DNA of 64,000 bases, from NCBI RefSeq assembly GCF_023913515.1, contig NZ_CP099391.1, positions 2,790,001 through 2,854,000 of the forward strand, read 5' to 3'. The position numbers and the translations under genes were made by a program. This document shows positions 1 to 64,000 of this stretch, one piece after another. The notes under the pieces were generated by a model. That model saw only the letters and a list, made by a program, of their open reading frames with translations, searched no databases and was not told the DNA's origin. Positions within the stretch are counted from its first letter, which is position 1. Every line of letters begins with the position of its first letter. The DNA comes from Natronococcus sp. CG52. GTDB taxonomy: Archaea > Halobacteriota > Halobacteria > Halobacteriales > Natrialbaceae.

Positions 1-720
1 GTCGTTCAGCCCTCCCAGCAGGTTCTCCTCGGGGACGCGAACCTCGTCGTAGATGATCTCGGCGTGACTCGAGCCCGTAAACTCGCCGCCGACGTGCGGG
101 ATGTCGCGCTCGTACTCGACGCCGTCGGTGTCGGTCGGGACGAGGAAGATCGAACAGCCCTCGTAGGGGTGGGCGGCCTGGTCGGTCCGCGCCATGACGA
201 GCAGGACGTCGGCCTCGCTGCCCTGGGTCGTCCACCACTTGTGACCGTCGATGACCCACTCGTCGCCGTCTTTCTCGGCCGTGGTCTGGATCATCTTCGG
301 ATCCGAGCCGCCGCCCTGCATCGGCTCGGTCATCGAGAACCCCGAGTGAATCTCCGCGTCGACGAGCGGTCGGAGCCACTCCTCCTTTTGCGCCTCGGTG
401 CCGGCCATCTCGAGGGTGTGCATGTTCCCTTCGTCGGGCGCGTCGACGCGGATCGCCAGCTGCCCGAGCAGACTGCGGCCGGCCTCCTCGAACGCCGGCA
501 GGACGTCGCGGAACTCGAGGCCGAGGCCGCCGTACTCCTCGTCGATCTGGGGCGCGTAGAGGTCTCGATCGCGCGCCTTCTCTCGTAGTTCTTCGACGAC
601 GTCGTCCGGAACCGGACCGTTCCCGAGCCACTCGCGCTCGACCGGAATCACTTCGTCGTCGACGAACTCGCGAACGTCGGCGGCCAGTTCACGCGCTCGG
701 TCGCTGTCGTGGTACTCCAT
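1..720 (-). CDS. Acyl-CoA dehydrogenase, C-terminus beyond window edge
   Basis: Reading leftwards from the ATG at 720 gives an acidic protein starting MEYHDSDRARELAADVREFV that stays open to base 1, so the C-terminal part is outside the window. The visible 240 residues cover the helical N-terminal domain and the start of the middle beta domain of an acyl-CoA dehydrogenase: a Y-G-G-L-G segment near residue 64, the FSMTEP segment that contacts the flavin, and the downstream WWTTQGSEADVLLVMARTD strand. The family oxidises acyl-CoA to trans-2-enoyl-CoA with FAD and passes electrons to ETF. It is divergent from an APH-like kinase gene, an arrangement reminiscent of the kinase-ACAD fusion ACAD11. 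The substrate cannot be read from the sequence. Confidence 0.9.
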   Translation of the reverse strand, partial: MEYHDSDRARELAADVREFVDDEVIPVEREWLGNGPVPDDVVEELREKARDRDLYAPQIDEEYGGLGLEFRDVLPAFEEAGRSLLGQLAIRVDAPDEGNMHTLEMAGTEAQKEEWLRPLVDAEIHSGFSMTEPMQGGGSDPKMIQTTAEKDGDEWVIDGHKWWTTQGSEADVLLVMARTDQAAHPYEGCSIFLVPTDTDGVEYERDIPHVGGEFTGSSHAEIIYDEVRVPEENLLGGLND

Positions 721-741
721 GCCGTAACGTATGCGAACATT

Positions 742-757
742 GTAAAATAAGGTTTCC
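742..757 (-). promoter_or_regulatory. Promoter of the acyl-CoA dehydrogenase
   Basis: On the minus strand GGAAACC is followed by TTATTTTAC, a good archaeal BRE plus TATA box. It is centred about 27 bp before the ATG at 720, consistent with a leaderless transcript. Confidence 0.6.
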
Positions 758-806
758 GTCGTAACTATTTTCGTTAACCGGGCCGGGGATAGTACCGTAC
801 GCGACT

Positions 807-887
807 ATGAAACTCGGGCCACCCCTTCCGACGGATCCGGCCGTATCGAGCCGACAGCCGACCGAACGCGCCGAACGCGAGCCATGA
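807..887 (+). CDS. 26-residue mini-ORF coupled to the downstream kinase
   Basis: A 27-codon frame begins at the ATG at 807 (MKLGPPLPTDPAVSS...) and its TGA overlaps the kinase ATG as ATGA at 884-887. A TATA-like GTTAACC at 773-779 lies about 30 bp before 807, so a leaderless transcript would begin on this mini-ORF. No family is recognised. It may be a translated leader that hands ribosomes to the kinase gene, or a chance frame in the 5' leader. Two more mini-ORFs of this kind occur in the window, before the MMPL exporter and before mnhB. Confidence 0.35.
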   Translation: MKLGPPLPTDPAVSSRQPTERAEREP

Positions 888-1993
888 CCGACAGCTACTA
901 CGAGCGACTCGTCGACGAGGACGCGCTGGCGGCGTACCTCGAGAACCACCTGGGCGCGGCCGAGGAGTACGATATCGACCGGCACCAGGAGGGCCACTCC
1001 AACGAGACGCTGTTCGTCACCTGGGGCGACCGCGACCTGGTGGTCAGACGGCCCCCGCCGGGCGAGACCGCCGACACCGCCCACGACGTCCTGCGAGAGT
1101 ATCGGGTGACGAACGCGCTCGTCGACACCGACGTCCCCGTCCCCGAACCGCTGCTCGCCTGCGAGGACCACGACGTCATCGGCAGCGATTTCTACGTGAT
1201 GGAGCGGCTCGAGGGGCACGTGCTCCGGCTCGAGGAGCCCGACGAGTTCGCCGTCCCCGACGCCCGCGAGCGGATCGGCGAGGAACTCGTCGACACGCTG
1301 GCGGCGATCCACGACGTCGACTACGAGGACGTCGGCCTCGGCGAGTTCGGCTACCCCGAGGGCTACACCGAGCGACAGGTCGAACGCTGGGGCCAGCAAC
1401 TGATGTGGGCGTTCGACCGCACCGCGGACGAGCGGGAGGTGCCGGACCTCTACGAGGTCGGCGCGTGGTTACAGGAGAACGCGCCGGACGAGCACCCACG
1501 CGCCCTCGTTCACGGCGACTACAAGCTGGATAACGTGATGTTTGGGCCAGCGGGACGCGACGCGTCCCGGAACGAGCGAGCGGACGACGTCCGCGAGCCG
1601 GCGACGCCGGAACTGGTCGGCGTCTTCGACTGGGAGATGGCCACGCTCGGCGATCCGCGGGCCGACCTGGGCTGGATGCTCTCCTACTGGCGCGACGCGA
1701 AGGATCCCGACCCCGCCGTGCCGGAACTCACGTCGACGTTCATGGAACGGGAGGGGTACTCGAGCCGCCGGGAACTGGTCGACCGCTGGGAGGACCGGAC
1801 CGGCCTCGCGTTCGAGCACGAGCGGTTCTACCGCGCGCTCGCGGTGTACAAGCTGGCCGCCCTCGGCGAGATGTTCTTCCGGCGCTACCTCGAGGGGAAC
1901 AGCGACGACCCGATGTATCCGAAGATGGAGGAACGCGTTCCCGCACTGGCCGCGCGGGCGATGCGAATCATCGAGGGCGAGGAGCCGCTCTGA
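884..1993 (+). CDS. APH/ACAD11-type phosphotransferase (kinase fold)
   Basis: The 369-residue protein has an aminoglycoside-phosphotransferase fold. HGDYKLDN near residues 210-217 is the catalytic loop with its Asp and Asn, and VFDWEMATLGDP near 248-259 carries the metal-binding Asp. Relatives are often annotated as phosphotransferase family protein and occur beside acyl-CoA dehydrogenases. In animals the equivalent domain is fused to the dehydrogenase in ACAD10/ACAD11, where it phosphorylates 4-hydroxyacyl-CoA. A similar role here is inferred from the divergent dehydrogenase and the following MaoC gene. About 20 low-complexity residues between the two motifs (nt 1552-1610) are encoded by a palindrome cluster not expected in the family. 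The gene is followed one base later by MaoC. Confidence 0.85.
   Translation: MTDSYYERLVDEDALAAYLENHLGAAEEYDIDRHQEGHSNETLFVTWGDRDLVVRRPPPGETADTAHDVLREYRVTNALVDTDVPVPEPLLACEDHDVIGSDFYVMERLEGHVLRLEEPDEFAVPDARERIGEELVDTLAAIHDVDYEDVGLGEFGYPEGYTERQVERWGQQLMWAFDRTADEREVPDLYEVGAWLQENAPDEHPRALVHGDYKLDNVMFGPAGRDASRNERADDVREPATPELVGVFDWEMATLGDPRADLGWMLSYWRDAKDPDPAVPELTSTFMEREGYSSRRELVDRWEDRTGLAFEHERFYRALAVYKLAALGEMFFRRYLEGNSDDPMYPKMEERVPALAARAMRIIEGEEPL
1552..1610. repeat. In-frame cluster of three perfect palindromes inside the kinase gene
   Basis: Three perfect inverted repeats lie within 59 bp: GGGACGCG/CGCGTCCC (1552-1559 and 1561-1568, 1-nt spacer), GCGGAC/GTCCGC (1580-1585 and 1589-1594) and CCGGCG/CGCCGG (1598-1603 and 1605-1610). 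They encode roughly AGRDASRNERADDVREPATP, a hydrophilic insert between the catalytic loop and the metal-binding motif. The reading frame is kept. It resembles the cluster inside the helicase gene at 8846-8970. Confidence 0.6.
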
Positions 1994-1994
1994 G

Positions 1995-2450
1995 ATGCGC
2001 TACTTCGAGGACATCGAGGTCGGCGAGACCCGCGAGTTCGGCGAGTACCACGTCACCAGCGACGAGATCGTCGAGTTCGCCGAGCGGTACGATCCGCAAC
2101 CGTTTCACGTCGACGAGGAGGCTGCAGCCGAGACCATGTTCGGCGAACTGGTCGCCTCGGGCTGGCACACCGCGGCGATGTCGATGCGAATGCTCGTCGA
2201 AGGGCCCGACGACGAGGAGGACCGGGCGTCGATGGGTTCGCCCGGGGTAGACGAGCTTCGCTGGCACCAACCCGTCAGACCGGGCGACACGCTCTCGCTC
2301 CGAACCGAGGTGCTCGAGAAGCGACCCTCCGAGAGTCGCTCGGATCGCGGGTACGTCAAGAGCCGCCTCGAGACGTTCAATCAGGACGACGAACTCGTCA
2401 TGAGCTGGGTCGGGAACGCGATCTACGAGCGACGAGAGCACGAGGAGTGA
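1995..2450 (+). CDS. MaoC-family (hot-dog) dehydratase
   Basis: This 151-residue single hot-dog protein starts MRYFEDIEVGE. It has the MaoC hydratase signature around YDPQPFHVDEE (residues 35-45), with the catalytic Asp and His, followed by the helix G-W-H-T. The family hydrates enoyl-CoA or acts in related CoA-thioester chemistry. The start ATG lies one base after the kinase stop (TGAgATG), so the two are surely co-transcribed. The length is normal for the family. A second, only distantly similar MaoC gene lies at 4644-5081 with the same one-base spacing behind its own upstream gene. Confidence 0.88.
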   Translation: MRYFEDIEVGETREFGEYHVTSDEIVEFAERYDPQPFHVDEEAAAETMFGELVASGWHTAAMSMRMLVEGPDDEEDRASMGSPGVDELRWHQPVRPGDTLSLRTEVLEKRPSESRSDRGYVKSRLETFNQDDELVMSWVGNAIYERREHEE

Positions 2451-2680
2451 GCGGCTCCCGGCACTTCCGAAGAACGAGCGCCGTTCTCGGTGCGTCTGCC
2501 GGCGATCCGTCCGAACGTCACATCGACGAGGGTGTTCGTCCCGACCCGCAATCCCAGCGATAGTTACCGGCGTTTGTTCTACCGTCGGCGTGCTATACGA
2601 TATACGGTATCTCCCCTACTGAATTAACAATGGTAACATGGTTCGGTGGAGTTAAGAGCGTCCCGGCCGACGACACGAGC

Positions 2681-4642
2681 ATGTCATACGACACCATCGA
2701 CCGCGTCGCCGTCCTCGGCGCGGGGAACATGGGACACGGAATCGCCGAGGTGACCGCGATGGCCGGTTACGACGTCGCGCTCCGGGACGTCGAGCCCGAG
2801 TACGTCGAGGACGGCTACGAGTCGATCGCCTGGAGCCTCGAGAAACTCGAGGAGAAAGACCGCCTCGGCGAACCGGCCGACGAAATTCTCGAGCGGATCG
2901 AGACCACGACCGACCTCGAGGCGGCCGTCGCCGACGCCGACCTCGTCATCGAGGCCGCGCCGGAGAACCTCGAGCTGAAACACGAGATCTTCACCGATCT
3001 CGAGCGTTACACCGACGAGGACGCGCTGCTGGCGACGAACACCTCGAGCCTGCCGATCACGGATATCGCGGAGGTCGTCGACACGCCCGAGCGCGTGCTC
3101 GGCCTGCACTTTTTCAACCCGCCGGTGAAGATGGACCTCGTCGAGGTCATCTACGGCGCCGAGACGAGCGACGAGGGTGCCGAAGCCGGCTACGAGTGGG
3201 TCGAGTCGATCGAGAAGACGCCGATATACGTCCGCAAGGACGTCCGCGGTTTCGTCGTCAACACCATCGTCGGTCCGTTCATCGGCGAACCGGCGTGGAT
3301 GGTCTCCGAAGGAGATACCGACGTTCGACAGGCTGACGCCGCGATGACCCACGGGCGAGGCTACCCGATGGGGCCGTTCGAACTCGCCGACCTGACCGGG
3401 ATCGACGTCGGCTACCACGTCCGCAAGGAGGCCGGCGACGACGTCCCGCCGATCACGGAGGAGAAGGTCCAGGCCGAAGAACTCGGCAGGAAGACCGGCA
3501 AGGGGTTCTACGACTACGAAGACGGTGTCGGACCCGACTATGAGTCCGGCGACGGAGAAGGGTTCGACACGCTCCAGGTCGAGGCGCGGATGGCCAACCG
3601 CGCGGCCTACCTGGTCGGCGAGGACGTCGCAACCCCCGAAGCGATCGACACCGGCGTCCGTCTCGGACTCGGCTTCCCCGAGGGGATCTGCCGCCGCACA
3701 GATAAGATCGGCCTCGATACGGTGCTCGAGAAACTCGAGACCCGGCTCGAGGAGACCGGCGACGATCGGTTCGAGCCCCATCCGCACCTGCGAGAGCTCG
3801 TCGAATCGGGGCGGACCGGCGAGGACGCCGGCGCGGGCTTCCACGAGTACGGCGACGGCGGGGAGGGCGACCTCGACTCCTACCGCTACCTGAACGCGGA
3901 TCTCGAGGACGGCGTCCTCGCCGTCGAGCTCGACCGCCCGGAGCGGATGAACGCCCTCTCCGCAGACCTGCTCGGCGAGGTCGACGACCTGTTCTCGTCG
4001 GTCGACACCAACGAAATTCGGTGCGCGACGATCGAGGGGACGGGCGACCGCGCGTTCAGCGCCGGCGCGGACATCACCGGATTCGGCTCGCTCGAGCCGA
4101 CCGACGCGATGGACGTTACGCCGGCGTTCGAGACGGTCAACAACTTCCCGCGACCCGTCGTCGCGAAGATCGACGGCTACTGTCTCGGCGCCGGACTGGA
4201 GCTCGCGCTCGCCTGCGACCTGCGACTCGCGACCGAGCGGTCGGCGTTCGGCGCGCCCGAGATCGGACTCGGCCTGATTCCCGGCGGCGGCGGCACGCAG
4301 CGACTGATGCGCGTGCTCGGCGAGACCCGCGCGAAGGAACTGGTGTTCCGCGGCAACCACATCGACGCCGAGCGGGCCGAGCAGTGGGGACTGGTCAACC
4401 GCTCGGTCGAGCGCGACGACTTCGAGGACGTTGTCGACGAGTTCCTCGACGACCTTCGCAACGGCCCGCCGCTCGGCCTCGAGGTCGCTAAGAAGGTGAT
4501 GAACGAAGGTGAGGACGCCAGCCTCGAGGCGGCGCTGGCGATGGAGAGCCAGGGCTTCGGCCTGCTGATCGGCACCGACGACGTGCGAGAGGGAACCGCC
4601 GCGTTCGCGGAGGACCGCGAGCCGGAGTTCGAGGGCGAGTGA
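2681..4642 (+). CDS. 3-hydroxyacyl-CoA dehydrogenase / enoyl-CoA hydratase fusion
   Basis: This is a 653-residue bifunctional beta-oxidation enzyme. Residues 1-290 form the NAD-binding Rossmann domain (GAGNMGHG at 13-20) and the first C-terminal HCDH domain, with the catalytic His in LGLHFFNPP near 143. A second HCDH half follows, and a crotonase domain runs from about residue 400, with SAGADITGF and the glycine-rich LIPGGGGTQRL that carries the oxyanion and catalytic region. The order dehydrogenase-hydratase is the reverse of bacterial FadB and is common in archaea. The start was taken at MSYDTIDRVAVLG. An in-frame ATG at 2630 is possible because TATA-like boxes precede both (about 2595-2606, and GTTAAG at 2651-2656). 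Confidence 0.92.
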   Translation: MSYDTIDRVAVLGAGNMGHGIAEVTAMAGYDVALRDVEPEYVEDGYESIAWSLEKLEEKDRLGEPADEILERIETTTDLEAAVADADLVIEAAPENLELKHEIFTDLERYTDEDALLATNTSSLPITDIAEVVDTPERVLGLHFFNPPVKMDLVEVIYGAETSDEGAEAGYEWVESIEKTPIYVRKDVRGFVVNTIVGPFIGEPAWMVSEGDTDVRQADAAMTHGRGYPMGPFELADLTGIDVGYHVRKEAGDDVPPITEEKVQAEELGRKTGKGFYDYEDGVGPDYESGDGEGFDTLQVEARMANRAAYLVGEDVATPEAIDTGVRLGLGFPEGICRRTDKIGLDTVLEKLETRLEETGDDRFEPHPHLRELVESGRTGEDAGAGFHEYGDGGEGDLDSYRYLNADLEDGVLAVELDRPERMNALSADLLGEVDDLFSSVDTNEIRCATIEGTGDRAFSAGADITGFGSLEPTDAMDVTPAFETVNNFPRPVVAKIDGYCLGAGLELALACDLRLATERSAFGAPEIGLGLIPGGGGTQRLMRVLGETRAKELVFRGNHIDAERAEQWGLVNRSVERDDFEDVVDEFLDDLRNGPPLGLEVAKKVMNEGEDASLEAALAMESQGFGLLIGTDDVREGTAAFAEDREPEFEGE

Positions 4643-4643
4643 G

Positions 4644-5081
4644 ATGGCCGTCTCGTTCGATGACCTCGAGGTCGGTCACGAGGTCGTCACCCACTCGCGG
4701 ACGATCACCGAGGCGGACGTCCGCAACTACGCGGGCGTCAGCGGCGACTTCAACCCGCTACACCTGAGCGAGGAGTACACCGCCGACACGCCGTTCGGCG
4801 AGCCGATCGCCCACGGCGCGCTCCTGTTCGGTATCACGACGGGGCTCCTCTGGCAGTATCGCCACGAGCGCCCCGTGACGATCGCCTTCTACGGGGTCGA
4901 CTCGCTCCGGTTCACCGAACCCGTTACGATGGGAACGACGGTCCGCGCCGAGTCCGAACTGATCGAGAAGGAGCCGCGGGATCACCCGGTCGCGAACGGC
5001 GTCGCTCGTTACGAGACGCGACTCGTCACCGACGAGGACGAGACCGCACTCTCGTGTGAGATGATCACGCTCGTGCGCTGA
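4644..5081 (+). CDS. MaoC-family dehydratase, second copy
   Basis: A 145-residue hot-dog protein carries SGDFNPLHLSEEYTADTPFG (about residues 33-52), the (R)-hydratase signature with the Asp and His dyad, followed by IAHGALLFGITTGLL. This is closer to the (R)-specific enoyl-CoA hydratase/PhaJ type than the copy at 1995. It starts one base after the stop of the fusion enzyme (TGAgATG), so it is in the same operon. It could give the pathway a route to (R)-3-hydroxyacyl-CoA, for side-chain degradation or PHA precursors. The role is inferred from family and context. Confidence 0.88.
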   Translation: MAVSFDDLEVGHEVVTHSRTITEADVRNYAGVSGDFNPLHLSEEYTADTPFGEPIAHGALLFGITTGLLWQYRHERPVTIAFYGVDSLRFTEPVTMGTTVRAESELIEKEPRDHPVANGVARYETRLVTDEDETALSCEMITLVR

Positions 5082-5174
5082 CGGCCGTTCGACCCGTCGC
5101 TCGATTTAGCTACGCGCCAGATCGGCTTCGCTTCACCTCCGTCTCTCCGTGCTCGGAGACCGGCGGTCGGGGGC

Positions 5175-5726
5175 TCACTCGAGGTCGGCCTCCTCGCGCA
5201 GGTCCTCGTAGATCTCCGGATCGGTCTGGAACTTGAGGACGTTGTGGACGGCGGAGTTGCGGAGGTTGGCGATGACGTCGCCGTGTTCCTTGTAACAGTC
5301 GTGGATCCACCGAGAAATCTGCTCGCGATCCCGGAACATCATCACCGTCTTCCACTGGTACTCCCCGTCAGAGAGGAAGAAAAAGAGGGTGTGTTTGTCC
5401 GCCTTGATGTCCTCCATCGCCTCGCGCCAGTTGTCGGCGAAGTGTTCCGGGTTGAACTTGAACTCGAACAGCGCGAAGGTGTAGTACTCCTCGTTGGGGA
5501 TAATCGCCTCCCGGAAGACGCCCTCGTTGCGCATCCGGCGGATCGACTCGCTGACGGTGACGTGGGAAACGTCGATGTCGTACCTCGACTCGAGCACGTC
5601 GGTGAGCTCTCGAGAGGAGAGCTGTGGGTCCTCCGCGAGTTCACAGAGGATCGCGATATCGCGATCTTTGAAGTCCCAGTTCGGCGGATTGGTGGCGGTC
5701 ATACTGTCGTGAAGGTCGTCGTTCAT
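5175..5726 (-). CDS. Winged-helix transcriptional regulator (Lrp/AsnC-like HTH)
   Basis: The 183-residue protein begins MNDDLHDSMTATNPPNWDFK, and an alternative ATG lies at 5702. Residues 20-75 form a winged helix (DRDIAILCELAEDPQLSSRE and HVTVSESIRRMRNEG) like Lrp/AsnC or haloarchaeal wHTH regulators. The C-terminal part (FALFEFKFNPEHF, HTLFFFLSDGEYQWKTVMMF) is a beta-rich sensing domain unlike the classical RAM domain. It sits convergent to the beta-oxidation operon and 8 bp downstream of the hydrolase stop, with which it is probably co-transcribed. It may regulate the acyl-CoA cluster, but the effector is unknown. Confidence 0.8.
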   Translation of the reverse strand: MNDDLHDSMTATNPPNWDFKDRDIAILCELAEDPQLSSRELTDVLESRYDIDVSHVTVSESIRRMRNEGVFREAIIPNEEYYTFALFEFKFNPEHFADNWREAMEDIKADKHTLFFFLSDGEYQWKTVMMFRDREQISRWIHDCYKEHGDVIANLRNSAVHNVLKFQTDPEIYEDLREEADLE

Positions 5727-5734
5727 TGCAAACG

Positions 5735-6589
5735 TTACGTATTCCGTTCCGTGAGGAACTCGCAGAGTTGGTCCCGGTACGCTTCCGAACGGTCTTCGGG
5801 CACCCAGTGGTAGGCGTCGGACAGCGGGGCGAGTTCGGCTCGTTCGAGGTCCGCGGCCAGCCGCTCGGCGTAGGAGTACGGCTGCATCGCGTCGTCTTCC
5901 CCCCACAGCAGCAGCGTCTCGGCGTCGATCGCCCCGTAGTCGAGTTCGGTCGTGTGATTCGTGTTCGTCGCGACGGCGTTGCGAACCAGCGAACGGTGCC
6001 CCTCGTCGGACAGCCACGGCGCCTTCATCCCCTCGACGAACGCGGGATCGGCCTCGCCGTAGGCGCCGTCGACGAATGCCGACTCCAGCCGCGCCTCGAG
6101 TTCCGATCGATCGAGGTCGGCGCTCGAAGGAAGTCCGAGTTCCGAGACGAACTCGACGGGCCAGGAGTCGTAACAGACCGCGTTCGAGAGCACGAGCCGC
6201 TCGACGGCGTCGGGGTTGTGCGCGGCGAAACGCAGGGCGACGCCGCCGCCGATGTCGTGAGCGACGATCGAAACCGTCTCGAGTTCGAGTTCCGCGAGCA
6301 GCGACTCGAGCATCGCCTCCTGCGCCCTGATCGAGCGATCGAACCCGTCCGCCATCGCGGAGTTTCCGTACCCGAGCAGGTCCGGCGCGACGGTTCGTCG
6401 CTCCTCGGCGATCGTCGGAACGACGTCGCGCCAGAGGTACGACCAGGTCGGAATTCCGTGGAGGAAAACGACGGGGGGTTCGTCGCCGGTCCGGGTCCCT
6501 GCCGCGTGGTACGCGACCTCGAGTTCGTGGTCGTCGACGGTGACGGTCGCCGTCGTCTGTCGCCCGCTCCACGTCTCGTGGTCGACCAT
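5735..6589 (-). CDS. Alpha/beta hydrolase, haloalkane-dehalogenase/epoxide-hydrolase type
   Basis: The 284-residue protein has HGIPTWSYLWR near residue 44, carrying the oxyanion element typical of haloalkane dehalogenases. The nucleophile elbow is VAHDIGGG near residue 108, so the nucleophile is Asp rather than Ser. The general-base His lies in DAYHWVPED near the end, and a catalytic acid is probable in LLWGEDD. An Asp nucleophile fits dehalogenases and epoxide hydrolases rather than esterases. A Shine-Dalgarno GGAGG (complement of 6597-6601) precedes the ATG by 7 nt. The gene abuts a 48-residue ORF whose TAG touches its ATG. The substrate is unknown. Confidence 0.85.
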   Translation of the reverse strand: MVDHETWSGRQTTATVTVDDHELEVAYHAAGTRTGDEPPVVFLHGIPTWSYLWRDVVPTIAEERRTVAPDLLGYGNSAMADGFDRSIRAQEAMLESLLAELELETVSIVAHDIGGGVALRFAAHNPDAVERLVLSNAVCYDSWPVEFVSELGLPSSADLDRSELEARLESAFVDGAYGEADPAFVEGMKAPWLSDEGHRSLVRNAVATNTNHTTELDYGAIDAETLLLWGEDDAMQPYSYAERLAADLERAELAPLSDAYHWVPEDRSEAYRDQLCEFLTERNT

Positions 6590-6736
6590 CTAGAGGCCTC
6601 CACGGGAAGCCGCAGGCGGTCGCTCTGCCTCTCGTTCCTCAACGGCGGTAGTGTCCGAATCGCGACCCCGACCAGCGGACGGCCCGAGATCCGGTTCGAC
6701 GACGATTCGTTCGCACGTTCGCTTCTGCAGCGTCAT
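6590..6736 (-). CDS. 48-residue small protein directly upstream of the hydrolase
   Basis: A short frame begins MTLQKRTCERIVVEPDLGPS and ends with TAG immediately followed by the hydrolase ATG (TAGATG). A GGGAG element 8 nt before its ATG and a TTTATA box at 6773-6778 about 38 bp upstream support its use as the first gene of the transcript. The product is hydrophilic with a single Cys, has no recognised domain and may be disordered. It is either a real small protein or a translated leader. Conservation in relatives would decide. Confidence 0.45.
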   Translation of the reverse strand: MTLQKRTCERIVVEPDLGPSAGRGRDSDTTAVEEREAERPPAASRGGL

Positions 6737-6772
6737 ACGCTCCCTTTGCTTTCCAAGGTAAAGTTCGTTTGG

Positions 6773-6778
6773 TATAAA
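6773..6778 (-). promoter_or_regulatory. TATA box for the small ORF-hydrolase-regulator transcript
   Basis: TTTATA on the minus strand would place the transcription start near 6750, leaving a short leader that contains the GGGAG element before the ATG at 6736. Confidence 0.45.
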
Positions 6779-6834
6779 CGGAACCGTTGTTAACCGAACG
6801 TCGGGTCGAACTCGATTCCCCTCGTTCGGCCCGG

Positions 6835-9828
6835 CTACTCCTCGGAAGCGAGTCCCCGCAACGCGCCCTCGCCGATCTCCTCGAGGACGTGCTCGTGAAA
6901 CGCCTGCAGAGCCGCGCTCTCGTCTTCCGCGAGGACGACGTCGCTCGCGGAGAGTGTCGCCAGCCCGAACGCCCGCGGCGTCGGCGAGTCGACCAGTCGG
7001 CGCTCGACCGTCAGTTCGCCGGAATCGATCGCGCCGACGATCGCCTCGATCTCGTCGACGTTGAGTTTGTCCTCGAGAATCTCGCGGTAGGTCTCCTCGA
7101 TCACCGCGAACTCCTCGAGATCCTCGGCGAAGCCGAGCAGCATCTCGCTCGAGACCTGCTGTTCGCTGGCGGACTTCTCGTAGCCCTTGTACCGTTTGAG
7201 GATCATCAGCGACCGGGTCGCGTTGATCCGGAAGTACCGCTGGAGCAGGTCGGTTCCCGAGATCGCCGATCGGAGATCCTCGCGTACCCGGTCGGCCTCG
7301 AGATCGTCGAGGATGCCCTCGAGGTCGACCTTCCGGTTCAGCGGCATCGAGAGCACGAAGCCGTTGTCCGCGACGGCGACCCGGACGTTGGCCGTCGCCT
7401 CCTGGGCGCAGCGGTAGGCCAGCAGCCGGGAGAACCCGTCGTTGACCTTTCGGCCGTAGTTCGAGTGGACGTAGTAGTGGCGCTCGTACTCCTCGCGGTC
7501 CCGCACGACCTCGACCGCGAGCCGTTCGTCGGTGCTCACGCTCTCGACACCCGCGTACCGGATCTGGTGTTCGAACAGGCGCGCGATCGCCCGGACGCTG
7601 TCGTCGTCGAGCGGAAACTCACGCAGCCAAGCGCGGACCCGCGACGGCCCGCCCGTCTCGTAGTGCTCGAGCAGGTCGGCCTGGAACGCGAGGATCTCGC
7701 AGCCGAGGTCGTAGGAGAGCGGCAGCCGTTCGGAGTACCACGAGGGAACGGTCGGACGAGCGCTGGTGTGGTCGACGTAGACTTTCGAGCCGCGCCGGTA
7801 GCGGTACTCGAAGTGGTTGCCGCCGAGGACGAAGACGTCGCCCTTCTCCAGGGTATCGAGGTAGTTCTCGTCGAGTTGGCCGACCCACTCGTCGCTCGCG
7901 CGGGTGTGGACGTCGCAGGTAAACGAGTCCGGGATCGTCCCGATGTTGGTCATGTAAATCACCCGGGCGAGTCGGCCTCGCTTGCCGATCAGCGGCTCGC
8001 CGACGGGGAACGCCTCGTGGTGGTGTTCGCCCTCGGGTGGGTCGTTCTCGTCGCACCAGATCTTCGCGTAGACGTTCCTGTCCTCGAGCCCGGCGTACTC
8101 GGCGGTGAGGTAGCGCACGAGCGACTCGTACTCCGCCTCCGAGTAGTTTCGGTACGGATACGCCCGCCGGAGGATCTCCTTCACTTCGGATTCCGGGCGA
8201 ATCTCGGCGATCGCCATCCCGTAGACCTGCTGGGCCGCGACGTCCTGGGCGTTCTCGGGGATCGACACAGAGTCGACGAACCCGTCCTCGGCCTTCTTCA
8301 GCATCACCGCGCACTCGAGCAGTTCGTCCCGGTCCAGGGCGATCACCCGCCCCGCGACGGTCTGACCGACGCGGTGGCCGGCGCGGCCGACCCGCTGAAG
8401 GAGGGCGGCGACCGACTTGGGCGACCCCACCTGCACCACGAGGTCGACGTGGGGCATGTCGATCCCCAGTTCGAGCGAGGTCGAGGAGGTGACGACCTCG
8501 AGATCACCGCCTTTCAGCCGTCCCTCGATATCCTGGCGGACCTCCTTCGAGAGGCTGCCGTGGTGACAGCCCGAGTTCTCGTCGTCGTAGGCGTCGAAGC
8601 GCTCGCGGAGGTTGTGCAGGACGCGCTCGGCCCCCGACCGGGTGTTCGTGAACACGAGCGTGTTCGTGTGTTCCTGGACGTGCTCGTGGAGCATGTCGTA
8701 GAACCGATCCTGAACGACCTCCCGGGAGGTGTTGATGAGGTCGTCGGTCGGACACTCGAGTTCGATGTCGAACTCGCGGGCGAAGCGGGCGTCGACGATG
8801 TCGTAGGGTCGCGGCTCACGGGTCGCTTCGTTCCCCGTCTGCTCGCGGGCCTTTGGCCCGTCCGCACGGTCCGAGGAACTCGACGAGTTCCTCGCTACTC
8901 GCTTTTCCGAGGGGTCCGCAGAAGTGCTCCGGACTTCTGATGGGCTGCGAGAATCGCTCTGCGATTCTCGAACGCGCGACGCCTCGCTTGATCCTCCGCC
9001 AGGCTCCTGTTGCCCCACCAGGAACTCCGCCACCTGCGAGAGCGGTTCGATCGTCGCCGAACAGCCGATCCGCGTGATCTCGCGGTCGACCATCGCCTCG
9101 AGTCGCTCGAGGCTTACCGAGAGGTGCGTTCCCCGTTTCCCGCCGGCCAGCGAGTGGATCTCGTCGACGATAACGTACTCCACGGTTCGGAGCTTCTCGC
9201 GGAATTTGGGGGAGTTCAGCAGGATGGCGAGCGTCTCGGGGGTCGTGTTCAGGATGTGTGGCGTCTCCTCGAGCATCTGCTGACGCTCGTAGGAGTCCGT
9301 GTCGCCGTGGCGGATGGCGTGGCGGATCTCGCCCATCTCCTCGCCGCCGGCTCGCGGGCGATCCCCGCTCGCACCTTCCGCTGCACTACGTGCCGCGCGC
9401 TCGCCGGCGATCGATTCGATCCCCTCGAGGGGCACCTCGAGGTTGCGGTGGATGTCGTTGGCGAGCGACTTCAGCGGGGAGACGTAGAGGCAGTAGACGG
9501 AGTTCTCGAGCGTTTCGTCGAGCTCCCGGCTCCGCCGGTAGAGTTCGTTGATGATCGCACAGAAGCTCGCCTGGGTCTTGCCGCTGCCCGTCGGCGCACA
9601 GATCAGCGTGTTCGTCCCCTCGTGAATCTTCGGAATCGCGCCCTCCTGGGGCGGCGTGAAGAAGCCGTCGTTCTCGGGAACGAACTCGCCGAACTCCTCG
9701 AGCCACCACTCCTGGACCGCCGGCTCGAGCAGATCGAAGACGTCGCGATCCTCGATGGTGGCGGCGTCCGGATCGAAGGAGAGATCGTCGTCGGAGACCG
9801 GCAACTCGAGACCGTCGTTCCCGTCCAT
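6835..9828 (-). CDS. lhr: Lhr-type ATP-dependent DNA helicase (SF2)
   Basis: The 997-residue SF2 helicase has Walker A APTGSGKT (78-85), TTPETLAILL, the DEIH box near 222, SATIEPL, then the second RecA-like domain with VFTNTRSGAE, SSTSLELGIDMP and the QRVGRAGHR motif VI. A winged-helix/beta-sheet Lhr core follows. Lhr proteins translocate 3'-5' on single-stranded DNA and unwind RNA-DNA hybrids during repair. ATG at 9828 was chosen; a GTG directly before it is possible. Two low-complexity linkers are odd. One is near residues 140-165 and the other at about 270-341, which is encoded by a palindrome array and lies between the two RecA domains. The gene is transcribed alone. Confidence 0.92.
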   Translation of the reverse strand: MDGNDGLELPVSDDDLSFDPDAATIEDRDVFDLLEPAVQEWWLEEFGEFVPENDGFFTPPQEGAIPKIHEGTNTLICAPTGSGKTQASFCAIINELYRRSRELDETLENSVYCLYVSPLKSLANDIHRNLEVPLEGIESIAGERAARSAAEGASGDRPRAGGEEMGEIRHAIRHGDTDSYERQQMLEETPHILNTTPETLAILLNSPKFREKLRTVEYVIVDEIHSLAGGKRGTHLSVSLERLEAMVDREITRIGCSATIEPLSQVAEFLVGQQEPGGGSSEASRVRESQSDSRSPSEVRSTSADPSEKRVARNSSSSSDRADGPKAREQTGNEATREPRPYDIVDARFAREFDIELECPTDDLINTSREVVQDRFYDMLHEHVQEHTNTLVFTNTRSGAERVLHNLRERFDAYDDENSGCHHGSLSKEVRQDIEGRLKGGDLEVVTSSTSLELGIDMPHVDLVVQVGSPKSVAALLQRVGRAGHRVGQTVAGRVIALDRDELLECAVMLKKAEDGFVDSVSIPENAQDVAAQQVYGMAIAEIRPESEVKEILRRAYPYRNYSEAEYESLVRYLTAEYAGLEDRNVYAKIWCDENDPPEGEHHHEAFPVGEPLIGKRGRLARVIYMTNIGTIPDSFTCDVHTRASDEWVGQLDENYLDTLEKGDVFVLGGNHFEYRYRRGSKVYVDHTSARPTVPSWYSERLPLSYDLGCEILAFQADLLEHYETGGPSRVRAWLREFPLDDDSVRAIARLFEHQIRYAGVESVSTDERLAVEVVRDREEYERHYYVHSNYGRKVNDGFSRLLAYRCAQEATANVRVAVADNGFVLSMPLNRKVDLEGILDDLEADRVREDLRSAISGTDLLQRYFRINATRSLMILKRYKGYEKSASEQQVSSEMLLGFAEDLEEFAVIEETYREILEDKLNVDEIEAIVGAIDSGELTVERRLVDSPTPRAFGLATLSASDVVLAEDESAALQAFHEHVLEEIGEGALRGLASEE
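8846..8970. repeat. In-frame array of four perfect palindromes inside the helicase gene
   Basis: Four perfect inverted repeats follow one another: CGGGCC/GGCCCG (8846-8851, 8855-8860), GAGGAACTCG/CGAGTTCCTC (8873-8882, 8884-8893), CAGAAGT/ACTTCTG (8919-8925, 8933-8939) and CGAGAATCGC/GCGATTCTCG (8948-8957, 8961-8970). They encode a Ser/Arg/Glu-rich insert with no family homology and leave the reading frame intact. The architecture matches the cluster at 1552-1610 although the arm sequences differ. Confidence 0.65.
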
Positions 9829-10166
9829 CACTCTGGTCTGCGGGACGACTATGCAAGAGGGTTTGGTCAGCGGAGTGGAAGTGAAAACGGGTTCGAGTGA
9901 GCGTTCTTCAGTGCCGGGTCGATCGAGCCGGGGATTGCAAGGCCGACGTTTATACTGTCGACCGGCGGGAGAGAGTTACGAACCGCCGCCAGGAACGAGT
10001 CGATACCGTAATCATCCCTCGTAGCGGTTCGTCCGCCGAAATCGTGCCCGTGGCACGTCGCGTGCTTTGATCGCCGCAGTCGTCGCTCGAACGTCGAACG
10101 GTCCGCGGTTCGACGGCACTCGGGCGACCGACAGGTCGACTCACGCAAACGCCCCCTGAGTAGCTC
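9829..10166. other. Intergenic region between divergent helicase and Tat-protein genes
   Basis: This 338-bp spacer has no convincing gene. A TTTATAC sequence at 9949-9955 resembles a TATA box but is too far from the start at 10167 to be its core promoter. A 57-codon plus-strand frame from 9850 has no coding character. Confidence 0.5.
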
Positions 10167-11090
10167 ATGACCGGACTGACTCGTCGCCATCTGCTCTGCG
10201 GCCTCTCGCTCTTTGCCGGAGCGGGAGTCCTGTCCGCCGCGGCGCGAGAGCGCCGGCTGTTGGCTTCGAACTCCGATTCCGCCCCGATCGCCGGCGGATC
10301 CGGATTCGATCCGGCCGTCAACGGGTTCGGGTTCGACAACTACTCGAGCACGTTCGTCTCCCCGGAGCCGACCGAGTTCGTTTCCAAAAGCGATCTCAGA
10401 GACGCTCTGCTAGCCTACTGGAACGGCCGTTTGCAAGGACGGATGACGGTCGCGCTGAACGGCCGTCTCGAGCCCCGGATCGGAGCGATCGTCGACCGCC
10501 TCTACGCGAACGCTAACCGGCTGTTCGGAACGAAGGGGTACTGTTACGGCATGGCGGCGGCGGCGCAGTGGTACTTCGAGGACCCGGCTGCCCTCCCCAT
10601 CGACCGCGATTCGGCGAACGAGATCGCACACGTGGACGACCCGCTCGATGATCGGTCCTCGACGCCCGTGCGAGACGATATCGAGCTGTTCCACCGGAGC
10701 CAGTTTCTCAACGCCGACTCGTGGTTACAGCGGTGGGTACTCCTTCGACCCGAGTGGATAGACTACCGATCGCAGGCGCGCGAGCTTCGTGCGACGATCG
10801 ACGAGTTCGGTTCGGCGGGCGTGACGATCACCGGCGAAAACGTACTCAGGGGCCACTACGTGCTCCTCTACGACTACGACGTGACCGATAACGGCGTGAC
10901 GTTCACCGCCTACGATCCGAACTACGCCGCCGACGAGTACGCGGCGACGGACGACTCGCGCACCATCGGGGTCGACGCGACCAGTTACGAACCGCTGCTG
11001 GGATCGTACGACGAGAAGTACGACCGGTTCCTGTTCAACCCGGAGGATCGATCGATCCGCGCTCGAGCCAGATCCGACCGAGTCCAGTAA
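10167..11090 (+). CDS. Tat-exported protein with possible cysteine-peptidase fold
   Basis: The 307-residue protein starts with a twin-arginine signal (LTRRHLLCGLSLFAGAGVL). Beyond it, GTKGYCYGMAAAAQWYF near residues 125-141 has the small-rich helix after Cys seen in papain-like and C39-like enzymes. Further on, GHYVLLYDYDV near 230 provides a His on a strand, and TAYDPNY near 250 a possible Asp/Asn. This Cys-His-Asp order suggests a papain-like peptidase or transglutaminase-like fold. This is my inference and no family is firmly recognised. A second Cys in the signal region (LLCGLSLF) is not a convincing lipobox. The gene stands alone, convergent with the alcohol dehydrogenase. Confidence 0.7.
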   Translation: MTGLTRRHLLCGLSLFAGAGVLSAAARERRLLASNSDSAPIAGGSGFDPAVNGFGFDNYSSTFVSPEPTEFVSKSDLRDALLAYWNGRLQGRMTVALNGRLEPRIGAIVDRLYANANRLFGTKGYCYGMAAAAQWYFEDPAALPIDRDSANEIAHVDDPLDDRSSTPVRDDIELFHRSQFLNADSWLQRWVLLRPEWIDYRSQARELRATIDEFGSAGVTITGENVLRGHYVLLYDYDVTDNGVTFTAYDPNYAADEYAATDDSRTIGVDATSYEPLLGSYDEKYDRFLFNPEDRSIRARARSDRVQ

Positions 11091-11152
11091 TCCGCGCTCG
11101 CGTCCACCCGTCTTCCCGAGCGAGCCGAACGGTTTCGTTCCGCGAGTCGGCG

Positions 11153-12214
11153 CTACAGCTCCGTCACCACCTCGACGCCTCGAGTGTCGTACTCGGACAT
11201 CGCCGCGAGCCGATCCGAGACGTCCTCGAGCCCGACCCGTCGGGTCACCAGGTTCCCGGGTTCGAGTCTGCTCGACTGGATCATTCGGAGGAGTTCGTCG
11301 TATCGAGAGGGCGGCATTCCTCGGGAACCGACGAAGGTGACGTCCCAGCGGGTCATCTCGTCGATCGGCAGCGAGACCTCCCCGCGCTCGGCCGCGGTGG
11401 TCAGCCCGATCTGGACGTGGGTTCCTCGAGTGCGGAGACAGTCGAGGCTGTTCCGGCAGGTCTCCGCGCGGCCGAGGGCGTCGACGGAGGCGTGGGCTCC
11501 CCCCTCAGTCACCGCCTCGATTTCGGTCGGAACGTCGACCTCGCCGCTCGCGTTCGCCGTCGCGTCGGCGCCCAGGTCGGCCGCCATCGAGAGCGGCTCA
11601 TCGCGGACGTCGACCGCCACGACGTTCGCCCCGAGCGCACTGGCGATCTGGACGGCGGCGAGGCCGAGACCACCGCAGCCGTGGACGGCGACCCAGTCGC
11701 CGGCCTCGAGGTCGGCCCGGTGGGCCAGCGCGTGGAAGGCCGTGACGTAGCGACAGCCGAGCGCGGCCGCGTCTGCCGCGGAGACGCCGTCGGGGAGCGA
11801 GACGGCGTTGAAATCGGCGTGCGGAACGTGGACCTGCTCGGCGAACGCGCCGGGGACGCTCTCCTCGAAACCCAGCGCGTAGCCGTCCTCGCACACGTTT
11901 CCGTGCCCGTTTCGACACTGCGGACAGGATCCCTCGCCGAGGTTGAACGGGATCGCGACGCGGTCGCCGACCGCGAGTCGGTCGACCCGGTCGCCGACGC
12001 GGGCGACCCGTCCCGCCGGTTCGTGGCCCAGGATCTGTCCGAGCGACACCTGATCGTCGGCCCACTCGCCGTGGCCCTGCCAGGCGTGCCAGTCGCTCCG
12101 ACAGATTCCGCAGGCCTCGACGTCGACGATAACGCCGTGTGCGGCGAGTTTGGGCGGATCGATCGATCGAATCGCGAGCGGTTCGCCGTAGGCCTCGAGT
12201 ACTGCAGCGCGCAT
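11153..12214 (-). CDS. Zinc-dependent alcohol dehydrogenase (MDR family)
   Basis: The 353-residue medium-chain dehydrogenase has catalytic zinc ligands in CGICRSDWH (residues 36-44) and GHEPAG. The structural-zinc lobe is CPQCRNGHGNVC; it keeps three of the usual four Cys, and the first position is acidic. VAVHGCGGLGLAAVQ near 175 is the cofactor-binding glycine motif. Members oxidise alcohols or reduce aldehydes with NAD(P). Asp at the end of the second Rossmann strand (VVAVDVRDE) favours NAD. The gene is monocistronic, and the next gene is divergent. Confidence 0.9.
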   Translation of the reverse strand: MRAAVLEAYGEPLAIRSIDPPKLAAHGVIVDVEACGICRSDWHAWQGHGEWADDQVSLGQILGHEPAGRVARVGDRVDRLAVGDRVAIPFNLGEGSCPQCRNGHGNVCEDGYALGFEESVPGAFAEQVHVPHADFNAVSLPDGVSAADAAALGCRYVTAFHALAHRADLEAGDWVAVHGCGGLGLAAVQIASALGANVVAVDVRDEPLSMAADLGADATANASGEVDVPTEIEAVTEGGAHASVDALGRAETCRNSLDCLRTRGTHVQIGLTTAAERGEVSLPIDEMTRWDVTFVGSRGMPPSRYDELLRMIQSSRLEPGNLVTRRVGLEDVSDRLAAMSEYDTRGVEVVTEL

Positions 12215-12307
12215 ACGTACGGCTCCGGCGCCGGCGAGTTAACTGTTGACGGACGCGGCGACTGACGAGCAGCCAGCCTTATCGGGAGGGACGTCACACA
12301 GAGGCGT

Positions 12308-13042
12308 ATGCGCGTTACCTTTCTCGGCACGGGCAGTGCGATGCCCACCGGCGAACGCTTCCAGACCGGCCTCCTCGTCCAGGAAGACGGCCGAACCCTG
12401 CTAGTCGACTGCGGCTCCGGCGTCCTTCACCGCCTCCAGCAGTCCGGCGTCGGCTACGAGAACGTCTCGACCGTGCTGCTCACGCACCACCACCTCGACC
12501 ACGTCGCCGACCTGCTGCCGCTGATGAAAGCCCGCTGGCTCGCCGGCGAGGACCACCTCGAGATCGTCGGTCCGCAGGGAACCAAGTCACTCGTCGACGA
12601 CCTCCTCTCCGTTCACGAGTACATGCAGGGCAAACTCGACCTGCAGATCCGCGAGGTCGTTCCGGGGGAGTTCTCGGTCGCGGGCTTCGAGGTTTCGGCC
12701 TACGAGACGCGTCACTCGCTGCCCTGTCTGGCCTACCGCTTCGGCGATCTGTTCACCTTCAGCGGCGACAGCGAGGCGTTCGCCGGCCTGGCGAACTTCG
12801 CCGAGGGGTCGGCGATCCTCCTCCACGACTGTTCGTTCCCCGACGACGTCGACGTCTCGAACCACCCGACTCCCGAGACACTCGGGCGCGAACTGGCCGG
12901 CCGAGAGATCGGCCGCGTCTATCTCACGCATCTCTATCCGCACACCGAGGGACGCCGCGACGAGATGCTCGAGTCGATCGGCTCCCACTACGACGGCGAC
13001 GTTCGGTTCGCAGAGGATCTCAAGACGATCTCCGTCGAGTGA
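12308..13042 (+). CDS. MBL-fold metallohydrolase, RNase Z-like
   Basis: The 244-residue protein has the metallo-beta-lactamase signature THHHLDHV (HxHxDH), preceded by LVDCGSG, and later FSGDSEAF with the bridging Asp and a terminal YLTHLYPH. The domain lacks the long flexible arm of true tRNase Z and groups with short RNase Z/arylsulfatase-like hydrolases. It binds two metal ions, and the substrate is unknown. CCTTATCG at 12277-12284 lies 27 bp before the ATG, indicating a leaderless mRNA and supporting this start. Confidence 0.87.
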   Translation: MRVTFLGTGSAMPTGERFQTGLLVQEDGRTLLVDCGSGVLHRLQQSGVGYENVSTVLLTHHHLDHVADLLPLMKARWLAGEDHLEIVGPQGTKSLVDDLLSVHEYMQGKLDLQIREVVPGEFSVAGFEVSAYETRHSLPCLAYRFGDLFTFSGDSEAFAGLANFAEGSAILLHDCSFPDDVDVSNHPTPETLGRELAGREIGRVYLTHLYPHTEGRRDEMLESIGSHYDGDVRFAEDLKTISVE

Positions 13043-13155
13043 GAGGCGATCGGTCAAAACCGACAACCCGCCGTCAAATTCACGATAATTGTGATGAACG
13101 GTCTGAACTCACCGGGACGGTCGCTTCGTTCAATACACCCCCATCCTGTAGAGAG

Positions 13156-13428
13156 ATGTATCGTGAAGAACAGAGACGAGGGGTGGACGAGCAGTTCCGA
13201 CGGTCACGTACCCACGCTGCCGCTCGAGAACGACGGACGGCGCTCACGGATGGCCGACGGATGACCGCTGACGAGCGGGAGAAATCGGTCGCGATCTGCG
13301 AGGGGTGCGGGACGGTCTGTGCCGTCTGGGTGACCGGTGACGGCGACGTGATGCCGGTCAGTTCGACGAGCAACTGCGAGTGTCACGAACCGGCACTTCG
13401 CGTGCTCGACGCAGAAACGATCGGGTGA
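13156..13428 (+). CDS. Small Cys-rich, probably zinc-binding protein
   Basis: The 90-residue product starts MYREEQRRGVDEQF and has a basic N-terminal half. From about residue 50 a compact knuckle follows: CEGCGTVC near 51-58 and CEC-H near 75-79, enough ligands for one zinc. The real protein could start later, at MTADEREKSVAI (13261), giving 55 residues. CAATACA around 13131-13137 is a weak TATA candidate about 22 bp before 13156. No function is recognised. Confidence 0.6.
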   Translation: MYREEQRRGVDEQFRRSRTHAAARERRTALTDGRRMTADEREKSVAICEGCGTVCAVWVTGDGDVMPVSSTSNCECHEPALRVLDAETIG

Positions 13429-13520
13429 ACGGAGGAACGGTACCTCGCGCAGCGTCACGTTCGCTCGGGTACTGCCGTTCTCACTCCGAACGAGAGGCTC
13501 TCGCGAGCGATCGGAAAGGA

Positions 13521-13970
13521 TCAGTCCGATCCGGACGCCTCGCCGAGCGCTTCGAGGGGCGGAACGACTCCCAGTTCCTGGAACAGTCCGAGCGCGTCGT
13601 AACTCGTCCACATTTCGACGATCCGTCCGTCTTCGACGCGGTACATCTCCATTCCCGACACCGAGACGCGCTCGCCGGTCGGCTCCAGCCCCAGAAGTTC
13701 GCCCTCGTGCGTGCCCCGAGCGGTGTACCGTAACGCGGCGATATCGTCCTCGGCGATCACGGTCTCGACCGCGTACTCCAGGTCGGGAAACGCCGCTCGG
13801 TAGGTCTCCACGTACTCCCTGTAATCGTCACGTCCTCGCGGTTCGCCGGTCGAAGACGGATCGTGCAGGACGAACGATTCCGCGAAGAGGTCGTCGATCG
13901 CGTCGAGGTTTCCGTCGGTCCAGATCTCCTCCGGGTCGCGTCGGACGAGTTCGTTGATTCTCGTTGTCAT
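13521..13970 (-). CDS. SnoaL-like ester cyclase (NTF2 fold)
   Basis: The 149-residue NTF2-like protein begins MTTRINELVRR. FAESFVLHDPS, DDYREYVETYRAAFPDL and the C-terminal VSGMEMYRVEDGRIVEMW match the SnoaL/ester-cyclase family used in polyketide cyclisation, though most prokaryotic members have unknown substrates. It is single-copy, with the next gene, the MMPL exporter, divergent behind a 250-bp regulatory region. Confidence 0.85.
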   Translation of the reverse strand: MTTRINELVRRDPEEIWTDGNLDAIDDLFAESFVLHDPSSTGEPRGRDDYREYVETYRAAFPDLEYAVETVIAEDDIAALRYTARGTHEGELLGLEPTGERVSVSGMEMYRVEDGRIVEMWTSYDALGLFQELGVVPPLEALGEASGSD

Positions 13971-14118
13971 ATAGTTCTCGCCGCCTCGTTATCGTGTTCT
14001 GCCGAGTCCAACCGGCTACTCGCGCGGACTCGAGTCCTCGAAACGGCTCGGAGAGCTACGACGAACTGGCTTGTAAACCTGGTCTGCGCCTCCGCGATCG
14101 ACAGCCCTCGAGTACACC

Positions 14119-14137
14119 TGTTAGTACCAAACTAACA
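14119..14137. promoter_or_regulatory. Palindromic operator upstream of the MMPL-TrmB operon
   Basis: TGTTAGT and ACTAACA form a perfect 7-bp inverted repeat with a 5-nt spacer. A TATA-like CTATATC follows at 14142-14148, and the half-site GTTAGTA recurs at 14156-14162. This placement just upstream of and around the core promoter is typical of a repressor operator. The likely binder is the TrmB-type regulator encoded at the end of the operon, by analogy with autoregulated exporter operons. Confidence 0.55.
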
Positions 14138-14177
14138 ACAGCTATATCCCGAGCCGTTAGTAATCTCCTTACAACAG

Positions 14178-14225
14178 ATGACGCCGCCCCTCACGCCGAC
14201 GAACCCGCCGGGTGATCCCCGGTGA
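14178..14225 (+). CDS. 15-residue mini-ORF overlapping the MMPL start
   Basis: ATG at 14178 opens MTPPLTPTNPPGDPR, ending in a TGA that overlaps the exporter's GTG as GTGA (14222-14225). The TATA-like box at 14142-14148 lies about 33 bp upstream, so a short-leader or leaderless transcript would start translation here. Within it GGGTGAT (14210-14216) is a good Shine-Dalgarno for the GTG. It probably couples translation into the exporter gene. Confidence 0.4.
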   Translation: MTPPLTPTNPPGDPR

Positions 14226-17200
14226 GCCTTCCCGACCGCGTCGCCAATGCGATCACGGCGAACGCGAAGATCGTCCTGCTCGCGCTGCTGTTGACGACCG
14301 CACTGGTCGGCGCGGGAATGCCGATGGTCGACGACGACTCGTCGCTCGATCAGTACGAGAGCGACTCGGAGGAGGGGGCGGCCCTCGAGTACAGCCAGGA
14401 GAACTTCACGACGGACGACGCCGAGGACACGACGACCGTCCAGTTGATCGTCAGGGGTGACAACGTCCTGACGAAAGAGTCGCTCGTCTCCTCGCTCGAG
14501 TTCCAGCAGGAGATTCGCAGTAACGAGTCGATCAACGCCACGCTCGCCGAGGACGATCCGATCGTCGGCGTCGAGAATCTCGTGGCGACGACCGCGATCC
14601 GCGAGGAGCAAGCTGCCGAACTCGAGGAACGCGGCGCCGACCTCGAGCAACGGAGCGCAGAGCTCGAAGCCCGGAGCGAGGAACTCGAAGAGCGCAGTTC
14701 CGAACTCGAAGCCCAGAGTGAGGAACTCGAGCAGCGAAGCGCGGAACTCGAACAGCGCAGCGAGGAGCTCGACGGGACCGCCGCGGAGCTCGAGGCCGGG
14801 CTGAACGAGACCGTCGAGATCGAGACGGAGTACGCCGAACTGAACGCCTCGCGCGATGCGGATGAGATCTCCGACGAAGAGTACGAACAGCGGTCCGCTG
14901 AGCTCGACGAACAGCTCGAGAGCGTCTTTGCGGAGGCGACGGCCGACCTGACCGACGAACGGGCGGCGCAGTACGACGAGGCGATGGACGACGTCGGTGC
15001 GATTCAGTCGGAGCGCGTCGAACTCGAGCGGGCCAACGAGGCCGGTGAAATCTCCGACGAGGAGTACGAGCAGGGCCTGGCGGAACTCGAGGAGGAACGG
15101 GAGGGGGTCTTCCTGCAGGGGACCCAGGGTGTCCTCGAGGACGAGTACGCGCAGCTCGAAGCCGAGAGCGAGGCGCTGCAAGAAGAGAGCGAACAGCTCG
15201 AGGGGGAGAGCGAGGCCCTCGAGGAAGAGAGCGAACAGCTCGAAGCCGAGAGCGAAGCACTCGAGGACGACTTCGAGCAGCTCGAGGCCGACCAGGAAGA
15301 ACTCGAGAACGCGGACTCACCTTCGATCGACGAACAGATCGAACAGATCGAGTCGATGAACGAGTCGACGTACGAGGAGACGCTCACGAGCGTCCTCGGC
15401 GACGACGATGGGGCGGGCGGCAACCTGGCGCTTCGCCTGATGCCGAACGACTACGACCCCGGTTCGACGAGCGCCGAGTCGCGGATGATCTTCGTCACGC
15501 AGTTGACCGACGGCGGCGACTTCCAGGGACCTGAGGGCGGCGACGACGAGATCACGGCGAGCCAGCTCGAGCTACAGGAGCTCGCACAGTCCCAGGACGA
15601 CGAGATGCTCGTCTTCGGCGCGGGTCTCATCACCGACGAGATCGACCGCTCGATGGCAGACAGTCTCGCCATCGTCGGCCCGCTCGCGCTCGCGTTCGTC
15701 GTCGTCGCACTGCTGGTCGCCTACCGCGATCCGCTGGATATCGTCCTCGGCGTCGCGGGCGTCCTCGCCGTGCTGGTCTGGACGTTCGGCTTCATGGGCT
15801 GGGCGGGGATCGCGTTCAACCAGATGTTCGTCGCCATCCCCGTCCTGTTGATCGGGCTCTCGATCGACTACGCGATTCACGTGTTTATGCGTCATCGAGA
15901 ACAGCGCGAGGACGACGGCGTCTCCGGGACCGTCCGCGGCTCGATGACCGTCGCGCTCGCCGGCGTCGGCGTCGCACTCGTCTGGGTGACCGCGACGACG
16001 GTGATCGGCTTCCTCTCGAACCTCGTCAGTCCGATCGGCCCGATCCGCGAGTTCGGGATCGTCAGCGCGTTCGGTATCCTCGCGGCGTTGATCGTCTTCG
16101 GCGCGATGATCCCCGCCGCGAAGGTGGTGTTCGACTCCTGGCTCGAGGGCCGGGGCATCGATCGACACAAGCGGGCGTTCGGCACCGGTGGCGGCCGACT
16201 CGGTGACGCGCTCTCCGTGGGTGCGATCGCCGCCCGAAAGGCGCCGCTGGTCGTCCTCGTCGCCGTCCTGCTGGTGACCGCGGGCGGGGTTTACGGCGCG
16301 ACGCAGGTCGACACCAGCTTCGAAGACGAAGACTTCCTCGCCGACAGTCCGCCGGCGTGGACCCAGAACCTCCCCGAGCCGTTCCAGCCCGGCGAGTACA
16401 CCGCGAAGGAGAACCTCGAGTACGTCGACGAGAACTTCCAGCGCCAGGACTCGGAGGCGCAGTTGCTGATCAGGGGTGACGTGACCGACGACGACACCCT
16501 CGAGCGGATCGAAGCCACGGAGGCGGACGCCGCCGACAGCGACGTCGTGTACGTACTGGCGAGCGGCGAGGCGGACGTCCGCAGTCCGCTGGCGACGATG
16601 GAGAGCGTCGCAGCCGAGAACGAGTCGTTCAACGAGTCGTTCCAGGCGGCCGATACGAACGGCGACGGCGTCCCGGATCAGAACGTCGAACAGTTGTACG
16701 ACGAACTGTACGAGGTCGACGCCGAGGCCGCGAGCGACGTCGTCTACCGAACCGCCGATGGCGAGTACGAAGCCGTTCGAATGATCGTCTCGATCCGGGG
16801 CGACGCGCCGAGCGAGGACACGACCGACGAGATGCGGGCGCTCGCCGCCGACTTCGAGAGCGGTGGACCGTGGTCCGCCGTGGCGACCGGCGATCCGATC
16901 GTCGGCCACGTCGTCGAGCAGGACCTGCTCGATACGGTGCTCGAGAGCCTGCTGATCACGCTCGTGGCCTGTCTGCTGTTCCTGACGAGCGCCTACAAGC
17001 TGACGGGCAACAGCGCGACGCTCGGGGCCATCACCCTGCTCCCGGTCGCGCTCGCGGTGAGCTGGATCCTCGGGACGATGTACCTGATCGGGATGCCCTT
17101 TAACGTCCTGACCGGGATGATCACCAGCCTGACGATCGGTCTCGGCGTCGCCTACAGCATCCACGTGAGCGCCCGGTACACGCTCGAACTCGAGCGCCAG

Positions 17201-17524
17201 GGCTCGGTCTGGGACGCGATGCACACGACGGTGACCGGCACCGGCGGCGCGCTGCTCGGCAGCGCGGCGACCACCGTCGGCGGCTTCGGCGTGCTCGCCT
17301 TCGCCATCCTCCCCGCGCTCGAGCAGTTCGGCGTCATCACCGCGCTGACGATCGTTTACGCGTTCCTGGCGAGCGTGATCGTCCTGCCGACGCTGCTCGT
17401 CCTCTGGACGCGGTACTTCGGTCCCGACGTCTCGTTCGAGTCCTCGCCGGCGAGAGCCCCGGCGGCGAGCGACGGGGGAGTTCCCGACGACGGAGCGTCC
17501 AGCGAGGGAGGTGAAGATCGATGA
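14222..17524 (+). CDS. RND-superfamily (MMPL) exporter with long coiled-coil lobe
   Basis: This is a 1100-residue membrane protein. The first TM is at about residues 14-35, then a large external lobe. Residues 124-185 and 285-362 of this lobe are heptad-like repeats built on L-E-x-x-S-x-E (SEELEERSSELE, ESEALEEESEQLE), strongly predicted to form coiled coils. TM segments 2-6 lie at about 478-650, a second lobe at 690-890, and TM 7-12 at about 900-1070. The duplicated layout is that of MMPL/RND pumps that move lipids or hydrophobic compounds with the proton gradient. The GTG start is supported by GGGTGAT 6 nt before it. The gene overlaps the next gene by ATGA. Confidence 0.88.
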   Translation: MSLPDRVANAITANAKIVLLALLLTTALVGAGMPMVDDDSSLDQYESDSEEGAALEYSQENFTTDDAEDTTTVQLIVRGDNVLTKESLVSSLEFQQEIRSNESINATLAEDDPIVGVENLVATTAIREEQAAELEERGADLEQRSAELEARSEELEERSSELEAQSEELEQRSAELEQRSEELDGTAAELEAGLNETVEIETEYAELNASRDADEISDEEYEQRSAELDEQLESVFAEATADLTDERAAQYDEAMDDVGAIQSERVELERANEAGEISDEEYEQGLAELEEEREGVFLQGTQGVLEDEYAQLEAESEALQEESEQLEGESEALEEESEQLEAESEALEDDFEQLEADQEELENADSPSIDEQIEQIESMNESTYEETLTSVLGDDDGAGGNLALRLMPNDYDPGSTSAESRMIFVTQLTDGGDFQGPEGGDDEITASQLELQELAQSQDDEMLVFGAGLITDEIDRSMADSLAIVGPLALAFVVVALLVAYRDPLDIVLGVAGVLAVLVWTFGFMGWAGIAFNQMFVAIPVLLIGLSIDYAIHVFMRHREQREDDGVSGTVRGSMTVALAGVGVALVWVTATTVIGFLSNLVSPIGPIREFGIVSAFGILAALIVFGAMIPAAKVVFDSWLEGRGIDRHKRAFGTGGGRLGDALSVGAIAARKAPLVVLVAVLLVTAGGVYGATQVDTSFEDEDFLADSPPAWTQNLPEPFQPGEYTAKENLEYVDENFQRQDSEAQLLIRGDVTDDDTLERIEATEADAADSDVVYVLASGEADVRSPLATMESVAAENESFNESFQAADTNGDGVPDQNVEQLYDELYEVDAEAASDVVYRTADGEYEAVRMIVSIRGDAPSEDTTDEMRALAADFESGGPWSAVATGDPIVGHVVEQDLLDTVLESLLITLVACLLFLTSAYKLTGNSATLGAITLLPVALAVSWILGTMYLIGMPFNVLTGMITSLTIGLGVAYSIHVSARYTLELERQGSVWDAMHTTVTGTGGALLGSAATTVGGFGVLAFAILPALEQFGVITALTIVYAFLASVIVLPTLLVLWTRYFGPDVSFESSPARAPAASDGGVPDDGASSEGGEDR

Positions 17525-18282
17525 CACCCAGCGAGGCCGAAGCGCTCGAGGCGTTCGAGCGACTGGGACTCACCAGCTACGAGGCGAAGGTGTTCATCGG
17601 CCTGCATCGCATCGGCTCGGGGACCGCCCGGGACGTCGCCCGCGTGGTGGACGTCCCCCGATCGCAGGTGTACAGCGTCGCCGAGAGTCTCGAGGAGCGC
17701 GGGCTGCTCGAGGTCCAGCAGTCCAGTCCCATCCGCTACCGGCCGGTAAGTATCGAAGAGGCCCAGAACACGCTCGAGGATCGGTTCGAGCGCGAGCGGG
17801 ACCGCGCGTTCGACTACGTCTCGGCGGTCAAACGGGAGCCCGACGGCGAGGAGACCCAGGAGGACATCTGGACGGTCCGCGGACGCAGCCGCGTCGACGA
17901 CCGCATCGCCGATATCCTCTCCGCGGCTAACCGGCGGCTGGTGTTCGGGACGCGGCTTCCGGAACTCGTCACGCCCCAGATCGAGCAGGCGCTCGAGGAG
18001 CGCATCGCCGCCGGCGTCGACGTCAGCGTCGTCAGTAGTAGTGCAACGGTCCGCGAACGGCTCGGCGCGCTCGAGGGCGTGGCGGTCAACGCGCCGCCGC
18101 CACACCGCAAGAGCGACCAGCGATCGGGCCGGATCGCTCTCGTCGACGACGACAGCCTGCTGCTGAGCGTCGTCGACGACGACGGCAGCGAGACCGCCAT
18201 CTGGAGCGCGGACTCGCTGTTCGCCTCCGTGCTGATCCAGCTCATCGAGGCGAGCGACGAGACGATCGAGTCGACAGATTGA
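17521..18282 (+). CDS. TrmB-family transcriptional regulator
   Basis: The 253-residue regulator has a TrmB winged helix at 1-85 (FERLGLTSYEAKVFIGLHRI, SGTARDVARVVDVPRSQVYS). A short coiled segment follows, then a C-terminal domain with VFGTRLPEL and VSVVSSSATVRERL that resembles the phospholipase-D-like effector domain of TrmB proteins. Its ATG overlaps the exporter's stop (ATGA at 17521-17524), so it is translationally coupled and probably controls the exporter through the palindrome at 14119. The inducer is unknown. Confidence 0.85.
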   Translation: MTPSEAEALEAFERLGLTSYEAKVFIGLHRIGSGTARDVARVVDVPRSQVYSVAESLEERGLLEVQQSSPIRYRPVSIEEAQNTLEDRFERERDRAFDYVSAVKREPDGEETQEDIWTVRGRSRVDDRIADILSAANRRLVFGTRLPELVTPQIEQALEERIAAGVDVSVVSSSATVRERLGALEGVAVNAPPPHRKSDQRSGRIALVDDDSLLLSVVDDDGSETAIWSADSLFASVLIQLIEASDETIESTD

Positions 18283-18371
18283 GCACGAACCGTTCCGCTG
18301 ACAGGCGGGGGTGATTATCGTCCTGGGGCCACACCGAGAAACTTTTACTCATCCCCGAGTAATTGATTTTG

Positions 18372-18734
18372 ATGATGTGGCAAGACCTCGTGTTTCTCGC
18401 CGGAAGCGTCCTCTCGATCGTCTTTCTCGCTCCGACGATTCGAGATGCGACTGCGCGAATCCCGCTCGGATCGAGCGTCCCGTCGATGACGATCGGTGCG
18501 GTGTACGCGTTTACGTACGCGACGATGGGAATGACCTTCTCCGCACTCGGCTCGCTGGGCGTTGCAACGATGTGGTCGCTGATCGTGTGCTATCGCTCGC
18601 CCCGATCGCGGACGGGGCCCGGGAATATCGTTCTCTTCGTCACGGAGCTATTTCAGCAGGGCCGCCAACTGGTGACTAACGCCCGTACGGACCGACAGCC
18701 CGCACAGTCCGACGGCCACCAACCGGCCGACTAG
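18372..18734 (+). CDS. Small haloarchaeal membrane protein
   Basis: The 120-residue protein starts MMWQDLVFLAGSVLSIVFLA. It has three predicted membrane segments at about 5-22, 40-58 and 60-76, with the motif LGSSVPSMTIGA between the first two, and a hydrophilic tail rich in Gln and Arg. CTTTTAC at 18342-18348 lies 27 bp before the ATG at 18372 and decides this start over an upstream TTG. The three-helix size recalls half-SWEET transporters, but the sequence does not prove it. Function unknown. Confidence 0.7.
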   Translation: MMWQDLVFLAGSVLSIVFLAPTIRDATARIPLGSSVPSMTIGAVYAFTYATMGMTFSALGSLGVATMWSLIVCYRSPRSRTGPGNIVLFVTELFQQGRQLVTNARTDRQPAQSDGHQPAD

Positions 18735-18930
18735 TCGTTTTCGAGGCGCGCGGCGCAGCGGCGGATACCGGAACCGATCGTCGATAAGCGACGAGCCGAG
18801 AAGTCGTTGCTGTCGAGGTGTCCCTCGATCACGTCAGTGGGAGTTCTCTTCCACCGCGCTCGGTTCGCGGTCCTACCGAGCGGCTGTTCCACCACCGATG
18901 CCGTCCGAAGAAGAGTTTTTAACGGGGCGT

Positions 18931-19998
18931 TCACTCGAGCCGGTAGCGAAGTAGCGCCGCGATTCCGCCCAGATTCGACAGCTGCTGGCCCGGCGGGAAC
19001 TCGCTCGAGAACACCGTCACCTCGCCGCCTTTCTGCTCGGTCGTGCGGACGAGTTGGTCGATGTCGACGGCCCACTCCCCGTCGGGACCGCGCTCCTTCC
19101 GGAGTCGGTCGTCGAGCACCAGCAGGCGTTCGATCGCGCCGTACTCGGCGGCCTGCTTCACTTCCTCCGGACCGTACGCCGCTTTCGCCCCCTGCGCGAT
19201 GCGCTGGGTGAGGTCGTCGATGTACTCGGCCTCGCTCTCGATCCGGGTCTCCTGCTGAACGTCGGCGACGGCCCCGCGCTTGAGTACCTCGTGGACCCCG
19301 CGGTCGCCGACGCTGGCCGTGTCGACCATCGTGATCAGCTCTGCCACCTCGGGTTCGTTCTGTTCGATGTACTTGTAGGCGTCCTGCTTCGTGAAGCCTG
19401 GACCCGCGAGGATGATCGCGTCGGCGTCCTGTCGCTCGAGCACGTTAGCGAGCTCTGCGAACAGCTCCGATCGCCCGCGAGAGTACTCGCCTTTCCCCGT
19501 CGTGCCGGTGATCGTCGCTCGCTCCTCGGTGCCGTACTGGGCGACCGTGTGGACGTGGGCCTGCCCCTCCTCGACGGTCGCGATGGCGACGTCGGGGTTC
19601 TCGGTGGCCTCCTCGGCCTCCTCGAGGCGGGCCTCCTGGTCCGGTTTGAACCGCTTCTCGATCGACAGCTCCTCGCGTTCCTCGACGTTCAGGGTGTGGT
19701 GAAAGCCCAGCTGGTCCTCCCGCGAACAGGCGACGATCTCGCCGCCGACGCGCAGCCGGTTGGCGAACTTGTGGAACTCGATGTCGTCGACGGCGATGGC
19801 GACCCACATGGGCTCGCGCTCGCCGCCCGTGTCGCGCATCTGATCGTCGTTGCGCTGGATCCGCCGGGTCGTGTCGCCCGCGACGCGGTCGCCGGGCTCG
19901 AGGACATACTGGAGGTGCCAGAGGTCGTCCACGCTCTCGGGGACGACGGTGAGGCGCTCGCGGCCGCCCTCGATCCGTTCCCGGTCTTTGATCTGCAT
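18931..19998 (-). CDS. pelA: mRNA surveillance protein pelota
   Basis: This is the 355-residue archaeal pelota/Dom34. The N-terminal Sm-like domain (1-130) begins [20 protein letters not shown]. The central domain has [16 protein letters not shown], and the C-terminal eRF1-like domain has [13 protein letters not shown] and [19 protein letters not shown]. Pelota rescues stalled ribosomes with an EF1A/Hbs1-type GTPase and ABCE1, and lacks the GGQ of release factors. TTTTAG (complement of 20021-20028) lies 27 bp before the ATG, indicating a leaderless mRNA. The gene is transcribed alone. Confidence 0.95.
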
Positions 19999-20304
19999 AC
20001 CCGTCAGTCCGGGAGGGCGGCTAAAAGGTGCTGTTGTTCGCGGACTGCGGAGCCGACTCGTCCGGTAGGACTCCGATCTCGATTCGCAACCGCGCGTTCG
20101 ACGGCGAACCGCTTCTCGAGGAGCGACGGAAACGGGTCCGGCTGTCGACACTCGTCTTTACCGGAAAGAATGGCGGCTATCTCGGTTCGAGCTATCGGCG
20201 GCGTCCTGATTCCCTCGAGCGGTTTCCGTTCGAACCGTCGTCGTCTCACCGGTAAGCATTGCCCGGGTCAACGGACAGAGACCCGTCGCCGACCAAACGG
20301 TCGT
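19999..20304. other. Divergent intergenic region
   Basis: This 306-bp spacer holds the pelota promoter (CTAAAAGG at 20021-20028, read on the minus strand). An 81-codon minus-strand frame at 20004-20249 lacks coding character. No clear TATA box was found close to 20305. Confidence 0.45.
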
Positions 20305-20628
20305 ATGACGATCGCAGTACGAACGCTCGACGACGGCGCGTGGATCAGCGTTAACGACAGCCGACAGGTGAGCGTGAGCGACGTCTGGACCCTCTCTCGC
20401 GGCTCGTTTTGCGAGTGTGAACCGGCGTACGTCCTCCTGGAAGGATTCTTCGGCGTCGACGTCAGCGGATCGGTCGTCGTCGCGGACACGGTCGGACGGT
20501 GTCTCGAGTGCGGTACGCAGGACTCGATCGAGCGGTTACCCGTCGGTCGGATCGTCGACGGCGAGTTCAAACCGTACAGCCCCGAGGGCGTCCAGTCGAT
20601 CGTAGAGCCCGGTCCCGAAACCGAGTGA
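20305..20628 (+). CDS. Small haloarchaeal protein with CxC...CxxC
   Basis: The 107-residue protein starts MTIAVRTLDDGAWISVNDSR. The pairs CEC (residues 36-38) and CLEC (65-68) could bind one zinc, and the rest is beta-rich with a C-terminal LPVGRIVDGEFKPYSPEGVQ segment. It looks like a conserved haloarchaeal family of unknown function. It lies 96 bp before the nitrite/sulfite reductase and may share its transcript, although the reductase has its own leader. No role is proposed. Confidence 0.68.
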   Translation: MTIAVRTLDDGAWISVNDSRQVSVSDVWTLSRGSFCECEPAYVLLEGFFGVDVSGSVVVADTVGRCLECGTQDSIERLPVGRIVDGEFKPYSPEGVQSIVEPGPETE

Positions 20629-20724
20629 AACGGTAGTGGCAAAGATAGCCGGGATACGCGAGAGCCGGGGAGAACTGACGACAGAACGAGGGGCTTATGC
20701 GGACGGTACATACAACGGGTATCA

Positions 20725-22503
20725 ATGGCGAGTGACGTCGAGCAGTGGAAGGACGAACTCTACGGTACCGATATTCGCGCGGAAATCGAACGATTCGCCG
20801 AGGAAGGCTGGGAAGCGATCCCCGACGACGAACACGACGCCTGGTTCGAGCGCTTCAAGTGGTACGGGCTGTACCACCAGCGCGCCGGCCAGGAGTCGTA
20901 CTTCATGATGCGGATCGGCCCACCTGGCGGCGTCCTCGAGCCGGGACAGTTCCGGCAGATCGTCGAGATCGCGGACGAGTTCTCCCGCGGTCCGGCCGAG
21001 AATCCCGAGTTCGGGAACGGCTGGATCGACGTGACGACCCGACAGGCGATTCAGCTGCACTGGATCCGGATCGAAGACGTCCCCGAGATCTTCGACCGAC
21101 TCGAGGAGGTCGGTCTCTCGACGGTCCAGGCCTGCGGCGACTCCTGGCGAAACATCGTCGGCTGTCCGGTCGCCGGCAAGGATAAACACGAGCACGTTGA
21201 CGCCGACGCTCTCGCGACCGAACTGCACGACACGTTCAAGCAGAACGAGGCGCACTCGAACCTGCCCCGGAAGTGGAAGGTGTCGGTGACCGGCTGCGAC
21301 GAGGGCTGCGGTCAGGGTGATATCAACGACCTCGCGTTCGAACCCGCCGAGAAGGAGATCGACGGCGAGACCGTCACGGGATACAACGTTCGCGTCGGGG
21401 GCGGCCTCTCGCGCAACGAACCGCGCTTCGCCCGCAACATCGACGTCTTCGCCACGCCGGAGCAGGCGGTCGACGTCGCGGGCGGCATCTCGGCGCTGTT
21501 CCGCGACAACGGCGACCGCGAAAACCGGTACAACGCCCGTATCAAGTTCCTCGTCGACGAGTGGGGGCCGGAGAAGCTTCGTGAGACGCTCCAGGAGGAG
21601 TACGTCGACTTCGAACTCGAGACCGCGGGCGACGACCTCCGCGAATCGTACTCGTACAACGCGGGTGAGGCCGACGGCAAGCACGACCACGTCGGCGTCC
21701 ACGAGCAGGTCGACGGCGACTACTACGTCGGACTGAACGTCCTGGTCGGCCGAATCGGCGTCGACGAAGCCTACGATCTCGCCGACGCGGCCGACGAGTA
21801 CGGCTCGGGCGAGGTCCGACTGACCCAGCGCCAGAACATCATCTTCACCGACGTCGACGAGGAGAGCGTCGACGACCTGCGCGAGGTGCCGGTTCTCGAG
21901 AAGTACAGCCCCGATCCGCACCCGTTCCAGCGCGGCTCGATCGCCTGTACGGGCACCGAGTTCTGTTCGCTCTCGATCGTCGAGACGAAGAACCGCCAGG
22001 TCCGCTACGCCCGCTGGCTCAAGAACAACGTCGAACTCCCCGAGGGCGTCGAGAACTTCCACGTTCACCTCTCGGGCTGTACGGCCTCCTGCGCCCAGCC
22101 CCAGATCGCCGACGTCTCCCTGCGCGGGATGAAGACGCGCAAGAACGGCGAGCCGGTCGAGGCGCTCGACATCGGCCTCGGCGGCGGTCTCGGCGAGGAG
22201 CCGCAGTTCGCCTCCTGGGTCGCAGAACGAATCCCGGCCGACGAGGTCCCCGGTGCGATCGCGAACCTGCTCGAGAACTTCGCCGAGGCGCGCGACAGCG
22301 AGGAGCAGAGCTTCCGGGAGTTCGTCGCCGACCGGGACGACGACGAACTCGCCGAGCTGATCGAGCCGGAGGAGACGGACTACGACGATCCGTTCATGCA
22401 CAACACGAAGCGGACGTGGTATCCCTACGCCGAGGACGACGACCTCGACGCGAGTCCGGCCCCCGCACAGGAGGACGGAACGCCGATCCCGTCCGACGAC
22501 TAA
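20725..22503 (+). CDS. Siroheme [4Fe-4S] nitrite/sulfite reductase
   Basis: The 592-residue ferredoxin-type reductase has two ferredoxin-like halves and two siroheme domains. The cluster/siroheme ligands are CTGTEFC near 408-414 and CTASC near 451-455, the C-x5-C...C-x3-C pattern. TGCDEGCGQGDINDL marks the first siroheme domain. Such enzymes reduce nitrite to ammonia or sulfite to sulfide with six electrons, and sequence alone does not separate the two. No nitrate reductase or nitrate transporter is nearby. The following thioredoxin-fold lipoprotein and CcdA do not settle the substrate. Confidence 0.88.
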   Translation: MASDVEQWKDELYGTDIRAEIERFAEEGWEAIPDDEHDAWFERFKWYGLYHQRAGQESYFMMRIGPPGGVLEPGQFRQIVEIADEFSRGPAENPEFGNGWIDVTTRQAIQLHWIRIEDVPEIFDRLEEVGLSTVQACGDSWRNIVGCPVAGKDKHEHVDADALATELHDTFKQNEAHSNLPRKWKVSVTGCDEGCGQGDINDLAFEPAEKEIDGETVTGYNVRVGGGLSRNEPRFARNIDVFATPEQAVDVAGGISALFRDNGDRENRYNARIKFLVDEWGPEKLRETLQEEYVDFELETAGDDLRESYSYNAGEADGKHDHVGVHEQVDGDYYVGLNVLVGRIGVDEAYDLADAADEYGSGEVRLTQRQNIIFTDVDEESVDDLREVPVLEKYSPDPHPFQRGSIACTGTEFCSLSIVETKNRQVRYARWLKNNVELPEGVENFHVHLSGCTASCAQPQIADVSLRGMKTRKNGEPVEALDIGLGGGLGEEPQFASWVAERIPADEVPGAIANLLENFAEARDSEEQSFREFVADRDDDELAELIEPEETDYDDPFMHNTKRTWYPYAEDDDLDASPAPAQEDGTPIPSDD

Positions 22504-22544
22504 CCGGGCACCGGGTCCGATAGACGCGGACCAGAACTGTTGTT

Positions 22545-23168
22545 ATGACGTCTTTCGAAATTCCGACCGAGATGACTGCTCTCGAGCGCAGCGAGATCGA
22601 TCGACGGCGGCTGCTCCGGGCGGCGGGAGCGAGCGCGCTGGTCGCGATCGCAGGCTGTGCGGGCGACGACGGTGACGACGCCGAAGGCGAATCGGACGAC
22701 GAGGAGGACGCGGACCCCGAATCGGTCGACGTCCCGGAAGACGCAACCTGGCGGACCGCTTCGCTCGTGGACGTCTCGACGGACGAGGAGTTCCGCATCG
22801 CGGACCTCGATCGGCCGGCGGTGGTCCACACGTTCGCGCGGGGGTGTGCGGTCTGTCACGCACAGCAACGCGAGTTCGGCGAGTTCTACGCGACGGCCGA
22901 GGGCGACGTCGAAATCGTCGACCTCACGATCGATCCGAACGACGACCCGGACGAGATTCGGGAGTACGCGGAGGAAGACGACTTCGGCTGGCGGTTCGGG
23001 ACCTCGCCGGAACCGGTCACGGGCAGCCTCGTCGACAGCTTCGGCCAGGACGTGACCGTCAGCGCGGCCTCGCCGGTGGTCCTCGTCTGTCCGGACGGCG
23101 AGGTGTACAGTCTCGAGAAAGTCGTCGACGGCGATCAACTCGAGTCGATACTCGCGGAGGTCTGTTGA
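22545..23168 (+). CDS. Tat lipoprotein with thioredoxin-like fold
   Basis: The 207-residue protein has a twin-arginine motif (RRRLLRAAG near residues 21-29) followed by a lipobox ending in AGC, then an acidic linker and a thioredoxin/TlpA-like domain. The redox pair is CAVC (FARGCAVCHAQQ near residues 100-111). A further cysteine lies in VLVCPDGE, and the chain ends in Cys. It would sit outside the membrane and take reducing equivalents from CcdA, encoded 33 bp downstream. A later start at 22572 is possible. Targets could be cytochrome or copper-site cysteines. Confidence 0.83.
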   Translation: MTSFEIPTEMTALERSEIDRRRLLRAAGASALVAIAGCAGDDGDDAEGESDDEEDADPESVDVPEDATWRTASLVDVSTDEEFRIADLDRPAVVHTFARGCAVCHAQQREFGEFYATAEGDVEIVDLTIDPNDDPDEIREYAEEDDFGWRFGTSPEPVTGSLVDSFGQDVTVSAASPVVLVCPDGEVYSLEKVVDGDQLESILAEVC

Positions 23169-23201
23169 GTTGCGATCCGTCGAACCCGATCCGAGGAACC
23201 C

Positions 23202-23981
23202 GTGATATCGACCGTCACCGCGCTGCTCGAGTTCTTTCTGATCGGCCTCGCGACGCCGCTTACGGCCGCGTGCGTCCTTCCGCTGTACCCGTCGTTCGTC
23301 GCGTACCTGGTGTCCGCCGGCGACGGCGATCGGCGAACTTCGGAAGCGGTGCTCGGCCTCCTCGTCGTCGCCGGGGTGATCGCGTTCATGGCGGTCGTCG
23401 GACTCCTGTGGACCATCGTGCTCGGTGCCGGGATCGCGGACGCCGTCCAGCGCCTTTCTCCGATCGCCTTCGGCACGTTAGCGGTCGTCGGCGCGGCGCT
23501 CGTCGTCGCGCCGAACGGCTTCGCCCGGTTTCCGACGATCGAACCGCCACACGACAGGTATCCGACGCTGTCGGCGTTCGGCTACGGCTTCTTCTTCGGC
23601 GCGATCGTCATCCCCTGCAACCCGGGGTTGATCGCGCTGTTTTTCGCTCGGTCGACGGTCGCCTTTCCGCGGTTCGACTCGCAGCTGGAGGTCGTGCTCG
23701 GCTTTCTCGCGTTCGGGCTGGGAATCGGCGCGCCCCTGCTCGCGTTCGCGCTCCTCTCGCAGTCGTTCGGCCGGCGGGTCACGCGGACGCTCGCCCGACA
23801 CAGTTCGCCCCTGAACCGTCTCGTCGGCCTCGTCCTTCTCGCCGTGTCGCTGTACTACCTGCTGTTCGTCTTCTCGGTCGGTCCCGGAACCGGCGGTCTC
23901 GAACCGCCGATCGGTTCGGCGGCGATACCGTCGGTCGGCGCTCTCCGAGTCGTCTCTCCCGCAGTTCGTCCGGCAGTATAA
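23202..23981 (+). CDS. ccdA: CcdA/DsbD-type transmembrane thiol-disulfide transporter
   Basis: The 259-residue protein has six predicted TM helices and the CcdA cysteine pair: one in LTAACVLPLYPSF near residue 24 and one in IVIPCNPGLIALFF near 138. CcdA carries reducing electrons from cytoplasmic thioredoxin to extracytoplasmic thioredoxin-like proteins. The partner is almost certainly the lipoprotein just upstream. The GTG start fits the first helix. The TAA stop lies inside a TATAAG sequence (23977-23982) that probably serves the next gene. Confidence 0.87.
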   Translation: MISTVTALLEFFLIGLATPLTAACVLPLYPSFVAYLVSAGDGDRRTSEAVLGLLVVAGVIAFMAVVGLLWTIVLGAGIADAVQRLSPIAFGTLAVVGAALVVAPNGFARFPTIEPPHDRYPTLSAFGYGFFFGAIVIPCNPGLIALFFARSTVAFPRFDSQLEVVLGFLAFGLGIGAPLLAFALLSQSFGRRVTRTLARHSSPLNRLVGLVLLAVSLYYLLFVFSVGPGTGGLEPPIGSAAIPSVGALRVVSPAVRPAV

Positions 23982-24012
23982 GTACGCCCGAGCGCTCTAT
24001 CGGACTAGACAG

Positions 24013-24303
24013 ATGGCAGACCGACTGATGAAAGTCAACGCGTACACGACGCTCGATCTCGCCGACGCCGTCGCGAAGGGACACGACTTCGAAACCGAGT
24101 CGCTCGCCGTCGTCAACGCGACGGCGGACAGAGAAGAGCCGGACTACGTCCGACTCCAGTTCGAACTCGACAACATGACCGAGGACCACCTCCCCGCACA
24201 CATGGAGGAGATTCGGCTCACGCCCGACGAAGCGCGGTCGATCGCGACCGATCTCGAGAAACACGCCTCCCGCGTCGAGCAGGCGGACGGCGTTCGAGAG
24301 TAA
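24013..24303 (+). CDS. Small conserved haloarchaeal protein (DUF6360-like)
   Basis: The 96-residue acidic protein starts MADRLMKVNAYTTLDLADAV. Alternating strands and a C-terminal helix (LTPDEARSIATDLEKHASRV) resemble the haloarchaeal DUF6360 family, as far as I recall it. No catalytic residues are evident. The TATAAG box at 23977-23982 lies about 34 bp upstream and overlaps the ccdA stop codon, so the gene can be expressed independently. Confidence 0.7.
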   Translation: MADRLMKVNAYTTLDLADAVAKGHDFETESLAVVNATADREEPDYVRLQFELDNMTEDHLPAHMEEIRLTPDEARSIATDLEKHASRVEQADGVRE

Positions 24304-24316
24304 GCGCGGGCGGCGC

Positions 24317-24577
24317 TCACCGAAGCTCCTCGAGTTTGTCCTTCGCCTTGTCGACCGTCGAGTCGAACGTCTCCTCGAGTTCCTCGACGGAACGCTCGAC
24401 GTGGTAGACGCGTTCGCTCGGGACTCGCCGGACGACGTCGTTGCCGTCGTCGTCGGTCCCGTACTCGAACAGCCAGTGATCCTGGAAGTAGGCGATGTGG
24501 TCGTTGTCGACGGTGGCCTTTTCGATCTCGCCGGACGCCGTTTCGTAGACGATGGTCGCTCTACCGAGTTCAGCCAT
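24317..24577 (-). CDS. Small acidic haloarchaeal protein, unknown function
   Basis: The 86-residue product starts MAELGRATIVYETASGEIEK. The first 55 residues look like a small beta domain (VDNDHIAYFQDHWLFEYG) and the last 30 a coiled helix (VERSVEELEETFDSTVDKAK). An upstream in-frame ATG at 24682 would add 35 residues without coding character and was not used. It is convergent with the gene at 24013. No family was recognised. Confidence 0.68.
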   Translation of the reverse strand: MAELGRATIVYETASGEIEKATVDNDHIAYFQDHWLFEYGTDDDGNDVVRRVPSERVYHVERSVEELEETFDSTVDKAKDKLEELR

Positions 24578-24732
24578 ACCGTGTTCCACTGTGCGAAGCG
24601 GGGAAGACACTGTCCCGGCAGATGCAATCTTCGCCTCGGGGAGGAGTTCGGAGCGGGGCAAACCGCCAATGTACACGAACAATTGTCGTTGTTAGGCTTG
24701 CTCGGTATTACCGCTACGGTCCTATCGGTGGT

Positions 24733-25257
24733 ATGAATCTTGGACACATAGCTCGACTCGAAGACTTCGGCAAGCGATCGCTCGTAACCCACGCGATCAT
24801 GGCGCTCTCGTTCGCCGGTGCGATCGTCGCGGGGCTGTTCGTCGAGGGCGAACTGGGACTGGTCTCGTTCGTCGCCCTCCTCAACTTCACCGCTGGGGTG
24901 TGGGTCGCCCAGTCGATCCACTCGCTCGGTCACGGCTCGCGCGGTGGCGAGTACAACGGTATCCTGAGCGAAATCGTCGACTTCACCGATACGAAGAGCA
25001 GTTCCGGGCTCGACACCGGCCGGCTGGCTCGCCTGTTCACGCTGATCGCCGCCGTGACGGCAGTTTCGCTGCTGACGTCGGCTCAGGTCCTGGTGGGGCC
25101 GCTGTTCTCGATCGCCGTCGTCGCCGTCGGGAGCGTCGCGCTCGTGACCGCGATCGTCGGGTTCCTGATCGCCCTCGGGACGTCCTACGACGAGTCGATG
25201 CACCACTGGGAAACCGAGGTCGAGCGTCAGAGCGGTGCGCCCGGTGACCAGAAGTAG
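24733..25257 (+). CDS. Four-helix membrane protein, unknown function
   Basis: The 174-residue protein starts MNLGHIARLEDFGKRS. Four hydrophobic stretches lie at about 19-36, 40-58, 97-115 and 119-143. A loop holds HSLGHGSRGGEYNG, with paired His and Gly, and a tail holds YDESMHHWETEVER. The start was chosen because the upstream open frame reads through a promoter-like spacer. Nothing in its neighbours explains it, and it could be a small transporter or a membrane stabiliser. Confidence 0.68.
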   Translation: MNLGHIARLEDFGKRSLVTHAIMALSFAGAIVAGLFVEGELGLVSFVALLNFTAGVWVAQSIHSLGHGSRGGEYNGILSEIVDFTDTKSSSGLDTGRLARLFTLIAAVTAVSLLTSAQVLVGPLFSIAVVAVGSVALVTAIVGFLIALGTSYDESMHHWETEVERQSGAPGDQK

Positions 25258-25486
25258 CCCTTCGAATTCTCCTCACAGGGAACGCGGGTGCTCGACGCCG
25301 ACACAAGACCCTGCTACTCGTTTTCGGCCGAGTTAGAGCCAACACTCGACGCGCAAGCGTCCGATTCCGCGGTTGAACGGGGCTACTCAACGTCGTTCCG
25401 ATCTGGATCGTCCGCCCGGCGACGAATCGGTCGGCAAAGGCGGCGCCAGGCGCCGAGCCTATATACTCGTCGCCGGAAGCACGACT

Positions 25487-27271
25487 ATGCAGACGGCGCT
25501 CCGGGCCGACGGCTGGACGCGGATGGACGGCGTCGCGGTTCGCGGCCGCGCGTTCGAGGGCGAGAGACTGCTCGAGGGCTCCGCGCTCGCGTCCCGGTTC
25601 GCCGACGCTCGGGGCACCGACGAGCCGACCCTCGAGGCCGTCGCCTCCGTCGCGGCGACGCTCGAGGGCTTTTTCGCCGCCGCCGTCCGCGGTCCGGACG
25701 CGACGCATCTCGTCGCCGACGGCGCCCGCTCGATCCCGCTGTACTACGACACCCGGGGAACGGTCGTCGCCGATCAAGGGCAGATCGTCCGCGACGCGCT
25801 CGAGGCGAGTCACGATCCGATCACCGAGAGCGAATTTCTCCTCACGCGGTACGTGACGGGACCCGAAACGATCTGGTCGGGGGTCCGTTCGACCCAGCCC
25901 GGAGAAGTCGTCCGCGTCGGCAGTGAGGGCAGTACTCGCCGCACGTACCGCGACTACTGGCCGGCGAACTCGGCCGACCGGCGACCGGACGCGTCTCGAG
26001 CATCTCCGGGTCAGTCGCGAGCGCGGCTCGAGTCGGCTCTCGAGACGGCGCTCGATCGGCTCGAGCGCGTCGCCGGCGACCGCCCCGTCGTCGTCCCGCT
26101 CTCGGGCGGCTACGACTCCCGGCTGCTCGCGTCGGCGCTCGTCGAGCGCGGCCGCGAGGTGATCGGCTTCACGTTCGGTCGCTCCGGCCACCCCGACGTC
26201 GAAGCGAGCAGGGAGATCGCGGCCCGACTCGGAATCCGGTGGGAGTTCTGTGACTACGACGAGTCGACGTGGCGCGAGTGGTACCACGGACCGGCGGGAC
26301 GAGCGTACAGGCGGCGAGCGTTCGGCGGCGACGCCCTTCCCTTCCTCGCGGAGTGGCCCGCGGTCCGGCAACTGGTCGCCGAGGGGCGACTACCGACGGA
26401 CGCGCTGTACTGTCCCGGCCACACCGTCGCGACGCCGAGCGAGCGGCTTCCGCAGTTCGCCGGTGAGCGGGACGACGACGCGCCGTCCTCGAGCGTCGGC
26501 TGCGGACCGGCCGTCGACGCGGATGACGACGTCGACGATACGGACGACAGAGAACGGGTCGAGCCGTCGCTCGAGGCCCTGACCGACTACGTCCTCGAGC
26601 GCCACTACGCGCTGTGGGACTGGGACGACGCAACGTTCGAACGGGCGGCCCGCGAGCGTATTCGGCGGGGGCTGCTCGGCGACCGCGATCCCGGCGCGGT
26701 GACCGATCCGGAGAGCGCGGCCGCGGCCTACGAGCGCTGGGAATGGCGCGGACGGATGGCGACGTTCACGAACGGCGACCTCCGGGCGTACGAGGACGCG
26801 GGCCTCGACTGGTGGCTCCCGCTGTGGGACCCCGCGTACGTCCGCGCCTGGGAGCGAGTACCGCTCGAGCAGCGGCGAGGGAAGGGACTGCACGCGGATC
26901 TCGCGCTCGAGTACTACCGTCGCGCGGCGGACGTCCCTCGGGACAGGGTCGGGGTGACGGACCGATCGCTCTCGCCGATCGATCGCCACCTCGCGCTGGT
27001 TCGCTACACACCGACTCGGCAGTTCACCGAGCGAGGCGGGGACTGGGAGCCGCCGTTTCTCGCGCCGCGGTCGGCCTGGAGCGAACCGGGAAGTCATCCC
27101 CTGTCGTGGTACGAGATCCTCGACGACGACCTGCTCGATCGACTGCCGCCGTTCCGGAACCTCTACGCGCTGCGAACGCTGGCCGCGACGGGCCGCCTCG
27201 GGATCGCGGACCCGACGGGGCCGGTTCCGGACGGTTCGACCCTCGAGCTACCGATCGAGGACCGCGACTGA
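25487..27271 (+). CDS. Asparagine-synthetase-like protein lacking the glutaminase Cys
   Basis: The 594-residue protein starts MQTALRADGWTRMDG. Residues 1-160 resemble a degenerate class II glutaminase domain (LEGFFAAAVRGPD, DGARSIPLYYD) but have no Cys at position 2, so glutamine hydrolysis is unlikely. From about 200 an ATP-pyrophosphatase domain has the PP-loop PLSGGYDSRLLASAL, with FTFGRSGHPDVEASREIA downstream. An acidic linker separates two parts near 325-355. TATATA at 25460-25465 lies 27 bp before the ATG and decides the start. It may adenylate a carboxylate other than aspartate. Substrate unknown. Confidence 0.83.
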   Translation: MQTALRADGWTRMDGVAVRGRAFEGERLLEGSALASRFADARGTDEPTLEAVASVAATLEGFFAAAVRGPDATHLVADGARSIPLYYDTRGTVVADQGQIVRDALEASHDPITESEFLLTRYVTGPETIWSGVRSTQPGEVVRVGSEGSTRRTYRDYWPANSADRRPDASRASPGQSRARLESALETALDRLERVAGDRPVVVPLSGGYDSRLLASALVERGREVIGFTFGRSGHPDVEASREIAARLGIRWEFCDYDESTWREWYHGPAGRAYRRRAFGGDALPFLAEWPAVRQLVAEGRLPTDALYCPGHTVATPSERLPQFAGERDDDAPSSSVGCGPAVDADDDVDDTDDRERVEPSLEALTDYVLERHYALWDWDDATFERAARERIRRGLLGDRDPGAVTDPESAAAAYERWEWRGRMATFTNGDLRAYEDAGLDWWLPLWDPAYVRAWERVPLEQRRGKGLHADLALEYYRRAADVPRDRVGVTDRSLSPIDRHLALVRYTPTRQFTERGGDWEPPFLAPRSAWSEPGSHPLSWYEILDDDLLDRLPPFRNLYALRTLAATGRLGIADPTGPVPDGSTLELPIEDRD

Positions 27272-27322
27272 GCCCGATCGAAAACGCGGCCCTTACGTAC
27301 CACCGGTTGTGACCACTGGGTA

Positions 27323-28414
27323 ATGAGACGGCGAAAGTTTCTCACGTCGGGTGCAGCGGTCGCCGGAGTCGGTCTGGCTGGATGTATCTCTCGGGAAGGG
27401 GAGAACGGCGGAACGACGGGCTCTACCGACGACGAGGACGACATCCTCAAAGTCGCGACCTACAACTCGTTCGTCGACGCGCCGAGCGACAGTCCGGGCG
27501 AGTGGATCGCCGACGAGTTCGCCGAGCGCTACGACGTCGAATTCGAGTGGCAGACGCCCGAGCAGGAGCTGAATCACTACATCGAGCGCCACAACGAGGG
27601 CGCCGAGATCGAACCCGAACTCTACCTGGGGCTCAGTCCTCACGAACTCGTCCGCGCGGACCGGGAAGTCGAGGACGGTCCCCTCTTCGCCGAGACGGAC
27701 GAGGACGCACTCGAGAACGTCGCCGACGTCGAGGAGGAATACTACTTCGATCCGCACGACCGGGTGATCCCGACGTACAGTAGCTACTGTGCGATCGTCT
27801 ACGACGGTCGGAACGTCGACACCCCCGAGACGTTCGAGGATCTCCTCGGTCCCGAGTACGAGGGCGAAATCGGCGTCTCGAACCCCCAGCGCGGGACGAC
27901 CGGGCTGTTGTTCCTGCTGTGGACGATCGACCGGTTCGGCGAGGACGGCTACCTCGAGTACTGGGAGAAGCTGATGGACAACGACGCGCGCGTCCTCGAC
28001 TCCTGGAGCGACGTGTACGCGCAGTTCGAAGAGGACGAGATTCCGGTCGTCGTCTCCTACTCGAACGACCGCGTCTACGCCGATCGCTTCGACAACGACC
28101 TCGAGAAACACCAGGTGTCGTTGCTGAACGACCAGGCCTACGCCAACGTCTCCGGCATGGTCCGCTTCGCCGACGGGACCGACAACGAACTGGCCAACCA
28201 GTTTATAGACTTCGTCCTCGACCCCGAGGTGCAGGCGGTGATCGCCGAACGGAACGTCACCGGGCCGGTCAACGAGAAGACGGAGCTCCCCGAGGTGTAC
28301 GAGGAGCACGCCAAGGTGCCCGACGACACCCCGTTCTTCGACTACGAGGACCTCGACGCCAATCTGAGCGGGTGGCTCGACGAGTGGGAGCAGACGGTCG
28401 CCGGTAACTACTGA
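27323..28414 (+). CDS. Thiamine ABC transporter substrate-binding lipoprotein
   Basis: The 363-residue protein has a Tat/lipobox signal (MRRRKFLTSGAAVAGVGLAGC). The mature part is a periplasmic-binding protein of the thiamine/iron class: LKVATYNSFVDAP near the N-terminus, then VIPTYSSYCAIVYD, LLGPEYEGEIGVSNPQRGTT and VVVSYSNDRVYAD. Sequence and the neighbouring MTH1187-type thiamine-binding protein, permease and ATPase point to thiamine rather than iron. CCTTACGTA at 27291-27299 is a TATA candidate 27 bp before the ATG. Confidence 0.88.
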   Translation: MRRRKFLTSGAAVAGVGLAGCISREGENGGTTGSTDDEDDILKVATYNSFVDAPSDSPGEWIADEFAERYDVEFEWQTPEQELNHYIERHNEGAEIEPELYLGLSPHELVRADREVEDGPLFAETDEDALENVADVEEEYYFDPHDRVIPTYSSYCAIVYDGRNVDTPETFEDLLGPEYEGEIGVSNPQRGTTGLLFLLWTIDRFGEDGYLEYWEKLMDNDARVLDSWSDVYAQFEEDEIPVVVSYSNDRVYADRFDNDLEKHQVSLLNDQAYANVSGMVRFADGTDNELANQFIDFVLDPEVQAVIAERNVTGPVNEKTELPEVYEEHAKVPDDTPFFDYEDLDANLSGWLDEWEQTVAGNY

Positions 28415-28499
28415 GTCCCGATCGACCAGTGCATTCGATCGACGCGAACGGACGGATCGCCACCGCGGGCCAGCAGGCGACCGGAGCGGCGTCTACGTT

Positions 28500-28814
28500 T
28501 CACTCGCGGTCGCTTCGGGCCTCGCGGCCGAGTTCCGTCTCGACGGCGTCGACCTTGTCGCTCGCGGACATCGACTTCTCGCGCTTGTCGTCGACCTGGA
28601 CGAGCGTCTGTACCTCGCCGGCGTCGACGGCCCGGTGGGCGGCGGCGCACGCCGCGAACAGTTCCTCGACGTCGTCGGCCTCGAGGGTCGTCGCCATGGG
28701 CGACGTCTCGTACTCGACGTCGTACTCTTCGAGGGCCTCGACGGCGGCCGCGACGTCCGCCGTGACGTCCTCTCCGGTGATCGGCGTCACGCGAAGGAGT
28801 GCAAAGACGGTCAT
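28500..28814 (-). CDS. MTH1187/YqgV-type thiamine-binding protein
   Basis: The 104-residue protein starts MTVFALLRVTPITGEDVT. The ferredoxin-like strand order, the conserved YETSPMATTLEADDVEELF segment and VQTLVQVDDKRE match the MTH1187/YkoF-like cytoplasmic thiamine-binding family. It is transcribed opposite to the surrounding thiamine ABC genes. CTCTATCC (complement of 28838-28845) lies 28 bp before the ATG, indicating a leaderless mRNA. It may buffer thiamine or a pyrimidine precursor. Confidence 0.87.
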   Translation of the reverse strand: MTVFALLRVTPITGEDVTADVAAAVEALEEYDVEYETSPMATTLEADDVEELFAACAAAHRAVDAGEVQTLVQVDDKREKSMSASDKVDAVETELGREARSDRE

Positions 28815-28934
28815 AGCCGTCCGTTCCCGCGGTCGCCGGATAGAGATTTCGATCGGCGGTACCACCGGGTGGTCCGGCGTCGATAGGAGCCGACGAACGG
28901 CGGCGAGAACGGCCTCGAGAACCGGAGTGGTCCC

Positions 28935-30839
28935 GTGACCGATCGGAATTCCGCACGCGAGCGGGACGGTCCACGAACCGACGGCGGGGCGACAGCGCCG
29001 GTCGGCACTCCCGACCCCGCGTCAGGGGAGTCCGCTCCGACGAGTGAGCCGTCGGATCGACGGCGTGCGCGCGGCATCCGGAACCGCCTCGAGCGGCGAG
29101 CTATCGCGCTGTTCGGCCTCGGAACGCTTGTCCTGCTGCTCGTGCTGTTCTACTACCCCGTGGCGACGGTGTTCGTCGAGGCGATCGTCGTCGAAGGCGC
29201 AATCACGCTCGCCGTCTTCGTCGACCTCCTGCGCGATCCGTTCTACTTCGGCGACCTCGCGCGGCTGTTCGCCGGGGAGTCGCCGCTGGCCGTCGCCGGG
29301 GATCTGCTCTCTGCCGACCGACGGCTCGGCGTCGTCGGTTTCACGGCCTATCAGGCGGCGCTCTCGAGTCTGCTCAGCGTCGCGCTGGGCGTCCCCGCCG
29401 CCTACGTGCTCGCACGCTACGAGTTCCGCGGACGGCAGACCCTCCGCTCGCTGACGGTGCTGCCGTTCGTCCTGCCGTCGATCATGGTCGCCGTCGGCTT
29501 CGTCGCGACGTTCGGGCAGAGCGGCACGCTAAACCGGGCACTGGGACTCGTCGGGCTCGGACCCGTAGAGATCATGTACTCGCTCGAGGCGGTCCTGATC
29601 GCCCACGCCTTCTACAACGCGCCGCTGGTGGCGCGGGTGACGACCGCCGCCTGGGAGTCGGTCGACGCGAGCGCGATCGAGACCGCTCGCAGCCTCGGCG
29701 CGAGCCCGTTCCGGGCGTTCCGGGACGTCGTCGCTCCGCAGCTGTACCCCGCCGTGTTGATGGGTGCCGCCTTGACGTTCGTCTTCACGTTCGGCACCTT
29801 CCCGATCGTGCTGGCGCTCGGCGGATTCAACCTGGCGACGGTCGAGGTGTTCGTCTACCGGCTGGTCCAGGACTTGAACTACACCGAGGCGGCCGCGCTG
29901 GCGATCGTCGAACTCGTCGTCTCGTTGGGTGTCCTCTACGGCTATCTGCGCTACGAGGCGAACCACGTCGTCCGTTCGCGCGGCGTCCGGCCGCTGGCTC
30001 GTCGACCCCTTTCGCCGCCGTCGTTCTCGCTTCGCGAGTTGGTTCCGCGAGCGGGGATCGCGGTCTACGCGGCGATCGCGCTCGTCGTCTTCGTCTCGCC
30101 GATCGTCAGCATGCTCTACGCGAGCGTCTCCGGGCCGAACGGCCTCACCCTCGATCACTACCGGTTCCTGCTCAAGCGCCAGCAGACCGCGGCCGCGTTC
30201 CAGGTTCGACCCTGGCCCGCTATCAGGAACTCTCTCGTCTTCGCCGCCGGCGCGCTCGCGCTCGCCCTGCCGATGGGCGTCGTCGTCTCGGTGCTGACGA
30301 CCAGACGGTATCGCGGCCGAAAGCTCGTCGACGCCGTCGCGATGGCGCCGCTCGCGGTATCGGGAATCATCGTCGGTATCGGACTCCTTCGCGGTCCCGT
30401 CTTCGGGATCGAGATTTCGGGCTGGCGGTTCACGATGGGCGGGTCGATCGCCATCGTCGCGGCCCACGCGGTGTCGTGTTACCCGTTCGTCGTCCGCACC
30501 GTGGCGCCGGGACTCGAGTCGGTCGACGGCTCGCTCGTCGAATCCGCTCGCGCGCTCGGCGCCTCTCGAGCGCGGGCGCTAATCGACGTCGAGTTGCCGC
30601 TGGTCTGGCCGGGCGTCGTCGCCGGCGCGGCGTTCGTCGTCGCCATCTCCATGGGAGAGTTCTCCTCGACGGTCATCCTCGCGACGGGAACCGACCAGTA
30701 CACGATGCCGATCGCGATCGAACGCTTCATCGGTCGTCGGCTCGGACCCGCGACCGCAATGGGCGTCGTCCTGCTCGTCGTCACGAGCGTCAGTTTCGTG
30801 ATTATCGACCGACTCGGGGGTGAGAGCTTTGGCATCTGA
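28935..30839 (+). CDS. Thiamine ABC transporter permease (two fused ThiP halves)
   Basis: The 634-residue permease has twelve predicted TM helices in two homologous halves. The EAA loops are SAIETARSLGASPFRAFRD near residue 253 and SLVESARALGASRARALID near 535, as in ThiP and FbpB. Residues 1-50 are a disordered acidic extension after the GTG start. The next gene overlaps it by 20 bp. No TATA box is evident just upstream, so it may be expressed from a promoter inside the divergent gene or by read-through from the binding-protein gene. Confidence 0.88.
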   Translation: MTDRNSARERDGPRTDGGATAPVGTPDPASGESAPTSEPSDRRRARGIRNRLERRAIALFGLGTLVLLLVLFYYPVATVFVEAIVVEGAITLAVFVDLLRDPFYFGDLARLFAGESPLAVAGDLLSADRRLGVVGFTAYQAALSSLLSVALGVPAAYVLARYEFRGRQTLRSLTVLPFVLPSIMVAVGFVATFGQSGTLNRALGLVGLGPVEIMYSLEAVLIAHAFYNAPLVARVTTAAWESVDASAIETARSLGASPFRAFRDVVAPQLYPAVLMGAALTFVFTFGTFPIVLALGGFNLATVEVFVYRLVQDLNYTEAAALAIVELVVSLGVLYGYLRYEANHVVRSRGVRPLARRPLSPPSFSLRELVPRAGIAVYAAIALVVFVSPIVSMLYASVSGPNGLTLDHYRFLLKRQQTAAAFQVRPWPAIRNSLVFAAGALALALPMGVVVSVLTTRRYRGRKLVDAVAMAPLAVSGIIVGIGLLRGPVFGIEISGWRFTMGGSIAIVAAHAVSCYPFVVRTVAPGLESVDGSLVESARALGASRARALIDVELPLVWPGVVAGAAFVVAISMGEFSSTVILATGTDQYTMPIAIERFIGRRLGPATAMGVVLLVVTSVSFVIIDRLGGESFGI

Positions 30840-31971
30840 GGAGCCCGAACGCTCGAACGCGTTCGAACGGTCGGCTCGCAGTACGGACGCCGTCTCGGAC
30901 GACCTCGAGGATCGACCGGTCGCGCTCGAACTCGAGTCGGTCGCGAAGCGCTACGCCGAGACGACCGCCGTCGACGACCTCTCGCTGTCGGTTCGCGAAG
31001 GCGAGTTCTTCACGCTGGTCGGCCCCTCCGGCTGCGGCAAGACGACGACGCTGCGGCTGATCGCCGGCTTCGAGTCGCCGACGGACGGCGTCGTCCGGTT
31101 CGGCGGCGAGGACGTCACCGGGGTTCCACCCGAAGAACGGAACGTCGGCGTCGTCTTCCAGAACTACGCGCTCTTTCCGCACATGACCGTCGGCGAGAAC
31201 GTGGGCTACGGGCTCAACTTCGCCGAGTCGCCGGGCGACGTCTCGGACGACGAGCGGGTCCGAGAGCTGCTCGAGTTGGTCGACCTCGAGGGGATGGCCG
31301 GGCGCGAGCCGGACCAGCTCTCGGGCGGCCAGCAACAACGGGTGGCGATCGCCCGCGCGCTCGCACCAGGTCCCGACGTCCTCCTGCTCGACGAGCCGAT
31401 GAGCGCGCTGGACGCCCGGCTCCGCGAGCGGCTGCGCGTCCAGGTGAACGAGATCCAGAAGGAGCTGGGGATCACGACGGTCTACGTCACGCACGATCAG
31501 GAGGAGGCCCTCGCGGTTTCGGATCGCGTCGCGGTGATGCGAGACGGGACGCCCGAACAGGTCGCGAAGCCTCGAGAGATCTACCGGCGGCCCGAGACGC
31601 GGTTCGTCGCGGAGTTCGTCGGCGATAACAACGTCTTCGCCGGAACCGCGGTCTCAGTGGACGACTCCGGGGAACGAACGCTCGCGACGGTCGACGCCGG
31701 AGCGGAGACGTTTACCGTGAACGTTACCGAGCGAGAGGTCGCCTCTGGCGACGAGATCACCTTCTGTGTCAGGCCCGAGAATCTGCGGATCGGAGCCGGC
31801 GTGAACGCGACGATGGCGACCGTCGCCAGCGCGGAATTCCTCGGAGAGACGACGCGAGTCCATCTCGAGTGGCAGGGTCGAGAACTCCTCGTGCGAACGC
31901 GCGATCCGTTATCGGGCGAAGTCGTCGTCGGGTTCGATCCCGACAGTGCGCACATCGTCAGGGTCGACTGA
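30820..31971 (+). CDS. Thiamine ABC transporter ATPase
   Basis: The 383-residue ATPase has Walker [10 protein letters not shown] near residue 68, Q-loop [11 protein letters not shown], signature [15 protein letters not shown], Walker B VLLLDEP and the switch His in [11 protein letters not shown]-terminal TOBE domain (about 275-380) marks the importer class of CUT1/iron/thiamine ATPases. The first 35 residues are a low-complexity extension. GTG at 30820 overlaps the permease; TTG at 30829 with GGGGTGA just before it is an equally good start. Confidence 0.88.
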
Positions 31972-32236
31972 ACCGCGTGACCGTTTGTCTCAGATCGGAT
32001 TGAGACTGTTCCAAACCGATGGAAACGGCGTTACGTGTAGATCAAGCGGGTAACGGAGCGGCAATCGAGTTCACTGATTGCTGTCAAAAACAGCTCGTTG
32101 AGTACAGAGGATGGATTCAGTACTCGTGACGACGTCGAAGCCGCCGGCCAGAGCACGCTGAACGGGTGGGCTGCATCTTGCTCAGATGCAACCGCTCGAC
32201 TCAGTGGACTGTATGCCGAGGGCTCAATGACTAGGT

Positions 32237-32572
32237 TCAAAGCCAATCGGCGGGGAGTTCGTCGGTGTGGTCGCGCATCAACTGTAATAGCGCCCGGATC
32301 TCGTCGAATCGTGGCCCTTTCCGGACTTCGTTCGTTTCCCGGTCCCAGATGATGAATCCCGCGTCCTCAAGCTTCGGCAAGTGCCTGTGAACCATCTGGA
32401 TCTTGAGGTTTTCGAGATCTTCATCCTCGACGTGGATGTCGGGAGGGATCCGTGCGTCGTTTTGGGGAGTGTGGTCCAGCAAGGAAATGAGCAATCTTCG
32501 ACGGTACTTGTTCGCCAGGATATCCAGATATCTATCCAATGACCCTGGTCCGTGAGTGGTTTCCTCGATCAT
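32237..32572 (-). CDS. Haloarchaeal winged-helix protein (DUF7344-type HTH)
   Basis: The 111-residue protein has LDRYLDILANKYRRRLLISL near residue 12 and VHRHLPKLEDAGFIIWDRET near 62, a winged helix of the DUF7344 type common in haloarchaea. It is the second gene of a two-gene unit: its ATG overlaps the stop of the upstream HTH gene (ATGA on the minus strand at 32569-32572). It lies at the edge of a region with lower GC than its surroundings. The target is unknown. Confidence 0.75.
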   Translation of the reverse strand: MIEETTHGPGSLDRYLDILANKYRRRLLISLLDHTPQNDARIPPDIHVEDEDLENLKIQMVHRHLPKLEDAGFIIWDRETNEVRKGPRFDEIRALLQLMRDHTDELPADWL

Positions 32573-32892
32573 GCTTTGGACTGCCCACCCTTGTGAGTAG
32601 GAGTCCTCGGACCGCTCTTGGTCCGAGGCGGCTCGACAGCTACTCCTGCGGCGTACTCGATGAGGTCATCCACGCTGATCGAAGTATCTTGCTGAAGAAG
32701 GTACTCCAGTATTCGCCGGTTGTGCTGCTGGCTCAGCCCACTGAGCATCTCGGATAACGACGCTGGTTCGGCTGAAGTGTGTGCTGGCTGTGCGTCGTTT
32801 CGTGGATTTCTACCGTCCATATCGGAGGTCACAGTCACAACTGGAGTTGCGTGGGAAAGAATCGCTTCACGGAGATATGAGAGGTCGTTCAC
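32569..32892 (-). CDS. Short HTH-like protein preceding the DUF7344 gene
   Basis: The 107-residue frame begins GTG at 32892; an ATG at 32820 giving MDGRNPRNDAQ is also plausible. LSEMLSGLSQQHNRRILEYL followed by VDDLIEYAAG looks like the first helices of a DUF7344 winged helix, but the recognition helix and wing are replaced by a basic Pro/Thr/Lys tail. It may be a truncated paralogue of its neighbour. The two overlap by ATGA. Confidence 0.55.
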   Translation of the reverse strand: MNDLSYLREAILSHATPVVTVTSDMDGRNPRNDAQPAHTSAEPASLSEMLSGLSQQHNRRILEYLLQQDTSISVDDLIEYAAGVAVEPPRTKSGPRTPTHKGGQSKA

Positions 32893-33054
32893 GTCTAGCT
32901 CGCAACATTGCGGTTTTCTCAGCGAATCTGGTCACCGGCGACCCTCAGAACCGGTCCAAGAAATACGCTAAAACGTGACTCCGTGAGAAATACGTGTACA
33001 CCTGAGTATCTGGATGGGAAATCGAATATACGCAATAATGGGATGCAACCACGA

Positions 33055-35724
33055 TTAGGTTGCAGTTTGTACAGGCTCGAATACTAGTTCGAAAAGTGTG
33101 CGTTGGGCTCCACGGAGGTGGTAATTAAACGTCGACTGGGAGATGTCCAGCGCCTCGGAGAGTTCCTTGCCGGTCTGAAGGCGTGGTGATTCGAAGAACC
33201 CACTCCGGTAGGCTAATTGCAGGACCTCCTGCTGGCGAGGCGTGAGCCGCTCCTCGAAGGTCGTCTGTAAGGTGAGGTCCGCCTCCAGCGACCGCGTGCG
33301 GGTTCGTCTGGCCAGAAGTTCGAGATCCGGAACGGGCGTTCGAACCGTGGTGAGGAACGTCGAGACCTCCTTCGTATCCGGGAGGTCGACGACCGCGGTC
33401 GCCGTTCCCGCATCGATAGACAGTGTGCACACGCTCGCGCCTTGTTGGATGAGCAGGCCTGCGAGCGTCGGTTCGGCCAGTCGTGCCTTGTACAATCCGC
33501 CGTCGTCCCGTTCGTCGAGACGAACGATCTCGTCGACGGCGACCGACTGCTCACTGGCAGTCACGAACTCGTCCGGATCAATTCCCGTCACGGTGAAGAA
33601 CACGGTCGTGGGACCGTCCACACCTGGGACCTGCCCCTCGAACTCGATCACGCAGTCAGTGGTCCGAGAGAGGCGACACAGCGGCGGTTCCGCGGTCGTC
33701 GACTGGAGCGTGAGTTCGTAGACGGCGTCTGTCCGGAGAGAGTCTCTCGTCTCGACGGCGTGGATCGCGTAGGCGATCGTCCGACCGAGTTCCGCCAGCA
33801 CCTCGGCGTCACGCGCTTCCTGCTGGGGCGTGCCCCCGTAGACCGTCAGCACGCCATAGACCGAGTCGTCGTACACGAGCGGGATGCAGAGACAGGACCG
33901 GCCACCGCGCTCGAGCGTATCTTCACGCCACGGTGCAGCCCGGGCATCAGTCGCGACGTCGACGACCACCTGTAACTCTCCAGTTCGGACGGCGCCCGCG
34001 AAGGGACTCCCGTTCGCCTCCGAGTCCGGAACCCTGGTCGCGAGGCGGTCCAGATAACCGCTGTCCACGCCCGCCCACGCTCGAGGTTCGACGGTTCTCG
34101 TCTCGGCGTCGTATTCGCCGATCCAGGCGAACTCGTAGAGCGCGGACTCGGCGAGTCGCTCGCAGACGGCGTCGTCGATCGTTTCGACCGTATCGGCTTC
34201 CACGAGCACTTGGTCGATGCCGCGGATGAGCGCGTTGAGCCGATCGAGGCGCGTTAGCTCCTCGTTCCGCCGTGTTAATTCCTGTTCACTCTCGGCGCGA
34301 TCCCAGGCGGTTTCGACGGTCGCGGCAACTGTCTCCGCGAGGTCGATCGTTCGGTCGTCGAACGTGTCGGTCCGCGTCGACGCGACACAGACCACCCCGT
34401 GTCTCCCCAACGGAACGAGCACGAGACTCTCCAGCGTGGACTCCGCGGACCTACGCTCTGGCACAACCAGGTCGGTCTCGATGTCGGTTTCGTCACCGAT
34501 GAACGTCTGCCAGACCTGCTCGGAGAAGTTCTCCGGGAAGTTGACTGCATCAACGTCGACTCCATCGGCGGTGTAGCTAGCGTACTCGTCGATTTCGCCG
34601 GTCTGGTCGTCGTAGGACCAGAGGCCAGCGTACTCGACGTTGAGGACGTCCCGGGTCAGTTCGGCAGTGCGAGCAGCGATCTCATCGGTCTCGGCGTCGA
34701 TCAGATCGGCACTGGCCGAGTTGAGCCGTTCAAGCGACTGGTTCGTTCGCTTTAACTTCTCCTCGGCCTTCTTGCGCTCGGTGATATCGAGTGCGGCACA
34801 AGTCAATCCGGTGACTTCTCCGGATTCGTCCTGGACCGGGGAGACCGTGAGGTCGTACGTTACTTCGCCGCTCGGTAACTCGTAGGTCAGTTCCTCGCGG
34901 ACAGCCTCGCCGGTTTCCAAAACGGTCCGCTTCGGCGCCAGTAGAGTCTCTGCCGCCTCGGGTGGCAACAGTTCGTCGTCTCGCTTTCCCAGCATGTCCA
35001 CGTCCCTGAAATCTGGATCGGGATTTTTGAGCCACGTGTACCGCAGATCGGTATCCATTCGGAACAGGACGAGCGGCGAGTTCTCCACCGCGATGTCGAG
35101 TTGCTCTTTCTCCGTTTGGAGTTCTCGTTTGAGCCGCTTGCGCTCGGTGACGTCGATGACGAACTCGACGTACTCGTCGTCCAGTTTCCGCGATTCGAAG
35201 AGGCCCCACCACCGGGACCCGTCGGCGTGATAGTACTGTTTCTCGTAGGGTACCCCGCTGTCCGTTTCCTCGACCTGTTCGATGTGTCGCTTCGAGTTCA
35301 CGAAGAACTCCTCGGGGGTGAGGTCACGCCACGACGTGCCGAGCGCCTCGTCGTACTCCAGGCCGGACATTTCCAGGAAGGCGTCGTTCGCGTCGCTGAT
35401 GGCCAGATTGCTCCCCCAGACGATGACACCGACCATCTCGGAGTCGAATACGGGGTGGGAGCGAATCCGTTCTCGCGGTCCGTTCGAGTTCCCGGTCCCC
35501 TCCGGTTCACCGCTAACGGGTCGCCACCACACCCGTCCGCGCGCGCCGACCTTCTTCGTCTCGAGTGGCCCGTCTTCGACGAGCGCCTCTAGTTTATTGT
35601 AGACCGTTCGGTGTGTACAGTCGAACTCGGCGGCGACTTCCGGAGTCGTCAATGGCGTACCGGGCGGCTCGAGCGTGTCGACCACCTCCAGCACTTTGGC
35701 CGGTAAGAGGGTGGAAGAACTCAT
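33055..35724 (-). CDS. BAT-type regulator with HTH, PAS, GAF and HTH-10 domains
   Basis: The 889-residue regulator has these domains in order. An N-terminal winged helix spans 1-70 (TPEVAAEFDCTHRTVYNKLE). Two PAS domains lie at about 95-200 and 210-325, each followed by a DITERK-type PAC end. Two GAF domains lie at about 335-475 and 500-650, then a bacterio-opsin activator (BAT) domain at 660-815 and a C-terminal HTH-10 at 825-885 (LTPRQQEVLQLAYRSGFFES, LSEALDISQSTFNYHLRGAQ). Such proteins sense redox, light or small ligands and act as transcription activators. It is single in its transcription unit, within a low-GC island. Having HTHs at both ends is a haloarchaeal feature. Confidence 0.9.
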   Translation of the reverse strand: MSSSTLLPAKVLEVVDTLEPPGTPLTTPEVAAEFDCTHRTVYNKLEALVEDGPLETKKVGARGRVWWRPVSGEPEGTGNSNGPRERIRSHPVFDSEMVGVIVWGSNLAISDANDAFLEMSGLEYDEALGTSWRDLTPEEFFVNSKRHIEQVEETDSGVPYEKQYYHADGSRWWGLFESRKLDDEYVEFVIDVTERKRLKRELQTEKEQLDIAVENSPLVLFRMDTDLRYTWLKNPDPDFRDVDMLGKRDDELLPPEAAETLLAPKRTVLETGEAVREELTYELPSGEVTYDLTVSPVQDESGEVTGLTCAALDITERKKAEEKLKRTNQSLERLNSASADLIDAETDEIAARTAELTRDVLNVEYAGLWSYDDQTGEIDEYASYTADGVDVDAVNFPENFSEQVWQTFIGDETDIETDLVVPERRSAESTLESLVLVPLGRHGVVCVASTRTDTFDDRTIDLAETVAATVETAWDRAESEQELTRRNEELTRLDRLNALIRGIDQVLVEADTVETIDDAVCERLAESALYEFAWIGEYDAETRTVEPRAWAGVDSGYLDRLATRVPDSEANGSPFAGAVRTGELQVVVDVATDARAAPWREDTLERGGRSCLCIPLVYDDSVYGVLTVYGGTPQQEARDAEVLAELGRTIAYAIHAVETRDSLRTDAVYELTLQSTTAEPPLCRLSRTTDCVIEFEGQVPGVDGPTTVFFTVTGIDPDEFVTASEQSVAVDEIVRLDERDDGGLYKARLAEPTLAGLLIQQGASVCTLSIDAGTATAVVDLPDTKEVSTFLTTVRTPVPDLELLARRTRTRSLEADLTLQTTFEERLTPRQQEVLQLAYRSGFFESPRLQTGKELSEALDISQSTFNYHLRGAQRTLFELVFEPVQTAT

Positions 35725-36333
35725 ACACCTAGGAGGCCCGATGGGAACAAAAGGGTTCTGTTGACAGAAACGATGTTTGAATGTCGCGATGCACGTGCCG
35801 AAAGACCATCGTTTGCCGGGCTCGTACGGCGAGGCTGTTCAGCCCTCGGCTCTCGATGGGGAAACACGGTGCTGAACGGTCGGCGGGCCTACGCGACTGC
35901 CCCTGTCCGCCACTCTGCCGGCGCCATCCGAACGCGGCGCCGTGTAAGATTCGCGCACTGTAGTCGGCGCGGCTTTTGAAACCTCTCACCGATTGAGTGT
36001 TTCAACAAGGCCCTTTGATCCTAATGCCGTCGTTCGATTCGTCTCGTTTGGATTATCGGCCCCCAGTATGGTGACCACGTTATCATACGCGTTCTTCGTC
36101 GTGATCCTCGTTGCTGGAACTACCTGATACTATGAAAATTTGTTATGGGTCTCGTGTTCTGTTCGCATCTGCACGTAACGAATCGGCTAACTCAGATTCA
36201 GAACCAAGGTCGAATAACGAAATCGGATCACCGACTGCTGTTACGTAGAGAGTGCGAACTGATTACTGCTCTTGTGCCAGTTTGCAGCGATGAACTCGGC
36301 CAATGATCGAGGTTAGAAGCGTAGAGGTGTCTA
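35725..36333. other. Low-GC intergenic stretch
   Basis: No gene is convincing in these 609 bp. Short frames on both strands at 35729-35989 have no coding character. A 19-residue hydrophobic frame at 36068-36127 (MVTTLSYAFFVVILVAGTT) could be a membrane peptide or the stump of a lost gene. The AT content rises toward the right, fitting a decayed insertion. Confidence 0.4.
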
Positions 36334-36828
36334 TCAGTCGTGAGGTCGCTCTTCGACGATAACTATCGGATCGTACGCTCGATGAACCTGTCCAATCCCG
36401 GGGCCTGCGACGAGTTCCCAGTCGCCAGCGACCGTCGCTTCAAACGACCCAGTGGTGAAAAACCTCGCTGCCCCGGAAGGGATTTCGTCATCCCCTTCAA
36501 CGACGATGGCAGCCGTCTGAACGTCCTCTCCTTCGTTCGGCGGGACGAGTTCGACGCTGACTTCACCGGTAATGGATTCGCCACCGGCGTTTCCGAGAAC
36601 GACACCGATTTCAAATGTGTCGCCAACAGTGACGCCGCTCGGTTCCTGCGGCTGATTCCGAAGGAGAATGAACTCGCCGGGTGCGTCTTCGTCGACCTTG
36701 AAATTGGGCGCATCAGAGCCGGTATCCGTTTCGGTAGTAGACTCATCATCAGCGCTAGTACCACTCAAACACCCAGCGATAATGGGCACGCCGACTGGGA
36801 GGCTGGTGAGGAGGGCACGGCGGCGCAT
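36334..36828 (-). CDS. Tat lipoprotein with CARDB-like beta domain
   Basis: The 164-residue lipoprotein starts MRRRALLTSLPVGVPIIAGC, with a Tat-like start and lipobox, then a Thr/Asp-rich linker. A beta-sandwich of about 110 residues follows (FKVDEDAPGEFILLRN, VGDTFEIGVVLGNAGGE, SFEATVAGDWELVAG) resembling CARDB adhesion/ligand modules. GTTTATGC (complement of 36851-36858) lies 27 bp before the ATG and supports this start over an upstream ATG at 36894. Confidence 0.72.
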   Translation of the reverse strand: MRRRALLTSLPVGVPIIAGCLSGTSADDESTTETDTGSDAPNFKVDEDAPGEFILLRNQPQEPSGVTVGDTFEIGVVLGNAGGESITGEVSVELVPPNEGEDVQTAAIVVEGDDEIPSGAARFFTTGSFEATVAGDWELVAGPGIGQVHRAYDPIVIVEERPHD

Positions 36829-36952
36829 ATTTAACAGACATCTCGGAAGTGCATAAACATTGATGGTTTCTCTCCCCGGTGATTCACCCGTCACCGATAC
36901 GGAATACCGCCGACGAACGTGTCAACACAGCGATTTTCAACACCGCCGAGTA

Positions 36953-37233
36953 CTATGCCGGTGCTGTTTCTGGATTCACGTCCGTCAGCGGCAGATCGAC
37001 CTCGATGGAATCGTACCAGACTGTCGGTTTCTTCGACCGGCCGGCGTGCTCGAACTCGAGCGGATGGAGCCCCTCGAACTCTTCGAGGTTTCGATGGACC
37101 TGTCGGATGTCACGATCGACGAGTCGCGCGGTCGAGCACGAAGCGTCTCGAGCACCCCCTGCTCGTCGCCGTTCCGGAATCGGATGTGCATCGTTCGCTC
37201 GTCGTTTGTCTTGCTTTTGGCAGAATTCGCCAT
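36953..37233 (-). pseudogene. HVO_A0114-like antitoxin gene with internal deletion and frameshift
   Basis: An ATG at 37233 opens MANSAKSKTNDERTMHIRFR and runs NGDEQGVLETLRA, the expected N-terminus of an HVO_A0114-like regulator. The frame then leaves homology near 37150 and continues as low-complexity sequence. The expected C-terminus (ARLVDRDIRQVHRNL onward) follows in another frame. About 95 codons remain against roughly 130 in the family, so an internal segment is missing and the frame is shifted. Confidence 0.6.
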
Positions 37234-37525
37234 TATCGTTCACCTCTCGTTTGAATCGTTTGAACAGCGGTTCGAGACCGTCAAACTCGACGGTATTGAT
37301 GCCGTCAGGATCGTCCGAGCGATGCTTGTGGCGCCGACCAACACCGGGATGATCGGGGAAGCTATCGTACCGGATGATCGTCTCATCATCCTCGTTTCCG
37401 TACTGGAGTGAGTATTTCACTCCGTCCTGGTAGCGGTCTGACTCCGGTACCGACCGCGCTCCGACTTCGACGTATGTGTCACCGAAGTCCTCGGTTATAG
37501 CGTTAGAAGGCGGTCGCACCATCAT
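36953..37525 (-). CDS. DUF6516/TumE-like toxin fused in frame to an HVO_A0114-like HTH remnant
   Basis: The 190-residue frame is a chimera. Residues 1-105 match the DUF6516 (TumE-like) family: KYSLQYGNEDDETIIRYDSF, then DHPGVGRRHKHRSDD. Residues 130-185 instead match the C-terminal winged helix of HVO_A0114-like DNA-binding proteins: ARLVDRDIRQVHRNLEEFEG and GRSKKPTVWYDSIEVDLPL. These are normally two overlapping genes of one module. The join comes from a deletion in the second gene that also removed the toxin's stop (see the pseudogene at 36953-37233). ATG at 37525 or 37522 is likely, with AAGGTGAT overlapping. Whether the fusion is expressed or active is unknown. Confidence 0.6.
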   Translation of the reverse strand: MMVRPPSNAITEDFGDTYVEVGARSVPESDRYQDGVKYSLQYGNEDDETIIRYDSFPDHPGVGRRHKHRSDDPDGINTVEFDGLEPLFKRFKREVNDNGEFCQKQDKRRANDAHPIPERRRAGGARDASCSTARLVDRDIRQVHRNLEEFEGLHPLEFEHAGRSKKPTVWYDSIEVDLPLTDVNPETAPA

Positions 37526-37627
37526 CACCTTCGGCCATCAACTGTCGTTACTCGGCACAACGGCATGATCGTCGTTACCAACCACAACAATAGAGCGCCG
37601 ATTTCGTGTTCGTGAATATCGCGAATA

Positions 37628-39784
37628 CTATTCCTCTGCGAGACGACTGCCGCCCGGCGGCATGAAGTGCTGGATCCGGTCCGGACTGGCGATCTTCCGT
37701 ACGAACGACTCGTCCTCGAATCGCTCGCGGAACTGCCGGTACATCCGCTTGGCGGCGTCGGCCTGGGCGTACCGACCCGGCTCGAGTTCGATCGTCGTTT
37801 CGGCCTGGCCCTCGATCGCCGACGCCGGACCGCCGATGACCCGGGTGTACGGCTCACACTGGATGCCGACCGCCGCGCCGACGGCCGTATCGCGGTAGTA
37901 GGTCCGGTCTCCGCGGATGGCGAACCCGCCCTTCTCGAGGTACTCGCCGCTCTCGGGCGTCTTCGTCACCTGATCCGAGTCCACGGCGTAGACGTCGCCC
38001 GCGTAGCGGCCGTCCTTCCAGACCGACGAGTAGGTGACGGCGAACTGGGCGGCCTCCTCGACGCTCGAGTCGGGCAACTCGATGTCCGAAGAGGAAGCCT
38101 CGCTGGGGTCGGTCGCCTTCAGGACCGTGACGGGGCCGCCGTGGGCCTGGGTGTGCAACACCTTGTCGCCGGGCTCGAGATACTTCTTGACGAGCTCCTC
38201 GTTCTGGTCGGCGTTGCGCCCGCCGATCACGAGGTAGCCGTCGCTGGTGTGGAACCAGCGGAATCGGTCGAACCAGGGCTCGTTCTCGCGGATCGGGATC
38301 GAGGGCATCTCGAGCCAGTTCCGGTCTTCGGTCTCCTCGTCCTCGTCGTCACCCTCGTCGCCCTCGTCTTCGGCCTCCCACTCGTCGCGGCGGCGTTTGG
38401 CCTCCTCGAGGTCCTCGCGGGTGTTCTCGATGGCGGCCAGCGCGCCCTCCTTTTTCTCCTCGATGCGCTTCGCCTCGGTGTACAGTCGGTCGGCGTTCTG
38501 TTCGACGCCGTCGTGGGCGACGAGGTCGATTCGCTCGCCGTCGATATCGACGGTGACGATTCCCTCGCTCCCGTCGACGTCGACGACCGCCTCGGCGGCC
38601 TCGATGTCGCGTTCCTTGCCCTCCTCGAATCGCTCCTCGATCTCGTCCCAGGGGCGGTCCTGGGCGCGGGCGTTCTGGATCGTCGAGAGAATCTCGTCGA
38701 CCAGTCCGTAGCGGGCGTAGAGTAACTCGGCGTTCTCCCGCTGGGCCTCGGCCTGCTGTTCGAATCCCTCGATCGCCCCCTGCTGTTGCTCGATGATCCG
38801 CTCCTGTTTAGCGATCTCCTCCTCGAAGTCCGGCCGTTGCTCGGTCGGATCCGGCTCCTCGTCCTCGAGTTCGAGCCGGAAGAAGTAGTCGTCGAGCGCG
38901 GCCAGGAAGCTGTCGGCGGCCTCGGCGGTCAGGCCGGCCTCCTTGTGCTCCTCGAGCGGGAACGGCGTCGCGTCGACGACGCGGCCCGCGTTCGAGTCCG
39001 CGTCGTCGGCGTCCTCGCCGTCGTCCTCGGGCTCGCTCTCGAGGTAGAGCCGGGGGTCGAAATTCTCGTTCCGGACGTCGATCGCGAGGCGTTCGATCGC
39101 CTCGTAAAGCCGCCGATAATCGTCCTCAGCGGCGTCGCCGATGTCGAGCGCCTTCTCGACGCCGGCGCGGGTACAGATCTCCTCGGCGTAGAGTCCCCCG
39201 AGGTTGAGCTGGGTCGCCAGCGTCCGGACGACGTCGGTGTCGGAGTCCTCCATCTCGTGGTCGAACGCCTCGCGCGAGACCGACAGCGGGTTCGTCCGCG
39301 TGTCGGGGAACTCGTACCGCGAGCCGGGAACGACGGTCCGCGATTTGAGGCGGACCGTCTCGAGGCAGTCGATCACCTCGTACTCGCCGTCGGTGACGGC
39401 GATGTTCCCCTGACCGAACAGTTCGACGATGATGCGGGTCGTGCCGTCCTCGCGCTCGAAGACGAACTCGAGGATGCGGTCGAACTCGAACTGTTCGACC
39501 CCGGCGAAGTCCGCGCCGGAGAGTCGGTTCCGGAGCATCATCGCGAACTGGGGCGGTCGGCCGGGGGCGTCCGGGACGCGCTCCGGCGCGACCGTGTGGG
39601 CGCGCTTGACCTCGCCGACTTCGATCATCAGTTCGAGGCGACCCCGGTCGAAGTCCCGCATCTTGAGCCGGAGGAGATCGTCGCCGTAGAGGTAGGCCTT
39701 GTCGACCTTCGCTCCCTCGTAGGCACCGAACTCCCCGACGAGGGCCGCGAGGTCGACGCTTGTAAGCTCCCGCTTCGGATCCAT
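37628..39784 (-). CDS. rqcH: Ribosome quality-control protein RqcH (NFACT/NEMF family)
   Basis: The 718-residue protein starts MDPKRELTSVDLAALVGEFG. The NFACT-N domain spans 1-250, with MMLRNRLSGADF and FGQGNIAVTDG. Helical/coiled regions with acidic low-complexity loops (DEGDEGDDEDEE near 500) follow, then the NFACT-R domain near 530-640 with WFHTSDGYLVIGGRNADQNE. RqcH/NEMF/Rqc2 binds obstructed large subunits and recruits tRNA to add C-terminal tails to stalled chains. Bacterial RqcH adds alanine; the archaeal residue is not certain from sequence. The gene stands alone. Confidence 0.92.
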   Translation of the reverse strand: MDPKRELTSVDLAALVGEFGAYEGAKVDKAYLYGDDLLRLKMRDFDRGRLELMIEVGEVKRAHTVAPERVPDAPGRPPQFAMMLRNRLSGADFAGVEQFEFDRILEFVFEREDGTTRIIVELFGQGNIAVTDGEYEVIDCLETVRLKSRTVVPGSRYEFPDTRTNPLSVSREAFDHEMEDSDTDVVRTLATQLNLGGLYAEEICTRAGVEKALDIGDAAEDDYRRLYEAIERLAIDVRNENFDPRLYLESEPEDDGEDADDADSNAGRVVDATPFPLEEHKEAGLTAEAADSFLAALDDYFFRLELEDEEPDPTEQRPDFEEEIAKQERIIEQQQGAIEGFEQQAEAQRENAELLYARYGLVDEILSTIQNARAQDRPWDEIEERFEEGKERDIEAAEAVVDVDGSEGIVTVDIDGERIDLVAHDGVEQNADRLYTEAKRIEEKKEGALAAIENTREDLEEAKRRRDEWEAEDEGDEGDDEDEETEDRNWLEMPSIPIRENEPWFDRFRWFHTSDGYLVIGGRNADQNEELVKKYLEPGDKVLHTQAHGGPVTVLKATDPSEASSSDIELPDSSVEEAAQFAVTYSSVWKDGRYAGDVYAVDSDQVTKTPESGEYLEKGGFAIRGDRTYYRDTAVGAAVGIQCEPYTRVIGGPASAIEGQAETTIELEPGRYAQADAAKRMYRQFRERFEDESFVRKIASPDRIQHFMPPGGSRLAEE

Positions 39785-39941
39785 GTGCTACACTGCCCGG
39801 CCCGGTCAAAAAGGCGTGTCGCTCCGACTCGAGCGAAGTCAGAACGCTAATCCGTGACACCGCCCTCGAAAACGGTATGAGACGCGTCTCCGAACCGCCG
39901 TGCGACCGTCCGCGTTCCCTCCACGGAGGTCGTCGTTACCG

Positions 39942-40586
39942 ATGAGTGCGCCCGCCAACACTCCCTGGTCCGACGTCTACCAGCTTTCGTCGTTCCTCGG
40001 TCAACTCGAGGCCGCGGGCGGGGTCTCGGTTCGCACGCTGGTCGACGAACTCGACGTCGACCTCCCCGTCGACGGCATCGCCTACCACGACCGCGGAATC
40101 CGGGTTCCGGGCTACGACGCGACCTTCGTTCACGAGCCGACCGGTTCGCGGGGTCGGCCGGCGTTCAGCGTCGAGATCGACACCGTCGGCCCGCGGAACG
40201 CGTGGGCGGTCTTCGACAACACGCTGTCCTGGGACGTCTACCTCCTTCGTACCGAGGGTATCGCGGCTCTCGCCTGGGTGAGCGACGAGGAGTACCGGAT
40301 CGAGGAGGCGGACCAGTTCTCGTCGAAGCGCGACGCGCTCGCCGCCGGTCGGTTCTCCTTCGGCGTCTTCCTCTACGGCGAGGAGGACTGGAACGAACAG
40401 GTAGAGATGATAGAACGCACGAACTCGCCGGCCTACCTCATGGGCGAGGACGGCAAGTCCATCGTGCCGAACACGCAGTCGGAGTTCTACGACTACGTCG
40501 ACTCGACGGTCACGGAGTTCCGGACGAGCGGCGCGGCCCCGGACTACCTCGGGCTACTCGAACTCGAGGTAACCATCGACGGCTGA
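39942..40586 (+). CDS. Conserved haloarchaeal protein, unknown function
   Basis: The 214-residue acidic protein starts MSAPANTPWSDVYQLSSFLG, with mixed alpha/beta sequence (FSVEIDTVGPRNAWAVFDN, DVYLLRTEGIAALAWVSDE, FSFGVFLYGEEDW). There is no signal, TM segment or known motif. An upstream in-frame ATG adds only low-complexity residues. It is divergent from rqcH. No role is proposed. Confidence 0.72.
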   Translation: MSAPANTPWSDVYQLSSFLGQLEAAGGVSVRTLVDELDVDLPVDGIAYHDRGIRVPGYDATFVHEPTGSRGRPAFSVEIDTVGPRNAWAVFDNTLSWDVYLLRTEGIAALAWVSDEEYRIEEADQFSSKRDALAAGRFSFGVFLYGEEDWNEQVEMIERTNSPAYLMGEDGKSIVPNTQSEFYDYVDSTVTEFRTSGAAPDYLGLLELEVTIDG

Positions 40587-40606
40587 CGGCCGTCGCTTCC
40601 AACCCG

Positions 40607-40762
40607 TCACAGCGAGATCGCCGCGATATCGGTCGAGCCGCAGCACGGACAGTCCGTCGCGTCTCTCGAGAGCGTTCGGCCGCATCGACGACACTCGACG
40701 TGAACCTCGGTGCGATCGAGGCCGTAGTTGACTCGATTCAGGAGGTCGCCGAGTGGCGTCAT
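40607..40762 (-). CDS. 51-residue zinc-ribbon protein
   Basis: MTPLGDLLNRVNYGLDRTEV is followed by CRRCG and CPCCGS, two CxxC knuckles about 13 residues apart that form a zinc ribbon. This small protein is typical of haloarchaea. The longer upstream frame lacks coding character, so the ATG at 40762 was used. It is convergent with the gene at 39942 and divergent from the ZIP transporter. Confidence 0.75.
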   Translation of the reverse strand: MTPLGDLLNRVNYGLDRTEVHVECRRCGRTLSRDATDCPCCGSTDIAAISL

Positions 40763-40907
40763 CGGATAGGCTACCGTGCCCGCGGACCCAGTAAATGCTT
40801 TTTGATCGGTCGAACCGGAACTGCCGACGACGGATGCCGAGTACCGAGAGCCGTCTCCGCGGACACGAGCCGACTTTTTGCCCCTCGAGGGAGACGTGAC
40901 AGTCGTA

Positions 40908-41717
40908 ATGACGCTCGCTACTGTCGTGCTCGTCGCGCTGCTCGCCGGCTGTGCGACGGGGATCGGTGCCCTCCCGACGCTGGCTACCACGCGCGTGAGC
41001 CACCGCGTCTACGACGGCGCGATCGGCCTCGCCGCCGGGATCATGGTCGGAGCGGCCGTCTTCGCGCTGATCGTCCCGGGCCTCGAACTCGGGACGCCCT
41101 GGGAGGTCGTCGCCGGACTGCTCGCCGGCGGCGCGTTCATGCTCGTCACGAACGCGCTGCTCCCGCATCTGCACCTGCACTTTCGCGACGAGCACCTCGA
41201 GGGAACCGCCGTGGTCGACGAGGCGTCCTTTCCCGATCGACTCGAACCGGCCGACGAGGACGACGGTGCGCTTCGACGGGCGCTTCTCGTCGGCAGTGCC
41301 GTCACGATCCACAACGTTCCCGAGGGGCTGGCGGTCGGTATCGCGTTCGCCAGCGGCGAGACGGCGCTCGGATTTTCCATCGCGACCGCAATCGCCGTCC
41401 AGAACGTCCCCGACGGGTTCGCGATGGCGGTGCCAGCCGTCCGCGCCGGCGTCTCGAAACCGAGGACAGTCCTCTATACGACGCTCTCGGGCGGTGTTCC
41501 CGAACCGATCGCCGCCGCGGTCGGCTTCGCGCTGGTCGCCGTCGTCACGGGACTCTTTCCCGTCGCCGCCGGGTTCGCTGCGGGCGCGATGATCGCGGTC
41601 GTCTTCCGCGAACTCGTCCCCTCGAGTCACGGCCACGGCTACGCCGACACGGCGACGGGGACGTTCGTCTGTGGGTTCGCGATTATGCTCGTCGTAGATA
41701 CGGTGCTCGCCGTCTGA
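40908..41717 (+). CDS. ZIP-family metal transporter
   Basis: The 269-residue transporter starts MTLATVVLVALLAGCATGIG and has eight predicted TM helices. HLHLHF in the cytoplasmic loop and the helix TIHNVPEGLAVG near residue 132, with the conserved His-Asn-x-x-Glu-Gly, form the binuclear metal site. VQNVPDGFAM in the next helix completes it. ZIP proteins import Zn, Fe or Mn. CTTTTTG at 40874-40880 lies about 31 bp before the ATG. It is followed by a 370-bp convergent spacer before elp3. Confidence 0.88.
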   Translation: MTLATVVLVALLAGCATGIGALPTLATTRVSHRVYDGAIGLAAGIMVGAAVFALIVPGLELGTPWEVVAGLLAGGAFMLVTNALLPHLHLHFRDEHLEGTAVVDEASFPDRLEPADEDDGALRRALLVGSAVTIHNVPEGLAVGIAFASGETALGFSIATAIAVQNVPDGFAMAVPAVRAGVSKPRTVLYTTLSGGVPEPIAAAVGFALVAVVTGLFPVAAGFAAGAMIAVVFRELVPSSHGHGYADTATGTFVCGFAIMLVVDTVLAV

Positions 41718-41747
41718 AACGGATTGCGTCGGAGTCAAGAAGCGAGA

Positions 41748-41885
41748 TCACAGAGCGCGCCGTCGCGGGCCACTCGAGGGGGGAATCGAGCGGGGGATAG
41801 CGACGGCGCGCTCGAATGAGGTACAGCGGGTGTGGCGCTGGTTGTCTGGGGGGAGTGTGATCAATGCCGACGTTCGTCGGCAGCT
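41748..41885 (-). ncRNA. Candidate structured small RNA (or tiny ORF) between convergent genes
   Basis: The ZIP gene ends at 41717 and elp3 ends at 42088 on the other strand, so no mRNA 5' end is expected in the 370-bp gap, yet a strong minus-strand promoter sits at 41906-41919. The predicted start is near 41885. The 5' end holds a perfect hairpin GCCGACG/CGTCGGC (41866-41872, 41875-41881), and CAGCG/CGCTG pair at 41824-41828 and 41836-41840. A 38-codon frame with a TTG start (41748-41864) is the coding alternative. The 3' end is a guess; no clear T-rich terminator is visible. Confidence 0.35.
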
Positions 41886-41905
41886 AATGCTTTTCCACCA
41901 GTATG

Positions 41906-41919
41906 TATAAAAATTTCGG
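41906..41919 (-). promoter_or_regulatory. Orphan BRE/TATA promoter in the convergent spacer
   Basis: CCGAAA (complement of 41914-41919) directly precedes TTTTTATA (complement of 41906-41913), one of the clearest archaeal core promoters in the window. It points into sequence without an annotated gene. A second AT-rich box TATTTTTAG at 41931-41939 faces the other way. Confidence 0.5.
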
Positions 41920-42087
41920 AACTGCAGCCGTATTTTTAGTGGCAGGACCTACCGATTGATCGGTCGATCGGCGACTCGAGATCGCCGACACCGATCCGAT
42001 CTCGCGGCTCTCGAGCGTTCGCGTCGCTCGAGGACGGTTCAAGACGAAGGCATCGGGCGTCGAGAACGGTTCCGACGGTCGCGGCCG

Positions 42088-43749
42088 CTACAGTCGTTTG
42101 CTCACGTACGGACCGTCCTGGTGATAGCCCAGCTTGTTACGGTAGTACTCCCGGGCGCCGATACCCGAGATGACGCTCAGCTTGTCGTAGCCGGCGTCGG
42201 CGGCGAGCGACTCGGCCTGTGCCATCAGCCGACGACCGTAGCCCCGGTGCTGGTGCTGGTCCCCGTCGCCGTCCGTGCCGACCGTGACTTCGGAGCCGTA
42301 GACGTGGAGTTCGCGAACGAGCGCGGCGTTCTCGAGTTCCGATCGAACCGGATTATTCGGGAACCGCAGCCGGCAGAAGCCGATCAGGAGGTCCTGATCG
42401 AAGTCCTCGATGGAGATGAACTGTTCCGTGCCGCCGCAGGCCTCGTAGGTCATGACGTCGAGTTCGATCTCGTCGGGCTCGGCGTCGTTCATTCCGACCT
42501 CTCGACAGCGGATACACTCGCACTCCCAGCCGTGTTCGTCCATCCGTTTTCGGGCCAGTTGCCGCAGGTTCGACTTCCAGACGCCGGCGTCGATGTAGTC
42601 CGCGGGAATGTCGCGCTGGACGCGCTGGAGGCGCGTGTACCGCGGGATCATGTCCTTGATTTCCGCGACGAGGTCCGCGGCCTCCTCGTTGTCGAGCGGC
42701 TCGTACTCCCCTTTGTGCCACCAGTCGTAGGTCGCGGTGCCCCGAACGATCAGCGTCGGATAGATCTTCAGGTAATCGGGCTTCCACTGCTCCTGCTCGA
42801 AGAGCCGCCGGAAGTCCTCGAGGCACATCTCCTTGCTCATCCCGGGCTGACCCGGCATCATGTGGAACCCGACCTTGAACGCCGAATCCCGCAGTCGTCG
42901 GTTGGCGTCGATCGACGCCTGGGCGCCGTGACCGCGGTGCATCTCCCGGTTGATCCGCTCGTAGGTGGTCTGGACGCCGACCTCGACCTTCGTGCCGCCG
43001 AGGTCGAGCATTCGGTCGATCTGCTCGGGGTCGCACCAGTCGGGTTTGGTCTCGAACGTCGTCCCGATGTTGCGGATGTCCGCGGTCTCGTTCTCCGCGA
43101 TGACGTCCTCGAGGTACTTCCACTCGTACTCCTCGGGGTCCTCGGCGAAGCTGACACCCTCGGCCGGTTCGGGCTCCTTATCGACGTCGTAGTCGTTCAT
43201 CGCCTCGAGCGCGCGCTTGACGAACCACTCCTGGTAGTCGTGGCTGCGGGCGGTCATCGTCCCGCCCATCAGGATCAGTTCGACCTTGTCGACGGGGTGG
43301 CCGATCTCGCGAAGTTGCTCGAGTCGCAGCGTCACCTGTCCGTACGGATCGTACTCGTTCTGCACCCCGCGAGCCGCGGCGGGCTCCTCGCCCGTGTAGC
43401 TCTGCGAGGAGGAAAATTCGGAGTCGGGACCGCCGGGACAGTAGAGGCACTTCCCGTGGGGACACCGCTCCGGCGACGTCATGATCGCGACCGGCGAGAC
43501 GCCCGAGGCGGTCCGAACCGGCTTGCGCTGGAGCACCGTCTCGAGATCCTCGCGGTGCTCCTGGGGCGCGTAGTCCAGTAGCTCGGAGTTCTTCGGCACC
43601 TTCGGCGCCGAGTGTTCCGAACACGCCTCGAGTTTGGCCTTCTCGACCTCGTCGCGGTCGATCTCGCCCGCGAGGATCCGCTCGACGAGCGTCTTGCAGA
43701 CCTTCTCGAACGCGTCGGTTTCGGTTGGTTCGGGCGTCTCGGTACTCAC
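42088..43749 (-). CDS. elp3: tRNA uridine(34) modification enzyme Elp3 (radical SAM / GNAT)
   Basis: The 553-residue archaeal Elp3 has radical-SAM cysteines C96, C101 and C104 (CPHGKCLYCPGG), GGTMTARSHDYQEWF, the zinc/tRNA-binding region with CECIRCREVG near 400, and a C-terminal GNAT acetyl-CoA domain with HRGYGRRLMAQAE and the end LGYHQDGPYVSKRL. It installs carboxymethyl-type modifications at U34 of the anticodon. The GTG start (MSTETPEPTETDAFE) is set by GCTTATTC (complement of 43774-43781), 28 bp upstream. The mRNA is leaderless. The longer upstream frame has no coding character. Confidence 0.93.
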   Translation of the reverse strand: MSTETPEPTETDAFEKVCKTLVERILAGEIDRDEVEKAKLEACSEHSAPKVPKNSELLDYAPQEHREDLETVLQRKPVRTASGVSPVAIMTSPERCPHGKCLYCPGGPDSEFSSSQSYTGEEPAAARGVQNEYDPYGQVTLRLEQLREIGHPVDKVELILMGGTMTARSHDYQEWFVKRALEAMNDYDVDKEPEPAEGVSFAEDPEEYEWKYLEDVIAENETADIRNIGTTFETKPDWCDPEQIDRMLDLGGTKVEVGVQTTYERINREMHRGHGAQASIDANRRLRDSAFKVGFHMMPGQPGMSKEMCLEDFRRLFEQEQWKPDYLKIYPTLIVRGTATYDWWHKGEYEPLDNEEAADLVAEIKDMIPRYTRLQRVQRDIPADYIDAGVWKSNLRQLARKRMDEHGWECECIRCREVGMNDAEPDEIELDVMTYEACGGTEQFISIEDFDQDLLIGFCRLRFPNNPVRSELENAALVRELHVYGSEVTVGTDGDGDQHQHRGYGRRLMAQAESLAADAGYDKLSVISGIGAREYYRNKLGYHQDGPYVSKRL

Positions 43750-43959
43750 TACACGGGTTTCGTCGCGCGTCGCGAATAAGCGTGTCGGACTCGCTACTGC
43801 TCGTCGTCCCGCCATCGTGACGAGCGGCGCCGTCGCCCGGCAGCCCGCCGGACACCGACCGGACGACGGCGGTGCCTCGTCGAACCGATCGTTCGGGTTA
43901 CCGACGGAGACTGTCCGAGACAATGCGTACGGATCTCGATACCGAACCTGCACCTACGC

Positions 43960-44094
43960 GTGACGTACGAGGTCGAAGTCTCGTACGTCGAGGTGCCACC
44001 GTACGAGGGGATCGTCGAACGCCGGACTTCCCGCTCCGTTCTCGAGTACGCGGACGTCTACGAGATCAGTAGTACGGACGACGCTGTCCGGTGA
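43960..44094 (+). CDS. 44-residue small protein, unknown
   Basis: A GTG-start frame MTYEVEVSYVEVPPYEGIVE continues to a stop at 44092-44094. The alternation of Val, Glu and Tyr and the C-terminal SVLEYADVYEISSTDDAVR look like a real acidic mini-protein rather than chance sequence. An upstream TATA box is not obvious. It is convergent with the DUF411 gene. Codon choice and conservation need a comparative check. Confidence 0.45.
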   Translation: MTYEVEVSYVEVPPYEGIVERRTSRSVLEYADVYEISSTDDAVR

Positions 44095-44133
44095 AACTGA
44101 CCGTCAATCGGCCGGCCGTCGTTGAAACCGCTC

Positions 44134-44640
44134 TCAGATGTCGACGAACTCCGAGATCTCGCCCGACTCGGCAACCGTGTAGATCGTCAGCGGGTCGTCG
44201 CCGGGTGGCCCCATCCCCGGCGAGTGCTGGGGCATTCCCGGCGCCGTAATGCCGAGAACCGCGGGTTCCTCCGCGAAGAGCGTCTCGACCGCCTCGAGCG
44301 GAACGTGGCCCTCCACGAGGTAGTCACCGAACTCGACCGTGTGACAGCTCCAGGCATCCTCCGGAACCGACAGATCGCGTTTGACGGACTCCATATCGCC
44401 CGTCTCCTCGACCCGGACGTCGATCTCGTGGTCGTCCAGGTACTCGACGTACGCCGAACAGCAGCTACAGTCCGGATCGTGGTGCTGGACGACGGTTTCG
44501 ACCGGAAGGGAGCCGGCCCACGTCCAGTCGTTGCCGTTCGGTCCACCTGACTCCGCGTCGGAGCCGCCGAGACAGCCGCCGATCCCGACGGATGCGAGCG
44601 CCGCTCCGGCCGAGCACAGCCGCCGCCGCGAAATCGTCAT
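44134..44640 (-). CDS. DUF411 metal-binding lipoprotein
   Basis: The 168-residue lipoprotein has a signal with twin arginine (MTISRRRLCSAGAALASVGI) and a lipobox GGC. The DUF411 domain follows: HHDPDCSCCSAYVEYLDD near 53-70, EDAWSCHTVEFGDYLVEGHV, and ITAPGMPQHSPGM. Cys, His and Met residues suggest copper or another soft metal, and DUF411 proteins often occur beside copper-resistance genes. None is visible here. GCTATATC (complement of 44665-44672) lies 28 bp before the ATG, so the mRNA is leaderless. Confidence 0.88.
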   Translation of the reverse strand: MTISRRRLCSAGAALASVGIGGCLGGSDAESGGPNGNDWTWAGSLPVETVVQHHDPDCSCCSAYVEYLDDHEIDVRVEETGDMESVKRDLSVPEDAWSCHTVEFGDYLVEGHVPLEAVETLFAEEPAVLGITAPGMPQHSPGMGPPGDDPLTIYTVAESGEISEFVDI

Positions 44641-44868
44641 GGGCACAGCTAGCGGGTTCGAAGTGATATAGCGTCCGGTCGGATCTCGTCGGCCACGAGA
44701 GAGGTCCGGGCTGGCTCGCCGCTGTCGATCTCCCGACCGGCCGAAATCAGGTTCCTCGATCGAAGCGACGGTGTAGTTCGACCGCGAGCGCGAGGATCGA
44801 TATCCCCGAGAGTCGCGCATTCCGGCCGAACCGTTAAGCCATCCCTGTTAGTAGGAATAGTGGATTGA

Positions 44869-47229
44869 ATGACCCCGGAGCTGCCGATCGTGGTGCTGGC
44901 TGTCGCATTGCCGTTCGCGGTCGCGGGTGCGACGCCGCTGCTATTCCGCGCGCTCGGCGAGCGCACGGGTTACGCCGGAGCGGTAGTCGCGGTGACCTGC
45001 TTCGGACTGCTCGGCACCCAGTACGGAAGCGAGGGCGCCGTCCACCTCACCTGGATACCGTCGCTCGAAATCTCACTCCGGTTCTACGTCGATGGGTGGG
45101 CCCTGCTGTTTGCGCTACTGGCGAGCGGTATCGGTGCCCTCGTCTTCCTGTACTCGTCGGCGTACATGCACGGCGAGTCCGGGCTCGCCCGGTACTACGC
45201 GGCCCTGCTCGCCTTCATGGGATCGATCGTCGGCATCGCGCTGGCCGCCGACCTCATCGCGATCTTCCTCTTCTGGGAGCTCACCAGCCTCTGTTCGTTC
45301 GTCCTGATCGGCCATTATACGGCCGACGACTCCTCGCAGTACGCTTCCCGGATGGCCATGCTCGTGACGGTCGGCGGCGGGCTCTTCCTGCTCGTCGGCT
45401 TCCTGCTCCTGGCGCTGGTCGCGGGAGACGCTCTCGGACCCGCGTCGGCGTTCGACCTCGCTGCTATGCTCGAGAACCCCGACGAGATGCAGACGGCACT
45501 GCGCGACGAGGGGCTGTTCCTGCCGGTACTCGGGCTGCTCGCGATCGGCGCGGGAACCAAATCCGCACAGGTCCCGCTGCACTTCTGGCTCCCTAACGCG
45601 ATGGCCGCTCCCACGCCAGTCTCGGCCTTTCTTCACTCCGCGACGATGGTCAAAGTCGGCGTCTACTTCGTCGGCCGGGTCCGGCCGCTGTTCGCGAGCC
45701 TCGAGTGGCTCGTCCTGTTCGTCACGCTCGGCCTGACGACGATGACCGTCTGTGCGATCCTGGCGGTCGCGTCGACGGATATCAAGGAACTGCTGGCGTA
45801 CTCGACGGCCAGCCACCTCGGGCTCATCATGGCCGGCTTCGGCTTTACGTCGGTTCTCGGGGCCGAAACCGGCGTCTTCCACCTTTTCAACCACGCCCTG
45901 TTCAAGGCGGCCCTCTTCCTCGTCGCCGGAATCGTCGCCCACGAGGCGGGTACGCGGAGACTCGAGGACCTCGGCGGGCTCCGCCACGATCTCCCGATCA
46001 CGGCCGTAATCACCGTGATCGTCGCGCTCAGTATGGCCGGCATCCCGCCGTTCAGCGGCTTCTACTCGAAAGAGCTGCTCTTCGAGGCGGCCGTCGAGGC
46101 GAGTCACGTCCACGACATTGGCGTGCTGGGCTGGCTCTACCCGGCCGTCGCCGTCTTCGGGAGCGTCTTCACCGTCCTCTACTCGCTTCGATTCCTCTCG
46201 CTGTTTTTCGGCGGGCGACCGGACGCGCTCGAGCACGTCCATCGACCCTCGTTCGCGTTACTCGCCCCGCCCGCGCTGCTGGCTGTGCTTACGGCCATCG
46301 TCAGCGTCGACCCCGAAATTGCAGTCCACGCGATCGTCCAGGGCGGCGTCGACGCGACGGCCGTCGACACCCACGAGATGCACGTCGGGCTTCCGACCTC
46401 GTACTCCCCCGCAGTTGGAATGAGCGCCGTCACGATCGGAAGTGGCTTCCTCGCGTATCCGTTTTACGGGCGCATCCACGGCGGGATCCGTGCGATTCAA
46501 CGAACGCGCCCGTCGCTCAGCGCGAACTGGTGGTACGACGCCGTCGTCGGCAACCTCACGGGAAGCGGCGTGTGGCTCGCCAGCCGCGTCCACAACGGGT
46601 TGCTCAGGACCTACGCCACGTGGACCCTCGGGACCACCTGCGCCCTCGCGCTCGCGGGGTTCGCCGCGACAGCCACTATCGTGCCCGCCGAACTCGTCGA
46701 CATCGACGCGCCGGCCGCGATCGCACTCGTCCTGCTCGTCGCGGTGATGGCCGGTATCGCCGTCGTCCTCTCGACCTCGCACATCGCCGGGATTCTCACG
46801 CTCTCGATCCTCGGCTTCATGATCGCCATCTTCTACATCCTCGCTAGCGCGCCCGACCTCGCGCTGACCCAACTAGTCGTCGAAACGCTCGTGCTCGTGA
46901 TCTTCCTCCTCGTGATCGAGGAGATTCCCGAGTACTACGAGGTCGGTCTCGGCAGAGTCGCCCGCGACGCGGCTCTCTCCGTCGCCGTCGGTGCGACCGC
47001 GTTCGTCACCGTCCTCGTCACGACCGACGCGCGTCCGGACGGGCGTACGGCCATCGCCCGCTACTACGCCGAGCGAGCCGTCCCCGAGGGCGGCGGCACG
47101 AACATCGTCAACGTGACGCTCGTGGACTTCCGCGGCTTCGACACCCTCGGCGAACTCGTCGTGGTTGCACTGGCCGCGATCTCGATTCTGACGCTCATCA
47201 TGATGCGTGAGGGAGGGGAAGACGAATGA
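44869..47229 (+). CDS. mnhA: Mrp Na+/H+ antiporter subunit A (with MbhD/E-like tail)
   Basis: The 786-residue membrane protein covers the NuoL/MrpA antiporter core (residues 1-500). FFWELTSLCSFVLIGHY has the conserved Glu, FWLPNAMAAPTPVSAFLHSATMV the key Lys/His region, and FNHALFKAALFLVAG the third. The C-terminal 200 residues (SILGFMIAIFYILASAPDLALT, LVIEEIPEYYEV) are the MbhD/MbhE-like module usually found at the end of MrpA. It is the first gene of the mnhABCDEFG operon. TTAAGC at 44834-44839 precedes the ATG by about 33 bp. Confidence 0.93.
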   Translation: MTPELPIVVLAVALPFAVAGATPLLFRALGERTGYAGAVVAVTCFGLLGTQYGSEGAVHLTWIPSLEISLRFYVDGWALLFALLASGIGALVFLYSSAYMHGESGLARYYAALLAFMGSIVGIALAADLIAIFLFWELTSLCSFVLIGHYTADDSSQYASRMAMLVTVGGGLFLLVGFLLLALVAGDALGPASAFDLAAMLENPDEMQTALRDEGLFLPVLGLLAIGAGTKSAQVPLHFWLPNAMAAPTPVSAFLHSATMVKVGVYFVGRVRPLFASLEWLVLFVTLGLTTMTVCAILAVASTDIKELLAYSTASHLGLIMAGFGFTSVLGAETGVFHLFNHALFKAALFLVAGIVAHEAGTRRLEDLGGLRHDLPITAVITVIVALSMAGIPPFSGFYSKELLFEAAVEASHVHDIGVLGWLYPAVAVFGSVFTVLYSLRFLSLFFGGRPDALEHVHRPSFALLAPPALLAVLTAIVSVDPEIAVHAIVQGGVDATAVDTHEMHVGLPTSYSPAVGMSAVTIGSGFLAYPFYGRIHGGIRAIQRTRPSLSANWWYDAVVGNLTGSGVWLASRVHNGLLRTYATWTLGTTCALALAGFAATATIVPAELVDIDAPAAIALVLLVAVMAGIAVVLSTSHIAGILTLSILGFMIAIFYILASAPDLALTQLVVETLVLVIFLLVIEEIPEYYEVGLGRVARDAALSVAVGATAFVTVLVTTDARPDGRTAIARYYAERAVPEGGGTNIVNVTLVDFRGFDTLGELVVVALAAISILTLIMMREGGEDE

Positions 47230-47267
47230 GCCTGCTCGGGACTCGAACTCGAGGTGAGAGCCGGTGA
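47226..47267 (+). CDS. 13-residue coupling mini-ORF between mnhA and mnhB
   Basis: ATG at 47226 overlaps the mnhA stop as ATGA, reads MSLLGTRTRGESR, and its TGA overlaps the mnhB GTG as GTGA (47264-47267). GAGGTGAG at 47251-47258 inside it is a Shine-Dalgarno 6 nt before the mnhB GTG. It bridges the only gap in an otherwise overlapping operon and probably keeps ribosomes running from A to B. Confidence 0.4.
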   Translation: MSLLGTRTRGESR

Positions 47268-47728
47268 CGACGGTCATCATGCGCACGACCGCTCGAGCGG
47301 TCGTGCCGATCATCTTCGTCGTCGCGGCCTCGCTGTTCGTGGAGGGGCACAACCTCCCCGGCGGCGGCTTCATCGCCGGCGTGCTCACGACGACCGCGTT
47401 CGCGATCATCTACCTCGCGTTCGGACTCGACTTCCTCGAACGCGGGGTTCTCGGCCGCGACGTCGATCTCGGAAAGGAGACCTCGCGGGATCGCGTCGTC
47501 GTGGCCTATCGGCGCCTGTTCGAGTACGGACTGGCGATCGCCGTCACGAGCGGAATCGTCCCGCTGCTGTTCGATCGTCCCTTCCTTACGCAGACGTTCG
47601 TCGAGTTCGAGGACGTGCCGATCTATCACCACGTAGAGATCGCGAGCGCGCTCGCGTTCGACTTCGGCGTCTTCTGCGTCGTCGTCGGCGGACTCCTGAC
47701 GATCCTCTCGGTGGTGGGTGCCGAATGA
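47264..47728 (+). CDS. mnhB: Mrp antiporter subunit B
   Basis: The 154-residue MnhB has the family signature LFVEGHNLPGGGFIAGVL near 24-41 and four predicted TM helices. The GTG start (MTTVIMRTTARAVVPIIF) follows GAGGTGAG. Its stop overlaps the mnhC start as ATGA. It is part of the membrane antiporter complex that extrudes Na+ in exchange for protons. Confidence 0.93.
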   Translation: MTTVIMRTTARAVVPIIFVVAASLFVEGHNLPGGGFIAGVLTTTAFAIIYLAFGLDFLERGVLGRDVDLGKETSRDRVVVAYRRLFEYGLAIAVTSGIVPLLFDRPFLTQTFVEFEDVPIYHHVEIASALAFDFGVFCVVVGGLLTILSVVGAE

Positions 47729-48078
47729 CGGCGTTCGTCCTCGCGCTCGTCGTCGGCGCGCTGTTCGCGCTCGGGACGTTCTTGCTCCTCAGACGCGACC
47801 TGATCCGGGTCGTCTGGGGGCTGGCCATCATCAGCCAGGCGGCGAACGTCTACCTGCTGGCGATGGGCGGGATCGTCGAGGGAACCGCCGATACGGTGCC
47901 CGTTCTCGCGGGACACGGCGAGCACGTGCCGGAGACGGCCGATCCGCTGGTTCAGGCGCTCGTCTTGACCGCGATCGTCATCGGCTTCGGCATGACCGCG
48001 TTCGCGCTCGTGCTGTCGTACCGGGTCTACGAGGAACACGACACGTTGGACGTCTCCGACTTGGGTGATCGCGAATGA
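47725..48078 (+). CDS. mnhC: Mrp antiporter subunit C (NuoK-like)
   Basis: The 117-residue NuoK-like subunit has three TM helices: MTAFVLALVVGALFALGTFL, then VVWGLAIISQAANVYLLAMG and LVQALVLTAIVIGFGMTAFA with the family's ALVLTAIVIG motif. ATGA overlaps join it to mnhB and mnhD on both sides. Confidence 0.93.
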   Translation: MTAFVLALVVGALFALGTFLLLRRDLIRVVWGLAIISQAANVYLLAMGGIVEGTADTVPVLAGHGEHVPETADPLVQALVLTAIVIGFGMTAFALVLSYRVYEEHDTLDVSDLGDRE

Positions 48079-49742
48079 TGGAACTCCCGCTGGCCGCGCC
48101 GCCGATCGGCACGGAATCGCAACTCGTAATCGCACCGATACTGGTCGTTCTCGTCGCGGGCGTCGGCAGCCTGCTGTTCGGTCGGTGGCCGCGGGCGCGA
48201 ATCGGCGTCAGCCTCGCAGGTGGCGCGGCCTACGCGGTCGTCGTCGCGGCGATCGACTGGTACGTCGTCCTCGCGCCCGACGCACCGGGGATCGCGACCT
48301 ACCAGCTCGGAGACTGGCCGGCCCCGTTCGGCATCACGCTCGTGGCTGACGGCCTCTCGGCGTTCATGCTGACCATGGTCGCGATCCTCGGGATCGCGTC
48401 GCTGGTCTTCTCGACGCGCGTCCTGCCCGAAATCGATCGCCGGAGCTACTACTTCCCGCTGTTTCACTTCCTGGCGCTCGGCGTCACCGGCGCGTTCCTC
48501 ACCGGCGACCTGTTCAACCTGTTCGTCTGGTTCGAGGTGATGTTGATGGCCAGTTACGTCTTCGTCGCCTACTACGGCGGCCCGCAGCACACTCGCGCCG
48601 CCTTCTGGTACGTCGCGCTCAACCTGCTCGCGAGCGCCGTCTTCCTGCTCGGCGTCGGCGGCATCTACGCGACGACGGGCACGCTCAACATGGCCGATCT
48701 GGCTCGGCGACTCGCCGAGCCGGCGGCGTACGGGATCGACCCCGGCCCGGTCGTCGGCCTCCTCGCCTTGCTCCTCTCGGTTTTCGCCATCAAGGCCGGC
48801 CTCGTCCCCTTCCAGTTCTGGATCCCGACGGCCTATCGCGCCGCGCCGCCGCAGATCTCCGCCCTGCTGGCCGGTGCGACGAAAAAGGTCGGCATCTACG
48901 CGATCATCCGGCTCTCCTTTACCGTCTTCGGCGATGCGCAGGTCGGGGTCGACCTCGCTCTCCCCGGACTCGGAACCGTCGTCGCCGGGAACTCCCCGAC
49001 CGCGTTCGTCGGGGCCGCCCTGTTCGTCATGGCTGCCGCCAGCATCCTCGTCGGCGGGATCGGCGCCGTCGGTCGCGAGTCCATCGAGGGCGTCCTCGCG
49101 TACTCGAGCATCGGCCAGGTCGGCTTCATCGCGATCCCGGTCGCCATCGCGGCGACGACCGGAAGCGCCGAGTTGCGCCACCTCGCCATCGTCGCGGCGC
49201 TGGTCTACGCCCTCAACCACACGCTGGCGAAGGGACTGCTCTTCCTCGCGGTCGGCGCGATCAGATCGTCGACCGGGACGAGCCGACTGGCCGACCTCGG
49301 CGGGCTGGCGGGGCGATCGCCACCGATGGCCATCGCCTTCTTCGTCGGGTCGCTCGCGCTCGTCGGTATTCCGCCGCTGTCGGGCTTCTTCGGCAAGTTT
49401 CTCGTCTTCGATGCCGCGGCTCGAGCGGAATTGATTCCCGTCCTCGGCCTGCTGCTCGTCGGGTCGCTGCTGACCATCGCCTACGCGACCCGGATGTGGA
49501 ACCGGAGCTTCTGGGGCGCGCGAACGCCCGCCGTCGAGAACGCGGCCGTCGATTCCGTACAGGTCGGCGTCCTGATCGCGCTCGCGGCGGCCATCGTCGG
49601 AGTCGGCATCGGGTTCGAGCTGGTCTACGAGTTCGCGGACGCCGCCGCGACGGCCGCGCTGGACGCCGACGGATACGTCGACGCCGTCGATCCGACCGAC
49701 CCGGAGGAGATCGAGGGGCTCGAGGGAGGTGAGCACGAATGA
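48075..49742 (+). CDS. mnhD: Mrp antiporter subunit D (NuoM/N-like)
   Basis: The 555-residue antiporter-like subunit has about 14 TM helices. FNLFVWFEVMLMASYVFVAY has the conserved Glu, AGLVPFQFWIPTAYRAAPPQ the Lys-bearing helix, and NHTLAKGLLFLAVGAI the later Lys. The start may be the first or second of two tandem ATGs. It overlaps mnhC and mnhE by ATGA. MnhA and MnhD are the proton/Na+-translocating subunits of the complex. Confidence 0.93.
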   Translation: MMELPLAAPPIGTESQLVIAPILVVLVAGVGSLLFGRWPRARIGVSLAGGAAYAVVVAAIDWYVVLAPDAPGIATYQLGDWPAPFGITLVADGLSAFMLTMVAILGIASLVFSTRVLPEIDRRSYYFPLFHFLALGVTGAFLTGDLFNLFVWFEVMLMASYVFVAYYGGPQHTRAAFWYVALNLLASAVFLLGVGGIYATTGTLNMADLARRLAEPAAYGIDPGPVVGLLALLLSVFAIKAGLVPFQFWIPTAYRAAPPQISALLAGATKKVGIYAIIRLSFTVFGDAQVGVDLALPGLGTVVAGNSPTAFVGAALFVMAAASILVGGIGAVGRESIEGVLAYSSIGQVGFIAIPVAIAATTGSAELRHLAIVAALVYALNHTLAKGLLFLAVGAIRSSTGTSRLADLGGLAGRSPPMAIAFFVGSLALVGIPPLSGFFGKFLVFDAAARAELIPVLGLLLVGSLLTIAYATRMWNRSFWGARTPAVENAAVDSVQVGVLIALAAAIVGVGIGFELVYEFADAAATAALDADGYVDAVDPTDPEEIEGLEGGEHE

Positions 49743-50344
49743 GAGTCAGAACCTGGCCGCTCGCCGGCGTCGCCTTCGCCGTGCTGTGGATCTTCGTCCG
49801 CGGAATCGAACTGACTCTGGCGGCGCTGGTCGGCCAGTTCCTCCTCGGCCTCGCCGTCGGGTTGCCGACGGCGTTCGTCTTCCGGCGGCTGTACGCCAAG
49901 CACGTCGATTTCGCCCGCGGAGTTCGCGCGCTCCCCTACGCCGGCCTCTATCTCGCGACCTTCTCGTGGGAGATCGTGCGCGCGAACGTGGACGTGGCCT
50001 ACCGGGTGCTCTCGCCCGGGATGCCGATCGAACCCGAAGTGATACTCGTGCCGCTGCGCGTCGAGACCGACCTCGCGATCACGACCATCGCCAACAGCGT
50101 CACGATCACGCCCGGGACGGTCACTCTGGACTACGACGCGGAAACGAACGCACTCTACGTCCACGCGATCGAGGGTCGCGATCCGGAGGCGATCGCCGCA
50201 CCCATCCGGACCTGGGAGGACTACGCCCTCGAACTGTTCGACGAAGCGGCCTCGCCCGACGATCCGCCGCGAGAGATCGTCATCTCCGGCGGGAAACGGA
50301 AACGACGATACGGTCGCGATCCACGAGGTGATAACGATGAGTGA
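49739..50344 (+). CDS. mnhE: Mrp antiporter subunit E
   Basis: The 201-residue MnhE has two N-terminal TM helices (LAGVAFAVLWIFV, LVGQFLLGLAVGL), a third near 60, and the conserved cytoplasmic domain LRVETDLAITTIANSVTITP followed by PGTVTLDY and LYVHAIEG. It ends in a basic tail and overlaps both mnhD (ATGA) and mnhF (8 nt). Confidence 0.92.
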   Translation: MRVRTWPLAGVAFAVLWIFVRGIELTLAALVGQFLLGLAVGLPTAFVFRRLYAKHVDFARGVRALPYAGLYLATFSWEIVRANVDVAYRVLSPGMPIEPEVILVPLRVETDLAITTIANSVTITPGTVTLDYDAETNALYVHAIEGRDPEAIAAPIRTWEDYALELFDEAASPDDPPREIVISGGKRKRRYGRDPRGDNDE

Positions 50345-50627
50345 ACTGGTCGGTCCGGACGTCCTCGAACTAACCGTTCGCGCGGCGCTGGTTCTCGTCA
50401 GCGGGCTGTGCGTGCTCTGTAGCTACCGCGTGATCCGCGGACCGACGAATCCGGACCGCGTGGTCGCACTGGACGCGATCGCGACGAACGTCGTCGCGAT
50501 CGCCGTCCTCTTCGCCATTCAGACCGACCGCGGTCTCTTTATCACCGTGAGCCTCGTACTCGCGATCATCGGCTTCATCGCGACGGTCGCAGTTGCGAAG
50601 TTCGTCATCGAAGGAGAGGTGATATAA
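50337..50627 (+). CDS. mnhF: Mrp antiporter subunit F
   Basis: The 96-residue three-TM subunit starts MSELVGPDVLELTVRAALVL and has the MnhF signature RVIRGPTNPDRVVALDAIAT. The start is decided by GAGGTGAT at 50325-50332, a near-complete anti-16S match 4 nt before the ATG. An in-frame GTG at 50328 lies inside that element and is less likely. TAATG overlaps it with mnhG. Confidence 0.92.
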   Translation: MSELVGPDVLELTVRAALVLVSGLCVLCSYRVIRGPTNPDRVVALDAIATNVVAIAVLFAIQTDRGLFITVSLVLAIIGFIATVAVAKFVIEGEVI

Positions 50628-50995
50628 TGATCCGGACCGCTCTCGTCATCGCGCTGATCGTCGTCGGCGGCTTCTTCCTGACGGTCGGTACGGTCGGCCT
50701 ACTTCGCCTGCCGAACGTCTACAACCGAATGCACGCGACGAGCAAGCCCACGACGCTCGGCACCGCCGCGATCTTCCTCGCCGGCTTCGTTCACTTCGGG
50801 CCGGGCAACGAGGGGCTCACCTCGCTTATCGGGATCGTCTTCCTCTTCCTGACCGTCCCGACGGGCGCGCACATGATCGCTCGCTCCGCCGAACGGATCG
50901 GAATCCCGTTTCTCGGGAGCGTTACCTGGCCGGACGAGTCGATCCTCGAAGGAGACCGGAAGGAAAGCGACGAAAGCCGATCCGACGGCGATTGA
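50627..50995 (+). CDS. mnhG: Mrp antiporter subunit G
   Basis: The 122-residue MnhG has three TM helices, with TVGLLRLPNVYNRMHATSKP as the family signature and LFLTVPTGAHMIARSA in the third. GGAGAGGTGAT precedes the ATG. It closes the seven-gene operon. The stop is one base from the end of the convergent MFS pseudogene. Confidence 0.92.
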   Translation: MIRTALVIALIVVGGFFLTVGTVGLLRLPNVYNRMHATSKPTTLGTAAIFLAGFVHFGPGNEGLTSLIGIVFLFLTVPTGAHMIARSAERIGIPFLGSVTWPDESILEGDRKESDESRSDGD

Positions 50996-50996
50996 G

Positions 50997-51533
50997 TTAC
51001 GAGCTTCGCGGGACGAGTCGATCGCCGTCGTCGATCGGCTGTGCGCCCGCGAAGACGAACCCGGCGACGGCGAGCGCGGCGATCGCACCGCCGAGCAGCA
51101 GCGGCGCGTAGCCGGTCGTCGCGGCGATCCCGGCGAACGCGACCGGGACCCAGCGTGCGGCCGAAAAACGTCGTACTGTTGCGGAGGCTCAACGCACCGG
51201 CCAGGTACCGGCTGGCGACCCGATCGCTCACCTCGGCGTCGACCGACGGCAACACGAGTCCGATGCCCGCGCCGGTGATCGCGGTGGCGACGGCGATCAC
51301 CAGCACCGAGGTGGCGAGCCAGGCGACGGCGAAGCCGGCCGCCAGGCAGACGAATCCTGCCCCGACGAGCGTCGAATTCGTTGCCCGTCTCGCGAACCAC
51401 GGGGAGCGTCGGGCTCACCAGCGGCACCCCGAGCGGCGCCAGCAGCGTGCTCAGGAGGACGATGCGGACCGTCGGCGAATTCCAGGGAATGCGCGTGTGG
51501 GGCGGATTCGGAGGGTGGAGGAGTAGTGGTCAT
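50997..51533 (-). pseudogene. Decayed MFS transporter
   Basis: Read on the minus strand, the remnant starts near ATG 51533 and soon shifts frame into PWNSPTVRIVLLSTLLAPLG and VPLVSPTLPVVRE, a normal MFS first helix. It then jumps by frameshift to the second half: FVCLAAGFAVAWLATSVLVI, GIGLVLPSVDAEVSDRVASR, then after another shift near 51150 FAGIAATTGYAPLLLGGAIA to a TAA at 50997. Roughly 200 central residues are missing. The ATG overlaps the stop of the methyltransferase (ATGA), so it was once the second gene of that operon. Confidence 0.7.
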
Positions 51534-52609
51534 CGGTGGAGCCGGTAGAACCGGAAGAAGAGGTTCTCGATCGGCAACACCTCGACGCTCGAGAAGCCCG
51601 CCTCGCTCGCGTACGCCTCGAGCGTCTTCGGACGCATCACGGTTCCCGTTCCCGTCGCCGGGTCGTCGACCATACCGACGGGGAGACAGTGCAGGACGCT
51701 GAAGCCGTACAACAGCGGCTCGATCTCGTTCCCGTCCGGCGTGAACGCCTCGCCCGCGCGTTCGTCCACGATGAGGACGGCGCCATCCTCACCCGCGAGT
51801 CGGCGCATCGTCTCGAGGACGGCGACCGGATCCGAGAGGTCGTGGACGCACTCGAGCGCCATCACGAGGTCGTAGTCGCCGTCGATAGCAGGATCCCCCG
51901 CGTCGCGGTTGTGGACGGCGACCCGATCCTCGACGCCGCGCTCGGCGGCGTTTTCGTTCGCCCGCTCGACCGACGCCGCGTCGAGGTCGTAGCCGTCGAC
52001 GACGGTCTCGGTGTAGTGCTCGGCGACGCCGATGCTGGACCAGCCGTGCCCGCAGCCGACGTCCGCGACGCGTCCGCCCGCCCGAAGCGTCGCGTCCACG
52101 TCGGGGATGCTCGCCAGCCACTCGGGACCGAGCTGGGTGACGAACGCGGGCCGGTTCATCGCCGCGATCCCCTCGTGACAGGTCTCCCCGTAAGCCGAGA
52201 ACGGGACGCCGTCGCCGGTTCGAAACGCCGAGATGACGTCCTCGAGGGGCGCGCCGACGCTGGCGACGAGGCTCGCGAGCGGCGCGAGGTAGTTCAGGCT
52301 CTCCGGTTCGCAGAGAACCTCGACGTAGCTCGCCGGAAGCGCGTAGCGTCGACCGGGCGCCTCGGCGTCCGGGTTCTCGACGGATAACACGCCGGTGACG
52401 GTCTGGTGTTCGAGCCACTCGCGTGCGTATCGTTCGTCCGTTTCCGTCGCCGCGGCCAGTTCCGCCGCGGTGAGCGGTCTCGTCGCCAGTACGTCGTAGT
52501 ACCCCAGTCGGTCGCCGATGTACATCCCGAACAGCGACATGGTATCTGCGGCTCGCTCGAGGAAGGCTTCGGTCTGCTCCGGGTCGATCCGTGTGGAACT
52601 CGTTCCCAT
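51530..52609 (-). CDS. SAM-dependent methyltransferase with N-terminal winged helix
   Basis: The 359-residue methyltransferase has an N-terminal helical/wHTH part (15-110, YYDVLATRPLTAAELAAATE). The class I Rossmann fold has motif I VADVGCGHGWSS near 181, GYDLDAASVERA, and motif IV DLVMALECVHDLSDP. The layout resembles O-methyltransferases and bacteriochlorophyll-type methyltransferases, and the substrate is unknown. The promoter at 52634-52650 gives a leaderless mRNA. Its downstream operon partner is a decayed MFS exporter. Confidence 0.87.
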   Translation of the reverse strand: MGTSSTRIDPEQTEAFLERAADTMSLFGMYIGDRLGYYDVLATRPLTAAELAAATETDERYAREWLEHQTVTGVLSVENPDAEAPGRRYALPASYVEVLCEPESLNYLAPLASLVASVGAPLEDVISAFRTGDGVPFSAYGETCHEGIAAMNRPAFVTQLGPEWLASIPDVDATLRAGGRVADVGCGHGWSSIGVAEHYTETVVDGYDLDAASVERANENAAERGVEDRVAVHNRDAGDPAIDGDYDLVMALECVHDLSDPVAVLETMRRLAGEDGAVLIVDERAGEAFTPDGNEIEPLLYGFSVLHCLPVGMVDDPATGTGTVMRPKTLEAYASEAGFSSVEVLPIENLFFRFYRLHR

Positions 52610-52633
52610 AGTCGGGGAGACGGCACCGAAGGC

Positions 52634-52650
52634 GCTATACTTACTTTTCG
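52634..52650 (-). promoter_or_regulatory. Promoter of the methyltransferase gene
   Basis: CGAAAAG followed by AGTATAGC on the minus strand gives a good BRE/TATA pair centred 28 bp before the ATG at 52609. The opposite regulator gene starts 86 bp to the right, so the spacer is a shared control region. Confidence 0.55.
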
Positions 52651-52735
52651 AGAGGGATATCAGCCGGAGAGCGCCGTTTCACGCCGTGAGATAGGGTTAA
52701 GCGGACGAACATCGTACCAATCGGTAGCGAGTGAC

Positions 52736-53599
52736 ATGACCGAGCGAACCGCCGGAACGCGGCACATTCTCGACGAGCTCCTCCGGTACGACCTCGACTT
52801 CGGCGGGGCTCGCGAGCAGTACGAACGGGGTGATTCGTTCCCCGACACGGACGAGATGATCGACGTGATCCGACACGGGCCGCTGCTGCGAGCGCTGCTC
52901 GCGGGGCCGCTCGACCGACGCGATATCGAGTCGACGCTCGGGGTGTCGAAGGCGACGAGCCATCGATTCGTTCGCTGGCTCGAAGCTCGGGGCTACGGCG
53001 AGCGCGTCGACGGCCGGTACCGGCTGACCGGACTCGGCGAAACCGTCGCCTACGGCGTCTCGAAGTTCGAGACGTACCTCCGGACGGCCCACCGCCTCGA
53101 TCCGCTGTTCGACTACATCTGCGAGGACCACGACGAGTTCGTCATCGAGCCGTTCGCCGACGCGACGGTCACCGTCGCCACGCCCGCGGATCCGTACGCG
53201 CCCGTCGCGCGGTTCCTGGAACTCTTACGCGAGAGCGAGCGCTTCCGCGGGTTCAACACCACGCACATGATCCCGCCCGGACTCGACGCGATCGCCGACG
53301 GGGTACTCGAGAACCGCTCGGTCGAACTCATCTACCGACCCGACGCCGCCGAGACGCTCCGCGACGATCGGGAGACGACCCTCGACGACGCGATCGACGA
53401 GGGGAACGTCGCCATCCGAACGCGGGACGCGCTTCCGTACGGACTGGCGCTGTTCGACGAGCGGATCGGCGTCGGCGGCTACGACGAGGAAACCGGAACG
53501 ATGCGCGTGTTCGTCGACACCGACACGACGATCGCGCGCGAGTGGGCGACCCGCGTCTTCGAGGGGATTCGGGCCGACTCCGAGCCGCTGGCGGCGTAA
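52736..53599 (+). CDS. Haloarchaeal HTH regulator with DUF1724-like sensor
   Basis: The 287-residue protein has a winged helix near 40-100 (VIRHGPLLRALLAGPLDRRD, LGVSKATSHRFVRWLEARG). A larger C-terminal domain follows, with FNTTHMIPPGLDAIADGVLE, RSVELIYRPDAAETL and LPYGLALFDERIGVGGYDEE, like the DUF1724 part of methanogen/haloarchaeal regulators. It is divergent from the methyltransferase and probably controls it. TATA-like GGTTAAG lies at 52694-52700. Confidence 0.84.
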   Translation: MTERTAGTRHILDELLRYDLDFGGAREQYERGDSFPDTDEMIDVIRHGPLLRALLAGPLDRRDIESTLGVSKATSHRFVRWLEARGYGERVDGRYRLTGLGETVAYGVSKFETYLRTAHRLDPLFDYICEDHDEFVIEPFADATVTVATPADPYAPVARFLELLRESERFRGFNTTHMIPPGLDAIADGVLENRSVELIYRPDAAETLRDDRETTLDDAIDEGNVAIRTRDALPYGLALFDERIGVGGYDEETGTMRVFVDTDTTIAREWATRVFEGIRADSEPLAA

Positions 53600-53690
53600 C
53601 CGAGTCGGCCGTCCGGAAGCTGGTATCCGCGGCGATGGCGGCAAAGCGAGTGCTGCTGGTCGTCTAGCGGACAGCGGAGAAGGGCGCGTC

Positions 53691-55841
53691 TTACTCGAGC
53701 GTCTCGCCGAGTGCTTCGATCGCAGCCTCCTGGACGGCGTCGCGTTCGCCGGGCAGGAACTCGATGTGACCGTCCCGACCGCCGAGGACGTGGACGCCAG
53801 CGTTGGGCGCGCGTTCCGCAATCGCGTCGCCGAGGTCGCGGACGTTCACCGGCTCGGTCGCGCGGACGTGGAGTTCGTCCTCGCCGACGCCGAGCGTGAC
53901 GACCGGCGGTTCGTTGTGCTCGCGTTCGCGCCGGTGGAGTTCGTCGAGCAGCAGGATCGTCGTCGGGAAGTTGTAACGGTGGGTGAACGCGTCGGTGTCC
54001 AGCAGCGCCATCGTGACGTCGCCGACGTCGCGAACCGAGAGGTTCTCCCGGGCGGTCTCGAGTTCGGTCTCGAGTTTGTCGCGGAACTGCTCGGAGACGT
54101 GAGCCGCGAGGTCGCCCTCTCGAACCGTCCCCGCGCCCTCACCGTCCTTGAACAGGAGGTCGGCGACGAGTTCGCGCTTGTCCTTGTAGCTCTGGTAGTA
54201 GGCCTCGAGCGCGACGGCCTCGCGGCGCTCGGAGATTCCCGTCTCGTCGTAGCCGGCCTCGCTCGCGAGGTCGGTGTAGGCCTCGGGCGTGTCCTCCCAG
54301 TAGCTGACGGCGGGGAGGTGCTCGAGGTCGGCACGAACGTCGTCGTTGACGTGTGCGGCGACGTTGGCTGCGAGCGCCGTCGAGGTCAGGTCGGCGACGT
54401 CGACGCCGGCGAGCGACGGGGTGACGGCGGCCGTCACCGCATCGGTAACTTCCTCGTCGGCACGGCTGTCGTCGATGACGAGCGCTTCCGCACCGTACAG
54501 CGAGAGCAGTTCGTAGCCGTCGACGGACTCGACCGTCGATCCGGCACCGACGAGCACGACGAGCGGGAGTTGCTCGTCGTGACGGTCGCGGGCTTCGAGC
54601 ATCGAGGTGACGTCGTTCGTCGCGGCGTCCATATCGTAGACCCGCCCCTCGAGCGGTCGGCGCTCGAAGTAGTGGTACTCCGCGTCCTCGCGGGTGTGCT
54701 TCTCGCGGATCAGCGGGAGCACGGCGCGTTCGATGGCGGCGCCGGCGACGTAGCCGTCGGCGGTCGCGGCGTGGCGGACGACGACCGGACGGGCCTCCAT
54801 GATGGCCCGTCGGATCGACGTCGCGGCGTCGACGAGTTCGTCCTCGACGGCGGTGACCGCGTCGTGGTCGGCCAGCAGCGAGACTGCCGCCGGTCGGGCC
54901 TCGCTCTCGATCGCGCTCTCGAGGCGCTCGACGACGGTTTCGCGGGCTTCGTTCTCGAGCACGTCGAGGGTCTCGGTCTCGACCTGCAGGTCGCCGTGGT
55001 GGCGCTCGATCTCGCCCTCGAGCGCGACGACGTCGTCGACGTCGACGTCGGGGTAGGCGCGGACGCCGGCTTCCTCGAACGCCGCACACTCGACAGTCCC
55101 GGTCTCGTCGCGCAGTTCGAAGACCGTCGGCCCGGAGGTCTGTCGGACGCCGGTGATCTCGCCCTCGAGGCGGACGACGCTACCGACCTGGTTCTCGATT
55201 GCGGTGACCGTCGTTCGCTTGAGCGCCGGTTCCGATTCGGGTTCGGCGTCGGCGGCGTCGTCGGTCGTCGGCGTCGACGTCGCGGCCGTCTCCGCTGCGA
55301 CGGAACCGCTCTCGGCGGCGACGGAGTCCGCGCCACCCGTTGCGGGCGAGCTCTCGTCGCTCGGACCCGAGTCGTCGGCGCTCGCTCGAGGGCCGGAATC
55401 GTCGGCACTCGCGCTCGGACCGGAGTCGTTCTCGGACTCGCCGGACTCGCCGTCCTCGAACTCCTCGGGGAGGAACTCGTCGTCGGCCGTCTCGATCAGC
55501 TTGCCGCGGAACTCGCGTTCGCGCTGGCGGATCGACCAGCCGAGGTCGACGTTCCCGTTGTCCCGGACGTCGAGAACCTGGACGTAGACGTCGTCGCCGG
55601 GCTCCCAGTCGAGACTCTCGAGCCGTTGGTCGAGTTCGCTTCTGTGCAACAGACCGGTGACGTGATCGCCGATGTCGACGAACACTCCGAAGTCGGCGTA
55701 GCCGTCGACGGCCCCGCGGTAGTACCGACCGGGGGTGAGCTGCGAGGCGGACGTGCCGTGGAATTCGAAAACGGCATCCTCCTCGTGACTCTTGCAGATC
55801 TCGCCGTCAACAGGCGTACCGCAGATGATACAGTTACCCAT
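53691..55841 (-). CDS. DHH/RecJ-like protein with zinc finger, S1 and OB domains; catalytic motifs degenerate
   Basis: The 716-residue protein has a CxxC...C zinc knuckle (C4, C7, C16), an S1 domain (38-112, VDGYADFGVFVDIGDHVTGL), and an acidic linker with three 9-residue repeats around DDSGPSASA (about 140-166). An OB fold follows (215-300, VRLEGEITGVRQTSGPTVFE), then a RecJ/DHH core from about 350. The core lacks the expected Asp motifs: RHAATADGYVAGAA stands where active enzymes have a DADG-type motif, and VIDDSRADEE where the DHH triad is expected. This suggests an inactive Cdc45/RecJ relative rather than a nuclease. It is transcribed alone. Confidence 0.82.
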   Translation of the reverse strand: MGNCIICGTPVDGEICKSHEEDAVFEFHGTSASQLTPGRYYRGAVDGYADFGVFVDIGDHVTGLLHRSELDQRLESLDWEPGDDVYVQVLDVRDNGNVDLGWSIRQREREFRGKLIETADDEFLPEEFEDGESGESENDSGPSASADDSGPRASADDSGPSDESSPATGGADSVAAESGSVAAETAATSTPTTDDAADAEPESEPALKRTTVTAIENQVGSVVRLEGEITGVRQTSGPTVFELRDETGTVECAAFEEAGVRAYPDVDVDDVVALEGEIERHHGDLQVETETLDVLENEARETVVERLESAIESEARPAAVSLLADHDAVTAVEDELVDAATSIRRAIMEARPVVVRHAATADGYVAGAAIERAVLPLIREKHTREDAEYHYFERRPLEGRVYDMDAATNDVTSMLEARDRHDEQLPLVVLVGAGSTVESVDGYELLSLYGAEALVIDDSRADEEVTDAVTAAVTPSLAGVDVADLTSTALAANVAAHVNDDVRADLEHLPAVSYWEDTPEAYTDLASEAGYDETGISERREAVALEAYYQSYKDKRELVADLLFKDGEGAGTVREGDLAAHVSEQFRDKLETELETARENLSVRDVGDVTMALLDTDAFTHRYNFPTTILLLDELHRREREHNEPPVVTLGVGEDELHVRATEPVNVRDLGDAIAERAPNAGVHVLGGRDGHIEFLPGERDAVQEAAIEALGETLE

Positions 55842-55944
55842 CTACTCGAACAAAGCAGGTTCGTCCTAAAACGGTTGTCGAAATGCACTCGCAGCGGTAT
55901 CAGTCACCGCGTGTGCGAAACGAACGGTCGGAATCGGCGGACGC

Positions 55945-56208
55945 TCACTCGAAGACCGGCGAATCGTCCTCGAGCGCCTCGATATCGTCGGCGATCTTGC
56001 GGACGTCCTCGGGGAACAGCGAGACCTGAATTTCGTTGTCGTCGTCGTCTTCGAAGACGAGTTTGACGCGCTTGTCGCCGAACTCGCGCGCCTCCGCGGA
56101 GTCGACGTCGAACAGCTTGACCGTCGCCGACTTGTTCGTCGGGCCGACGTTCTTGATCGATCCCTCGTTCAGCTCTACCATGAAGTCCTCGAGTGTCAGT
56201 GCGAGCAT
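55945..56208 (-). CDS. Small conserved haloarchaeal protein, unknown
   Basis: The 87-residue acidic protein starts MLALTLEDFMVELNEGSIKN. It is predicted as a beta-barrel-like strand series (SATVKLFDVD, RVKLVFEDDDDNEIQVSLF) and a C-terminal helix (DVRKIADDIEAL). The start is fixed by TTTTTTATG (complement of 56228-56237), 25 bp upstream, although an internal ATG at 56181 exists. No function is known. It may share the downstream strand with the DHH gene, but a gap of 103 bp separates them. Confidence 0.7.
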   Translation of the reverse strand: MLALTLEDFMVELNEGSIKNVGPTNKSATVKLFDVDSAEAREFGDKRVKLVFEDDDDNEIQVSLFPEDVRKIADDIEALEDDSPVFE

Positions 56209-56540
56209 AGTCGCCGTACGGCTCCCGCATAAAAAACGTCACGGCATCGGGGTCGGCTCGCTCGCCGACGTTCCGTTTACGGAAAAGCGCGTCGGGATAC
56301 GATCGTCCCGACCGCACCGCATGCGTGGTGTGTCAATCGCGTGCGGCGTTCGTTTCTTCCGAGACGACCCCCATAAGTATGGGGAAGTTCATCCGGCCTT
56401 AGCCGTCGAATAAACCGATGCAGGCGGACGACTCGACGCCGAACGTCGGCTGGCGGCTTTCCTGCGCCGCGCTCTACCCGAAGACGTGACGGTCCCCTCG
56501 ACCAGTTTTAAGGCACCCTCCGACTAACGGTTCACCCGCT
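56209..56540. other. Divergent intergenic region with a palindrome
   Basis: This 332-bp spacer carries the leftward promoter of the 87-residue gene (56228-56237) and a rightward TTTTAA at about 56506-56511 before the MBL gene. In the middle CCCCATA/TATGGGG (56369-56375, 56378-56384, 2-nt spacer) is a perfect palindrome with a TATA-like core. A 23-codon frame at 56418-56489 follows it. GCCGA/TCGGC pair further on. It may be a small transcript's promoter or an operator. No family was recognised. Confidence 0.4.
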
Positions 56541-57269
56541 ATGCAAGTCACCTGGCACGGCCACTCGACGTGGCACGTCACCGTCGGCGACACCGACCTG
56601 CTGATCGACCCGTTCTTCGACAATCCGAAGACGGATCTCGAGCCGTCAGACGTCGACACGCCCGACTACGTGCTACTGACTCACGGTCACGCCGATCACA
56701 TCGCTCACGCGGGCGAGTTCTCGGACGCGACGCTGGTCGCGACGCCCGAACTGGTCTCCTACTGCGAGGAAGAGTTCGGCTACGAGGACGCCGTCGGCGG
56801 GATGGGGATGAACATCGGCGGCACCGTCGAGTGCGGCGACGCCTTCGTGACGATGCACCGCGCCGACCACACGAACGGCATCATGACCGAGCACGACGTC
56901 GACGCGGGAATGCCGGCCGGCTTCGTCATCTCCGATACGAAACCCACCCAGGTTTCCGACGAGGACTCGACGACGTTCTACCACGCCGGCGACACCGGGC
57001 TGATGACCGAGATGCGCGAGGTCATCGGGCCGTACCTCGAGCCTGACGCGGCCGCGGTCCCGGTCGGCGACCACTTCACGATGGGACCGTGGCAGGCCGC
57101 CGTCGCGGTCGACTGGCTCGACGTCGACCGCGCGTTCCCGATGCACTACGACACCTTCCCGCCGATCGAGCAGGATCCCGAAGACTTCGAACGGGAAGTC
57201 GAGGCGACGGGCAGTGGCGCCGAGGTCCACGCGCTCGAGGCCGACGAGCCGTTCGATCTCGAGAGCTAA
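56541..57269 (+). CDS. UPF0173-type metal-dependent hydrolase (MBL fold)
   Basis: The 242-residue protein starts [20 protein letters not shown], the hallmark of the UPF0173/YtkL group. LTHGHADHI near residue 53 is the HxHxDH metal motif. [21 protein letters not shown] with the bridging Asp, and [12 protein letters not shown] complete the site. The length and order are full. The substrate is unknown. Family members have been linked to lactonase/RNase-like activity only by homology. Confidence 0.9.
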
Positions 57270-57394
57270 CGCGATACTCGTCGCCGCCGTCGTCGATCCC
57301 GCGCCGGTACTCGCGACCGTTTTCGTTCTCGATACAGACCGTATTGACCGCGAGAACAACGTTTACGGCACCGGCTGTGGATGTCTCGACTGCT

Positions 57395-57790
57395 ATGTCG
57401 AAACAGGTTACCACCGTCTCCGAGGAGGGCTTCAGCGCGACGAACGAGATCCGCGACTTCGAAACGACGATCGATTCCAACGGGGAGGACGGACCGGATA
57501 CGCTCGAGAGTCTGCTCGCCGCCTACGGCTCCTGTTACGTTCCGGCACTGCGCGTCGGCGGTCAGCAGCGCGGCGTCGACGACCTCGGCCAGATCGAGAT
57601 CGAGAGCACGGGCGAGCTCAACGACGACGACAAACTCGAGTCGGTCCACTTCGATATCCGCGTCGAGGCTGACGTCGACGACGAGACCGGCGAGAAGATC
57701 GTCGAACGCGGGTTCGAACTCTGCAAGGTTCACGACGCGCTGAAAGAGAGTCTCCACGCCGACACGAGTTTCGAAGGCGGCGCGTTCTGA
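57395..57790 (+). CDS. OsmC-family peroxiredoxin-like protein
   Basis: The 131-residue protein has the OsmC core: SLLAAYGSCYVPALRVGGQQ with the first reactive Cys near 48, and IVERGFELCKVHDAL with the second near 110, the pair that reduces organic hydroperoxides. GTTTACGG at 57361-57368 is a TATA candidate 31 bp before the ATG. The usual Arg and Glu that support the peroxidatic Cys are not clearly placed, so peroxidase activity is inferred. Confidence 0.85.
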   Translation: MSKQVTTVSEEGFSATNEIRDFETTIDSNGEDGPDTLESLLAAYGSCYVPALRVGGQQRGVDDLGQIEIESTGELNDDDKLESVHFDIRVEADVDDETGEKIVERGFELCKVHDALKESLHADTSFEGGAF

Positions 57791-57938
57791 CGCCGCATCA
57801 GATCCGTACTCTCGTCCGCCGTTTTTCGCCTCTCGAGTCGTGCAGGGGCACCGCTGGCGCCGGACTGTAGAACGTAGTGATTGTAACGCCTTCTGACCAC
57901 TCCCAATTCACATACGTTCGGCACGCTTCTGACCGGAC

Positions 57939-58976
57939 ATGCGACGAGCGCTCGTGGTTCTGACGGCCGTCGGACTGGTCGCCTTTGGCGGTTGCATCGG
58001 CGGTGTGGGTCTCGGGGAGGACTCCGAGGACGACGAAAACGTCGGAACGGAGAACACCGGAACGGACGGCGAACTCGAGATCCACCACATCGACGCCGGA
58101 CAGGCCGATTCGACGCTGCTGATCACACCCGACGGCGAGACGATACTGATCGATACGGGCGACTGGCGAAACGACGGCCGGGACATCATCGACTACCTCG
58201 AGGCCCAGGATGTCGACCGGATCGACCATCTGATCGCGACGCACGCCCACGCCGACCACATCGGGGGTCACGCCGCCGTTATCGAACACTTCGAGGAACA
58301 CCACGACGGTGTCGGCGCAGCCTACGACTCCGGCGTCGTCCACACGAGCGCGGCCTACGACGACTACCTCGACGCCGTCGAGGAGTACGAAATCAGACTC
58401 TTCCAGGTCGAGGAGGGCAACGACCTCCCGCTCGAGAGCGGGACCGTCGACGCGACCGTGCTGAATCCGGCCGAGGGTGATTCGGGCGACGGACTCCACT
58501 ACAATAGCGTGGCGCTGGTCGTGGAGTTCGGCGAGTTCTCGTATCTGACGACCGGGGACGCCGAACGGGACGTCGAGCAGCGGCTCGTCGACGACCGGAG
58601 CGACGAACTCGAGGCGGACGCCTATCAGGCCGGCCACCACGGTTCGTCGACCTCGTCGACCGAACCGTTCCTCGAGGCCGTCGATCCGCAGGTCGCAGTC
58701 ATCTCGAGCGCGGAGAACTCCCAGTACGGCCACCCGCACGACGAGGTGTTCGAGAGCTTCGCCGACCGCGAGATCGAAACCTACTGGACCGCCGCCCACG
58801 GCGACGTCGTGCTTACGACCGACGGCGACGAGCTGTCCGTCGCGACCGAGCGGGAGGCCCCGACAGATCCGGAAGCCCTGCTCGAGTGGAAACTCGAGGC
58901 GACCGCGGCGTCGGTCGACGAAGGGGTTGCGATCTACCCCTCGATTGATCCCGCTCGGGCTCGTCTACCCGGATAA
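57939..58976 (+). CDS. ComEC-type MBL lipoprotein
   Basis: The 345-residue protein has a lipoprotein signal (MRRALVVLTAVGLVAFGGC) and an acidic linker, then an MBL domain as in the C-terminus of ComEC: HHIDAGQADSTLLITPDG, the HAHADHIGG motif, YLTTGDAERDVEQRL and QAGHHGSSTSS. ComEC domains handle DNA ends during competence, but free-standing lipoproteins of this kind have no proven role in archaea. It is co-transcribed with a DUF3006 protein (TAATG overlap). Confidence 0.87.
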   Translation: MRRALVVLTAVGLVAFGGCIGGVGLGEDSEDDENVGTENTGTDGELEIHHIDAGQADSTLLITPDGETILIDTGDWRNDGRDIIDYLEAQDVDRIDHLIATHAHADHIGGHAAVIEHFEEHHDGVGAAYDSGVVHTSAAYDDYLDAVEEYEIRLFQVEEGNDLPLESGTVDATVLNPAEGDSGDGLHYNSVALVVEFGEFSYLTTGDAERDVEQRLVDDRSDELEADAYQAGHHGSSTSSTEPFLEAVDPQVAVISSAENSQYGHPHDEVFESFADREIETYWTAAHGDVVLTTDGDELSVATEREAPTDPEALLEWKLEATAASVDEGVAIYPSIDPARARLPG

Positions 58977-59248
58977 TGAGTGACACCGCCACAGCAGTAC
59001 TCGATCGCATCGTCGACGGCACCACGGCCGTGTTGCTGCTCGAGGAGAAGGGAGCGATCGTCGACGAGTACGCGCTCGACGTCGAGCGGCTTCCCGAAGA
59101 CGGACGCCACGAGGGAGCCGTCTTCGCCGCCACGCTCGAGGACGGGACGCTACGCGAGATGGAGTACCGCCCCGACGACGAACGTGATCGAAAGGCGTCC
59201 GCACAGGATCGGTTCGATCGGCTCTCCGAACGACTGCCCGACGAGTGA
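58976..59248 (+). CDS. DUF3006 protein coupled to the ComEC-like lipoprotein
   Basis: The 90-residue protein starts MSDTATAVLDRIVDGTTAVL. The DUF3006 pattern of a short barrel is visible: VLLLEEKGAIVDEYALDVER, GRHEGAVFAATLEDG, then a charged tail. DUF3006 is often found next to ComEC-type MBL genes, and that pairing is exact here, with the ATG overlapping the TAA stop. Function unknown. Confidence 0.8.
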   Translation: MSDTATAVLDRIVDGTTAVLLLEEKGAIVDEYALDVERLPEDGRHEGAVFAATLEDGTLREMEYRPDDERDRKASAQDRFDRLSERLPDE

Positions 59249-59280
59249 CGTCTCTGACCGGGAGCTTCGAAGAGAGAAAC

Positions 59281-59430
59281 GAAAGTGGGGCCGGACCCCC
59301 CTAATCAAGGTGACTGTCTTGGGTGGAACGGAAGCGGGGTCGAACCCCCCTGATCGAAGGTGGCTGTCTTCGGTGGAACGGAAGTGGGGTAAACTTCCTG
59401 GGGTCGAAGATGGGGCCTTCGTTACGGCAG
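59281..59430. repeat. Three 50-bp imperfect tandem repeats with tRNA T-loop-like hairpins
   Basis: Units begin at 59281, 59331 and 59381, exactly 50 bp apart. Shared pieces are GGAAG(C/T)GGGGT, AAGGTG(A/G)CTGTCTT and GGTGGAACG. Unit two holds GGGGTCGAACCCC (59336-59348), the shape of a tRNA T-arm, and unit one the variant GGGG/CCCC hairpin at 59287-59299. Unit three has diverged. The 50-bp period is not a multiple of three, so this is not a coding repeat. No complete tRNA gene is visible nearby. Confidence 0.6.
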
Positions 59431-59611
59431 CGGTCTGCGGATGTTTCGAGTATGTCCGTCCGCTGCCTACTCACACCAACTGCGGGGATTGCATTAGAAC
59501 TACTCCCAACACACGTTGGTATTCGAGAGTTCCAGTGTCGGTGAACCTTCAGAAACGGCAGAGACTCGATCAACGCGTAGATTCAAGCGCCCCTCTCGAG
59601 AGGGAACGAGT

Positions 59612-60112
59612 ATGCTTCGCTCGTTCGATGGGACCGAACCCCGGGTTGCTGACTCCGCGTACGTCGACGAGACCGCAGTCGTCATCGGCGACGTCGTCGT
59701 CGAAGCCGACGCCAGCGTCTGGCCGAACACCACGCTTCGAGGCGATCACGGCCAGATCGTCGTCGGCGAGGGAGCGAACGTACAGGACAACGCCGTCCTG
59801 CACGAGGACGCCGAATTACGACCGTCCGCGACGGTCGGCCACAGCGCGATCGTCCACGACGCGACCGTCAGTGAGGGCGCGCTGATCGGCATGAACGCCG
59901 TCGTTCTCGACGGCGCCCGTATCGGAGAGGGAGCCGTCGTCGCGGCCGGTAGCGTCGTCACGGAGGGCACCGACGTCCCTCCGTCGACGCTCGTCGCCGG
60001 ATCGCCAGCCGAGCCGAAAGCCGAGGTCGACGATCCGCGTCTCGAGGCGACCGCCGACCGGTACGTCGAACTCGCGACTCGCCACGAGAAGACCTCGGAA
60101 CGGCTGGACTGA
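59612..60112 (+). CDS. Gamma carbonic anhydrase-like protein (left-handed beta helix)
   Basis: The 166-residue protein starts MLRSFDGTEPRVADSAYVDE. The hexapeptide repeats make a left-handed beta helix. LRGDHGQIVVG, NVQDNAVLHED with the first His, and GHSAIVHDATV with the other two carry the three zinc ligands of Cam/YrbA-type proteins. It lacks the acidic loop of methanogen Cam, so activity as a carbonic anhydrase is plausible but unproved. The C-terminal helix trimerises the barrel. Confidence 0.88.
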   Translation: MLRSFDGTEPRVADSAYVDETAVVIGDVVVEADASVWPNTTLRGDHGQIVVGEGANVQDNAVLHEDAELRPSATVGHSAIVHDATVSEGALIGMNAVVLDGARIGEGAVVAAGSVVTEGTDVPPSTLVAGSPAEPKAEVDDPRLEATADRYVELATRHEKTSERLD

Positions 60113-60206
60113 TCGGCCGGAGATCCGGCGAATCCACCATGCTGACCTACAGCCGACAGTATAGTCGAGGGAAACGCTGATACAGCCACCGACTCAACCG
60201 ACTGTC

Positions 60207-60662
60207 ATGAGTGACAACTCGTGGACGGACCGGATCGTCGGGGAGCGGATGACCGTCGATCAGGAGTTCTCCTCGCGCATCGCAGAGTCGCAGTTCTCGA
60301 GCCAGCAGTGGAGCCTGGTCATGACCGCGACCGAGTTCGAGATCGAACACCCCGACGACCCCGACCGGGCGCGGATCGTCGCCAACACGGAGAAGGTCGA
60401 CCAGATCCTTCCCGAACTCGACAACCTCGACGCCCAGATGGGCGCGATGGGCGGCCGGGGCGGCGGTGGCGGCTCGAGTTCCTCCGGCGGCGTCGTGAGC
60501 AGCATCCTCGATGCGCTCGGCCTCGGTGGTGACGGGGACTCACACGAAGAGCAGCGGCGGGCGGCCGAACGGCTTACCCAGGAGTACGCGGACGAACTTC
60601 AGTCGAAACTCGAGTCGAACGGCCGGTGGAACGCCGTTCGAGAGGACGTCGCCGACGGCTGA
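60207..60662 (+). CDS. Conserved haloarchaeal protein (DUF5799-like)
   Basis: The 151-residue protein starts MSDNSWTDRIVGERMTVDQE. It has a helical N-terminal half (ESQFSSQQWSLVMTATEFEI), then a glycine/serine-rich linker (GGRGGGGGSSSSGGVV) and a C-terminal helix (EYADELQSKLESNGRWN). I recall this as DUF5799, a haloarchaeal family with no known role. No motif allows more. Confidence 0.72.
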   Translation: MSDNSWTDRIVGERMTVDQEFSSRIAESQFSSQQWSLVMTATEFEIEHPDDPDRARIVANTEKVDQILPELDNLDAQMGAMGGRGGGGGSSSSGGVVSSILDALGLGGDGDSHEEQRRAAERLTQEYADELQSKLESNGRWNAVREDVADG

Positions 60663-60678
60663 ATCGTCCCGGTAGGAC

Positions 60679-60822
60679 TCAATCGCCGGCGTGAAAGAGC
60701 GTGTACTCGCTGGCTTCGTAGATGCTGATCAGCTCCATGACGAGCTCGTCGTAGGACTCGTCCTCGATGCGGAGTCCGTCCAGGCGTTCGATGGTTTCCT
60801 CCTCGAGTTCGATGCTAGGCAT
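60679..60822 (-). CDS. 47-residue antitoxin-like protein (DUF7557/RHH type)
   Basis: The protein starts MPSIELEEETIERLDGLRIE and continues DESYDELVMELISIYEAS, the strand-helix-helix pattern of a short ribbon-helix-helix antitoxin (DUF7557-like in haloarchaea). No toxin partner lies beside it. A palindrome that covers the start region (60824-60840) and GCAAAAGTG read as CACTTTTGC at 60846-60854 form a promoter-operator. Confidence 0.7.
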   Translation of the reverse strand: MPSIELEEETIERLDGLRIEDESYDELVMELISIYEASEYTLFHAGD

Positions 60823-60823
60823 A

Positions 60824-60840
60824 CGTGACCAGTGGTCACG
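60824..60840 (-). promoter_or_regulatory. Palindromic operator before the antitoxin-like gene
   Basis: CGTGACC/GGTCACG with a 3-nt spacer lies between the TATA-like element (60846-60854) and the ATG at 60822, covering the likely transcription start. This is the expected place for autorepression by a ribbon-helix-helix dimer. Confidence 0.5.
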
Positions 60841-60933
60841 GAGTGGCAAAAGTGTCGTGGCGCTCTCGTGCCGGCCACGCGACGACGCGCCCGAGCCACA
60901 GCATCTTTACGCGTACCACCCGATCGTACGGGT

Positions 60934-61224
60934 ATGACAGACGAAGTCGAAACGATCTCGATCTCGATCTCGACCGACGACGGCGCGACTGACGACGTTA
61001 CACTCCCCGCGGAACTCGTCGACCTTCTCGCCGAGGGCGACCAGGACGCCGCCGAGACGATCGGCGACATCACCCTCCTCTCGTTCGCCAGTCGCGCTCA
61101 CCACTTCGTCCACCACGGCGACGAGACGGACGAGAACCTCGAGGCCCAGGAGGAACGCGTGATGGAGCTGTTCGAGGAGCGCTTCGGCGTGACGTTCGGC
61201 GAGGCGACCGGCCACCAGCACTGA
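60934..61224 (+). CDS. Small acidic haloarchaeal protein, unknown
   Basis: The 96-residue protein starts MTDEVETISISISTDDGATD. After a short strand it is mostly helical, with SFASRAHHFVHHGDETDENL near 50-69 (four His) and VMELFEERFGVTFGEATGHQ at the end. The His cluster may bind metal. TCTTTAC at 60904-60910 lies 26 bp before the ATG, indicating a leaderless mRNA and supporting this start. No family assignment is certain. Confidence 0.7.
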   Translation: MTDEVETISISISTDDGATDDVTLPAELVDLLAEGDQDAAETIGDITLLSFASRAHHFVHHGDETDENLEAQEERVMELFEERFGVTFGEATGHQH

Positions 61225-61309
61225 CGATACCGACTCGGGAACGGTACTCGAGAGGTGCCAGTATCGCGACGATCGAATTCTCAGGTTCCTGCAGAGAACA
61301 GCGCTCTCG

Positions 61310-64000
61310 CTACGAAGCGACTGCTCGGTTGCTGGCAGCCGGATCGTTCGCCGATTCGTTGTCGGGGTCATCAGCGGGATCAGCTGCCGGATCCTCGGTC
61401 GACTCGTCCGCTGGGTCGTCCGTCGGCTCGTCCGCAGGATCCTCAGCCGGGTCACCCGCGGGCTCCTCGGCGGGATCGCCTCCTGATTCGTCGGTCGGAT
61501 CCTCGGCCGACTCGTCCGCTTCGACGGGTTCCTCTTCCTCCTCGACAGGGTCCTCGGCGGGCTCGTCCGGGGCTGCCTCGATCACTATCGGCGTCTCCGC
61601 GGCGTCGTCTTCGCTCGAGACGGTCGCCGTGTACTCGCCCGGCTCGAGATCCGCGGTGTCGGCTACCAGCGTCGCGGACGCTGATGCGTCGGGCTCGAGG
61701 CTGAGCGTCGTGGAGTCGACCTCGGTACCGCCGACCGCGAGCGCGATCTCCTGCGTTCCGTCCTCGTCGCCGACGTTCGCGAGGTCGGCGGCGACCTCGA
61801 GCGGCTCGCCCCGTTCGACGGGCGAATTCGTCTCCGTGATCGAGACGGCGAACGTCGCGGGCTCGGACGGATCGAGCTCGCCCGCGGACGGCGTCTCGGC
61901 GGTCAGCGCCTCGTCGTAGTCGTACTGCGAGAGGTCCACCTCCCAGACGAGTCGTTCCTCGTCCTCCTGAGGCGTCCACTCGACGGTGAACTCGCCCTCG
62001 CCGGAGTCGAGTTCGGCCGGCGGCTCGTCCGCGGTCGTTCCCTCGACGAACTCGCTCCCGACGACGAGGGGGGCGTCGTTGGGGTTCTCGTAGCCGAAAG
62101 TTACGTCGATCGCGTCCTCACCGACCGCCGTATCGGCGACGAATATCGACGGTTCTGCCGGCCGAACGGCCTCCAGACACGCCTCTCCCTCCGGGTTCGG
62201 ATGGTCGATAGTGGCCGTCGGGATCGCCGTCGGTGAGCTAATTCCGGAGACGTAGGTTCCGTAGGGTCCGTACTCCGAGACGCCGACGGTTATCTCGTCG
62301 CCCGTGAACTCGTCTTCCGCCCCGACCTCGAAGACGATCGTCCCGGTAAACGGCGCTTCGACGTCTTCGCCGACGGTGATCCAGTCCTCGATGATCGTGT
62401 TTCCGAACCCGCCGGCGTCGTAGAAGCCGGTGCTCGCTGCGACCTGATCGCCGTCCTCGAGCGAGGCCGTAACTTCGGCCCTGGTGCAGTCCACGAACTC
62501 GACGTCGAAGGCGACGTCGAACGCGTACTCGATCGTCTCGCTCGCCAGCACCTCGCCGTCGGCGTCGACGACGGCGACCTCGAGCGTCGCGTCTTCCTCG
62601 AGCGGCGGGTCGAGCGGGATCGACTCGTTCTCGATCGTTTCGTTCGCGTCGAACGGGTCGGTTTCGGCGAGCTGTTGGCCGTCCTCGTCGGTAACACTGA
62701 GTGCGTACTCGACGGCTGCGCTGGCCTCCTCGACGGCCAGCGATTCGCCGTCACCCTGTTGATCCTCGACCGAGAGCTCCGCAGTGGGATCCGGATCGGG
62801 CTCCTCGATCGCGTACTCGACCGTCTCGCTCGCCAGCACCTCGCCGTCGGCGTCGACGACGGCGACCTCGACGGTCGTGTTCTCTTCGATCGGCGGCTCG
62901 AGATCGAGTTCCAGTCCCGTGACCGTCTCTTCGGCCTCGAACGCTTCGCTCTCGACCGTTTCGCCGTCGTACGACGCAGTGACGGTGTACTCGACGGGTG
63001 CCGACGCCGCGCCGACGAGCAGACGCTCACCGCCGGCCTCCTGATCCTCGACCTCGAGGATCGTCTCGGGCTCCTCCTCGAGCGTCACGAGCGTCTGGTC
63101 CATCACGGGAACGCCGCCCGCACCGACGTACGGAACGTCCTCCTCGCCGTCGGTGTCGACGTAGTCGAACGCCTCGTTCTCGTTCGTATCCAGGTGCGCG
63201 ACCGCGATCAGCTGGCGCTCCTCCTCGAGCGGCTCCTCGAGGTCGATCTCGACGCTCTCGTGCTCGCCGGACTCGAGGGAGTCGGAGACGCCGCGGACGC
63301 TCTCCGCCGCCTCGCCCTCGAGGAACCGCTCGTCGTGGATCGCGACGAACCCGCCCTCGGAGAGCTCGATCGAATCGACGACGACCGTCTCGCCGTCGGT
63401 TTCCTGCTCGGGGAACGAGAGTCGCGCCTCGCCCTCGACTTCGTCGATCTCCTCGAGTCGCTGTTCGATCTCGATCCCGAGGTACTGGACGATCTCGGTC
63501 TCGCCCTCGATTCCCTCTTCAGCCGCGTAGGCGGCCGCGCCGGCCGCGCTCTCCTGGGTGAGCACCTGCAGCTGCGTGACGCTGATGCGCTGGTACTGGA
63601 CGAGTCGCGCCGTCTCCTCGCAGGCACCCCTTGCCGCCGTCTGGATCTGTTCGACCGACGCCGTCTGGTGCTGCGAGAGCGAGCCGCTCGAGGCCCCCGC
63701 GGCGAGTCGCTGGACCTGCACGACATCGACGACCTGTTTCTGGACGACCGCACCCTCGCCCGCGCCGAAGGCGGCGGCCTGGATCTGTTCGACCTCCACG
63801 ACCTGGTACTGGATCGCCGACTCGACCGCACCCTCCGCGGCGCCGACCGCGGCGTGCTGGATCTGGGTGATCGACACCTCCTGTTGCTGGGCGAGCGCGC
63901 CTCCGGAACTGCCGACGGCGGCCGACTGGATCTGCTCGACCGTCGCCTCCTGGCTCTGGACGATCGCACCCTTGGCCGCGCCGAACGAGGCCTCCTGTAT
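61310..64000 (-). CDS. Large repeat-rich surface protein, N-terminus beyond window edge
   Basis: At least 896 residues are visible and the frame stays open past 64000. The N-terminal part shows six to seven repeats of 23 residues (some 25-26) on the pattern IQxAAxGAxxGA, then QxQ, then VxQ. A DUF7282-like domain follows (VVDSIELSEGGFVAIHDERF, VAHLDTNENEAFDYVDTDG). Next is a beta-sandwich pair duplicated at a 288-bp offset (62523 and 62811; shared VVDADGEVLASET), then CARDB-like modules. It ends in an acidic Asp/Pro/Ala-rich stalk of about 60 residues (DPADEPTDDPADESTEDP). No PGF-CTERM or TM anchor is seen at the C-terminus. Probably secreted or surface-layer associated. Confidence 0.8.
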   Translation of the reverse strand: MQEASFGAAKGAIVQSQEATVEQIQSAAVGSSGGALAQQQEVSITQIQHAAVGAAEGAVESAIQYQVVEVEQIQAAAFGAGEGAVVQKQVVDVVQVQRLAAGASSGSLSQHQTASVEQIQTAARGACEETARLVQYQRISVTQLQVLTQESAAGAAAYAAEEGIEGETEIVQYLGIEIEQRLEEIDEVEGEARLSFPEQETDGETVVVDSIELSEGGFVAIHDERFLEGEAAESVRGVSDSLESGEHESVEIDLEEPLEEERQLIAVAHLDTNENEAFDYVDTDGEEDVPYVGAGGVPVMDQTLVTLEEEPETILEVEDQEAGGERLLVGAASAPVEYTVTASYDGETVESEAFEAEETVTGLELDLEPPIEENTTVEVAVVDADGEVLASETVEYAIEEPDPDPTAELSVEDQQGDGESLAVEEASAAVEYALSVTDEDGQQLAETDPFDANETIENESIPLDPPLEEDATLEVAVVDADGEVLASETIEYAFDVAFDVEFVDCTRAEVTASLEDGDQVAASTGFYDAGGFGNTIIEDWITVGEDVEAPFTGTIVFEVGAEDEFTGDEITVGVSEYGPYGTYVSGISSPTAIPTATIDHPNPEGEACLEAVRPAEPSIFVADTAVGEDAIDVTFGYENPNDAPLVVGSEFVEGTTADEPPAELDSGEGEFTVEWTPQEDEERLVWEVDLSQYDYDEALTAETPSAGELDPSEPATFAVSITETNSPVERGEPLEVAADLANVGDEDGTQEIALAVGGTEVDSTTLSLEPDASASATLVADTADLEPGEYTATVSSEDDAAETPIVIEAAPDEPAEDPVEEEEEPVEADESAEDPTDESGGDPAEEPAGDPAEDPADEPTDDPADESTEDPAADPADDPDNESANDPAASNRAVAS

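Follow-up and report, generated by a model that had tools for sequence, protein, structure and literature searches.

Mobile palindromes that are read in frame within proteins have come so far mainly from intracellular bacteria (Rickettsia and Wolbachia) and from one methanogen. The Rickettsia palindromic elements (RPE; Ogata 2000, 2002) are described as 105-146 bp long with terminal inverted repeats, and Methanocaldococcus jannaschii is cited (Suyama 2005) for archaeal palindromic repeats with coding potential. Among haloarchaea, the accessible text on the PATEs and SMR-A elements of Haloquadratum walsbyi (PMC3119063) presents short (to 52 bp), palindromic, transposase-free elements that cause no target duplication, and reports that palindromes of other elements serve as insertion sites for SMR-A. 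The GTAG and CGTC repeats (REP, RAYT; PMC3733652) are likewise short palindromes, single or dimeric, some of them intragenic and in frame; the string "halo" is absent from the text of that paper. The initial annotation of the DNA studied here, made from its letters alone, knew of no named haloarchaeal equivalent, and our search of open-licence papers also found no earlier haloarchaeal family of in-frame palindromes.

The window that we analysed is a stretch of 64,000 nt from the main chromosome of Natronococcus sp. CG52 (genome G000). Near its start lies a gene for an APH-like kinase (884..1993, + strand; an ORF of 369 aa) with orthologues across the haloarchaea, and a homologous paralogue of this kinase matches PF01636 in Pfam. 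Three adjacent perfect inverted repeats with stems of 8, 6 and 5 bp occupy positions 1551-1610, confirming the three repeats that the initial annotation had placed at 1552-1610; they lie in frame, after the catalytic loop HGDYKLDN and before the metal motif FDWE. The loop between these motifs has 30 residues in the window kinase and 14 in most of about 100 orthologues, and the insert is therefore 16 codons long (AGRDASRNERADDVRE; 1550..1597, + strand, residues A223-E238, ends ambiguous by 1-2 nt). The earlier statement that about 20 residues had been added in frame was thus right about the frame and too high about the size. Alignment at the DNA and protein levels showed insert-free sites in most orthologues, and the pattern that would have spoken against an insertion, a stretch conserved in distant orthologues with its palindromes gone, was absent.

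On the + strand, the insert consists of hairpin P1 (1551..1569; CGGGACGC GAC GCGTCCCG, a perfect 8-bp stem with a GAC loop), a linker (1570..1579; GAACGAGCGA) whose GCGA part is nearly invariant among copies, hairpin P2 (1580..1594; GCGGAC GAC GTCCGC, a perfect 6-bp stem, again with a GAC loop) and the tail GAGC (1595..1598), of which GAG is nearly invariant; both stems covary among copies. The third palindrome, P3 (1598..1610, + strand; CCGGC GAC GCCGG, a perfect 5-bp stem with a GAC loop), lies outside the family unit described below. Its codons read PATP, and it is limited to the window species, N. amylolyticus and the near relative of the latter, A-GB1; P1 and P2 are parts of a repeat element and P3 is not. 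In the AlphaFold model, residues 225-237 form a low-confidence loop (pLDDT <50) flanked by two strands in an otherwise well-modelled fold, and the insert is predicted to be a disordered loop in the turn that joins the catalytic loop to the metal-binding motif. In the orthologue DNA alignment, the Natrinema zhouii kinase retains a perfect P1 next to a decayed P2, and the longer loops of more distant orthologues (Natronorubrum, Halegenticoccus) resemble inserts that have decayed or are unrelated. Long loops without clear palindromes also occur at this site in the orthologues L045, L071, L016, L055 and L072, as decayed or independent inserts.

Members of the same family as this insert are dispersed among haloarchaea. 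An exact-pattern search of the window's own genome returned a single copy, so that the family was nearly concealed and covariance models were needed to see it. Of 125 Natrialbaceae genomes, 108 had relatives of the insert at E<=0.01 under a first model (R1), built from 15 kinase copies. A broader model (R2), from a gapless alignment of 36 copies, has the consensus CGAGGCGC NNN GCGCCTCG GAANNNGCGA GCGGGC NNN GCCCGC GAGC. The family unit is about 48-54 nt long (the window copy, with its two hairpins, has 48 bases) and comprises the P1 hairpin, a conserved linker of about 10 nt, the P2 hairpin and the GAGC tail; the loops are mostly 3 nt, and P1 and P2 are unlike in sequence. The initial annotation had proposed a genome search for further coding sequences with adjacent perfect palindromes. 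With R2 the window's genome gave 42 matches at E<=1, 21 of them at E<=0.01 (best, 71.6 bits), all on the main chromosome; the reversed control model gave 5 and 0, respectively (best, 24.1 bits). Matches at E<=1e-5 occurred in 34 of 256 genomes of the phylum, all from the window's order, a restriction whose weight depends on how many of the 256 lie outside that order. A second window copy, matched by R2, lies in frame (RAARSAAEGASGDRPRA; 9350..9397, - strand) in a gene for a DEAD/Lhr-like helicase (PF00270). Within 8700-9450 (- strand), this gene carries inserts at two places: one is the simple copy, and the other, around 8838-8897, is a composite in which palindromes are nested, with further hairpins upstream. 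Two intergenic copies of 60 nt, L242 (G000:C1:2740) and L243 (G000:C1:3939015), are identical in themselves and in their near flanks and lie near opposite ends of the 3.97 Mb contig; they are perhaps a duplicated segment.

The reading frame of 166 copies was classified with a codon model trained on orthologues. Ninety copies were coding in frame +1, 17 in frame +2 and none in frame +0; two were antisense, 27 were called non-coding (including two that are in frame in the helicase gene and were later counted as such), and the rest were ambiguous. Where both flanks were clearly coding, 107 of 109 copies were in the sense orientation and in frame. The two antisense copies (L286 and L306) are in the same TruD-looking gene in two genomes of one genus and so probably record one event. 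All 17 frame +2 copies are in kinases, with the peptide GRDASxxERAxDxRE, and the frame +1 peptide is (S/G)EAxRASExASGxxPRA. In each group, the frame in use is stop-free, has a net charge near zero and the most acidic residues, and gives a hydrophilic peptide, from which we infer a selection filter acting on the peptide.

Clear and likely in-frame copies together number 132 and fall in 66 clusters of mostly housekeeping proteins. Pfam gave names to most of them, among these Trp_syntA, enolase, enoyl-CoA hydratase (MenB), RrnaAD (KsgA), GatB, amidase, several aminoacyl-tRNA synthetases, PurH, PurL, PurK, CPSase, topoisomerase, SufBD, MoeA, CobN, P450, serpin and others, and Bud32 is also among the in-frame hosts. 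For enolase, TrpA and MenB, the inserted stretch is absent from the best relatives of solved structure. The host genes seem to have taken up small mobile DNA while remaining functional, as is known from Rickettsia. One tRNA synthetase gene (L218) holds two in-frame copies, and at L187 the adjoining TrpB and TrpA genes have one copy each.

We consider it likely that the kinase insert represents a mobile, non-autonomous DNA element that is dispersed in haloarchaea, made of two hairpins, moved in trans and kept as a tolerated loop. The evidence is the recurrence of the element within and between genes, its covarying stems, the filled and empty orthologous sites, nesting at a specific joint and the bias in frame. 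The copies would be inserted by a mechanism provided in trans that works on the folded DNA strand; those landing in genes would survive only when they preserve the frame by their length and, in their orientation, encode a stop-free, hydrophilic, charge-neutral peptide, which a surface loop of a salt-adapted protein may tolerate. The peptide would then be a passenger loop while the palindrome slowly decays. Counting against a mobile element, neither a mobilising enzyme nor a target-site duplication was found, no insertion was caught between near-identical strains, and the window kinase groups with insert-free relatives. A viral vehicle found no support, the viral collection having given one generic pattern match and zero for the kinase subtype.

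The alternative that fares best, which we regard as possible but unlikely, is that the sequences spread mainly by homologous recombination (gene conversion or short-tract horizontal transfer), the kinase subtype being an old insertion passed among kinase genes. This subtype was traced with a 31-position pattern covering P1 and the linker, allowing <=3 mismatches, in the 125 Natrialbaceae genomes; the matches examined, together with those in Natronococcus, are all in kinases, between the catalytic loop and the metal motif. The hosts are APH-like kinases, of which one genome has three paralogues with the insert, and the Bud32 domain of Kae1-Bud32, so that a single structural position is used in two kinase families, which counts against random insertion as the explanation. 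The APH and Bud32 inserts are nearly identical DNA, as recombination would predict, but the two genes have little DNA in common beyond the insert. The Bud32 gene of the window's genome holds a related element at the homologous position (L249; G000:C1:3327691-3327737). Within Natronococcus, the Bud32 insert is long in G000, shorter and without P1 in five species, and missing from three.

The history of the window copy bears on the same question. In an APH tree computed without the insert columns, the window kinase stands beside G008 and the insert-free N. pandeyae (94% identical), and five other insert-bearing Natronococcus form a supported group. About 100 nt around the insert are closest to N. 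amylolyticus, though the gene as a whole is nearest to N. pandeyae; this favours recombination, but the flank similarity is partly common to the insert-free G008, and a constraint uniting the six Natronococcus carriers was not rejected (p-AU 0.595). The window copy may thus reflect either loss in two relatives or local recombination. The initial annotation had offered a mobile miniature element or a recombination product. The former is supported for the family by the protein clusters, the empty sites and the site-specific nested insertions, and a fresh insertion of the window copy itself is not required, given that local recombination, or loss in the two nearest relatives, may account for it. 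Recombination leaves unexplained 64 further clusters without homologous flanks, and the nested copies too.

These nested copies also bear on how a mobile element would move. The GatB gene of L272 has one element; in that of L314, from the same genus, this element is split precisely between its GCGAG and CGG by a 54-nt sequence (TAG, 48 nt, AGA). The joint GCGA(G/A)^CGG inside older copies characterises a second subtype (type B) and recurs in L292, L297, L298, L313, L315 and L331 with differing outer sequences, the right end being slightly varied in L297 and L315. It is complete in 8 of 17 copies with a type B linker, as against 1 of 144 type A copies. The helicase gene of the window has a further example by R2 match and the joint rule, a nested type B element of 60 nt (TAG...AGA; 8838..8897, - strand) at GCGAG^CGG of an older element. 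The placement of type B at one exact joint inside older copies indicates that the element is probably mobile. No target-site duplication was seen at the nested joint, and no target consensus was found for primary insertions.

Y1 transposases are the expected mobilising candidates. On one reading the elements would be true REPs or PATEs, REP-like in kind and mobilised by Y1 transposases (RAYT or IS200/IS605) of the same genome, and the hairpins near both ends, the fixed nested joint and the want of target duplication fit such repeats, as does the haloarchaeal precedent of the PATEs, which in the accessible text include 52-bp forms. We find this doubtful: PF01797 (Y1 transposase) is absent from five carriers (G000, G108, G014, G263 and G041), which argues against present dependence and not against past activity; primary insertions have no target consensus; and of 161 distinct copies only 14 have GTAG immediately before P1. 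An equally speculative proposal is a two-tier, self-targeting hairpin family with non-Y1 mobility, in which the kinase subtype would be directed at the DNA level to one turn, that between catalytic loop and metal motif, in two kinase families.

Sequences kept for a function, whether as a regulatory mRNA or DNA hairpin or as a useful acidic loop, seem quite improbable. Conservation of this kind could account for the use of one kinase position in two families and for the covarying stems. Pairing in the stems reaches 96.5% among 85 distinct aligned copies, with 122 double Watson-Crick changes, a level that is inflated by the finding of copies through a structure model but that no shuffle reached and that a one-base shift of partners abolished; the stems of the 36-copy set covary likewise. 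Against function, only about 10 G-U pairs occur in the same alignment, though an RNA function would tolerate them, and this rarity suggests that the hairpin structure may be maintained or produced at the DNA level. A test for compensatory changes in same-site orthologue pairs gave a mixed result, with single breaks (decay) beside double changes. Copies that lack P1 or have decayed persist, presence is patchy even inside a genus, and the host proteins are unrelated.

Chance palindromes in GC-rich, codon-biased DNA are extremely improbable as the explanation, and for the high-scoring copies already refuted: codon shuffling of the gene produced an 8-bp stem alone in 15% of cases and E-values near 1 are inflated in the window's genome (26 covariance-model matches at E<=1 within the window), but the reversed control had no match at E<=0.01, the 31-position pattern gave 18 matches against 0 for its reversed control, and the covariation is strong. 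The 8-bp stem with an adjacent 6-bp stem arose in 0.6% of the shuffled versions. The folding energy of the insert region is unremarkable (z -1.5) and uninformative as a test. Near-identical 48-mers recur in other genes and genomes, and this recurrence, with the absence of comparable matches for the reversed control, is the strong evidence. Adjacent 8-bp and 6-bp stems also occur at 59794-59837 of the window, in a hexapeptide-repeat (gamma carbonic anhydrase-like)-looking gene where an insert is not evident; they are probably due to chance.

The mobile, tolerated element that we favour suggests that small mobile DNA may give rise to new protein loops on a broader scale than had been assumed, in free-living haloarchaea and in hosts that include enolase, TrpA, aminoacyl-tRNA synthetases and the KEOPS kinase Bud32. 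The strong choice of frame and its tie to peptide charge open the selection step to experiment, and many of the halophilic hosts can be cultured.

Among known systems, MITEs are characterised by terminal inverted repeats and target-site duplication; here, the two hairpins differ and the nested joint is without duplication. The CGTC repeats (PMC3733652) resemble the haloarchaeal element in having no dedicated transposase, and a loose test placed CGTC or GACG close to one end of 41 of the 161 copies; the loops are mostly 3 nt, and those of CGTC REPs 4-5 bp. Unlike GTAG REPs, the element has no conserved GTAG tag, and the five carriers are without the resident Y1 transposase of REP/RAYT systems. 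With PATEs it has in common palindromes near its termini, here two hairpins, a nested joint without target duplication and a length too short for a transposase; compared by description, PATEs differ in being treated as IS605-type relatives, and in-frame use in proteins is not described in the accessible text (PMC3119063). The M. jannaschii elements, as cited, are also archaeal and palindromic with coding potential, and differ in lineage and base composition. The likeness to in-frame Rickettsia elements drawn in the initial annotation is supported: like RPE and their Wolbachia equivalents, the haloarchaeal copies are dispersed palindromes, in frame in many unrelated and mostly conserved proteins (the 66 clusters) and also intergenic. 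They differ in their unit of 48-54 nt, two separate hairpins, GC-richness, free-living archaeal hosts and the fixed joint of the second subtype. The element works like RPE but is probably a separate family, from which RPE differ in unit length and base composition.
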